A stretch of DNA of 41,189 nucleotides from an uncultured Verrucomicrobiales bacterium (GCA_937928425.1 CALFVL010000047.1:1-41189), one strand, 5' to 3'; counted from the first letter of the stretch, positions 1 through 41,189 are shown. Made by a program: numbers and translations. Notes: generated by a model from the letters alone, not told the origin.

Positions 1-305
1 ACGAGGCCTAAACCAGCAGTTCCGGGAGATTCTTCACTTGTTTCAAAGAGAAGTTGGTAACCTACGCAGATTCCGAAGTAAGGCTTATCTGCGGAAATCC
101 ATTCGCAGAGTGGTCCAGCGAGTCCTAGGCGATGAAGGCTCTCCATGCAGTCTCCGAAGGCCCCTTGGCCTGGGAAAATAAGGTGGCTTAGGTCTTTTAG
201 TTCCTCAGCTTTTCTGACGAGTTTTGCTTCGTAGCCAAGTGCGCGGCACGCATTGATGAGGCTGCGGAGGTTTCCCCGACCGTAGTCGATCATTCCAAGC
301 TTCAT
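1..305 (-). CDS. hisH: Imidazole glycerol phosphate synthase glutaminase subunit HisH (partial, C-terminus outside window)
   Basis: Glutaminase half of the HisHF synthase. It releases ammonia from glutamine for HisF in histidine biosynthesis, in the cytoplasm. About 101 N-terminal residues are visible, starting MKLGMIDYGRGNL at the ATG ending at 305. They include the class I amidotransferase oxyanion segment (FPGQGAFGDCM) and the nucleophile elbow GICVGYQLLF with its catalytic Cys. The family usually has GICLGMQLLF. The catalytic His/Glu pair lies beyond the window. The start is 6 bp after the hisB stop on the same strand, so hisB-hisH is an operon. The identification is secure; only completeness is unknown. 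Confidence 0.93.
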   Translation of the reverse strand, partial: MKLGMIDYGRGNLRSLINACRALGYEAKLVRKAEELKDLSHLIFPGQGAFGDCMESLHRLGLAGPLCEWISADKPYFGICVGYQLLFETSEESPGTAGLGL

Positions 306-311
306 GTCACT

Positions 312-902
312 TTAGAGGATTTCTTTAGTCGAGGGGATCCCTTCACGGCGAGGATCATTCTCAGAGGCAAGACGCAGGGCGACTGCCATAGATTTAAAGA
401 TGGCCTCGGAAATGTGGTGGCCATCTCTCCCGTAAAGAACTTCGATATGAAGGTTACAGCGGAGGTTTGAGGCAAGGGCACGGCAGAATTCTTCCACTAA
501 GGTGAAGGGGAAGTTCTGAGCATCTGGCGTGTGCTCGGGTGCACGGAGTTCAAGCTGGGGGCGGTTACTTAGGTCGATCACACAGCGGCACAGAGTTTCG
601 TCCATTGGAACGTAGGCATGACCGTATCGGCGGATGCCTGACTTATCATTAAGTGCTTCTTTTAAGCACTCCCCTAAGACGATCGCGCTGTCTTCCACCG
701 TGTGATGGAAATCGACCTCGGTATCTCCATCAACGCTAAGGTTCAGATCGATGAGTGAGTGGCGCGAGAATAGGGTCAGCATGTGGTCGAAGAAAGGAAC
801 CCCGGTGCTAATCGTGGATCGTCCTGATCCGTCAAGGTTCAGACTGAGCTTAATCTTCGTTTCAGCGGTATTTCGCTCTTGGGATGCTATTCTCTCGCTC
901 AT
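312..902 (-). CDS. hisB: Imidazoleglycerol-phosphate dehydratase HisB
   Basis: Catalyses the Mn-dependent dehydration of imidazoleglycerol phosphate to imidazoleacetol phosphate in histidine biosynthesis. Metal-binding motifs of the family are intact: FFDHML, DFHHTVEDSAIVLGE and, near the C-terminus, GHHISEAIFKSMAVAL. The frame is open to 950, but the ATG at 902 (MSERIASQERNT) gives about 196 residues, the normal monofunctional dehydratase length, so I chose it. It lacks the phosphatase domain found in enterobacterial bifunctional HisB. It is followed directly by hisH. No Shine-Dalgarno sequence is evident before the chosen start. Confidence 0.95.
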   Translation of the reverse strand: MSERIASQERNTAETKIKLSLNLDGSGRSTISTGVPFFDHMLTLFSRHSLIDLNLSVDGDTEVDFHHTVEDSAIVLGECLKEALNDKSGIRRYGHAYVPMDETLCRCVIDLSNRPQLELRAPEHTPDAQNFPFTLVEEFCRALASNLRCNLHIEVLYGRDGHHISEAIFKSMAVALRLASENDPRREGIPSTKEIL

Positions 903-967
903 GATAGTAATTGCTGGGAGCGAGAGTGACGGAATTCTATCAGAGGGCAAGGCTGGGATGAGAGAGC

Positions 968-3208
968 TTACTTTCCGGAAATGATTTTAGAGAGAAGCTT
1001 CTTTAGGGCACTGGGAGAAGTTGCACGTCCCAGAGTTTTCCCATCACGAGTGAGGGTCACCTCAGTCTTGGTTTTAGCTGTGGTTCCCTGATTCACGCCA
1101 TCTCCTAACTTTGCCGCACGAATGCTGAGAAAAGGTAGATGCTTTGGGGAGTTGAGAATTTTAAGGAATTCTTTTCTCACACTGCTGTCTGAAGTGCCAG
1201 AGACTAGCGCAAGAAGGGGGGTGTTCCCAAGAGCACAGGATGCTAAGTAATCTGTATGGAGAGTTGGTGATTTTAGGGTAGAGGGTAAGAGTGCCCGATG
1301 CTGTGTCTTTAAAATTTCACGATATTTCTCATCACCAGTGATCGCCCAGGCCCGATTGAGACTCAGATCGAGAACTCCGAGGGAGGACTCTCCGAGGGTC
1401 ATGGTGAAACCATAGTTGCGCAAGGGGATCACCCACTCACTCTCAGAGATTTCTGAGAGGAGTCCGTTATCCGCTTTAAGTTTAGTTATGCCTTCGTCGA
1501 GGAGTTCCAGCCCGTGAGTGAGCCATTTTTCATCTAAACTGGTCTGATAGAGAAGTAGGAAGGCATTAGAACAGTTGGCGTAGTCAATGCAGCGAGCTGG
1601 GGTGAAGTGTTTGTGGAAAGGGAGTCTAGAGAGTCCTTTTTCCGGAGCCTTGTAATTCTTTAAAATTTGCTCGGCACTCACACAGGCTGATTGGATATCT
1701 ACAGGGTCTCTTGTGAGAGTAGCTAAAGTAATTTTAGCCTTAAGGATAAGAGCGAGATCACTCAGCGAAAAAGTAGATTCTTCCTCATACTGAGTGCCAT
1801 CTTCGCGGTGTTTGAGAAGTTTTTTGGAAATGAGCTTGAGGGAGTTTTGGACCTCAGTGAGTGGCCGATTGAGTTGCTTTGCGACTGTCTTCAGTGGGAC
1901 TCTACGGCTCAGGGAGTTGAGCCCGACACTATTAGCAGTGGGGTCTACTTCTAGAGGGATATTACCGTCTTTTTTAATTAGAAAAGCGGCGACTGCGAGG
2001 GAGAGTTCATCTTCTGAGAGAAGTGTTTCTAAATCGCTGAGTTTCCAGATGAATCCTTGGGGCTCGTTAAGTTTTTGTGAAGGGGAACAACTTGAGATAG
2101 AAGATGCTAGCCATTCGCTTTCAATTTTAGAAAGAAGAGAGCGGCCTTCATTGACGAATTCGGGCTCTTCAAGGACTCCTCCTATGTGGAGGAACATGTG
2201 AGCGATCCTAGCTTGAGATGATACGGTTTTTGAAAAAATGGGGAGGACCCAAGACTCAGCTCTCCTTGCAAAAAAGTATGTCCCTTCGAGGTGGTCTTTA
2301 CATGCTTCTTGCATCAGAGTTTGGCCCAGTTCTTGGGCAGCTCGGAGGCACTGGGCGCGGACTTCTGCGGTCAGCTGTTGTGATTGACTACCTATGCTTA
2401 AGAGCTCGATGCGACTTGTAGGAATTAACTTACTGTTGTCATCAAAATTACGATCGCTGGGACTGTATAGGGAATTGAGGTGACGGGTCGATCTACGGAA
2501 GAGCTCGTTACGGTCGATTTGTTCATCGAGTTCATCAGGAAGTTGGTCAATCTGGAGTTGGCGTTTTTGATGTTTATTACGGCTGTCTGTGATCGCGTAA
2601 TCCGAGAAACTTTCCCAGGTGTCTTGGATCATCATCGTAGAGCTCTGGATGATGACTTCTAGGTCATTGATGTCAGCCTGAGCTAAAGGGATCCACGAGA
2701 GTGGGGAGCCCTCATGGCTGAGCCAAATGATCGTAGGCAAGGTGGCGAGGATGCCGCGTTCTCGAGAGAGATGGTGGCTTAAAAGAGCCATTTCGGGGAA
2801 CTCATGGGCATCAACAAGCGTGCACACAAAGAATTCCGTGATAAAGTTTCTGATCTTCGGGTTCGCTGACAAAATACGCCCGAGTTGGCGAGAATCTCCT
2901 CTGAGAGATGAGCCGACGAGAGCCATGATGGGGCTTTGCGAAGAGCTTGCTTTTTCTAGGAGCGAGCGATCCCACTTTTGCCAAGGGATAGGGTCATTGG
3001 CGAAGCTTCGGGCAAAATTGGTGTGACTGTCAGCGAGTTCATTTTCCAGTGAGCTAAGGCTAGTTGATCGGTCTAGATCAGCGAAGAAGTTGTCTTCATC
3101 GAGCCGCTTCTGTTTGGCCTTCTGCCGTTCCTCGTTTTCACAAGAGCTGGTGAAAAATGAGAGGGAAATGAGGGAAATGAGAGAGATGGGGAGGAGTAAA
3201 GAGCGCAT
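968..3208 (-). CDS. Lipoprotein with degenerate DUF255/YyaL-like thioredoxin domain
   Basis: Predicted lipoprotein of about 746 residues. The ATG at 3208 gives a signal peptide ending in a lipobox (FFTSSC); the longer frame would need a TTG start. Residues about 70-190 resemble the thioredoxin domain of DUF255 (YyaL/SSP411-like) proteins: PIPWQKWDRSLLEKA, a strand, then NFITEFFVCTLVDAHEFPE. At the position of the family CHWCH active site the sequence reads GSSLRGDSRQ, with no Cys. The C-terminal half looks like the alpha/alpha toroid of the same family (YANCSNAFLLLYQTSLDEKW and the tail). A catalytic redox role is therefore unlikely, and a binding or structural role in the envelope is more plausible. 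It lies about 65 bp upstream of hisB on the same strand, with no obvious functional link. Confidence 0.7.
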   Translation of the reverse strand: MRSLLLPISLISLISLSFFTSSCENEERQKAKQKRLDEDNFFADLDRSTSLSSLENELADSHTNFARSFANDPIPWQKWDRSLLEKASSSQSPIMALVGSSLRGDSRQLGRILSANPKIRNFITEFFVCTLVDAHEFPEMALLSHHLSRERGILATLPTIIWLSHEGSPLSWIPLAQADINDLEVIIQSSTMMIQDTWESFSDYAITDSRNKHQKRQLQIDQLPDELDEQIDRNELFRRSTRHLNSLYSPSDRNFDDNSKLIPTSRIELLSIGSQSQQLTAEVRAQCLRAAQELGQTLMQEACKDHLEGTYFFARRAESWVLPIFSKTVSSQARIAHMFLHIGGVLEEPEFVNEGRSLLSKIESEWLASSISSCSPSQKLNEPQGFIWKLSDLETLLSEDELSLAVAAFLIKKDGNIPLEVDPTANSVGLNSLSRRVPLKTVAKQLNRPLTEVQNSLKLISKKLLKHREDGTQYEEESTFSLSDLALILKAKITLATLTRDPVDIQSACVSAEQILKNYKAPEKGLSRLPFHKHFTPARCIDYANCSNAFLLLYQTSLDEKWLTHGLELLDEGITKLKADNGLLSEISESEWVIPLRNYGFTMTLGESSLGVLDLSLNRAWAITGDEKYREILKTQHRALLPSTLKSPTLHTDYLASCALGNTPLLALVSGTSDSSVRKEFLKILNSPKHLPFLSIRAAKLGDGVNQGTTAKTKTEVTLTRDGKTLGRATSPSALKKLLSKIISGK

Positions 3209-3303
3209 ACTTAGAGCAAAAATAAGCAAGATGGAGGACTAGTATAAGAAATTTGGTGGAAATGACCAGACAAAGGCTTTTGGAAATGCTTACCTTCGAT
3301 CAG

Positions 3304-3332
3304 TTGCTAGCGAAACAGCCACTTAATAGATA
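3304..3332 (+). promoter_or_regulatory. Possible sigma70-type promoter of the parA-like gene
   Basis: TTGCTA at 3304-3309 and TAGATA at 3327-3332 are separated by 17 bp. They lie just upstream of the GTG start at 3355, in the divergent gap between the DUF255 lipoprotein and the parA-like gene. The match is only by eye and to an E. coli-like consensus. Confidence 0.25.
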
Positions 3333-3354
3333 ATTTTCTCACCCCCCTCATTCA

Positions 3355-4149
3355 GTGATTACACTCGCCATTACCAGCCAGAAAGGCGGCGTCGGAAAGA
3401 CGACTCTCGCGATTAATCTTGCTCATGCCTTTGCTAATAGCGGGAAGCGGACCTTACTCGTGGACTCAGATCCACAAGGCTCGGTAGGTCTCTCCCTGAC
3501 TCGTCAGTCTCGGCACCTTTCCGGTTTTTATGATATGCTGGGAAATCCTGCTGTCAGCACGGAGAAAATCATCGTTCCCACTCGGATGCCTACCTTAAGT
3601 TTAATCGCTTCTGGTCATAGCAGTGCCTATGAGTTAGGAGGGGGATCTATGGGGGTGACTCTACACCGTGTTCGCTGTTTCTTAGCGGAGGTGGAGGCTC
3701 TGGAGTATGACGTCTGTATCATAGATACGGCGGCCGGACTTTTTGGCGCGACTGCAGATGTGCTTAGTGCCTCAAATGGGGTGATCGTCCCACAGCAAGC
3801 AGAGCCGCTCGGTGTCAGATCCGTCCCTAAGATGTTAGAAGCTCTGGCGCGGATGCGAGTGGTTAACCCTGAGTTACAAGTCCTCGGAGTGGTCCTTACG
3901 ATGGTGAAGGAAGACTTGCCTGAGAGCTTGGAATCTGCCGCTGCCCTACGCAACTTATTGCCAAGTGAAATGGTCATGAACACCGTCATCCCGAGAGACG
4001 ACCTCTATGTGAGAGCGAGTGCAAGAGGACTTCCGGTGGGTGTGATGGAGGAGGGAGCTGAGTCGTTGATGACCTTCGAATCTCTTCGCTCAGAATTAGA
4101 GCAGCGGATCGTTCCTAGAACCTCTGAGACTGTGAATTATGCAAAGTGA
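3355..4149 (+). CDS. ParA/MinD-family ATPase
   Basis: Deviant Walker A ATPase of the ParA/Soj/MinD superfamily, 264 residues from a GTG start. The motif KGGVGKTT (residues 10-17) carries the signature lysine, followed by the switch I type DSDPQGS and the Walker B-like VCIIDTAAGLFG. There is no N-terminal DNA-binding domain, so it is an orphan short type. Such ATPases position DNA, secretion machines or other cargo by cycling on the nucleoid or membrane. Its only partner is the next gene, whose start overlaps its end by 11 bp, indicating translational coupling. No ParB is next to it, so chromosome segregation is not the obvious role. A polarity or cargo-positioning role is inferred. Confidence 0.85.
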   Translation: MITLAITSQKGGVGKTTLAINLAHAFANSGKRTLLVDSDPQGSVGLSLTRQSRHLSGFYDMLGNPAVSTEKIIVPTRMPTLSLIASGHSSAYELGGGSMGVTLHRVRCFLAEVEALEYDVCIIDTAAGLFGATADVLSASNGVIVPQQAEPLGVRSVPKMLEALARMRVVNPELQVLGVVLTMVKEDLPESLESAAALRNLLPSEMVMNTVIPRDDLYVRASARGLPVGVMEEGAESLMTFESLRSELEQRIVPRTSETVNYAK

Positions 4150-5245
4150 ATCCGTTAGCCAGTGGTTAGATCCTGCTCATGTCAGATCCTTAGCGGAGGG
4201 CCTTCTCGTGCCGAATTCACAGAGTAATGGACTACCGAATGATCAAATGTTCGGTTCCTCGTTTGAGGGATACGCTGAGCCCGCAGGAAGGGATGGTGCT
4301 GCTTTTCAGATGCCTCGTCACAGCCTTTCAGATGCCCAGTCGCGAGCTGCTTCCTCAGGAATTCTCCGTGGACGCGAGCAGACTACGTCTCCAGCACTCA
4401 CTCCAGAGGCTCCAGCAGAACGTTCGGAAGTTAAGCTCGCTCAGCCATTTGAGACAAACAAGGTTCAGGAGGCGACTGGGTCAAAAGAGCTGACCGGGCA
4501 GATGGCCCCCGTCAGGAAAGAGGTGATTTCTGAGCCAGCCTCACCAGCCTTACCAGCCGCGCCTGCTCAGAAGGTGGAACATGGGACTGAGGCTAGTGTA
4601 GAGAGCTCGATTTCTCAGGAGAGGAGCGCTGAAATTTTAGCCAGTTCTCCCGAAGATTCTTCCGTACAAATAGAACCTGCAAGAGGGACAAAACCGCCTA
4701 AGATCGAACGGCTCCAAGTGGGCAGTGCTCTCAAACCGGACCCCTTGCTTGAGGCGCAGCCTACTGTGATCGATTCTCCTTTTAAAATTGCTTCTCCGCT
4801 ACCTAAGCAGGGACTTGCACCCTCTCAGGCGAAGAGCTCAGTAGCAGAGCGGCCAGTGTTTCGCCCTCTTCCTTTATCGACTCGCTTGCAGGCTTTTGGA
4901 GTTTGGTTAAAAGAGCAGATTCCTACCCGGTCATACTTTATTTGTGATCGCCACGGCGAGATCGTGGTGGATGAAGTGGGAAGTGAGAAATTGATCAAAG
5001 TTGCTCGGACTCTAGCTCACGCTTCCAGTAGTGCTGGGAGACAGGTGGGAGAAGATAAGAATTTAGGATCCCTCCATGTGAAAATTGGCCCGGATCGAGT
5101 GATGGAAGTGGTGCCACGACATTCTCACTTTGGCCTCGTTGTCTTAGGGGTCATCGTGCAGCGCCCCTTATCACGTGATGCCGTCGCTTCTGTTTCGCGG
5201 GCCTTGGGGACAGCTCTTGCGGAGCCATCAGCGCCTCGTCAATGA
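4139..5245 (+). CDS. ParA-coupled protein with low-complexity linker and roadblock-like C-terminal domain
   Basis: 368 residues overlapping the ParA-like gene by 11 bp. Residues about 1-235 are rich in Pro, Ala, Ser and Glu and look disordered. Residues about 245-360 form a compact domain (TRLQAFGVWLKEQIPTRSYF, then DRHGEIVVDEVGSEKL, a helix, and a beta-rich end with HFGLVVLGVIVQRPLS). The order of helix, strand with D-x-x-G, helix and strands resembles Roadblock/LC7 domains, which usually serve as partners of small GTPases. This assignment is by pattern only. The overlap suggests it is the cargo adaptor or regulator of the ATPase. The end overlaps the convergent ABC gene by 18 bp. Confidence 0.6.
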   Translation: MQSESVSQWLDPAHVRSLAEGLLVPNSQSNGLPNDQMFGSSFEGYAEPAGRDGAAFQMPRHSLSDAQSRAASSGILRGREQTTSPALTPEAPAERSEVKLAQPFETNKVQEATGSKELTGQMAPVRKEVISEPASPALPAAPAQKVEHGTEASVESSISQERSAEILASSPEDSSVQIEPARGTKPPKIERLQVGSALKPDPLLEAQPTVIDSPFKIASPLPKQGLAPSQAKSSVAERPVFRPLPLSTRLQAFGVWLKEQIPTRSYFICDRHGEIVVDEVGSEKLIKVARTLAHASSSAGRQVGEDKNLGSLHVKIGPDRVMEVVPRHSHFGLVVLGVIVQRPLSRDAVASVSRALGTALAEPSAPRQ

Positions 5246-8200
5246 GAGTTTTAGGAGGTGGACTGCCGGAGCTAGGAAAGCAAGCGTCAGAGCGATGAGG
5301 TAAAAACGACAGTACCACTGTGTGCTAATCGTAAAACCGAGGAAGGGCTTTTCTTTAGCTAGAAATATATTGGGACGGTCGCTACGCCTGCCATCGAGCC
5401 TAGAGCTCTCTGCAAGTTCTACGAGGTTTTCTACGCGTTCGTTTACGTAGAACTGTAAGATAGATCGCATCTCTTGCTCAGGGGTGACTTTTTCTTCCCC
5501 TTCGAGCTTTAAGATACGTTCTAATTCCGCCATCGGATCCTTTAGAATAAGGTCAGCTCTTTCAATATCGCTTGCGGCTGCCGCGAAGAGCACCCGGAGT
5601 TCTTCGCTCGCGTTTTGGAGGTCTTTCTGTCCCGTAACGTCGAGACTTTTACGTTCCTTGAGTTTCTCAATTCGTTTTTGTAGAGGGTGCCGTGTTTTCT
5701 CAAAGCGGTTTTCTGTGGCTTGACTCACAATGCTCCCTTCAAATGCGTAACGGAGAGGCATGATTGTGGAAGGGACTGGTTCACGCCCTTCGTCACGTCC
5801 ATCGTCTGCTCGGACGAAGAGTCCTCGATTCATCTCTTTAAAGGGGATGAGAGCTCCTGCGAGAAGGATCTGTGGAACTAGGATGAGGGGGATTGCGCTC
5901 AGTGCTGTGCGCTCAGATTTGGCAATTACTGAAATTAAGAGCGCGAGGGCGGTCCCGCAACAGCCAGTGAGAATCATCCAGCTGAGGTGGGCCCAAAAAA
6001 GATCATAAATATCAAGAATGCTGTGAGCCACTAGAATGAAAACGGCGGACTGGATCGAGGCAAGGGCGGCGAGAATCAGGAATTTAGACCCGAGGTAGAG
6101 AATGGGGTGTGGGCGGCAGTTACGCTCTCGTCTTAAGACGGGACGGTCGCGTAGAACCTCAGTGGCGCTATTAGTTAGGCCAAAAAACATCGCGACCGTG
6201 ACCGCGAGAAAAAGGTATGAGGGGAGGTGTAGGGCTGAGTGAAAAAGGTAACTCCCCTCAGCTGAGGCGCGAAGAGTGATGGCGATAAGGCCTGCTAGGA
6301 GAGGCGCCTCTAGAAGAATCGAGTAGAAGGTGCCACGGTGACGGAGTTTTGATTTAGCAGCTCTACTGAGGTGAGTTTTAAAGATCATCCACTTCTGTCT
6401 CCGCCCATGTTCGGGAGGTTCGGGAGCGGGAACTTGATCATCAGCAGTTGGGATTTCCATGCTCCCGGTTGTTTGCTTTCCCTTAGAAAGAGAGAGATGA
6501 TTCATCACACGCTGGTTTTCAAACCGTTCTTGCCAAAAATCTGGCGGAAAGCGGCGTTTCATTTTTCCCGCAGTGTGGAGCCGTGGCATGGGGCTTTCTA
6601 AAACGTCGAAGACAAAGTCAGCACCTTGCTGGGGAAGGCTCGTTCCTTCCGATTGAGGAAGTTTGAGGCCTTTAGAGGCTTCTTGGAAGTAGTGGACGAG
6701 TTCCTTAGGCGTGCCGTAAAAGGCCATTTTCCCACCTCGGTCTAGGAGGAGGACGAGGTCGAAGGATTCCAGCACTTTCTCACTAGGTCGGTGAAGTGAG
6801 GCAACTACGATTTTATCTTGAGCAAAACCGTGCAGGGCGTCGATCACGTGCTCGGCGTCCTTGGAAGAAAGTCCAGAGATCGGTTCATCGAAGAGGAAGA
6901 TTTCCCCCCCACCGATGAGGTCTAGCCCAGCATTTAGGCGAGAGCGCTCCCCTCCACTGAGCCTCTTAGAGCCGGGCTCTCCGACTCTGCGTTCACCAAT
7001 TTGCTCTAAACCGAGCTCACCTAAGAGGTAATTAACTCGTTTTTGGATGGCAGGGGCCGCTAGATGGGGGCGGCGGATCGCGGCGGCATGAGCGAGGTGT
7101 TCTCGGGCACTCAGCTGCTCGCTCAAGGCATCCTCTTGTGGCATGAAGGAGATGAGTGGAGAAAGGCGGCGTTGGCGTTCATAAAGAGAGAGTCCATTAA
7201 GCCGAACGTGCCCGCTCTTCGGGCTGCGTTGCCCCGCTAGGATTTCTAAAAGAGTGCTCTTACCACTGCCGCTGGGGCCAATGATACACATCATCTGTCC
7301 TCGCTCGAGCTGGAAAGAGAGACTATCGATGGCCTTTCCTCCTTTCCAGAAACTGTGGTTTAGGTTTTCGACATGGAGGTGGCGGACGAGGTTTCTTTCT
7401 TCATCGAGAATGTTGTCGGAGAAGCGGCAGCGGAGAGCTTGGCGGCTACTGAGACGGATGGTGGACCCATCAGGGAGAGCTCCGGAATTGGCAGGTAGGC
7501 CATTGGCATAAATGGTCTGCGTGGATTCAATGACCTCAAATTCGCCCAGCCCGGTTTTAGGGTCGAACTCTATTTCTAAGAGAAATTTATCAGCCAGTCC
7601 TGGAGTCAGAAGGAGGCTATCTCCTGAGAGGTGAGCGGGGTCATTCGATACGCGCACCTTACGCCGGCCTGGTGGGAGGACAAAGCGCTGCCCTGTTTGC
7701 TGAGTGAGACGCCTTAGGGACTCGAGCGAGAGTGGGTCCTTTTCACGGACGTGGATCAGATCGTGATAGTCGCATTGGTACTCAGTCCCCATAAGTAGGG
7801 GGTGGTCGTCTCCATCAGTGAGGATGTGATCTTGCAGGGGGGTGAGGTGGACGCGGTGGGCGAAGCTAAGCTTGGCAAGTGCATGGCGTGGTCTACTCCG
7901 GCTCAGAGTGAGCTCATCTTCACTCTCTACGAGGTAGAGTGGGGAAGGAGTTCCTTTTTTCCCCGTTTGCAGGAAGAAGGCTAGATCCTGATAACTGAGG
8001 CGCCAGCTCCCTGCGATGATTTCATCTGACGGTCTAATTTGAAGAAGACGGTCAGTGTTGAGCGAGTGGCCTCGCACATTGAGATTTTCATGACCTAAAT
8101 TTCTTAAGAGGATGAGCCCGCCCGCCTGATAACACCTGAAGTGGGGCGTTTCTGTGCCTTCAGGAAGTCTCACTTCATTTGATCTCGCACTGCCGAAATC

Positions 8201-8668
8201 CACCCGGGTCAGGAGCTCTGATTTATGAGAATCAGTGGAACTTAGTTCATCTATGATGACTTGGTGTAGGTTCTTGGTCCCGAGCTTCTGCAAGACCTCT
8301 GCGAAGCGTTCTTTCTCACTTTCCAAATCACCACCAGCGCGAATGACTGAGTAGAGTTGGAGTGAGAAGGCCGTCTTGTGCTCGTTGGCGAGGTTCTTTT
8401 TTAGGTAATTAATGGCGTCACCGATCGCTTGGGGGCGCGCCACCGCAGCTTCTAATTTTAATCCTAAAATACCATGATCCACATCTGGGAAAAGAGTGCG
8501 GGCGAAGTCGTAGACGATTTCTAGCTCACGGTGCGAGGCTACGCCGTCTTGAAGGATGAAGGAGGCGAAGATCTCTGAGAGGGCACCTGCGGTACGTTCA
8601 TTCCGAGCCTCAAGGGAGCCCCTGAAGAGCAGACGCTTGAGTTTAGTCAGGATGCGGCGAGGGTCCAT
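5228..8668 (-). CDS. Large TerB-FHA-ABC ATPase-permease fusion protein
   Basis: 1146 residues, starting MDPRRILTKLKRLLF. Residues about 25-135 resemble a TerB-like helical domain (SEIFASFILQDGVASHRELE). About 345-425 look FHA-like (ANGLPANSGALPDGSTIRLSS), suggesting phosphothreonine binding. About 430-660 form an ABC ATPase: Walker A GPSGSGKST near 461, signature LSGGERSRL near 567, Walker B EIFLFDEP near 590. The C-terminus is an ABCG/ABC-2 type permease with several hydrophobic segments interrupted by a charged loop of about 120 residues (MPLRYAFEGSIV onward). The FHA-ABC-permease order recalls mycobacterial Rv1747, so control by Ser/Thr phosphorylation is plausible. The substrate is unknown. 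Its stop overlaps the convergent roadblock-like gene by 18 bp. Confidence 0.8.
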   Translation of the reverse strand: MDPRRILTKLKRLLFRGSLEARNERTAGALSEIFASFILQDGVASHRELEIVYDFARTLFPDVDHGILGLKLEAAVARPQAIGDAINYLKKNLANEHKTAFSLQLYSVIRAGGDLESEKERFAEVLQKLGTKNLHQVIIDELSSTDSHKSELLTRVDFGSARSNEVRLPEGTETPHFRCYQAGGLILLRNLGHENLNVRGHSLNTDRLLQIRPSDEIIAGSWRLSYQDLAFFLQTGKKGTPSPLYLVESEDELTLSRSRPRHALAKLSFAHRVHLTPLQDHILTDGDDHPLLMGTEYQCDYHDLIHVREKDPLSLESLRRLTQQTGQRFVLPPGRRKVRVSNDPAHLSGDSLLLTPGLADKFLLEIEFDPKTGLGEFEVIESTQTIYANGLPANSGALPDGSTIRLSSRQALRCRFSDNILDEERNLVRHLHVENLNHSFWKGGKAIDSLSFQLERGQMMCIIGPSGSGKSTLLEILAGQRSPKSGHVRLNGLSLYERQRRLSPLISFMPQEDALSEQLSAREHLAHAAAIRRPHLAAPAIQKRVNYLLGELGLEQIGERRVGEPGSKRLSGGERSRLNAGLDLIGGGEIFLFDEPISGLSSKDAEHVIDALHGFAQDKIVVASLHRPSEKVLESFDLVLLLDRGGKMAFYGTPKELVHYFQEASKGLKLPQSEGTSLPQQGADFVFDVLESPMPRLHTAGKMKRRFPPDFWQERFENQRVMNHLSLSKGKQTTGSMEIPTADDQVPAPEPPEHGRRQKWMIFKTHLSRAAKSKLRHRGTFYSILLEAPLLAGLIAITLRASAEGSYLFHSALHLPSYLFLAVTVAMFFGLTNSATEVLRDRPVLRRERNCRPHPILYLGSKFLILAALASIQSAVFILVAHSILDIYDLFWAHLSWMILTGCCGTALALLISVIAKSERTALSAIPLILVPQILLAGALIPFKEMNRGLFVRADDGRDEGREPVPSTIMPLRYAFEGSIVSQATENRFEKTRHPLQKRIEKLKERKSLDVTGQKDLQNASEELRVLFAAAASDIERADLILKDPMAELERILKLEGEEKVTPEQEMRSILQFYVNERVENLVELAESSRLDGRRSDRPNIFLAKEKPFLGFTISTQWYCRFYLIALTLAFLAPAVHLLKLSLTRR

Positions 8669-8764
8669 GGAAGTGGAGGGGACTTATAAACAGAGGAGGG
8701 GAGGAAGACAAGGGGAGGAATCATAGCATTGCCAAGCTTTGAGAAAGAGCACATCATCTTGATC

Positions 8765-9325
8765 ATGAAACGAGTTGTCCTTTTTCTTCCACTCTTCGCA
8801 ACTGTAATTGGCCTTGGAATGGTGAGTTGTGGAAGTGATGCCCCTACGGTTCTTTCTCCGGTGAAAAGGGCTCCTAGTCCCACGAGTATCGCTGTTTGGT
8901 TAAAGAGTAGCTCGAGTATTAACTGGTTACCTCGGCAAGTGAGTGGGCGTTATGATGGGGCTTCAGCTTTAGACAATATCCGGCAAGCGGCAGCAGGTCA
9001 GGCTGCCAAAAGAAGTGCTTACGGAACAGCCCCTGGTGGCTATGTCCGCTTAGATCCACGGATGCTCCGCGCCATGCAGTCCATGGCTAAGGAAGGTTAT
9101 ACCTTTCGCGTAACTTCTATGGCGGGGGCTTCTCATAGCCGGACTTCTCGTCACTATGCAGGTCTAGCTTTCGATATTGATAAGATTAATGGCCGCAAGG
9201 TGGGTCATGGAAACCCACACTGGCGCAAGTTCCTGGCTCGCTGCCGTGCGATGGGTGCTACTGAGACATTAGGACCAGGCGATAAGGGCCACTCGACTCA
9301 TATTCACGCAGCTTGGCCACGCTAA
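8765..9325 (+). CDS. M15-like (VanY/DacB-type) peptidase lipoprotein
   Basis: Predicted envelope lipoprotein of 186 residues. The ATG at 8765 gives MKRVVLFLPLFATVIGLGMVSC with the lipid-modified Cys at 22; the frame opens slightly earlier at 8729 but would bury the signal peptide. The C-terminal half carries the zinc-site pattern of peptidase M15: S-R-H130-x3-G-x3-D137 (SRHYAGLAFDID) and a final HIH (179-181, HSTHIHAAWPR). A D,D-carboxypeptidase or related peptidoglycan hydrolase role is likely. It is divergent from the ABC fusion and stands alone. The catalytic Glu could not be assigned with certainty. Confidence 0.72.
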   Translation: MKRVVLFLPLFATVIGLGMVSCGSDAPTVLSPVKRAPSPTSIAVWLKSSSSINWLPRQVSGRYDGASALDNIRQAAAGQAAKRSAYGTAPGGYVRLDPRMLRAMQSMAKEGYTFRVTSMAGASHSRTSRHYAGLAFDIDKINGRKVGHGNPHWRKFLARCRAMGATETLGPGDKGHSTHIHAAWPR

Positions 9326-9362
9326 ATCTGCCAAGTAGGCCCTAATTGTTCTCTGGTCAGTT

Positions 9363-11654
9363 TTACTTCTGAGCAGCCTTTGCTTCCTCTTCTTTTTTCT
9401 TCTCCGCTAACTGGACGATGGACGCTGGAAGGGTATCGAAAATAGGGTAGGGCTCTGCTTTAGTGCCTCCTAGTCGACCGAAGCTAAGCACACCAGTAGG
9501 GCACTGCTGCACGCAGGCAGAACAGCGCACGCATTCTGGGTCTTCCATGGGCTTGCCCTTGTTGGCGAAGTTCATGATGTCAATTCCTTGATGACATACT
9601 GAGGTGCAGACGTTACAGGAGATGCACTTGCTCTTTTCAGCAAAGATCCGGAACTTACCGAAAGCGCGTTGGTAAATGTGCATGAGAGCGGCGAGAGGAC
9701 AGCCGAAGCGGCACCAGACGCGGCCAGAGAAGTGGAAGTAGAAGGCGACTCCGATGACTCCAGCCCAGAGGAGGTCTACGAAGTAGCTGTAGTTAAAGAA
9801 GGGAAGTCCTTCACTACCGAGTGGTCCGCCTTTGAGGAGGTATTGATAAGCACCGGCCCAGAAGCTCTCAGGGAAAACCCACCCAAGACCACGGAAGATG
9901 AGAAGGAGGAAGGCGAAGGCCAAGAAGGTCTGGCCGACCATGTTAATTCGGGTGACCTTCGGCCCGTGGGGCATTTTGGCACGGTGAGCGTCTCCCAAGG
10001 TTTCTGCGAGAGCTCCGCAGGAGCAGATCCAGCCGCAATAGGCCCCTTTACCCCAGCGTCTCACGATGAGGGGGATGATGACAAAGGTCTGGATGAGACT
10101 AAGGACTAACCAGCCCCACATCGGGTGCTCGGTGAAGACGTTAAAGACGAAGAGTGGCCATGCTAGGACGAAGCCGAAGGCCCGCCAATAAGCACGATCA
10201 TGGCCCGTTTCATCATATTTCTCGAAGAAAAGATTTGCGAAGCCAGAGAGAGGAGACCCATCTGCAAACCAACCATTCGCGCCCATCCATGGAAGGAGGA
10301 CATAGGGAAGAATGAAGAGTGGAATCCACTGGATAAGGTTAAGAACGATGGTCTGACGTTTTACATAAGGGGTCTTACGCCGTTTGATCCGTCTGATCCC
10401 GAAGATGAGAACGCACATACAGTAGGCGAGCGAGTAGTAAAAAGAGCGGTCACTAGCGGCGTTTTTGACGGCCGTGATGAGGTGTCCATCTCCTAAACTA
10501 GGGAGAAGATTAGAGATCAAAGTGGCTTCAAATCCTCCAATAAGGTGTTTTTTCCAATGATAAATCCAGAGGACAAAGAGGAGGGAAATAGAAATGGTAG
10601 TCCACCAGCGGGTGTTTCGCTCATTGCTGATGTTAAGACCTGAACGGCGGAAGAAATCGAGAGGGGCTTCACGGCCGAGAGCAGCTAGGACAGACTCGTT
10701 CGGGATGCTTTCTTCCCGCCCGTCTTTATGTTTTAGGGTGAGCTCGGTTTCAGTGATCGCGCTGGGATTTGTATCCAGCTTCAGGGTGATTTTATTCTGC
10801 TCTGCGAGCTCTTTAACCCGCGCGATGTTTTCGGGCTTCGGGCGATTAAACTCTGGGTTACGGTATGAGATCGTAACTTGTGCTCCTGATTCTGCGAGAG
10901 CGATGGCTGCTTCTGCAGCGCTATCACCGCCTCCAATGACGGCAATTTTTTTATCTTTAAAGGCCTTGGGATCATGGAGGCGATTAGAGACTTTCCCGAG
11001 GTCCTCACCCGGGATTCCCATTTTACGGTAGTTACCACTACGTCCGATAGCGATGATGCAGCGCAGAGCGCGGGTGGTTTTCTTATCTCTTCCTCCGTGA
11101 TTTAGGATGATCTCTTTTCCCTTTTTCTTCACGTCCGTGATCATGGCCTCGGTCGCTTCCACCCCAGCTTCTTCGACCTGACGCTGCATCTCACTTAGGA
11201 GTTTCTCCTTCACGTCAACATCTCCTTCGTAGGTGATCCCGCCGGCAGGTTCTAAGTCAGTGGGATAAGTGAAGATGGGTTTCGCTTTTGGAAAGTTAGC
11301 TACCGTAGAGAAGGCGCGGCTACTCTCGTAGAGGACGTATTTTAGACCTGCTTTCTTAGCTTCCATCGCGGCTGAGAATCCAGAGACTCCAGCACCAATG
11401 ATCGCGATATCATAGACCTCATCATCCTTTGAGTTCCGTGCCTCTGGGAAGTCACTCTCGGCGAGGATGGCGTGAACGGCTTTCGCCCCGGTATCAGAAG
11501 AGAATTTAAGTAAAGGAATCCCGCTGAGGTCACCGACAATCCTAATTCCTTCCACATTCGTTAAGCCGTTTTCTCCGACTTCTGGAAGTTTTTCAACAGT
11601 GCCTGCTGGCCACATTCCATGTAGCCAGTTGTAGTATTTGGAGATCGGATTCAT
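9363..11654 (-). CDS. Flavin pyridine-nucleotide reductase fused to NapH/CcoG-like polyferredoxin
   Basis: 763 residues. Residues 80-340 are a two-dinucleotide-fold reductase: FAD motif GAGVSG (87-92) and NAD(P) motif GGGDSAAEAA (about 241-250). The thioredoxin reductase CxxC is absent, so it is closer to YpdA or ferredoxin-NADP reductase types. Several hydrophobic segments follow (FVLWIYHW onward), then NapH-like cysteine motifs CGWICSCGAL and CRFGCPLAAL. Two 4Fe-4S clusters follow near the end (CISCNVCTSVCHQGID and CVRCSACVQQCPTGVL). The layout suggests NAD(P)H electrons pass through FAD and iron-sulfur clusters across or at the inner membrane. The acceptor is unknown. It is divergent from gdhA, with 178 bp between starts. 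Confidence 0.85.
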   Translation of the reverse strand: MNPISKYYNWLHGMWPAGTVEKLPEVGENGLTNVEGIRIVGDLSGIPLLKFSSDTGAKAVHAILAESDFPEARNSKDDEVYDIAIIGAGVSGFSAAMEAKKAGLKYVLYESSRAFSTVANFPKAKPIFTYPTDLEPAGGITYEGDVDVKEKLLSEMQRQVEEAGVEATEAMITDVKKKGKEIILNHGGRDKKTTRALRCIIAIGRSGNYRKMGIPGEDLGKVSNRLHDPKAFKDKKIAVIGGGDSAAEAAIALAESGAQVTISYRNPEFNRPKPENIARVKELAEQNKITLKLDTNPSAITETELTLKHKDGREESIPNESVLAALGREAPLDFFRRSGLNISNERNTRWWTTISISLLFVLWIYHWKKHLIGGFEATLISNLLPSLGDGHLITAVKNAASDRSFYYSLAYCMCVLIFGIRRIKRRKTPYVKRQTIVLNLIQWIPLFILPYVLLPWMGANGWFADGSPLSGFANLFFEKYDETGHDRAYWRAFGFVLAWPLFVFNVFTEHPMWGWLVLSLIQTFVIIPLIVRRWGKGAYCGWICSCGALAETLGDAHRAKMPHGPKVTRINMVGQTFLAFAFLLLIFRGLGWVFPESFWAGAYQYLLKGGPLGSEGLPFFNYSYFVDLLWAGVIGVAFYFHFSGRVWCRFGCPLAALMHIYQRAFGKFRIFAEKSKCISCNVCTSVCHQGIDIMNFANKGKPMEDPECVRCSACVQQCPTGVLSFGRLGGTKAEPYPIFDTLPASIVQLAEKKKEEEAKAAQK

Positions 11655-11796
11655 AAAAAAAGTTACATAAATAAAGCTCAGGGATTTCTTTTTGGCGATT
11701 GTTTTTTAGAGATTTAGCGCGTTTTGAAAAGGGTGAAGAATGAAGAGTGAATTTTCTTGGAATAGCGAAATCACAATCTACTTTTAAAGGTCTTAG

Positions 11797-13191
<1,395 letters not shown>

Positions 13192-13228
13192 GGACTTCGG
13201 TCTTTCTCTATCACACTAGATATCAATG

Positions 13229-13262
13229 CCCCTAGATTTAAAAAATCTAGGGGTGTTTTTTT
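13229..13262 (+). terminator. Rho-independent terminator of gdhA
   Basis: A perfect 11-bp stem (CCCCTAGATTT / AAATCTAGGGG, loop AAA) is followed by GTG and a run of seven T. It lies 38 bp after the gdhA stop. Confidence 0.9.
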
Positions 13263-13305
13263 GCGGTATTAGTGAAATTTTCTCTCGTTAATTTCTCTTC
13301 ATAAG

Positions 13306-13340
13306 AAAGCCCAGCCTCCGAAAAGGAGACTGGGCTTTTT
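13306..13340 (-). terminator. Likely bidirectional terminator between gdhA and the ClpP-like gene
   Basis: AAAGCCCAG pairs with CTGGGCTTT, extended by CTCC/GGAG around a GAAAA loop after one mismatch. The plus side ends in five T. The minus side ends in CTTTCTTAT, 25 bp past the stop of the minus-strand ClpP-like gene. It can serve both converging transcripts. Confidence 0.75.
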
Positions 13341-13364
13341 AAGATTCGTTTAGGTGAAGGAGCT

Positions 13365-14807
13365 TTACTTGAAGCGGTAGTATCCGTCTGGATTATGCAT
13401 CATGTAGACGTCCTTCGGGTTACGTCGAGGGAGGATCATGTAGGGATTACCATTTTTATCGATGGCAGGAGTGAGGCCATTCTCGATCTCACTGCGGCGA
13501 GCGGGGGTGGTGGGGGTAGGCTTTTTAGCATCAGGGTTCTTGAGCAGTGAGGTCTCATGAATACGGGACACGACGTGGTCAGCCCATTTGAGTTTTACGG
13601 CATCGTCCCCGAATTCAGTCCAGTCGCCGGAGACGGTCTTTTTATACATCATTTCAATAAATTCGTCAGAGGTGATGCCCATTTTTTTAGCGATCGGGTC
13701 AGCGAGGCGTGCCCACCATTTCTTTAGATCATCCACGTTTTCCTTCTGCTCGGTAAGATTCATACTAGAGAAGGCAAAGGTCTGGGAGATTTGGTGGTGG
13801 AGGATGATGGCATTCGGGTAGACGAAGGACTTCTCGGCTAGGGTGGTGATGGTGGCCGCCATCGAGGCTGCGAAAGATTTCACCACGACATAGACGGGCG
13901 AGGTAGAGCCTTCCATGGACTTGAGGATACGATACCCAGCCATCACGGAGCCACCTGGGGAATCATCAATGACGATGAAGATGGGTTTCTTAGAATTTTT
14001 ATTATTAAAGTAGTTAATACGTTCAGTCACTTTATCGGCAAGTTTGCTAGTGACTGGGCCATTGAAGGCGATGCGGCGATCAGAGATGACGAGAGTGCCG
14101 TTTTTCTTGAGGGGGTTATCAAGATATTGTGGCTTTGCGTTGGCATAGTCATCGCGCTTATTTGAGGCCTCAATCTGTGAGATTTGAGCCATCATTGTAG
14201 TCGTTTTTAGCGAGGAGGCTGCTTGGAGTGCTTTGAGTTCACTCCCGATCTTTTCAGCTTCGAGTTTGGCGAGAGAGGCTTCCCGAGTGAGTTGTTCCTT
14301 TTTTGTGTTAAATTCGGCAAGTGCCTCAGCATGGCTTGATTTCTCCTGAGCGGAGGCGAGGGCGAGGCGTTCGGTAAGGAGCTCTTTTTCGAGCTTAAGT
14401 TTGGCAATTTTACTGCGGAGTCCGTGGGTGTTGTGCTTTTGCTTCTCGGTGGCGAGGGCATTTAGGACGGCGAGGTGTTCTTGTTCAGCACGAGCTTTTT
14501 CGAGGGTCGCATTTTTTGCCTCTTTTTTGGGGGAGGAGGTTTTTACAGGTTTTTCTGAATGATCCTTTTTTACTGGGGGGGAGGGTCTGTGCTCTTTGGT
14601 GTGGCTGCCTTTTTTAGAGCGCTCGCGAGCTGCCGGTGCTGCCTTTTGCCTAGTTTTAGATTTTTCGATCGTCACGGACTTTGTGGGATCGGGCTTTTCT
14701 TTGACTAGAGGAGCTTTTACAGATTTCTTTGGAGCAGGCTCGGTGTTAGGTTCGGCTTGTGCGGCGATCGATAACGAGGCCGCTAAGATAAGAGTCTTTG
14801 TCAGCAT
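13365..14807 (-). CDS. Exported ClpP-like serine protease with long coiled coil
   Basis: 480 residues. It starts with a signal peptide (MLTKTLILAASLSIAAQA), followed by a Lys/Pro-rich stretch (20-100) and a Glu/Lys/Leu coiled coil (about 100-215). Residues about 235-430 form a ClpP/SppA-type crotonase fold. The catalytic triad can be placed by alignment to ClpP: Ser315 in SFAASMAAT, His338 in ILHHQIS, Asp395 in SGDWTEFGDDA. The oxyanion glycines lie in DDSPGGSVMAG (281-291). Cytosolic ClpP has no signal peptide or coiled coil, so this is a periplasmic or secreted relative working without Clp ATPases. Whether it forms a barrel is unknown. The gene upstream on the same strand (two-TM protein) may be co-transcribed, with a 50 bp gap. 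Confidence 0.8.
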   Translation of the reverse strand: MLTKTLILAASLSIAAQAEPNTEPAPKKSVKAPLVKEKPDPTKSVTIEKSKTRQKAAPAARERSKKGSHTKEHRPSPPVKKDHSEKPVKTSSPKKEAKNATLEKARAEQEHLAVLNALATEKQKHNTHGLRSKIAKLKLEKELLTERLALASAQEKSSHAEALAEFNTKKEQLTREASLAKLEAEKIGSELKALQAASSLKTTTMMAQISQIEASNKRDDYANAKPQYLDNPLKKNGTLVISDRRIAFNGPVTSKLADKVTERINYFNNKNSKKPIFIVIDDSPGGSVMAGYRILKSMEGSTSPVYVVVKSFAASMAATITTLAEKSFVYPNAIILHHQISQTFAFSSMNLTEQKENVDDLKKWWARLADPIAKKMGITSDEFIEMMYKKTVSGDWTEFGDDAVKLKWADHVVSRIHETSLLKNPDAKKPTPTTPARRSEIENGLTPAIDKNGNPYMILPRRNPKDVYMMHNPDGYYRFK

Positions 14808-14857
14808 GTAAGGATATGGCCACTGGGTGGGTGCTTTATCAACCCTTTTTTATGGGA

Positions 14858-15760
14858 TTAGCTACTGTGAGCTTCCTTTTTTCTAGCTTTTTGGCGTCGA
14901 CTCAGGACGATGAAGAGCAAGATCATGGTGAGAATAAAGATGAGGGCACCGAGAGCTACGAGCTGCTTCGCCTTGGTGGCCATAGCATCAGATTCTTGTT
15001 TGATACTAGGTGGGGTGTGGTCCGGTGAGTAAGCAAGGTTTAGGGAGCCGTCCTTTAGGGTGAGTGAGGTGATTTTTTTCAGTTTACTAAGCAGGAGGGG
15101 AGGATTTTTAGGGTCGTCTTTGAGTTTTTGCTCAAGCTCTCCTGAGATGAGGAAGCGTGAAATCCCAGCGAACCATTCCTCAGGAACTTGACCGATATTT
15201 GATTGAATCTCAGTCATGTTTAGAAGGAGTTTTCCATCAGTGAGGAGGGGAGTGGCGGTGAAGCGCCCGTTTAGGTTATTATCGCGAGCGGCGATGTTGA
15301 GAGTGGAGCGGATGAAGCTGGGGAGTTCTGAAGTGGAGCGAAAAGGGTAATGAAGGACGCCGCTCACATGGGTGTCGGTGAAAGTGTCAAAGGAGAGCTG
15401 GCCACGAAAATTTTCGAAGACGGCGTAGTGGGCGAAGGCCAGATTAATATCGAGGGGGGTGAGGGAGATTTCAGCAGCTTGTTTATTTTCAATTTCGTGA
15501 TCGAAGTGGCGGAGACGATTTACTAGTGAATTTAATTCTGCGTCATGTTTACTGAGGTCCGCGACCGGAGCTGGTTTAGGGGCCTCCTCGGTGAAGGTTT
15601 TATAGGCGTCAGTCTGTTTCTTTACACTATATCCTGCTGAGGTGACGAGGACGAGGACGACGATGGCCATGACGATGAGAATAAGACAACCCGCGAAGGG
15701 GGAGCGCGGGGCGTCTGGAGTATTCTGAGGGTCTTGTTTCTCTACTGTGGAGTCAGGCAC
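14858..15760 (-). CDS. Unrecognised protein with N- and C-terminal transmembrane segments
   Basis: 300 residues from a GTG start (MPDSTVEKQD). TM1 is GCLILIVMAIVVLVLVTSAG (about 25-44) and TM2 is LVALGALIFILTMILLFIVL (about 269-288), with a basic tail. The roughly 220-residue middle should be extracytoplasmic; it contains alternating polar/hydrophobic segments such as LTPLDINLAFAHYAVFENFRGQLSFDTF and a beta-rich region. I do not recognise a family. It sits 50 bp upstream of the ClpP-like protease gene on the same strand, so it could be a membrane partner of that protease; this is inference from position only. Confidence 0.65.
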   Translation of the reverse strand: MPDSTVEKQDPQNTPDAPRSPFAGCLILIVMAIVVLVLVTSAGYSVKKQTDAYKTFTEEAPKPAPVADLSKHDAELNSLVNRLRHFDHEIENKQAAEISLTPLDINLAFAHYAVFENFRGQLSFDTFTDTHVSGVLHYPFRSTSELPSFIRSTLNIAARDNNLNGRFTATPLLTDGKLLLNMTEIQSNIGQVPEEWFAGISRFLISGELEQKLKDDPKNPPLLLSKLKKITSLTLKDGSLNLAYSPDHTPPSIKQESDAMATKAKQLVALGALIFILTMILLFIVLSRRQKARKKEAHSS

Positions 15761-15788
15761 GGAGGGAGGTGTGACATTTTAGGGAAGG

Positions 15789-15823
15789 ATTTCAAATTTA
15801 GAATTTCAGATTTGGGATTTAGA
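15789..15823. repeat. Tandem heptamer repeat ATTTNNN, five copies
   Basis: Consecutive units ATTTCAA, ATTTAGA, ATTTCAG, ATTTGGG, ATTTAGA, followed by a degenerate AATTAGC. It lies in the divergent gap between the two-TM protein gene and recO, ending 18 bp before the recO ATG. Confidence 0.7.
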
Positions 15824-15841
15824 AATTAGCTTTTGGTGAAT

Positions 15842-16369
15842 ATGGAGAGCGGACGGGGGACGATTATCCGGTTAACAAAACTGACTGATAGCAGTCTCAT
15901 CGTGCACTGGATGACAGAGGAGGCGGGGTTGATCAAGACGGTGGCAAAGGGGGGACGCCGCGCGCGCAGTGGGTTTGCGGGGCGCTTAGATTTATTTATA
16001 GAGGCTGAATTTGAATGGGTCCGTCATCGGCGAGCGGATTTACATTCTCTGAGTGAGGTGTCGGTGACTGATTATCGGGAAGACTTAAGGAAGAGTTACC
16101 GAGATTCGCTGGTGGCGGGTTATTTTGGGCAGCTCTTGGAGTTGGTCTTAGAGCTAGATCACGTGGAGGCCGAGATTTGTGACCTTTTGAGTAGAGGCTT
16201 AAGGCACCTCTGCGAGTGTGGAGCTAGTCGGAGGGCGATGTTTCACTTTGAGAAGGAGCTTGCCCGGATTCTGGGATTAGGAAAGGGGGCCCACCTCGGG
16301 ATTTTACAAGTTTATGGGAAATTACCGAAGTCACGTGACCACTGTCTTGATCTTCTCCCTCAAACATGA
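15842..16369 (+). CDS. recO: DNA repair protein RecO (short form)
   Basis: Recombination mediator that helps load RecA on SSB-coated single strands in the RecFOR pathway. The N-terminal OB-fold is recognisable (TIIRLTKLTDSSLIVHWMT, then GLIKTVAKGGRRARSGFAGRLDLF), followed by the helical region (SYRDSLVAGYFGQLLELVLE). The ATG at 15842 gives 175 residues, against about 230-250 in most bacteria. The usual C-terminal cysteine zinc finger is missing; the frame ends at a clean stop and no continuation is seen in other frames. Possibly a lineage-specific short RecO rather than a broken gene. Confidence 0.82.
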   Translation: MESGRGTIIRLTKLTDSSLIVHWMTEEAGLIKTVAKGGRRARSGFAGRLDLFIEAEFEWVRHRRADLHSLSEVSVTDYREDLRKSYRDSLVAGYFGQLLELVLELDHVEAEICDLLSRGLRHLCECGASRRAMFHFEKELARILGLGKGAHLGILQVYGKLPKSRDHCLDLLPQT

Positions 16370-16404
16370 CAAAACGCAGATGTTCCTGAAACACCCCCTT
16401 TTTT

Positions 16405-17295
16405 ATGGCATCATCCACTACTGAATCCTCGCTGACAAAACTCGAAAAACTCCTCATGGAATCTTTTGACGATTCGCAGAGCGATGAGTTGAAGAAGCTC
16501 GCTAATGAGGTCATCGATAAGGCAAGGATGAATGAAGATGCTAGTTCGCAGTCTGAGGAAGATTTATTACGGGGTTTAGAATTACGGGCAGACTTTTACC
16601 GGCGGAGTGGGGATCTAGAGAGTGCGAAGGCTGATTATGTGGAGGCTTTAGGCTTGATGAGTAGTTCGGCGAATTCTGATGAGGGGATAGGGCGAGTGTG
16701 CACGGGCCTTGCTGTGGTGCATGAGCAGAATGGGGCTTCTGATTTAGCGAAGTCATTTTACCAACGGGCGATCGCGGCCTTCGAGCGGCTGACTCCCCGT
16801 CCGCGTGTGGATATTGCTGATATTCGTAATAATTTGGCATTTATTTACGAGGCAGATGGAAATTTCGATGAGGCGGAGACCTGTCTCTTGGCGGCTTTAA
16901 AAACTTGTCACGAGAGCTTGGGACCAGATCATGAGAAGACGGCGGTGCTCTATAATAATGTGGGGACACTCTATTTTAAGGTTGAGCATGATGAGAAGGC
17001 GAAGGAGATGCATGATTTAGCCTTGGCTTCTCGGGTGAAAATCTTCGGAGATTGCCATGTGGAGACGGCTCAGTCGTATGGGAATCTCGCTTTGGTTTTA
17101 GTGCGATCAGGAAAGGTGAAGGCAGGAAAGGAGCATTTTGATAAGGCTCTAGAGGGCTTCGAGACCGATTTGGAAAGTTGCCGGGACGATTATGAAATCG
17201 TGGTGGCAAATTATAAGGATGTTTTGATGTCGATGAAGGATGACGAAGCCGTTTCGGCGCTGAAGGCGCGAGTGCTGAAGCGGGGGATTTCTTAA
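16405..17295 (+). CDS. Tetratricopeptide-repeat protein
   Basis: 296 residues with no signal peptide, so cytoplasmic. At least five TPR units are visible from about residue 50 to 270, of the kinesin-light-chain type (for example YNNVGTLYFKVEHDEKAKEMHDLALASRV and YGNLALVLVRSGKVKAGKEHFDKALEGFE). TPRs form a superhelix for protein binding. The partner cannot be read from the sequence. It begins 35 bp after recO on the same strand. Its stop overlaps the convergent NlpC/P60-like gene by 4 bp. Confidence 0.85.
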   Translation: MASSTTESSLTKLEKLLMESFDDSQSDELKKLANEVIDKARMNEDASSQSEEDLLRGLELRADFYRRSGDLESAKADYVEALGLMSSSANSDEGIGRVCTGLAVVHEQNGASDLAKSFYQRAIAAFERLTPRPRVDIADIRNNLAFIYEADGNFDEAETCLLAALKTCHESLGPDHEKTAVLYNNVGTLYFKVEHDEKAKEMHDLALASRVKIFGDCHVETAQSYGNLALVLVRSGKVKAGKEHFDKALEGFETDLESCRDDYEIVVANYKDVLMSMKDDEAVSALKARVLKRGIS

Positions 17296-18074
17296 AGTCG
17301 AGTGGGCCACGCCTGCCCGAGGAGCCAGCGGTGGATGACATCGTCGTCGCCGGTTATGTTCCCGATCACACGGTATCGCGAATTTTTCAGGGCAGTCGCA
17401 TTTTCACGGTCCTCATCTACGACGCATTTCGGGGATCCGCCCGATGAGTGGATGAAGCGAGGGGCGCGGTCACCGGAGGCAGGGATGACGAGGAAGGCGA
17501 CGTGTTTATCCAACCCGACGATTTTTATGCCAGGTCCGCGAGAGATCACCTGTGCGATGAAGTCTGGATAGGCTTGGCCTGAGGAGATGTGCATCTCTCG
17601 GCGGGGAAGAAAGGTGGCGATGATGTTTTGTGAAGGTTGCTGGGCGAGGCGGATGCGCTCAACCTTGAAGCCAGCGTCACGCAGGATGGTGGAGACGAAG
17701 TAACCGCAGGCGATTTTACCTGAGCCTGGAAGTTGGCAGGTGCCGTTAAAATCCCATGGGGTGCCCAGCCAACAGCGCATCATTTGCGGGAGAATTTCTT
17801 CTAAAGTACGACGACTTTCTGAGATGATGGTGGAGAGTTCTTGAGCACTACGGGCCTGGGCGTAGCGGGAGGCGAGGCTGTTCTTTTTCTGAGAAAGTTC
17901 TGCGATGAGTTTCTGATACTGTTGAGGCTGGGGGCGCTGTCCCGTGTGAGCGGAGTCTGTGAAGGCGATGTGGTGGTGATAGAAGTGGAGGAGTGAATCA
18001 CGGTATTTCCAGCCAGTATAGGCACTGCCTGCGAGTACGAGGAGAATAAGGAAGCGGCGGAGAAGTGACTTCAT
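17292..18074 (-). CDS. Membrane-anchored NlpC/P60-like cysteine peptidase fold protein
   Basis: 260 residues. An N-terminal hydrophobic segment (FLILLVLAGSAYTGW) acts as anchor or signal, followed by a helical stretch (50-100) and a papain-like domain. Candidate catalytic residues are Cys123 (IACGYFVSTILRDAGF) and His191 (GLDKHVAFLVI), with a following strand FIHSSGG. The order and spacing fit NlpC/P60-type amidases, and the preceding G-T-P-W-D-F matches the family G-x-P-Y entry. The usual D-C-S is A-C-G here. A cell-wall or amide-cleaving role outside the cytoplasm is likely. It lies 24 bp downstream of the TonB receptor gene on the same strand, so the two probably share a transcript. Confidence 0.68.
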   Translation of the reverse strand: MKSLLRRFLILLVLAGSAYTGWKYRDSLLHFYHHHIAFTDSAHTGQRPQPQQYQKLIAELSQKKNSLASRYAQARSAQELSTIISESRRTLEEILPQMMRCWLGTPWDFNGTCQLPGSGKIACGYFVSTILRDAGFKVERIRLAQQPSQNIIATFLPRREMHISSGQAYPDFIAQVISRGPGIKIVGLDKHVAFLVIPASGDRAPRFIHSSGGSPKCVVDEDRENATALKNSRYRVIGNITGDDDVIHRWLLGQAWPTRL

Positions 18075-18098
18075 GAGCAGGTAGGGGGAGAGGATGGC

Positions 18099-20129
18099 TT
18101 ACCACTCATATTTTACGGAGAGGGTGGCATTTCTACCGGGTTGGTTTTGGCCTGATCCGTGGATGCGGTAGTCTTCATCGGTGAGGTTCTCGAAGGCGAA
18201 GTTAAGGGCGAGGGCGTCAGAAACTTGCCAAGCGGCGTAGATGGATGCGGTGATGTAGCCGGGGGTGCCATTAACGGGGATGCGCTGAGTGTCTAGGGCA
18301 TCGAGGGCGGAGAGATTATCTTGGCGATCAGCGGCCTGGATGCGCCCTGAGATCCAGTAGCGTTTTTTAGGCTCAGTCCATTTTAAGGTGATTGCTCCGT
18401 TAAGGGGGTGGAGGCGGCGGATGGTGTCTTTGACTCCATTTGTGCGTTGTCTGCCATCTTGCCATGAGGCGTGAGCGGAGAGTTGCCAGTTAGGATGGAA
18501 GTCCCAGGTGGCTTGGGCTTCAAATCCGTAGAGGTAGCCATCACTCCCGTTGGTGGTGCTGAGGCCTCCGCTGTTGTTGATGATGCGGACGATGCCATCA
18601 TCAATCAGGGTGTGGTAGGCAGAAAGTTGGAAGAAGAGTCCACGGTAATTGAAGCGGGTGCCTAATTCAGAAGTAAGGTAGGTTTCTGGATCGAGGTCAG
18701 GGGAGCCGTTTGAGTCCAGTCCATTGAGGGCAAATTGGCGGCCGGTGAGGTCATCTAGATTAGGAGCGCGAAAGGCTTGGGAGGCACCGCCAAAAATGGT
18801 CCATTGATCGTTAAGCTGGTACTGTCCTCGGAGGGTGAAAGAGAGGTTGTCCCAAGAGGCGTTTCCGGATTGATCAGTGGTAGCACCATCAGGGCGGAAG
18901 CCATCCCAATCCGCTGCGGAGTAGGTGTAGCGGGCACCGATGTTATAGGTGATTCTGTCACCGAGAGAGCCGGCGTAGTTGGCGAAGATACCGAGTGAGT
19001 CGTAGGTGGCATCATCTGCGACGGGGCGGTTTGAAGGGAGGGCGATGCCATTACGGAAGCCTGCGGAGGAGACTTCGTCATGATAGTAGTCGGCACCCCA
19101 GGTGAGGTTTCCAGATTGGGCCTGGAGGGTGAGACCGTAGGTGTCTACGTCAATGATGCGTTCATCTGCCCGGCCGGAGGCGCGAACGCGGAATTCGGAG
19201 TCTTGGCTCTTTTGGAAAGAGAGGGTGCTTTGCCAAGAGTCGAGCCAGCTAAGATTTGAGGAGCTGTCTTCAATGCGGAGGTAGCTGAGGGAGCGTTCTT
19301 GGTCTAAATCACGAACTAGATCAGTGCCGGGGGTGGTGAAGGAGCGCCCGCGAGTCCAGCCGGGGTTATTTATGGTGCTGTGGAAGCGGGAGATGCCGTC
19401 TTGATCTAGGAAGTTATGGGCTAGGGTGAGAGTGCGAGTCTCTGAGAAGGCATACTGGAATTTAAGGTCATAGGAGTATTCGCGGAATCCGGTGCCATTA
19501 AGGCGACCGAGTGCGGGGTCTCTGATGTCTCCGATGTCTTTGAGGGAGATGCCGGCGGTAAAGCCCCAGAGGCCACCGACTCCGATACTGCGTTCCCGGC
19601 GGGCGAGGTGGGACTCTGAGTTGGTGTCGAAGCGGTAGTAGGTGCTGTCTCTTGAGAAGAGTCCTTCTTTTTCACGGAAGTCGGTGGGTTTTGAGAGGAC
19701 GTTGACGGTGCCGCCGATGGCGTCTGATCCGTAGAGAACAGAGCCTTGAGATTTGATAAGTTCGACACGGGAGATCGCTTGGGAGTCGAGGGTATTCCAA
19801 TACTGCACGGGGCCATTACGCCAAGTGGAGTTATTGAGGCGGATGCCGTCTTGGAGGAGAAGATTCTGGCGGCCGGTGAATCCACGAATGAAGGGGGAAC
19901 CTTGAGCAGGAGTGGTCTGCTGGACGAGGACGCCGGGGGTGTTTAGGAAGGCTTGGGGAAGGGTCCGCGAGGCGTTTTCTAGGAGATCTTCAGCCCTGAG
20001 GACTTCGGTCGTGTATGGGAGTTCGCGAACATTTTCACTGATGCGATTAGCCGTGATGACGAGCTCGGGGAGAGTTTCTTGAGAGAGAAGGGAAAGGGGT
20101 GAAAGGATAAGGGGGAAGAATTTATGCAT
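18099..20129 (-). CDS. TonB-dependent outer-membrane receptor
   Basis: About 676 residues from the ATG at 20129 (MHKFFPLILSPLSLLSQ signal peptide). The longer frame to 20189 overlaps the terminator of khpA and is less likely. A TonB box-like ELVITA follows the signal. Next comes a plug domain with LLENASRTLPQAFLNTPGVLVQQ, PFIRGFTGRQNLLLQDGIRLNN and VELIKSQGSVLYGSDAIGGTVNVL, then a barrel ending FENLTDEDYRIHGSGQNQPGRN and terminal YEW. The C-terminal aromatic is typical of outer-membrane barrels. It resembles siderophore, cobalamin or heme receptors; the ligand cannot be called. No TonB or ABC importer is adjacent; only the NlpC/P60-like gene follows. Confidence 0.92.
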   Translation of the reverse strand: MHKFFPLILSPLSLLSQETLPELVITANRISENVRELPYTTEVLRAEDLLENASRTLPQAFLNTPGVLVQQTTPAQGSPFIRGFTGRQNLLLQDGIRLNNSTWRNGPVQYWNTLDSQAISRVELIKSQGSVLYGSDAIGGTVNVLSKPTDFREKEGLFSRDSTYYRFDTNSESHLARRERSIGVGGLWGFTAGISLKDIGDIRDPALGRLNGTGFREYSYDLKFQYAFSETRTLTLAHNFLDQDGISRFHSTINNPGWTRGRSFTTPGTDLVRDLDQERSLSYLRIEDSSSNLSWLDSWQSTLSFQKSQDSEFRVRASGRADERIIDVDTYGLTLQAQSGNLTWGADYYHDEVSSAGFRNGIALPSNRPVADDATYDSLGIFANYAGSLGDRITYNIGARYTYSAADWDGFRPDGATTDQSGNASWDNLSFTLRGQYQLNDQWTIFGGASQAFRAPNLDDLTGRQFALNGLDSNGSPDLDPETYLTSELGTRFNYRGLFFQLSAYHTLIDDGIVRIINNSGGLSTTNGSDGYLYGFEAQATWDFHPNWQLSAHASWQDGRQRTNGVKDTIRRLHPLNGAITLKWTEPKKRYWISGRIQAADRQDNLSALDALDTQRIPVNGTPGYITASIYAAWQVSDALALNFAFENLTDEDYRIHGSGQNQPGRNATLSVKYEW

Positions 20130-20174
20130 GTTCTGAGGGAGGATGAAACGAAAGTAGAGCGTGATCCTTAGGCT

Positions 20175-20207
20175 AAAAAAAACCCGCAAAGTTGAAGGTG
20201 CTTTGCG
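20175..20207 (-). terminator. Rho-independent terminator of the ffh-khpA transcript
   Basis: Reading the minus strand, CGCAAAG, a 9-nt loop, CTTTGCG, then GG and eight T. It starts 28 bp after the khpA stop. Confidence 0.85.
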
Positions 20208-20234
20208 AGTGGTGAGTATGGGGTATGGAGGAGT

Positions 20235-20540
20235 TTATTCCATGGACTTAGCCTCTAAGGCCGCGGTGTATTGGCGTTCTTCCTCGTGAGAGTGGATGCG
20301 GAGTTTTACTTGGACGCCTTCACGCTCGGCAGCGGCTTTGATGAGGCTGCGGATGGTGGAGGCGGTGAAGCCTTGGCGGCCGATGAGGGTGGCGACGTCT
20401 GGCTGGCTGAGGACGAGGCGGAAGTTTACCTTATTTTCGCCGGAGTGACCGATCCGGAGTTCTGCAAGTTGGGGGTCTTTGATGAACTGGAGGGCGATGT
20501 ATTGGATGAAGTCTTTGACTTGTGCGGTGATGGTTTCCAT
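20235..20540 (-). CDS. khpA: KH-domain RNA-binding protein KhpA
   Basis: 101 residues, the size of KhpA. It contains the type II KH signature VATLIGRQGFTASTIRSLIKAAAEREGVQVKLRI with the G-x-x-G loop (GRQG). KhpA binds RNA and, where studied, acts with KhpB in cell elongation and division control. It follows ffh on the same strand after a 91-bp gap, a neighbourhood common in bacteria, although rpsP, which often sits between them, is absent here. Confidence 0.92.
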   Translation of the reverse strand: METITAQVKDFIQYIALQFIKDPQLAELRIGHSGENKVNFRLVLSQPDVATLIGRQGFTASTIRSLIKAAAEREGVQVKLRIHSHEEERQYTAALEAKSME

Positions 20541-20591
20541 GACGAAAATTTTTCTTGAGAGTGGTGGAAGCTTGGGGAGGAAGCAAGTTTT

Positions 20592-20614
20592 TCAGTAATC
20601 TGGGTGATTACTGA
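20592..20614. repeat. Perfect inverted repeat in the ffh-khpA gap
   Basis: TCAGTAATC, a 5-nt loop, GATTACTGA: a 9-bp perfect stem. The minus-strand side is followed by A rather than T, so it is not a typical terminator. It may be an mRNA processing or stability hairpin, or an operator. Confidence 0.6.
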
Positions 20615-20631
20615 GGGAGATGATCTGATTT

Positions 20632-22104
20632 CTATCGTTTCTTTTTAGTGTTTCCGAGGAGGTCTTCTAGGCCGCCCATTCCTTTGAGGTCAGGCATGCC
20701 GTTCCGGCCGCCGCCGCCGCCCATCTTTCCCATGAGTCCACCAAGGCCACCCATTCCACCTCCGCTTTCTTCACTATCTCCCATGCTGCTGAGTTGTTTC
20801 ATCATGTCTTTCATTTTGCCTTTTGATTTCATCATTTTTTGCATTTGGCCGAACTGCTTGAGGAGCTGATTCACTTGGAGAATGGTGGTCCCAGATCCTT
20901 TAGCGATGCGTTTACGGTGGGTGGCTTTGATGAGGATGGGGCGGGTGCGTTCGCGCTTGGTCATGGATAGCACGATGGCTTCCATTTGTTTCATACGTCC
21001 CTCATCAAGGGCTCCGGAAGGGAGTTGTTTCTTGATCTGCCGGAATCCGGGAAGCATGCCAAGGATGCCATCGAGCGGGCCGAGGCTTTGCATCATTTTC
21101 ATTTGCTCAAGGAAGTCATTAAAGTCGAATTTTCCGGACTGCATGCGCTTGGCAGCAGACATGGCTTTTTTCTCGTCTATCTTGTCGGCGACTTGCTCGA
21201 CCATGGAGACGACGTCTCCCATGCCGAGGATACGGTCTGCCATGCGGTCTGGGTGGAACTCGGCGAGGTTTTCCATTTTTTCCCCTTCACCGATGTATTT
21301 GATGGGTTTACCGGTGACGGCGCGCATGGAGAGGGCAGCCCCTCCTCGAGCATCGCCATCGAGTTTGGTGAGGATGAGTCCGCTGATGCCGATTTCACGG
21401 TCGAAGGTCTGGGCGACTGAGACGGCTTGTTGTCCGGTGGCGGAGTCGGCTACGAGGAGGGTTTCTCCTGGTTTAAGGAATTTGTGGAGGGCTTTAAGCT
21501 CATCGAGAAGCTTGGTATCGAGTTCCTGGCGTCCTGCGGTGTCAAAGATGACGACGGTGCCGTCTTGTTCTTTGGTCCACTTGAGGGCGCGCTTGGCTGT
21601 TTTTACGAGGTCCGTTTCTCCGGGGTCTGGGGTGAAGATGGGAACTTGGACTTGCTCGGCAAGTTTGGCGAGCTGGTCAATGGCAGCGGGGCGATAGAGG
21701 TCTAGGGCGACGAGGAGGGGGCGGCGGCCTTCTTTTTTAAGGCGTAAGGCTAGCTTGGCTGCGGTGGTGGTTTTTCCGGCACCGTTTAGTCCACAGAGGA
21801 GGATGTGGCCGGGAGGGTTGAGGTTAATGGGGGACTGGTCACCTCCGAGGAGTTCTGTGAGTTCGTCTTGGAAGATTTTGATGATTTGTTCACCAGGTTT
21901 GACCGATTTTAAGACGTCTGCTCCGTTGGCTTTCTCTTGGACGCTCGAGATGAAGCTTTTAACAACACCGAGTTCGACATCTGCTTCTAGGAGGGCGAGG
22001 CGGACGTCACGAAGGGAGTCAGCGATGTTTTTTTCCGAAATTTTTCCGACGCCACGGAGGTTGCGGAAGGTCTTGTCGAGGCTGTCGGCGAGATTAGAAA
22101 ACAT
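20632..22104 (-). CDS. ffh: Signal recognition particle protein Ffh
   Basis: GTPase of the signal recognition particle; with 4.5S RNA it targets nascent membrane proteins to FtsY. 490 residues: N domain (MFSNLADSLDKTFRNLRGVG), G domain with GLNGAGKTTTAAKLA (about 107-121), DTAGRQ, TKLDGDARGG and GEKMENLAEFHPDRMA, then a methionine-rich M domain (MKMMQSLGPLDGILGMLPG, RMKQMEAIVLSMT). The C-terminal 60 residues are unusually Gly/Met/Lys-rich (MGGLGGLMGKMGGGGGR), as in several PVC and other bacteria. It is the first gene of the ffh-khpA transcript. Confidence 0.97.
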   Translation of the reverse strand: MFSNLADSLDKTFRNLRGVGKISEKNIADSLRDVRLALLEADVELGVVKSFISSVQEKANGADVLKSVKPGEQIIKIFQDELTELLGGDQSPINLNPPGHILLCGLNGAGKTTTAAKLALRLKKEGRRPLLVALDLYRPAAIDQLAKLAEQVQVPIFTPDPGETDLVKTAKRALKWTKEQDGTVVIFDTAGRQELDTKLLDELKALHKFLKPGETLLVADSATGQQAVSVAQTFDREIGISGLILTKLDGDARGGAALSMRAVTGKPIKYIGEGEKMENLAEFHPDRMADRILGMGDVVSMVEQVADKIDEKKAMSAAKRMQSGKFDFNDFLEQMKMMQSLGPLDGILGMLPGFRQIKKQLPSGALDEGRMKQMEAIVLSMTKRERTRPILIKATHRKRIAKGSGTTILQVNQLLKQFGQMQKMMKSKGKMKDMMKQLSSMGDSEESGGGMGGLGGLMGKMGGGGGRNGMPDLKGMGGLEDLLGNTKKKR

Positions 22105-22260
22105 GGGGGGACTTTAGGGATGTGGTTCAGAACTGCAAGAGCGGGGGCTGGGGAAATCGGGAAGGGCTGAGATGGGGGCTTTTTCTGAGCTTCAGGTGAT
22201 AAATTGAGGTCTATTTTATAGTGGCGCTCAGGGGTGTGCTTGTTGAGAGTGGGTTCTGTT

Positions 22261-22884
22261 ATGAATGATTCTTTAGTTCTTGCTTCTCTTTCGAGCTGGT
22301 TACTTCCGGTGTTACTCCTAGCTGCGGTGGCGGCGGTGATTCTGTTTTTTACGGTGGGTCAGTATAATGGCTTGGTGAAGCTAAGAAACCGTTTCCGGAA
22401 TTCATTCGCGCAGATTGATGTGCAGTTGAAGAGGCGTCACGATCTGATCCCGAATTTGGTGGAGACGGCGAAGACTTATCTCAGCCATGAGAGGGAGACC
22501 TTAGAGGCGGTGATTCAGGCACGTAATATGGCGGAGTCTGCACGAGAGGGTGTTTCTCCGCAGGATGCGGGAGGAATGGGACGGTTGATGGAGGCGGAGG
22601 GGGGGCTGAGCTCTGTGATGGGGAGACTCTTTGCGCTGTCTGAGTCTTATCCAGATTTACGTTCTAATGAGAATATGAAGCAGCTGAGTGAGGAGCTGAC
22701 GAGTACGGAGAATAAGGTGGCCTTCGCAAGGCAGGGTTATAATGATGCGGTGATGCATTATAATAATAAGCGGGAGGCTTTCCCGAGTAATGTGATCGCG
22801 GGGATGTTTCACTTCGGGCCAGCTGTTCTTTTCGAGGTGGCAGATGATTCAGAGCGGGAGCTGGTGAAGGTGAATTTTGATTAA
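22261..22884 (+). CDS. lemA: LemA family membrane protein
   Basis: 207 residues from the ATG at 22261. An N-terminal TM segment (LPVLLLAAVAAVILFF) is followed by the LemA domain: YNGLVKLRNRFRNSFAQIDVQLKRRHDLIPNLVETAKTY, then helices ending LTSTENKVAFARQGYNDAVMHYN and AFPSNVIAGMFHF. LemA proteins are widespread, and their molecular role is unclear. The next gene is an HtpX-like peptidase; LemA-M48 pairing is recurrent in bacteria and supports a shared envelope quality-control function. The frame opens at 22234, but the earlier codons add a charged leader before the TM. Confidence 0.9.
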   Translation: MNDSLVLASLSSWLLPVLLLAAVAAVILFFTVGQYNGLVKLRNRFRNSFAQIDVQLKRRHDLIPNLVETAKTYLSHERETLEAVIQARNMAESAREGVSPQDAGGMGRLMEAEGGLSSVMGRLFALSESYPDLRSNENMKQLSEELTSTENKVAFARQGYNDAVMHYNNKREAFPSNVIAGMFHFGPAVLFEVADDSERELVKVNFD

Positions 22885-22945
22885 TGGGGGCCCTTTAACG
22901 AGTTTAAAAAATTTGGGGGGTCTTTTTGAGACTTAGAGAAGAAGC

Positions 22946-24847
22946 ATGGATTTTTTCGAGGAACAGGAGCAGGCGAGAAAGAGGACGAAGTGGCTGGTGC
23001 TATGGTTCATTCTTGGGGTGGTGGGGGTCGTAGTGGCGGTGGATTTACTCTTGTTTTTCGTGATCGGAGGAGGGGAGGCTTTTGGGATTTTAGTCCCGGC
23101 CTCGATCGGGACGGCTGGGGTGATTTTGGCAGCGAGTGGATATAAGACGATGCAGCTGAATGGTGGTGGTGCGGTGGTGGCGAATGATTTAGGCGGGCGT
23201 TTGGTGATGCCGGGGACGACTGATTTCGAGGAGAAACGCCTCCTGAATGTGGTGGAGGAGATGGCGATCGCTTCGGGGATGCCGGTTCCGCAGGTTTATC
23301 TCATGGATGGGGAGGAGGGGGTGAATGCCTTTGCAGCGGGAACGGAGCCTTCTAATGCGGTGATCGGGGTGACGCGAGGTTGTTTGCAGAGGCTTTCTCG
23401 TGATGAGTTGGCGGGGGTGGTGGCGCATGAGTTTAGCCATATTTTAAATGGGGATATGAAGTTGAATATGCGCCTGATGGGGATGGTGTTTGGCTTGTTG
23501 GTGTTGTCTATGCTGGGTCGTGGGCTGGTGGAGTTACTTCGGTTTCAGCGTTTTTCTTCGAGGCGTGGTAATGACCGAGAGGGGAATGGAGCGGTGATGG
23601 TGTTGTTTTTACTGGGCTTAGGTTTGATCGTGATTGGCTCGCTTGGGGTGTTTTTTGGGAGGATGATTCAGGCGGCCGTGTCTCGGCAGCGGGAGTTTTT
23701 AGCGGATGCTTCGGCGGTGCAGTTTACGCGGAATCCTGATGGGATTTCTGGGGCCCTTAAAAAGATTGGAGGGTTGGCTATGGGATCAAGAATGAGTTCG
23801 CCGAAGGCAAGTGAGGCGAGTCATATGTTTTTTTCTGGGGGCGGTTTATTTAGTTTCGGGATGGCGACTCATCCGCCCTTAGCGTTACGAATTTCTAAGA
23901 TTGAGGAGAGCTGGGATGGGGAATTTTCTGAGTCTCAGCTGAGGCCTGTTGCCAAGGGGAGGGGGCTGGATAGGCAGGAGCAGAGAGGTGGACAGAAGGG
24001 GCCGCTTGGTGGGTTACCAGTGGTGGTGGGAATGGCTGAGATGGAGGCGATGGGAGAGGGGACGCGTCGGCAGGTGAAGACTGGGCAGGAGATTTATGAG
24101 GCGATGGATCCGGAGTGGCGAAGGGCTTGCCATGATAGGGAGGAGGCGCAGGCTTTGATTTTCGGGCTGCTTTTAGCAGAGGATGATGAATTACGAGCGG
24201 GTGAGATCTCATTCCTAGAGAAGTCTGCTGGCAAGGATGCGCAAGTTCTGGCGCTGAAGTGGCAGGAGAAGGTGTGGGGCTTACACTCGGCGCGTAAGAT
24301 TGCCCTGATTGATTTGGCTCTGCCGACTTTAAGAAGCTTGAGTGGGTTAGAGTATCAGAGGTTTCTGGAGGTGACGCGTTGGTTGATCGCGAGTGATGCG
24401 CGAGTTGATTTATTCGAGTTTATGATTCAGCGAGTGATCGAGCGGCATTTGGGGAGCCACTTCGAGCAGCGAGGTTTTCAAAAGGTGCATTACCGGGAGT
24501 TTGGAAAGTTATGGAAGGAGGCGAATGTATTGGTCTCGGTGCTTTGCGAACTGGGTGGAGAGAGTGAGGAGGGTGCGGAAAGGGCTTATCGGGCTGCTAC
24601 GGAAGGATGGCCGAGTGTTTATAAGCGGGAGAAAATGGGTTCTCTGGAGGACTTAGGTTCGGTATTAGACTGTTTTGATCGGGCGGCGCCTTTGGTGAAG
24701 AGGGAGTTACTGATTTGTTGTGGTAAGGCGGCGGCGTGTGATGGGAAGTTGTCTAGCGAGGAGGCGGAGATGCTGAGAGCCATCGCGGATGCAATCGGGT
24801 GTCCGATCCCTCCATTTGTGGGAAACTTAGAGGAGGCTCTGAATTAG
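22946..24847 (+). CDS. HtpX-like M48 metallopeptidase with long C-terminal extension
   Basis: 633 residues, about twice the size of HtpX. Two N-terminal TMs (WLVLWFILGVVGVVVAVDLLLFFVIGG and GILVPASIGTAGVILAA) precede the zinc motif HEFSH near residue 161 (VVAHEFSHILNGDMKLNMR). Two more TMs follow, then REFLADASAVQFTRNP, whose Glu is the third ligand. After the peptidase domain (to about 320) come a linker and a helical extension to 633. Its last 70 residues (RELLICCGKAAACDGKLSSEEAEMLRAIADAIGC) resemble a TerB-like fold. It likely degrades misfolded membrane proteins. It is preceded by lemA (61-bp gap) and followed by the UbiA-like gene. Confidence 0.88.
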   Translation: MDFFEEQEQARKRTKWLVLWFILGVVGVVVAVDLLLFFVIGGGEAFGILVPASIGTAGVILAASGYKTMQLNGGGAVVANDLGGRLVMPGTTDFEEKRLLNVVEEMAIASGMPVPQVYLMDGEEGVNAFAAGTEPSNAVIGVTRGCLQRLSRDELAGVVAHEFSHILNGDMKLNMRLMGMVFGLLVLSMLGRGLVELLRFQRFSSRRGNDREGNGAVMVLFLLGLGLIVIGSLGVFFGRMIQAAVSRQREFLADASAVQFTRNPDGISGALKKIGGLAMGSRMSSPKASEASHMFFSGGGLFSFGMATHPPLALRISKIEESWDGEFSESQLRPVAKGRGLDRQEQRGGQKGPLGGLPVVVGMAEMEAMGEGTRRQVKTGQEIYEAMDPEWRRACHDREEAQALIFGLLLAEDDELRAGEISFLEKSAGKDAQVLALKWQEKVWGLHSARKIALIDLALPTLRSLSGLEYQRFLEVTRWLIASDARVDLFEFMIQRVIERHLGSHFEQRGFQKVHYREFGKLWKEANVLVSVLCELGGESEEGAERAYRAATEGWPSVYKREKMGSLEDLGSVLDCFDRAAPLVKRELLICCGKAAACDGKLSSEEAEMLRAIADAIGCPIPPFVGNLEEALN

Positions 24848-24923
24848 AGAAGCTTGGGAATTAGAAGAGAGAGGGGCTTGCTTTTCTAAAAGGGCTGGGT
24901 TGAATTTCAGGGGAAAATTCAGG

Positions 24924-25820
24924 ATGGAAAAAGAGCGTGTACCATGGTGGCTGTGGCCTAATTTGTTGAGCTTAGATGCTCCATTGGTGGCACTTGGCTG
25001 GGCGTGGATGTTTACGAAGGCGTGGGGAGTGGTGAGTGTGCCTTATCAGTTGTGGGGGATTTTAGGGGTGGCTGTTTGGGCCATTTATGCACTGGACCGG
25101 ATCTTGGATGCTCGGCGCGGTGAGTTAGGGCGAAACTTGGCGAGGAGGCATGACTTTCATCGGAGTTATGAGAAGTTTTTTTTACCGGTGATCGGGTTAG
25201 GAAGTTTGTGGTGTTTTTACGCGGTGCTTTTCACGACTGCTCAGACGGTTCTTTACTACGGTTTCTTTGTGATGATGTGCGTGGCGGTTTACTTTTATCT
25301 GAGTGCTCGGCGAGTGCGGGCGGGGGATTCGGGAATTGCTAAGAATTTAGTTGCCGGGATTACCTTCGCTTATGGTGCTTCGGCAGGGGTGCATGCGTAT
25401 GCTCCGGTGCTGCCATTTGGAGATATGGTGTTTTCTTCCGAGGTCTTACTTTTTGCGGCCTTATGTGTGGTGAATATGACTGCAATTGATTTTTGGTATT
25501 TGGAAGGAGAGGAAGATGGCGATGCTTCTGCGGTGCTGAATTTAGGGACCCTTTTAATCGCTGGGGTGGCGATGTTTATTTATATGAGCACGTTACAGCG
25601 GGAGTCATTTTTCTTCCATGAACCTTACTATCATGAGCAGGCTTTTTATAAGCCGTTTGCAGTGGGGCTCTTGGTGGGAGCAGCTAGTTTTTTTCTTTTA
25701 AATCAGGCCCGTCGGCGAATCGAGGAAGAGGCTTATCGAGTTTTGGTAGATGTGGCTGTGGCCGCTCCGGTCTTTGTCTTCTGGGTGATGGTGTCGCTTG
25801 ATGGTGGCCTGCGAGCATGA
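24924..25820 (+). CDS. UbiA-like multi-pass membrane protein
   Basis: 298 residues from the ATG at 24924 (MEKERVPWWLWPNLLSLDAP); the frame opens at a TTG earlier. About eight hydrophobic segments are visible. The loop after TM2 contains ALDRILDARRGE, resembling the first Asp-rich motif of UbiA prenyltransferases. A second acidic loop, TAIDFWYLEGEEDGDAS, sits at about the place of the second motif. UbiA enzymes move prenyl groups onto aromatic or other acceptors. The match is weak, so the reaction is not assigned. It is 76 bp after the M48 gene on the same strand. Confidence 0.6.
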   Translation: MEKERVPWWLWPNLLSLDAPLVALGWAWMFTKAWGVVSVPYQLWGILGVAVWAIYALDRILDARRGELGRNLARRHDFHRSYEKFFLPVIGLGSLWCFYAVLFTTAQTVLYYGFFVMMCVAVYFYLSARRVRAGDSGIAKNLVAGITFAYGASAGVHAYAPVLPFGDMVFSSEVLLFAALCVVNMTAIDFWYLEGEEDGDASAVLNLGTLLIAGVAMFIYMSTLQRESFFFHEPYYHEQAFYKPFAVGLLVGAASFFLLNQARRRIEEEAYRVLVDVAVAAPVFVFWVMVSLDGGLRA

Positions 25821-25875
25821 TTAGGGAATAAGGATTGAAGCTGAGGATTTCGGGTTTAAGACTTTCTCGAATACA

Positions 25876-26511
25876 ATGACTGAACGGAGAGAATTTCTTA
25901 AAAAACCTGCGATCTTAATTTTAGGTGCCCCGGGTGCTGGGAAGGGGACGCAGGGAGCTGTGCTGGCGCAAATCCCTCGGTTCTACCATTACTCGAGTGG
26001 AGATATTTTTCGCCAGTTGGACACTCGGACTGAGCTGGGCCGAAAATTCGTAGAGTATTCTAAGCGTGGTGAGTTAGTGCCAGATGAATTGACGATTCAG
26101 CTCTGGGTCAGTCACATGGAGGATCTGGTGACGAGCCACCGGTATAAGCCTGATATTGATATTCTCGTGTTAGATGGCATACCGAGAAATCAAGATCAGG
26201 CACGGATGTTAGAGAAGCATGTGGAAATTCATCAGGTGTTCCATCTGAGTTGCCCCGATCGAGATGAGTTAGCACGGCGACTACGTAAAAGGGCTCTTAA
26301 AGAGCAGCGTCTAGATGATGCCTCTGAAGTGGTCGTGCAGCATCGAATTAAAACTTACGAGGAAGAGACTAAGCCGATTTTAGATTTTTACGGGGAGTCT
26401 GTCCGTTGTGATGTGGATGCTACGCAGTCTCCGGCGAAGGTGCTTTATGATATTTTGGCAAGGTTGCAGACGCTGGAAGCTTATCAGAAGATCGCCAGTC
26501 AAACGATTTAA
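25876..26511 (+). CDS. adk: Adenylate kinase (short, LID-less form)
   Basis: Interconverts ATP + AMP and 2 ADP. 211 residues. P-loop GAPGAGKGTQ near residue 17, the AMP-binding SSGDIFR and LDGIPRNQDQ region, and arginines in the RLRKRALKEQRLDD stretch. The long LID insertion is replaced by a short loop between RRLRKR and YEEETKPILDFYG, as in short-type adenylate kinases. The LID cysteines are absent. It heads a run of housekeeping genes; the gap to fmt is 11 bp, so they are co-transcribed. Confidence 0.88.
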   Translation: MTERREFLKKPAILILGAPGAGKGTQGAVLAQIPRFYHYSSGDIFRQLDTRTELGRKFVEYSKRGELVPDELTIQLWVSHMEDLVTSHRYKPDIDILVLDGIPRNQDQARMLEKHVEIHQVFHLSCPDRDELARRLRKRALKEQRLDDASEVVVQHRIKTYEEETKPILDFYGESVRCDVDATQSPAKVLYDILARLQTLEAYQKIASQTI

Positions 26512-26522
26512 GATATTCTGAG

Positions 26523-27452
26523 ATGCGTTTAGTCTTCATGGTGACTGGAGAGATTTCCGAGCCGACCTTTGCTGAGGGCTTGGCAGGGGAGCATGAGGTC
26601 GTGGGGCTGGTAACACAGCCAGACCGTAAGGTGGGGCGTAAGCAGATCGTGACTTCTCCTCGGGTGAAGGACTTGGCGCTGGCTGCTGGGATTCCGCTCA
26701 TTCAGCCTCAGTCGATCAAGGAGGAGGCTGCTTTGGCTCAAGTTCGGGAGTGGGAGCCAGAGGTCATCGTGGTGATGGCATACGGGCAAATTCTCCCACA
26801 AGAACTCATCGAAATCCCTTCTAAGGCGATTATCAATCTCCATGCTTCATTATTGCCGAAGTATCGGGGGGCGTCCTGTATTCAAGCAGCGTTGATGAAT
26901 GGAGATGAGCAAAGTGGCTGGAGTGTCATTCATGTGGTGAAGAAATTAGATGCAGGAAATGTCATCCTTCAGCAGGCTTTTACGTTAATGGAAAGGGAGA
27001 CGGGTGGGGAGCTCCATGATCGACTCGCAGCAGCAGGACCGGCGGCCTTTCGTGCAGCCATTCAACTTTTTATGGAGGAGGGGGAAGTCGTGGGGGAGCA
27101 GCAGGATGAGTCCTTGCAAAGTTACGCACCAAAGCTGGGGCGAGAGGATGGATATTTAGACTGGTCGCGGCCGGCGCAGGAGCTGGAGCGCTTAATCCGG
27201 GCCTTTTATCCTTGGCCGGGAACTTCAGCGGGGATGGGGGAGAAGCGGTTAAAAATTTTTCCTCAAGTGGAGCTCAGAAGTGGTGGAGGATGCCCAGGGG
27301 AGTTCTTAGGAGAGCTTGATGGAGGAATTGAGATTGCCTGTGGAGTAGGGAGTCTTTTGTTAAGAGAAGTCCAGCTGGAGGGTGGGCGGCGAATGAGTGG
27401 GAAGGAATTATTACGAGGGCATCGCGAGCTTTTAGGCAGAGGGCTGAAGTAG
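26523..27452 (+). CDS. fmt: Methionyl-tRNA formyltransferase Fmt
   Basis: Transfers formyl from 10-formyl-THF to initiator Met-tRNA. 309 residues, the usual length. Catalytic residues Asn and His lie in AIINLHASLLPKYRGAS and Asp in KKLDAGNV, equivalent to N108, H110 and D146 of E. coli Fmt. The early TQPDRKVGRKQIVTSPRVK loop for tRNA binding is present, as is the C-terminal OB-like domain from about 215 (LDWSRPAQELERLIRAFYPWPG). It follows adk with 11 bp between them. No def gene is visible in the window. Confidence 0.93.
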   Translation: MRLVFMVTGEISEPTFAEGLAGEHEVVGLVTQPDRKVGRKQIVTSPRVKDLALAAGIPLIQPQSIKEEAALAQVREWEPEVIVVMAYGQILPQELIEIPSKAIINLHASLLPKYRGASCIQAALMNGDEQSGWSVIHVVKKLDAGNVILQQAFTLMERETGGELHDRLAAAGPAAFRAAIQLFMEEGEVVGEQQDESLQSYAPKLGREDGYLDWSRPAQELERLIRAFYPWPGTSAGMGEKRLKIFPQVELRSGGGCPGEFLGELDGGIEIACGVGSLLLREVQLEGGRRMSGKELLRGHRELLGRGLK

Positions 27453-27491
27453 GGTGAATTTTGGGGGAGGCTTGCTTTTGCTCTTTTCGGT

Positions 27492-27513
27492 GATGATGAG
27501 TCCTGCCATCATC
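27492..27513 (+). promoter_or_regulatory. Inverted repeat just upstream of pyrH
   Basis: GATGATG, 8-nt loop, CATCATC: a 7-bp perfect stem ending 11 nt before the pyrH start. It could be a leader hairpin affecting translation, or an operator. Its function is unknown. Confidence 0.4.
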
Positions 27514-27524
27514 TTCTGAGGAAC

Positions 27525-28256
27525 ATGAGTGAGCTTTCAGAGATCCGGAATTTTAAAAGAGTCGTTTTGAAACTCAGCGGGGAGGCCCTGAGGGCTTCTG
27601 GGAGTCATGATAATATTTCGCCAGAAATCGTGGAACGAATAGCGCGGGAGATTCATGAGGCGAGGGCGTCGGCGGGTGTGGAGTTAGCGATCGTCGTAGG
27701 TGGAGGAAATTTTTGGCGAGGGGCGGCAGCGAGTGCGCGGGGAATGGACCGAGCTACCGCAGACTATGTGGGGATGTTAGCTACGGTGATGAATGCGCTG
27801 GCTTTACAGGCTGCTTTAGAAGAAGAGGGTGAGGAGTGCATCGTCCACTCGGCAATTCACATGCAGAATGTTGCGGAACCATTTATCCGCCGGAAGGCTT
27901 CACGCCAAATGTCACGCGGAGCGATCGTTATCTTTGCCGCAGGCACTGGAAGCCCCTTTTTCTCCACTGACACGACTGCCGCTCTGCGAGCGAATGAGAT
28001 GAATGCAGATGTCATTTTCAAGGCGACTATGGTGGATGGGGTGTATGACTCAGACCCTAAGAAAAATCCAGAAGCGGTCCGCTATGAGACTGTGTCGTTC
28101 CGGGAGTGCATCAGCAAGGAGCTAGGCGTTATGGATACCACGGCATTCAGTCTCTGTATGGATAATGGGATCCCGATTATCGTCTTTGATCTCGAGAAAA
28201 AAGGGAATATCCAACTCGCTCTCAATCGCCAAGAAATCGGAACGATCGTCCACTAA
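27525..28256 (+). CDS. pyrH: Uridylate kinase PyrH
   Basis: Phosphorylates UMP to UDP in pyrimidine metabolism; hexameric amino-acid-kinase fold. 243 residues with [10 protein letters not shown] near the N-terminus, [10 protein letters not shown], the [21 protein letters not shown] signature, [20 protein letters not shown] and [17 protein letters not shown] stretch lies only 3 nt before the ATG, too close for a normal Shine-Dalgarno. It precedes frr by 28 bp, the common pyrH-frr order (tsf and rpsB are not next to it here). Confidence 0.96.
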
Positions 28257-28284
28257 TCGCTACTTTTAAAACCTACTTTAACCC

Positions 28285-28851
28285 ATGGAAACATCCGAAG
28301 CAATTAACCAGGTCACTGAGGCCATGAAGAAATCAGTGGAGCACACTCGCTCTGAATTTACCTCTATCCGGACGGGGAAAGCCTCACCGGCCCTTGTCGA
28401 GAATCTTGATGTCTCGGTGGCCGCTTATGGAAGCGTGATGAAGCTTAATAGTCTTGCCGTGATCACGGCTCCTGAGCCGAGGATGCTCGTGGTCCAGCCC
28501 TTTGATCCTTCCACTTCTGGAGATATCGAAAAGGCCATTCGTGAGAGTAAGCTGGGCCTGAACCCTGTGAACGAAGGGCAGAGGATCCGCTTGCCGATTC
28601 CTGAACTCTCTGAGGAACGCCGCGTTGAGATGGTGAAGTCAGTGAAGTCGATGGCAGAGGAGGGGCGAGTCAGGGTCCGTGGAGCACGTAAAGACGGGAT
28701 GGACTTAGGTAAGAAGATGAAGGCTGATAATGAGCTGACTGAAGATCAGCAGCGAGACTTTGAAGCCTCTGTTCAAGAACTCACGAATCAGTATGTCGGT
28801 GAGATTGATGCACTCACGGAGGCTAAGGAGAAAGAGGTGATGACAGTTTAA
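28285..28851 (+). CDS. frr: Ribosome recycling factor
   Basis: Splits post-termination ribosomes together with EF-G. 188 residues, close to the 185 typical. Diagnostic blocks are VEHTRSEFTSIRTGKASPALVENL, PFDPSTSGDIEKAIRESKLGLNPVNEGQRIRLPIPELSEERR and the helix VRVRGARKDGMDLGKKM near the end of domain I. It is co-transcribed with pyrH. No terminator-like hairpin is obvious in the 188 bp after it. Confidence 0.97.
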   Translation: METSEAINQVTEAMKKSVEHTRSEFTSIRTGKASPALVENLDVSVAAYGSVMKLNSLAVITAPEPRMLVVQPFDPSTSGDIEKAIRESKLGLNPVNEGQRIRLPIPELSEERRVEMVKSVKSMAEEGRVRVRGARKDGMDLGKKMKADNELTEDQQRDFEASVQELTNQYVGEIDALTEAKEKEVMTV

Positions 28852-29039
28852 GACTTAGATTAAGCTACTGCCGGAGCGAGTGCGGGCTAATTCTCTAGAA
28901 AGACTGAAATCTGCTGCCCTGCGTGTGGGGTGGGCATTGGTCAAAAAAAGTCACCCGTCCTCGAGCTCGTGCTACCTATGAGAGTTCTGAGCTTAGAGAA
29001 AGGCTTCCTTTTGTCAGTAAATTCTGTCTTTTTTGAGGA

Positions 29040-29846
29040 ATGCTACGCCCAAGGAAGAAGTTTACGGTCTATGATTTACAGAAAGAGAAAGGGAAGCGCT
29101 GCCTGACTCATATCCATGTAAAATCACCGGAGGAAGCAGCGGCAGCTGAGGAGGCGGGGGTAGATATCATGAGTTGCAGCTTCGACTCTCCTGCTTCTCA
29201 GGCGCGCCTACCAACTCTTATCGAGGCCGCGCCAAATAGCTTTTTCTCCTGTGCCACTCCCCATGGATTAGCTTCTCCAGAAGAGGCTATCCGAGTGGGA
29301 TTTAAGGCCTTAGAAATGGGGGCGAGTTCGGTTTACTGTTCAGGCAGCCCCTATCTTATCGAGGCCATGGCTCGGGAGAGAATCCCAGTGGTTGGGCATC
29401 TTGGGCTGGTTCCACGCCATGTCACTTGGACGAATTATCGTGCCATAGGTAAGACTGCGAAAGAGGCAAAGGAACTTTATCAGGCGATGAAGACCCTAGA
29501 GTCAGCTGGTGCTTATGCGGCTGAAGTGGAGTGCCTCCCAGAGAATCTCGCAAGTTTCCTAGCCTCTCAAACCGCGATGCTTTTGATGTCTCTGGGGTCT
29601 GGAAAGGGCTGTGATACGCAGTTTTTATTCTCGGATGATATTTTAGGAGATTATGATGAGCGCCTTCCTCGTCATGCTAAGGCCTACCGCGATTTCGCAG
29701 CAGAACATCGGCGTTTGCAGGCTGAGCGGATTGCCGCTTTTGGTGAATATGTTAAGGATGTTAAAGAGGGGGACTTTCCTGAAGCGAGTCATCTGCTCCA
29801 GATGGACGAGAGTGTCCTTGAAGAAGTGAAAGCATCCATGAGCTAA
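29040..29846 (+). CDS. PanB-fold protein (ketopantoate hydroxymethyltransferase homologue) lacking metal ligands
   Basis: 268 residues, about PanB length, with the (beta/alpha)8 PanB pattern: KKFTVYDLQKEKG, HIHVKSPEEAAAAEEAGVDIM, GHLGLVPRHVTW and ESAGAYAAEVECLPENLA. Compared with E. coli PanB by eye, the metal ligands D45 and D84 and the ligand-region E114 are replaced (SCSFDS near 45-50, Ala72, Ser101), while the catalytic-type Glu (E164, E181 in E. coli) and the GHLGL block remain. A different reaction or a loss of catalysis is likely. It stands between frr and a small membrane protein, with no panC nearby. A GAGGA directly abuts the ATG. Confidence 0.72.
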   Translation: MLRPRKKFTVYDLQKEKGKRCLTHIHVKSPEEAAAAEEAGVDIMSCSFDSPASQARLPTLIEAAPNSFFSCATPHGLASPEEAIRVGFKALEMGASSVYCSGSPYLIEAMARERIPVVGHLGLVPRHVTWTNYRAIGKTAKEAKELYQAMKTLESAGAYAAEVECLPENLASFLASQTAMLLMSLGSGKGCDTQFLFSDDILGDYDERLPRHAKAYRDFAAEHRRLQAERIAAFGEYVKDVKEGDFPEASHLLQMDESVLEEVKASMS

Positions 29847-29903
29847 CAGGGCGCTTACTAGAAAATTGGGCCTTACAAGGAATCGAATTTTTCTCAGAAG
29901 TGG

Positions 29904-30269
29904 ATGAACCTGAAGCGGAAGAAATTATTGGTGATCTTCACCATACTCCTTCTGGGGATCGTGTGTTTTGAGGCTCTGCGTGGGCCTCGGAGTATTTTTG
30001 CAGGCTTCGATCATGGGGTGGATGCTCGTTACCAACGAATTTCTATAAGCCACGATAAGCAAGCAGTGCTCAGTGAACTGGGCGAGCCACAGAAGATCGG
30101 GGACGAATTACTGCTTCCACAGAGGAGGGGTTTTGAAGTCCTATTTCGTCAGGCGGAAGGGTCTTCTGCGGTGGAGTATTATCAGTGGATCAATGGGAGG
30201 AACTGGTATTACTGTATCGGCTTTGATGCTGCTGGGAGAGTGGTCATAAAAGGGGAGGGCCATTCTTAG
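29904..30269 (+). CDS. Small membrane-anchored protein, possibly SmpA/BamE-like
   Basis: 121 residues with an N-terminal hydrophobic segment (LLVIFTILLLGIVCFEAL, about 8-25) preceded by positive charges, so an anchor or uncleaved signal. The short domain contains ISHDKQAVLSELGEPQKIGDE, reminiscent of the helix-turn entry of SmpA/OmlA (BamE) folds, and ends in aromatic-rich strands (YYQWINGRNWYYCIGFD). The similarity is weak. It follows the PanB-like gene by 57 bp on the same strand and is the last backbone gene before the accessory island. Confidence 0.55.
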   Translation: MNLKRKKLLVIFTILLLGIVCFEALRGPRSIFAGFDHGVDARYQRISISHDKQAVLSELGEPQKIGDELLLPQRRGFEVLFRQAEGSSAVEYYQWINGRNWYYCIGFDAAGRVVIKGEGHS

Positions 30270-30296
30270 TGAGAGTCGTATGAGAAGAGGGACTGC

Positions 30297-30590
30297 TTAG
30301 ACTCGAGTGAGGGGGTAAATGCTCACATCTACGCCGGGACTAGCGAGACTAGATGTGGGGTGATGAGTGATGTCAAAGCCGTCCCAGTGGAGAGGAGCGA
30401 GGCTGATCTGGGCTGGGGCCACAGGGCAGAAGGAGTAGGGCGAGTGATGGACTTGCCCACAGGAGATTTCTTTTTTTGGAGATTCGGAGAAGAGTAGGTA
30501 GCGCTCTAGGAGGAAGAACTCTAGACTGCCGGGTTCTGCGGTTCTCAGAGCTCCTAGTTGAGGTGAGTGGTAGCTCGCTGCCACCTTCAC
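30297..30590 (-). pseudogene. C-terminal remnant of a DUF2071 (YqjF-like) protein
   Basis: The roughly 97-residue frame contains blocks typical of the DUF2071 C-terminal half: GSLEFFLLERYLLF, VHHSPYSF and the end GVDVSIYPL. Full family members are about 230-250 residues. Upstream in frame a TGA follows within ten codons of the GTG used here, and beyond it lies repeat sequence (30600-30817). The 5' half was therefore lost, probably by insertion or deletion next to the IS3 element. The family match is by eye. Confidence 0.55.
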
Positions 30591-30599
30591 CGCTTCCTT

Positions 30600-30817
30600 C
30601 TGTTGGTATCATATTTATCAACCTTATCAGAAGTATCATCCCCTCCGCCAGAGGCGGTCGGTTTGACGCTTACCCCTCAAAAACTGGGAGCCACTTCTTC
30701 CAGTCAACTGGGTCGCCCTCCACCCCGAAGGCCGCAGCATCAGGCAAGCAGCCTGACCTGAAGTATCATACCTTCATAAAAATAATGAAAGCATCATCCC
30801 GCAAGGGGGAGCTGTAG
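30600..30817. repeat. Non-coding stretch with a recurring AAGYATCATCCC motif
   Basis: Three near copies in direct orientation: AAGTATCATCCC at 30631, AAGTATCATACC at 30761 and AAGCATCATCCC at 30789. Two are followed by short hairpins (CCGCC/GGCGG and CCC/GGG around GCAA). It also holds one copy (30658-30673) of a 16-bp sequence that recurs beyond the IS3 at 32177-32192. A plus-strand frame across it shows no recognisable protein. It ends at the IS3 left end. Confidence 0.5.
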
Positions 30818-30852
30818 TGTCTCCCCGGATGTTGGACAGCCGATAGTGTTAT

Positions 30853-31704
30853 TTAGGCTACGTTTTTGCATAGGTCTTGGTTTCTTTGATTTGGTGTCTG
30901 GTAATTGAGGGCTTGGTGAGGCCGTGTGTGATTGTAGTGGTCGATAAATTTTGCCAGCGCATGGCGGGCCTCTGCGAGGGAGTTGAAGCGATTGCACCAA
31001 CAAAATTCTTCTTTAAAGGTTTTGATGAAGCGTTCGCAAAGTCCATTTTGTTTGGGAGTATATGGCGTGATGTATTCTTGTTTAAGTCCGTAATCTTTGA
31101 CCACTGAGCGGAAGCTGCGTGAGCCAAAGACAAGGCCGTTGTCATGACGTAGCAGCATGCCTTCAGGGGCGTTGTGAAGGGTTCCGAAGCGAGCAAGTAG
31201 GGCTTCTTCCAAAGCTCGTTCGACAGTTTTTGATTTGCCGGTGAGTTCGATGGCATGGCCTAGAACTTCGCGTGTGCAGCAGTCGATCACTGGTGCAAAG
31301 ACGCACCATCCATCTTCACCACAGAAGATATTCCCGAGGTCGGTGGCCCAGCGTTCGTTGGGTGTTTCGGTGGCCGATTTATTGCTCTCTACGCGTGGTC
31401 GGCTTCCGGTTTTACGCTTGGGCAGGGTCCAGCCTTTGAGCTTCATGATGCGGTGGACTTTCTTCCGATTTACCAAAATACCTTTGATGAACCGAAGACG
31501 GCTCCAAGTGCCTCGAACACCTAAAAAGGGTTCTGCCTCGTGAAGCGCTTTAATTTGGTTGGCTAGCTCCTCGTCGATGACGGGTGGCTTAGGATCTCTG
31601 GGTTCGTAGTAAGCGGTGGACCGTGGAAGATCGAACCAGTTGCAAAGCTTAGTCAGAGAGGGTGCTTTTCCCGACGTGAGAAGATTGGATCGAACGGCTT
31701 TCAT
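30853..31704 (-). CDS. IS3-family transposase OrfB (DDE integrase domain)
   Basis: 283 residues with an HTH_21 region (FLGVRGTWSRLRFIKGILVNRKKVHRIMK) and an rve integrase core. The DD35E triad is Asp122 (WATDLGNIF), Asp188 (LRHDNGLVF) and Glu224 (NGLCERFIKTF), with exactly 35 residues between the last two. Its ATG overlaps the orfA stop in ATGA, in the -1 frame, so it can be made by coupling or by frameshift fusion as in the IS3 family. Confidence 0.95.
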   Translation of the reverse strand: MKAVRSNLLTSGKAPSLTKLCNWFDLPRSTAYYEPRDPKPPVIDEELANQIKALHEAEPFLGVRGTWSRLRFIKGILVNRKKVHRIMKLKGWTLPKRKTGSRPRVESNKSATETPNERWATDLGNIFCGEDGWCVFAPVIDCCTREVLGHAIELTGKSKTVERALEEALLARFGTLHNAPEGMLLRHDNGLVFGSRSFRSVVKDYGLKQEYITPYTPKQNGLCERFIKTFKEEFCWCNRFNSLAEARHALAKFIDHYNHTRPHQALNYQTPNQRNQDLCKNVA

Positions 31705-32024
31705 GAGTTCACGTCGGGGTAGGGCTTTCCCTGGATGTCACAGGCTATTTTGTAGGCTTCCATCTGCATCGTTAGGTCCCCGATCTTGGCGAGGAGATCC
31801 TTTTCCTTGGCTTTGTGTTTCGCCTCAGCATCACGTGGGTGGGAGCGTAAAGCTTCGGTTCCCATGTCGATAAAATCGGACTTCCACTGCTCAATCTCAC
31901 CGATGGTGAGATCATGGGTTCGAGCGACTTCAGAGGCTGTCGTTTTGCCTTTGATGATTTCGGTCACGATTTCAGCTTTTCGCCTAGCCGTCCAACGTTT
32001 GATATCTTTGGATTCTTCACTCAT
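31701..32024 (-). CDS. IS3-family transposase OrfA (helix-turn-helix)
   Basis: 107 residues. An HTH_Tnp_1-type region (KRWTARRKAEIVTEIIKGKTTASEVARTHDLTIGEIEQWK) binds the IS ends, followed by a leucine-rich coiled coil (LLAKIGDLTMQMEAYKIA). The stop overlaps the orfB start by 4 bp. Confidence 0.92.
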   Translation of the reverse strand: MSEESKDIKRWTARRKAEIVTEIIKGKTTASEVARTHDLTIGEIEQWKSDFIDMGTEALRSHPRDAEAKHKAKEKDLLAKIGDLTMQMEAYKIACDIQGKPYPDVNS

Positions 32025-32083
32025 GACAGCGCGAGAGATTGAGGATTGTTCGTAAGCTCGTCGACAATTCCTTTCGGAGCCAA

Positions 32084-32112
32084 GGCCCCCGACATGCGTC
32101 GGTTGAGGGGCC
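32084..32112. repeat. Nested hairpin in the IS3 leader
   Basis: GGCCCC pairs with GGGGCC around an inner CCGAC/GTCGG stem (one C is shared between the two possible pairings) with an ATGC loop. It lies between the IS right end and orfA. It could block read-through transcription into the transposase gene. Confidence 0.55.
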
Positions 32113-32164
32113 TCGTTCCAAAAGAAAATGTCTCCTTATTACCTGTCCAACTCTCAAGGGGGAC

Positions 32165-32297
32165 GCTCCAGAGCACTCGGTTTGACGCTTACGAGAAGCA
32201 CTGTCACATTGTGACTCTTGTGGATATATTCGCTCACGCGAATACTTTACGCCGCAAGCGGCGGGGAATCAGACCCAAAGAGATTGAATCAACCTAC
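32165..32297. other. Intergenic stretch with three short palindromes and a 16-bp repeat
   Basis: There is no credible gene. It contains TCGGTTTGACGCTTAC at 32177-32192 (also at 30658-30673), GTCACA-T-TGTGAC, TATTCGC-TCAC-GCGAATA and CGCCG-CAAG-CGGCG in succession. These look like a degenerate repeat or mobile-element remnant rather than a terminator, since no T-run follows. Confidence 0.45.
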
Positions 32298-32321
32298 TAA
32301 AAACGGCCATGACCGCTTTTA
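32298..32321 (-). terminator. Terminator of the island operon
   Basis: Minus-strand reading: AAAAGCGG, a 6-nt loop, CCGTTTTT, then AG. It starts 24 bp after the stop of the last operon gene. The A-tract before the stem makes it potentially bidirectional. Confidence 0.65.
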
Positions 32322-32344
32322 TTGGATTTCCTGAGAAAATTTAT

Positions 32345-33208
32345 CTAATAAGCGAACCTCTTCTTACCCCAATAGAGTAAAGACCCAATCAAAAGAGCAA
32401 TCGCGGCGATGATCCGCCACGAGAACTTGAATACCTCTTTCGTGGGGGCTGTGCTTTCTTCGTTTTGGGAGCTAGGCTGCCTCAAAATCTTCTTTTTCCG
32501 AATAGAAGTGATCATTGCTGGGACGTTTTGATCTGTGAGAGTAAAACTCTCACAACCTGGCCAGTTGGAGATCAACCAATTAGCCAAATGATCAACCTTC
32601 TCCTCATGAGGGATGACACCAGATTCATAAGGATCAAGAGGGTTATATCCAGAATCCATTTTCTTCAATCTCGAAACAATAATCGAATAAGCAAATTTAG
32701 ATACATCATCAGCATATGAACGAGTATATTCACCTTCTTCTTTAGTTACTCTCCCATCCCGAAAAAGAGTATTAAAAAATATTGGAATGAGCTCTCTCCC
32801 ATTGTTTTTTGAGAAACTTGATGCGAGACAAAACATAAGGAAGAACCCGCGTGATTCCTTCTCATCATAAAGGAGTTCTATTATCTCCGACTGGTCAGAT
32901 ATAAGATCTTTATTATTTGAGATAGCACCTACAATAAGACTTCCTGTTGAAGCTCTATTCCCCCTAATAGGATCTTTATCTTCATTAAATAATAAAGTCG
33001 CAAATCCTCTGGAGAGTTCTGCGTCTGAAAATCCTTGCAAAATTTGTTCCTCCTCTGGAGTGAGCTTATATGCCCTCAGGGAAAATTCCCGAGGGGTTTC
33101 AATCACATCAAGAATCGCCTCAGCCACTTCGTTATCACGACCCGACGGAGTAAACGCAAATGAAGCACTTAATAGAGAGAAGCTAATTACCAAAATTATA
33201 AAACCCAT
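32345..33208 (-). CDS. Unrecognised protein with signal peptide and C-terminal membrane anchor
   Basis: 287 residues from the ATG at 33208 (MGFIILVISFSLLSASFAFT, a good signal peptide). A GTG at 33235 would add nine residues. The start lies inside the preceding gene, with a 26-bp overlap. The middle is mixed and mostly helical (LTPEEEQILQGFSDAELSRG, SFSKNNGRELIPIFFNTLF, TRSYADDVSKFAYSIIVSRL). The end has WRIIAAIALLIGSLLYWGKKRFAY, a TM plus basic tail, so the protein is probably a type I anchored extracytoplasmic protein. I recognise no family. It is AT-richer than the backbone. Position makes it a partner of the peptidase-like protein. Confidence 0.65.
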   Translation of the reverse strand: MGFIILVISFSLLSASFAFTPSGRDNEVAEAILDVIETPREFSLRAYKLTPEEEQILQGFSDAELSRGFATLLFNEDKDPIRGNRASTGSLIVGAISNNKDLISDQSEIIELLYDEKESRGFFLMFCLASSFSKNNGRELIPIFFNTLFRDGRVTKEEGEYTRSYADDVSKFAYSIIVSRLKKMDSGYNPLDPYESGVIPHEEKVDHLANWLISNWPGCESFTLTDQNVPAMITSIRKKKILRQPSSQNEESTAPTKEVFKFSWRIIAAIALLIGSLLYWGKKRFAY

Positions 33209-35036
33209 AATAATCAATGTTATTATCTGCTCCACCTAAACCATTTACATTGTTCATATGATTCCTGATAAACTGACCACCTCTTCCGTCTAATATTTGC
33301 TCCACAAACACCCACGTAGCTTGAGTAACATTACAGGCCTGGGTTGTGTAAACAAATTCCCGGTGTTGAAAATTCTCAATATAATCCCTACCCGTATCGC
33401 AAGCGTTATAGAAAAATGTTCTATAGCCAAGATGCTGAGGAATTTCATTTCCGGGGGCAGCGACAATCAAACGACCTGCATAATGAAAAAAGTTTGGATT
33501 TACTCCTTGGCGATTTAAAACCCCTCCATTTCCAGCGCCAGAATTAGGAAATCTTATACCCACGTCAGGGGCGGGAGTGACATTATCCGGATGCACAAAG
33601 TTCTCCAAGGGAACATAGTTTATGACATTTTCTTGAATTTCTGGAGAAACCACCTCAGGAGGGACGGCGGCTTCGAGCAACAAATACGCCCATCCTTCGA
33701 GCGCAACTCGGGTGCTAGCCTGATCGCCTTCATCTCCAGGCCCTGTGGTAGGAAAAGAGCCATCTGGATTCTGCATTATCATTTCACCTGGGATTCCATG
33801 AAAACTCGTAGGAATATCAGTAAAACCGACCCCATAATTTAAGAAGTCGTCGATCACTTTAATTACATTTATCTCGAAGTTAGGACCAAACCCAAAATTT
33901 GAGTGCCCATCAAAAATCACAACTCTTTCGCTTGACTGAAGTCCTCGATTTAACGGATCTGGCGCTTCCATAATCTCAATAGCATAAATCTTCTCGGGGA
34001 GTTCTTCCGCGTCAGATTGCTCTTCCCCTTCTTCGCGGAGTGCAACCCCTTTAACTCCCCATATATTTCCAGAATTAAATACATCGTAAGGTGGGTTAGC
34101 GCCAGCGAGTTGAGCGTCTAAACGATTTTGTAGTTGCTGAATAAAAAAGGCCTGACTGTCAAAATCTGTCCCAATACCAAAAATAGTGGTGATGTCCATT
34201 GGTTGAAATACCCAATAGTCCAGAGATCCTGCAGCATCTGGGTCCATGTCGCCAGTAATTGATACCTCTACAAACGGAATAAAAGGTGGAATAACTAATG
34301 GTAATCCGTTAATCATGGAGACTTCAGAAGGGAGAGTGCTAGGGGGAGGAACCGGATCAGTCTGAAGTTGAAGTAAGTTAAAAATTGCTCCTACATTCTG
34401 CCCAGTTATATCTGTCAATTTAATTTTTGTCGTTGTCTTGTTACCTCGAAAAGCACTAATGCTTGGAACACCTCCACCGACAGGATTTCCAAATTGGTCG
34501 GAAACAATATTAAACCCTGCATCCAATCTCATCCTTACAGGAAGTTCTGAGGCGCCATCTTGAATCACTGTAATCTCAAGTTCAAACTGAGCAAGTGCAG
34601 CGCCTCCCCCACCTTGCCCCATATTTTGCCCTGGCGCGGGATTTGGATTCGGATTCGGGCCGGGGCCTTCGGTGTCGAAAACAAAAGGAGACGTGTTGTA
34701 AGTCAGGACTTCTTCAAGGTTCGTCCATCCATCGCCATCGAAATCATCGGTATCTGGATTTGTCGTAGACACATCGGTGTAAACTAACCGCAGATACATC
34801 TCTTCACTGACTTTTTCGAAAGCCATTCTAAGGGTCTGCCCCTGACCAAATCGAATGTCTGGAAGGAAATCCCAAGTCGCCAAGTCGTCTGTCGAGGCTT
34901 GGATGAAGTAAGAGCGACCGTGGACTCCGTGCCACTCAAGTTGATAAATGTTTCCTGAAAGCTGGGAGCAACGGATATCGCTCTGAGCATTTACTTTCAG
35001 GAGTAAAAGCAGAAAAAGGCTAAGAAATTTTTTCAT
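33183..35036 (-). CDS. Secreted multidomain protein with Ca-binding loop and clan CD-like His/Cys dyad
   Basis: 617 residues. Signal peptide MKKFLSLFLLLLLKVNAQ. Residues 30-90 form a beta domain seen in verrucomicrobial secreted proteins (HGRSYFIQASTDDLATWDF). At 98-109 is an EF-hand/TSP3-like loop, DFDGDGWTNLEE, then a Pro/Asn linker and a Gly stretch. The large remainder is beta-rich. Near the C-terminus RVVIFDGHSNFGFG (His378) and RTFFYNACDTGRDYIE (Cys546) occur in the order and local context of the clan CD dyad (caspase, gingipain, CHAT: GHG/H-G then A-C after a hydrophobic strand). The 168-residue gap includes an insertion. The dyad reading is inference. It is the third gene of the island operon. 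Confidence 0.7.
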   Translation of the reverse strand: MKKFLSLFLLLLLKVNAQSDIRCSQLSGNIYQLEWHGVHGRSYFIQASTDDLATWDFLPDIRFGQGQTLRMAFEKVSEEMYLRLVYTDVSTTNPDTDDFDGDGWTNLEEVLTYNTSPFVFDTEGPGPNPNPNPAPGQNMGQGGGGAALAQFELEITVIQDGASELPVRMRLDAGFNIVSDQFGNPVGGGVPSISAFRGNKTTTKIKLTDITGQNVGAIFNLLQLQTDPVPPPSTLPSEVSMINGLPLVIPPFIPFVEVSITGDMDPDAAGSLDYWVFQPMDITTIFGIGTDFDSQAFFIQQLQNRLDAQLAGANPPYDVFNSGNIWGVKGVALREEGEEQSDAEELPEKIYAIEIMEAPDPLNRGLQSSERVVIFDGHSNFGFGPNFEINVIKVIDDFLNYGVGFTDIPTSFHGIPGEMIMQNPDGSFPTTGPGDEGDQASTRVALEGWAYLLLEAAVPPEVVSPEIQENVINYVPLENFVHPDNVTPAPDVGIRFPNSGAGNGGVLNRQGVNPNFFHYAGRLIVAAPGNEIPQHLGYRTFFYNACDTGRDYIENFQHREFVYTTQACNVTQATWVFVEQILDGRGGQFIRNHMNNVNGLGGADNNIDYYGFYNFGN

Positions 35037-35056
35037 TTGATTTTAGGGTGTTATTT

Positions 35057-35815
35057 CTACTCGCTACCTCTCATTTCCTTGGGTTTGTCCTCCTGCCTCC
35101 AAAATCTCAAGGTAACCGTTTTTTTCTGACGGGCTTCTTTTTCCTTGGCTGCTTCTTTCTCTCCTTCGGCTTCAACTTTTGCTTGGTGAACTTCTTTGAT
35201 CTTATCCTTTTCAAGGGCATAGTGTTCATGCAGGGCTTCCATAAAATGGATGTCATCGGGCTTGAGAGCACCCCCTTTCCCCTCCTGATAGTAAGCTCCA
35301 CCTTCGCTCAAACTTGGAAGATTTGTTGGGAGAGCAGGTGATTCGTCAGTCACTTGCGCGCTCGAAGGCATGATCATCATTGTATATTTCGTGTCACCTT
35401 GAACGAAAGTCGGACTAGCGCCAAGCGCCTCCCATGAGGTGATATTGGTCCACGCAAGAGCTTCGGTTGCGACCTCTCCACTTAGCGATTTAAACTGAAG
35501 CAAGGTATAAGTGTGATCATAAACCGTCGCTGAAACAAAGTAGCTCCGACGCTTCAAAAACGCGGAAACAGAATGAACAGGTTTCACAGCATCACTCGAG
35601 TCTTTCTTGCTCTCCAAATCCTTGAGAAGATCTTCATCAGGAGTGCTCAACCTCTCAATTTTCAAGTGGGTGTTTCCCTGCACGACGGACGATTCATCCA
35701 GAACAATGCTGGATTCTAAAACAGCATTTGTTTCAGGTGTTACTTTGATGCTTTCTTCCCCCTGAGCCCAGATAACTGATGAAAAGACCCCTAAGAGACA
35801 AGACTGTATTTTCAT
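35057..35815 (-). CDS. Unrecognised secreted protein with charged C-terminal helix
   Basis: 252 residues, signal peptide MKIQSCLLGVFSSVIWAQ. The middle contains a compact segment (FLKRRSYFVSATVYDHTYTLLQFKS, then WTNITSWEALGASPTFVQG). Residues about 190-235 form a highly charged Lys/Glu helix (HYALEKDKIKEVHQAKVEAEGEKEAAKEKEARQKK). Ser/Thr residues are frequent near the N-terminus. No family is recognised. It lies 49 bp after the CotH gene and 20 bp before the dyad protein, all on the minus strand. A role as kinase substrate is a positional guess only. Confidence 0.62.
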   Translation of the reverse strand: MKIQSCLLGVFSSVIWAQGEESIKVTPETNAVLESSIVLDESSVVQGNTHLKIERLSTPDEDLLKDLESKKDSSDAVKPVHSVSAFLKRRSYFVSATVYDHTYTLLQFKSLSGEVATEALAWTNITSWEALGASPTFVQGDTKYTMMIMPSSAQVTDESPALPTNLPSLSEGGAYYQEGKGGALKPDDIHFMEALHEHYALEKDKIKEVHQAKVEAEGEKEAAKEKEARQKKTVTLRFWRQEDKPKEMRGSE

Positions 35816-35864
35816 GAAAGAAACGTACGATTTGAATCAGTCGTTTCACCAGATTTAAAATGAA

Positions 35865-37805
35865 CTATTTATTTGAACGGGGTGAAACCATGAGAGCACT
35901 CCACTTCCTCTCAGAATAAACTCGCGCCATCACCTTTTCTCCCTCGTTGATTCGCAACGGGTTTCGGTAGGCTGGCCCTAGAATCTTACCAGTCCATGCC
36001 TCACGTGGATCTGTTCCATCCGTAGTGAAAATAATGATCCCTGTTTCATTTGGGTTCTCAAGATAGATCGTTTTTTCGTTCTTTTTGATCATCCGTGAGG
36101 GAGGACGGCCAAGCTTGGGAGGAAGGATTTTTGGAAAGACCCCATATTTCTGAAAGTCCTCAATGAGATCCATCGAACGCCTTGGAAAGAATTTCGTGAA
36201 AAGCCAACTGTCAGGAGAAGTCAATTTTTGCCACTTGACATTGTGAACTAAAAATGGGGAGTCCTTGTTGATAGCATCTCCCCATCGTGCGCCTTCGAGG
36301 AGCAGCAGAGGCTCGATTTCATTGAGGAGACGACGGTAGCGAAGAGAGGCTTGCGTAGGGCTTAAAAGACCACCTAAAGAGACGTGCTGATAAAGACGGT
36401 CGGAAAAGCGAAGGCGGAATTCAGGATGACTTGTCAGCGCTCGATACCAAAGACCGGGGCCAAAGCCATCAAAGAGCATTTTGGTGTCATTCACTTGATC
36501 AAAGCCCAAAGCATCTTTGGCGTGTCGATTGCGGAGGCTATCCCATCTCCGAAAAAATCCTGTTTCAGCATCCCACCCTACAAAGCGGAAATAGGGATTT
36601 TCGCTTTTCTCTCCGATCAGGAAAAAATTTCGATCCGGCCAATCCACATTGGCCGCATAAACATTGACGATGAAATGATCGATGAAGGCATCGACATCGA
36701 GGTAACGATCCAACTCCGCAAAGGATTTTTTCGTATTGGTGAGCTGAGTGGTTATGAACGTTTTCGCTTCATCAAGGCGCGTTTTTTCACCACTTTGCAA
36801 CTCGCGGGCATTGTAAATAATGAGATCGTCAGACTTCTTCTCAAGGTGGGAAGAAGCAAAGTGTTCATCAGGTCTTTCGGTAAGAGCATAGACACCCCAA
36901 TAACGGCCATTAAGGAAAAGATGCACCCACCTCTGCCTTGCTGATAGATTCCCCATCAAGCGTTGGGTTTGCGCCGCCCAAGCGTCATTCACATATCTTG
37001 CATTGTTCCTCCAAGTGTGGCTGTAAACGGCCCAAGAATCATGAGTGGGGTTTCGGAGAATGAGATTTTCAAACTCTTCCGGCCCCTTTTCTTTGAAAAG
37101 ATCTCCAGAAAACTTCCCTGCTCCAAATTCCTTTGCGAAACGGAGGCGAAAATTCTTCTTTCGGGATTGCGTGCGACTTCCCGCTCCTTGAATTCTGAGA
37201 CCGCAGCTCACTTGGAGAGAACCTTTTTCGTTGGGATCAATCCACTCCACAGATGCCGAGAGTTCGGATGCTCTTCCCCTCTTTTTAGGATCAATGTAAA
37301 TCCCCTCTTCACCAAAAAGACCCTCGGCATCCGTCAGAACGGAAACCGTTGGCACTCGATGAAAAACGTCCTTAGCCTCCTGCATTGCCGTTTTAGTTTC
37401 GAAGACCTCGGGATTCATTCCTTGGTCAATTTCAGGAGACCATGAAGCGACTGATTTCTGATTTAGAATATCGTCTACAAAAAGATAAGTGTGTGTCTCA
37501 ATCGGGCTTGGCTCCAATGCTTCTTTGATAGCCATCGCTCTTAGAATTGTCGTCTGAGCGACTTCCACTGTGGCTTTCGATTCGGGGGCGACAAGAACCC
37601 CGTTCGTCTTCGAGGGCGTTGTTCCATCAGCTGTATAAATGATACTGGCTTCTGGAGTTTCCGTGGAAAGAACAACCTCAAAAGGCTCAGTGTAATAGCC
37701 TCGCTCGATGGAAAAACTAACCGACTCGACCTCTTGTTTTTTAGGAGCGGCAGAAAGCGGAAAAGGAGTGATAGCGAAAAGTAAAAAGACCAATCTAAAA
37801 GACAT
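35865..37805 (-). CDS. Secreted CotH-family kinase with chitobiase-type beta domains
   Basis: 646 residues from the ATG at 37805 (MSFRLVFLLFAITPFPLSA signal peptide). Residues about 25-110 are a chitobiase/hexosaminidase C-terminal-like domain (GYYTEPFEVVLSTETPEASIIYTADGTTPS). About 190-500 match CotH: LRIQGAGSRTQSRKKNFRLRF, HLFLNGRYWGVYALTERPDE, then the metal region FRFVGWDAETGF. A second chitobiase-type domain (GIIIFTTDGTDPREAWTG) ends the protein. CotH proteins of spore-formers are atypical kinases that phosphorylate CotB/CotG. Here the enzyme would act outside the cytoplasm. It is the first gene of the island operon, next to the ISAs1 left end. Confidence 0.85.
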   Translation of the reverse strand: MSFRLVFLLFAITPFPLSAAPKKQEVESVSFSIERGYYTEPFEVVLSTETPEASIIYTADGTTPSKTNGVLVAPESKATVEVAQTTILRAMAIKEALEPSPIETHTYLFVDDILNQKSVASWSPEIDQGMNPEVFETKTAMQEAKDVFHRVPTVSVLTDAEGLFGEEGIYIDPKKRGRASELSASVEWIDPNEKGSLQVSCGLRIQGAGSRTQSRKKNFRLRFAKEFGAGKFSGDLFKEKGPEEFENLILRNPTHDSWAVYSHTWRNNARYVNDAWAAQTQRLMGNLSARQRWVHLFLNGRYWGVYALTERPDEHFASSHLEKKSDDLIIYNARELQSGEKTRLDEAKTFITTQLTNTKKSFAELDRYLDVDAFIDHFIVNVYAANVDWPDRNFFLIGEKSENPYFRFVGWDAETGFFRRWDSLRNRHAKDALGFDQVNDTKMLFDGFGPGLWYRALTSHPEFRLRFSDRLYQHVSLGGLLSPTQASLRYRRLLNEIEPLLLLEGARWGDAINKDSPFLVHNVKWQKLTSPDSWLFTKFFPRRSMDLIEDFQKYGVFPKILPPKLGRPPSRMIKKNEKTIYLENPNETGIIIFTTDGTDPREAWTGKILGPAYRNPLRINEGEKVMARVYSERKWSALMVSPRSNK

Positions 37806-37864
37806 CAAGAGAAAGAATGTGGATTTATTAGATCATGTCGAATGAAATGAGTTGGCATTGGTGA

Positions 37865-39109
37865 CAGGGTCATCCAGCTAGGGAGAGAAGTTTGTTGCGA
37901 TAGGTCTCATTTACCATCGCTTTCATTTGTTTCATTGGAAGCGATTTTTTGTTCGTGGTCTCGGCTTTTAGGAGGTTGTGAGCCACTCGTCGTAAGATCG
38001 CGAAGTTCTTCACTGCATTGGCTAATCTCACTTGTGAGTGATCTTCTCGATAGAGTGTATCCAAGACCCAGTGACAGCTATTCTCAATGCTCCAATGCTG
38101 GCGGATCAATACGCTAAATTCTTTTGCCGAACTAGCGCGACTACTAATGTAAAAGCGCATCTGTTTCGTCGTCTTCTTATCTGCCAACGAGTAGCTTTCG
38201 CTCTCAATCATGATTAACGTGGTCAAATCTTTCCAACGTTTCCGGATCGATGGGATCATCCAGCTAAGCTCTTGGGTCACTGCTGTTCGACGCGTCGTAA
38301 CGCGCCCATTTGCTTTTTCAACTTGCTCATGAGATTCCCAGGATAGGCCGCTTTGCTTCACGCTTTGGCTTGCGGCGAAGTGGAATTGATCGACGATTTC
38401 CTTGTGGAGAGAGCCTTGGTTTCCTTTGACAGCCATGAGGTAGTCGGCTTTGCGCTCACGGATGTTCGCGGCAATTGCAGTCTGAGTTCCCATTGCATCA
38501 ACCGAGATCATATGACCTTCGATTTTGAGTTGCTCCAAGAGTTTAGGGATCGCTGGGATTTCGTTACTTTTGCGCAGCACAAATTCCACCCCAAGAGTGA
38601 GGCCCGTTTCTGCAGCATAAGCACTGAGGCAGTGCTGTTGTTCGAGATTGGTCTTACCACTTCCCCGGATCGTTTTTCCGTCGACCGCGATGAGTTGCTT
38701 GGCAAGCTCGGGGTGAACATCTTTGAGATGAGCGATGAGGCATTGGCTAAACTCCTTCGGATCGAGCAATGAAAAGAGATTGATCATCGTTTGTGTGACC
38801 GGAATCCCATTGGGGAGGCTAACCCATTTCTTGAGCCATTTTTGATGGATTTGACCGAACTCAATAATTCCTGTGAACGACTGAACGCCACAAACCAAGG
38901 CGCTTACGGCGAGAAAAATCATCTCACCGAAGTGGTGTTTCTTATTTCCACCGGTGCGAGGGTCTTCGATGATAACGAAGTGTTCAAAACCAATCGGGAA
39001 ACCGCCAGAGTAGTCAATCTTTGCTGGATTTACAGGCATCCAGCAAGTGTTTCAGCTTCTTGGAAACGTACAAGCCTTATGTCAACCTTTCCCTAGCTGG
39101 ATGGCCCTG
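37865..39109 (-). mobile_element. ISAs1-family insertion sequence
   Basis: About 1.25 kb with inverted ends CAGGG(T/C)CATCCAGCTAGGGA: 37865-37884 on the left and 39090-39109 on the right (reverse complement), with one mismatch. It encodes a single complete transposase. The transposase stop codon lies within the left repeat. No identical flanking duplication is seen. Confidence 0.9.
37870..39039 (-). CDS. ISAs1-family DDE transposase
   Basis: 389 residues. N-terminal DDE_Tnp_1-associated region (DPRTGGNKKHHFGEMIFLAVSALVCG), then the catalytic core with Asp120 (LIAVDGKTIRGSG), Asp181 (MISVDAMGTQ) and Glu319 (HWSIENSCHWVLD), and the family motif YLMAVKGNQ. The stop is within the terminal inverted repeat, so the last residues (LSLAG) are encoded by the IS end. 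It appears intact. Confidence 0.95.
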   Translation of the reverse strand: MPVNPAKIDYSGGFPIGFEHFVIIEDPRTGGNKKHHFGEMIFLAVSALVCGVQSFTGIIEFGQIHQKWLKKWVSLPNGIPVTQTMINLFSLLDPKEFSQCLIAHLKDVHPELAKQLIAVDGKTIRGSGKTNLEQQHCLSAYAAETGLTLGVEFVLRKSNEIPAIPKLLEQLKIEGHMISVDAMGTQTAIAANIRERKADYLMAVKGNQGSLHKEIVDQFHFAASQSVKQSGLSWESHEQVEKANGRVTTRRTAVTQELSWMIPSIRKRWKDLTTLIMIESESYSLADKKTTKQMRFYISSRASSAKEFSVLIRQHWSIENSCHWVLDTLYREDHSQVRLANAVKNFAILRRVAHNLLKAETTNKKSLPMKQMKAMVNETYRNKLLSLAG

Positions 39110-39222
39110 ATGCTGAGGCGATCTCTAAGAGTGGGGAGCCGAGACATTTAAATGAGTAATAGACATTACCCACTTAGCAATGATTTAGCTGGCTCTGACT
39201 AGGGAGCAAAAGCGATAAAACC

Positions 39223-40593
39223 CTACGAGTGAGTCTCACGCAAAGGACTCTGACGATCCCAAATGTAGCGGCGAAAAATGACTTTCACAGCAGCAGTAAG
39301 GGGAACGGCGAGGAGAGCACCGAGGAAACCACCGAGCAGGAGGGACCAGAAGAGCATAGAGAAGATGACTGTCATGGGATGTAGTCCTACGGAGTCACCC
39401 ACGATTTTAGGCGCGGTGACGAGCGAGTTAATCTGCTGGACGATGATGAAGATGGCGAGAACACCTAAGACATATCCCCACTGAGTGATGCCGTAAGGTT
39501 CTGTAAAGCCATGGAAGTAGGCGATAATGCAGGCAGGGATGAGACAGATGATGTTCCCGATGAAGGGGATGATGCCAAGGAAGGCCATACAGACGCCAAT
39601 GAGAAGACCATAGGGAAGTTGGAAAATGGTGAGGGCGATGCCGACGAGAATACCATCAATAAAGGCCACGAGAACCTGTCCACGGAAGAATGAGATGAGG
39701 TAGCCATTAATTTCACGCAGAGTTGAGACGACTTCGTCTTTAAAGGCAGAGGCTCGGAGAGGCACGTAGTCAGTCCAGCCTTGCTGGATGCCATCACTTT
39801 CTTTTAGGAAGTAGTAGAGGTAGATGGGAACCATGGCAAAGCCGATGATGAGGCCAAAGAAGCCGAGAATTTTTCCGGAACTATCAGAAAGCCAGCTGAG
39901 GGTTTTTTGGGCTAGTCCGGAGAGCCATTTCCCACCTTTCGTGATGCCGAAGTTTTTTAGGGCGATCGTTTCCTGAGCATGAGGAATTTCTGAGATTGTT
40001 TTTCCGCTGTTCCAATCGGAGTTAAATAGGGCGAGAAGCTCTGCTGAGGCCTCGGACTTGCCGTCACTGAGTTTTCCTGTGCTCGGATCTAGGCGCCATT
40101 TTACTTTATGAGGCCCAGTGAGGAAGCCTCCCGCATCAAGGCGCTTTTCAGCTGCGGCTTGATCTTTGGTAAATGTTCTCTGGACGATCCAACCGTAGAA
40201 GGCATTTTCTTTAGAGTGTTTTAGGATTTCTGGTGAAATCCAGTCGATCGATCCTTTCGAGTAGGCCGTTTCAATTTGTTTAGAGAGCTTGATCCCTACG
40301 AAGAAGAGAAGAGTGATGATGGCGAGGAGGAAGCTCCCGAATACCGCAATGATACCTTGCACCCGAGAGAGGCCTTTTCCTTGCAACCACTTGACAACAG
40401 GGTGAAGAAGGTAGGCCACGATTCCAGCTACCGCAAGGGGCACGAAGACGGGCTGTAAATAACCGAGGACGGAGCTGCTAAGCCAAATAAGACCGACGAG
40501 AAGGCAGCCTAAAACGAGAATGGCAAGGCCGGTGACTGCTTTCCAGAGAGTGCGTTTTTGGAATTCGCTGGGAAATGAGTTTTTCTCTTCCAC
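39223..40593 (-). CDS. AI-2E/PerM-family transporter
   Basis: 456 residues from a GTG start. The family layout is two N-terminal TMs (LAILVLGCLLVGLIWLSS and VFVPLAVAGIVAYLLHPVV), a long soluble loop (about 110-225) enlarged relative to typical members, then several TMs with YLYYFLKESDGI, RGQVLVAFIDGILVGIAL and PQ-region GFLGALLAVPLTAAVKV. The family includes TqsA (AI-2 export) and various exporters of unknown substrate; no function can be assigned. It is 65 bp downstream of nusB on the same strand. Confidence 0.87.
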   Translation of the reverse strand: MEEKNSFPSEFQKRTLWKAVTGLAILVLGCLLVGLIWLSSSVLGYLQPVFVPLAVAGIVAYLLHPVVKWLQGKGLSRVQGIIAVFGSFLLAIITLLFFVGIKLSKQIETAYSKGSIDWISPEILKHSKENAFYGWIVQRTFTKDQAAAEKRLDAGGFLTGPHKVKWRLDPSTGKLSDGKSEASAELLALFNSDWNSGKTISEIPHAQETIALKNFGITKGGKWLSGLAQKTLSWLSDSSGKILGFFGLIIGFAMVPIYLYYFLKESDGIQQGWTDYVPLRASAFKDEVVSTLREINGYLISFFRGQVLVAFIDGILVGIALTIFQLPYGLLIGVCMAFLGIIPFIGNIICLIPACIIAYFHGFTEPYGITQWGYVLGVLAIFIIVQQINSLVTAPKIVGDSVGLHPMTVIFSMLFWSLLLGGFLGALLAVPLTAAVKVIFRRYIWDRQSPLRETHS

Positions 40594-40658
40594 GCTTGGG
40601 AGGCTGCCGAAGTTTAAGGCAGTATGGAAGGGTAATTTCTGGACCTTTTTGTAATGGT

Positions 40659-41189
40659 TTACCTCTTGGCAATTTTGTCGAGGATACCATTGACGAAGGA
40701 GGCAGCATCTTCTCCGGAAAATGAGCGAGCGAGTTCGATAGCCTCATTGATGGAAACCGAGGAGTCGATCTCTGGGGCTTTTAAAATTTCCCATGTGGCG
40801 AGCCGGAGGATGGCGAGGTCTACTTTAGAGAGACGGTTGATATCGAAGTTGTCAGCCGTCTGATCGATGATCTCGTCTAGTTCTACGATGGTGGACTGGA
40901 CTTGGTCAGCGAGGGAAACGGTCTCATTCTCCAAAGTCTGCATCTCACGGCTGATCCGGTGCAGGTGGTCGAGGTCTCTTTGCTCCGTGTAATTTTCTGG
41001 GAAGTGGACCATCCGAGCGCGTTCATCATAGCTGTTTAATTTATTAAACGTGTCTAGAAGGTTTTCCTGCTGCAAGGAGGGGAAGGCGGTGGTTTTTGGC
41101 AGGAGAGTTTCGCGCTGTTTTTTAAGGTGACCGGAGTCACGGAGGAGCTTGTGCAGCTCTCGGCGCCAGCCGCCAGTGTCGGCCTTGAG
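40659..41189 (-). CDS. nusB: Transcription antitermination factor NusB (N-terminus outside window)
   Basis: C-terminal NusB core: NFDINRLSKVDLAILRLATWEIL and SSVSINEAIELARSFSGEDAASFVNGILDKIAK, the family-defining helices. NusB with NusE binds boxA RNA in rRNA antitermination. The frame is open from the window edge with no ATG/GTG/TTG until a TTG at 41075, which would give only 138 residues and drop the conserved first helices. The gene most likely starts beyond 41189. The visible N-terminal part (GGWRRELHKLLRD, YDERARMVHFPENY) is longer than in E. coli NusB, as in other PVC proteins of this family. Confidence 0.88.
   Translation of the reverse strand, partial: LKADTGGWRRELHKLLRDSGHLKKQRETLLPKTTAFPSLQQENLLDTFNKLNSYDERARMVHFPENYTEQRDLDHLHRISREMQTLENETVSLADQVQSTIVELDEIIDQTADNFDINRLSKVDLAILRLATWEILKAPEIDSSVSINEAIELARSFSGEDAASFVNGILDKIAKR

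Follow-up and report, generated by a model that had tools for sequence, protein, structure and literature searches.

A probable polymorphic toxin-immunity cassette, preceded by a CotH-type kinase gene, in an uncultured Verrucomicrobiales bacterium

A stretch of 41,189 nucleotides from an uncultured Verrucomicrobiales bacterium, here called the window, corresponds to contig C47 of genome G000 (2.57 Mb) and carries four co-directional open reading frames, P1 to P4, all on the minus strand. The question raised by this locus is what brings a secreted CotH-type kinase together with three exported proteins for which no Pfam or NCBIfam family was found above cut-off (P2, P3 and P4). The original prediction proposed a signalling or effector module composed of a kinase, its possible substrate, a caspase-like protein and a membrane anchor. 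The idea of an effector module was upheld by the comparisons described below, whereas the roles assigned to CotH, P2 and P4 were not. Instead, it is quite probable that P2, P3 and P4 form a polymorphic toxin-immunity cassette.

Layout of the locus and the place of the CotH gene

The features to which the text refers are the following.

30853..32024, minus strand: IS3-type transposase pair, OrfA 31701-32024 and OrfB 30853-31704 (Pfam HTH_Tnp_1, rve, rve_3)
32298..32321, minus strand: intrinsic-terminator-like hairpin with T tract at the operon end (folding energy compared with shuffles)
32345-33208 (ATG; alternative GTG at 33235), minus strand: P4, candidate immunity protein with signal peptide, C-terminal transmembrane anchor and NWPG motif
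33183-35036, minus strand: P3, exported toxin candidate of 617 aa, consisting of signal peptide, P3N, linker and P3C
33186..34019, minus strand: P3C, His/Cys domain, P3 residues 340-617 (alignments of 4 and 7 relatives)
34677..34976, minus strand: P3N, conserved N-terminal module, P3 residues 21-120, predicted Ig/FN3-like sandwich with a DxDGD Ca-binding-type repeat
35057-35815, minus strand: P2, conserved exported protein of 252 aa, constant component of the cassette
35865-37805 (ATG at 37805), minus strand: P1, secreted CotH-type atypical kinase of 646 aa with CHB_HEX_C_1 and Fn3_assoc domains (Pfam)
37865..39109, minus strand: insertion sequence with DDE_Tnp_1 transposase (37870-39039) and 23-bp terminal inverted repeats

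The genes are closely spaced, with 49 nt between P1 and P2, 20 nt between P2 and P3, and an overlap of 26 nt between P3 and P4, which becomes 53 nt if the GTG start of P4 is used. The hairpin behind P4 has a folding energy of -12.6 kcal/mol (z -3.9), which was matched by none of 200 shuffles; a simple terminator scan did not pick it up. Signal-peptide-like hydrophobic stretches are present at the N-termini of all four proteins. The GC content across 32 to 38 kb is 42-47%, as compared to about 51% in the rest of the window. The IS3-type pair lies on one side of the operon and the DDE_Tnp_1 element on the other, with its end about 60 bp upstream of P1 and with terminal repeats (37865-37887 and 39087-39109) that are 91% complementary. 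Spacing, terminator, signal peptides, AT-richer composition and mobile elements on both sides had all been predicted, and each of these was found. A composite transposon was rejected since the two flanking insertion sequences differ in type. Phage or plasmid cargo was rejected as well, because viral contigs contained no relative of P3C and plasmids gave no match to P2.

The predicted identity of P1 was confirmed by its match to Pfam CotH (PF08757; 3.4e-30), and the DW-(K/R)N and WD-x-E motifs are kept in four compact CotH proteins; searches of P1 against solved structures gave nothing at E up to 0.01. A CotH-centred signalling unit, in which phosphorylation of P2 or P3 by the kinase would regulate a caspase-like protease that is anchored via P4, would agree with four co-directional genes that are separated by short gaps and end in one terminator. 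It would also agree with the gene order CotH-P2-P3N that the window shares with a congener (G126, locus L106), whose CotH protein is 44% identical to P1 and is the best match of P1 within that genome. However, a CotH gene is located directly upstream of P2 in just these two out of 57 P2 loci, and CotH paralogues are plentiful in the genus (7 matches in the window's genome and 25 in a congener), which makes such a unit highly improbable. Since no other P2 locus among those examined has CotH upstream, P1 is taken to be a genus-level accessory or a neighbour, not part of the cassette core, and a four-gene core unit that includes CotH was rejected on the same count. As to whether homologues of the four genes occur together, P2-P3-P4 recur in other genomes and CotH-P2-P3N recurs once, while the combination of all four was seen only here.

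A conserved P2-P3N pair with exchangeable cargo

Homologues of P2 are present in 40 of 195 family genomes and, in a phylum-wide set, in 19 of 388. The AlphaFold2 model of P2 (pLDDT 83) predicts a beta domain followed by a 44-residue helix; comparison of this model with the PDB by Foldseek returned nothing at E <= 0.001 and a second look gave a best Z of 3.5, leaving the fold unassigned. In the same 195 genomes P3 splits in two, the first approximately 125 residues being widespread and the C-terminal part occurring in few. The widespread part, P3N, is found at the start of proteins that differ greatly in length. Its residues 21-120 are modelled with a pLDDT of about 95, and the fold matches are FN3/Ig-like with high probability but with E > 0.001; the predicted fold of P3N is an Ig/FN3-like sandwich.

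The next same-strand gene carries P3N in 52 of the 57 P2 loci that were collected across Verrucomicrobiota. The five loci that were scored as lacking it are gene-calling, frameshift or threshold cases: three (L115, L118 and L132) gave a P3N match at the expected place in a separate P3 search, in L110 the P2 gene is split by a frameshift and then followed by P3N, and in L163 the P3N match falls slightly below threshold. Nearly all of these loci were gathered by P2 similarity alone, so that the pairing cannot be ascribed to the way in which they were selected. P2 and P3N thus form a conserved pair throughout the phylum, recurring in several families. That P2 could be a kinase substrate, as suggested earlier, is not borne out by this pattern, as it pairs with P3N phylum-wide and nearly always without CotH. 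Because both members of the pair are constant and carry signal peptides, a role in export or display may be envisaged for them.

P3N occurs in two forms. As a protein of its own it measures about 160-250 aa, and the gene of a giant exported protein comes next; in the other form, a long C-terminus is fused to it. What follows the pair varies from one cassette to another. In L130, P3N is fused into a protein of 1975 aa with a pretoxin HINT domain and an AHH nuclease. The giant proteins that were tested are RHS proteins (L103, L105, L109, L118, L122, L124), except that of L113, for which the sole match is Ntox50, at the end of the protein. The fused C-terminus is Amidase_3 in L125 and a reprolysin-like (metallopeptidase-like) domain in L119, and in L106 an Amidase_2 gene adjoins the P3N gene on its downstream side. 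The cargo of the window and its relatives, P3C, is one further type; RHS/YD repeats are absent from P3 of the window and present in sister cassettes. Exchange of cargo behind a constant P2-P3N pair, a trait of polymorphic toxins, is evident from this set of loci.

The His/Cys domain and its downstream partners

P3C was detected by profile search in 8 of 260 family genomes, which makes it rare and sporadic, and its nearest named relatives are in Verrucomicrobiaceae / Verrucomicrobia genomes. The relatives are 19-34% identical to P3 of the window. In an alignment of seven sequences the motif G-H378-x-N380-x-G-x-G, H518 and C546 are invariant. The order of motifs is strand-GHxNxG and later strand-NxCxxG, with H378 and C546 each following a hydrophobic strand and lying at a distance of 168 residues from each other, inserts included. 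Searches of P3C against Pfam gave no match, and none of the PDB sequences of solved structures was matched significantly. In the AlphaFold2 model, which was based on a 20-row alignment, the P3C part is mostly below pLDDT 50. Comparison of the P3C profile with that of Peptidase_C25 (hhalign) gave a probability of 0.3%, with the best stretch on the GHG catalytic-His block. The clan CD-like nature that had been claimed for P3 therefore stands only as a resemblance of motifs, with His and Cys motifs that are invariant in seven relatives; at that level a relation to clan CD is plausible. A serine-hydrolase reading of GHSNFG was rejected since the Ser is replaced by Ala in two relatives.

Our best guess, which we hold to be somewhat more likely than its competitors taken together, is that P3C is a cysteine peptidase. 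It could also be another His/Cys-dependent enzyme, such as a transferase or an amidase. This proposal concerns the enzyme type alone and is otherwise compatible with a toxin-immunity cassette, the logic of which would be unchanged. The invariance of H518 beside H378 and C546 would suit it, as would the lack of a profile match to any peptidase family and the non-significance of the C25 overlap, even though that overlap is on the His block. Against it, motif order and context, as read from the sequence, follow the pattern of clan CD, and we regard a different enzyme class as rather unlikely.

The gene downstream of P3C encodes a protein with a predicted C-terminal transmembrane segment at residues 268-286 (numbered from the GTG start), in agreement with the membrane anchoring that had been proposed for P4. 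Homologues of P4 were found in only 4 of the 195 family genomes, that of the window included and one of them weak, and in two of the others among these four they are located directly behind P3C; members of the family are located directly downstream of P3C in the window, G101, G013 and G591. A second partner family takes this place in G587 and, with two genes each, in G171 and G010, and a third in G603. In 14 of 21 cases, fused cargo is followed by a protein that, as judged by hydropathy rules, has a signal-peptide-like start and a transmembrane segment at its C-terminus. Among background genes of comparable size the count is 16 of 141 (Fisher p=1.4e-7); the remaining 7 of the 21 genes do not fit the pattern. 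The proteins encoded behind fused cargo vary between cassettes, and they are often tandem paralogues (L129, L131, L137, L116, L185). Such an architecture would fit immunity proteins directed against toxins that act outside the cytoplasm.

A short motif, WP[GS], is shared by all 13 partners of P3C that were examined, often as K-x-x-W-P-G. Of 159 background proteins 15 have it, and among the partners of other cargoes it is present in 1 of 16. In an hhalign comparison of P4 with the second partner family only the NWPG motif was aligned (probability 36%), and joining the families of P3C partners on this basis was rejected since the alignment is limited to that motif. P4 gave no Pfam match above cut-off, including to Imm57, Imm36 or the other listed immunity families, and neither did two other P3C partners. 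Judged by its gene context, P4 behaves as a candidate immunity gene matched to its toxin. The generic anchor role that had been suggested for it was not sustained, as genes of the P4 family follow P3C and the architecture of P4 is enriched after fused cargo.

Relatives of the cassette further contain immunity-like genes and toxin ends that are separated from complete toxins. G013 has further copies of P4, at least two of which have no toxin upstream. In G587 (L186) three elements lie behind the complete toxin and its partner, namely a P3C tip of 72 aa, a partner of foreign type and a further fragment. The tip shares 58% identity with the last 81 residues of the G171 toxin, but does not significantly match the resident G587 toxin. 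The gene after the tip is 56% identical to the G171 partner, as compared to 30% for the resident partner, and the last fragment corresponds, with 78% identity, to an internal stretch of the resident toxin. In G010 (L185), two immunity-like partner genes follow a P3C domain that has neither signal peptide nor P3N. Toxin tips thus travel with their partners, which is the signature of polymorphic toxins. The window itself has a single copy and no displaced tips.

These observations bear on the possibility that P3C is a housekeeping peptidase that trims the surface proteins of its own cell, with P4 as partner or regulator and P2 as chaperone. Signal peptides on all parts and the predicted anchoring of P4 in the inner membrane could be explained in this way, and clostripains, which are secreted members of clan CD, have been implicated in surface-protein processing (Zhang et al. 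2012, PMC3482391). However, the cargo behind P2-P3N includes HINT/AHH and Ntox50 nucleases, RHS giants and cell-wall amidases, the sporadic occurrence of P3C is unlike that of a housekeeping enzyme, and toxin-less P4 copies, tandem partners and matched displaced tips are found in relatives. Self-directed surface maturation is thus improbable.

A proposed mechanism and comparison with known systems

The toxin-immunity reading is based on the pairing of P2 with P3N, the exchange of cargo, the architecture of the downstream genes, and the matched tip and immunity modules that are displaced in relatives. From there we infer an enzyme activity and its target, inhibition by P4, an export route and a role for CotH. 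P2 and P3N would be the constant part, Sec-exported and presumably serving surface display, export or delivery. The effector, P3C, would be the variable part and most probably a cysteine peptidase with an extracytoplasmic site of action, either the periplasm or the cell surface of competing bacteria. P4, kept in the periplasm by its C-terminal transmembrane anchor, would block P3C as its matched immunity protein, and the CotH kinase may be a genus-level accessory that possibly modifies exported proteins. In the neighbourhood of the window's cassette we recognised no component of the known contact-dependent or contractile export systems. More tentatively, and with odds that we put slightly below even, P2 and P3N may be a dedicated front end that takes varied toxins to or across the outer membrane in Verrucomicrobiota, equipped in the window with a cysteine-peptidase toxin and a membrane-anchored periplasmic inhibitor, and possibly licensed by CotH. 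Such a front end would make RHS-type toxin export in this phylum directly testable, and the conserved two-component pair would provide a handle for genome-wide searches of verrucomicrobial toxins and immunity proteins.

The CotH protein resembles spore-coat-type kinases in its match to Pfam CotH (3e-30). It differs from them in being exported, in having chitobiase-like and Fn3-associated domains, and in belonging to a phylum that is not known to sporulate. P3C is similar to Peptidase_C25 (gingipain) in that its best profile stretch lies on the GHG catalytic-His block, and differs in the non-significant match and in the His-Cys distance of 168 residues, with inserts.

Our literature search gave no description of a P2/P3N-type system or of an enzymatic or protective activity of its parts, and no paper that links Verrucomicrobiota to a polymorphic toxin. 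Polymorphic toxins, including those of the caspase type and RHS proteins with HINT, AHH or Ntox tips, are well described, and the 2012 survey includes verrucomicrobial toxin domains (Zhang et al. 2012, PMC3482391). Its Table 1 of leader domains, signature genes and export routes holds no pair like P2/P3N. The Tox-Caspase systems with Imm36 or Imm57 in that survey are comparable to the present cassette in that a His/Cys, caspase-like C-terminal domain, as proposed here for P3C, forms the end of a toxin that is exported and accompanied by an immunity gene; they differ in that P3C and P4 have no Pfam match and that P4 has a signal peptide and a C-terminal anchor. With polymorphic toxin systems in general the P2-P3N cassettes have in common that some of them carry known toxin domains. 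They are distinguished by P2 and P3N as the constant part, by RHS proteins that are often encoded by a separate third gene, and by the recurrence of partners with a signal peptide and a C-terminal transmembrane segment. Thus, polymorphic toxins as such are known, and what is new with respect to the literature searched is the putative P2/P3N leader pair together with a candidate P3C/P4 toxin and immunity family that has no Pfam entry.

CotH proteins and a congener locus

Proteins with a CotH domain are strongly expanded in the genus of the window (genomes G000, G126 and G140), with 7 matches in the window's own genome (G000) and 25 in G140, and many of them exceed 1000 aa. In the congener G126, locus L106:123-7165 (contig C260) carries the order CotH-P2-P3N (CotH-type kinase, conserved exported protein, N-terminal module of the toxin candidate P3); next come a gene for an Amidase_2 protein and three more small genes. 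The amidase ORF has no signal peptide, and a frameshift may have cut it off from the P3N protein. One gingipain-like protein (Peptidase_C25) is encoded elsewhere in G000 (L203, G000:C134:2409-3560).

Repeats, possible recombination and displaced fragments

An exact 16-bp direct repeat, TCGGTTTGACGCTTAC, occurs once on each side of the IS3-type element (window 30658-30673 and 32177-32192). Two paralogues of the candidate immunity protein P4 in G013 (L100:1390-2268 and L035:1321-2064) are nearly identical over their C-terminal ~90 residues and different in their N-terminal parts, which suggests recombination among immunity genes. Displaced fragments of P3C, the C-terminal His/Cys domain and candidate toxin, form an array with immunity-like genes that reaches the contig end at L186:9311-10674 (G587:C48).

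P3C motifs outside the phylum

Since the GHSNFG and SCNS motifs of P3C are also present in a 970-aa protein with PKD-like repeats from a Syntrophobacterales contig (LVAA01000009.1; L141:118-3030), the range of this domain may extend beyond Verrucomicrobiota.
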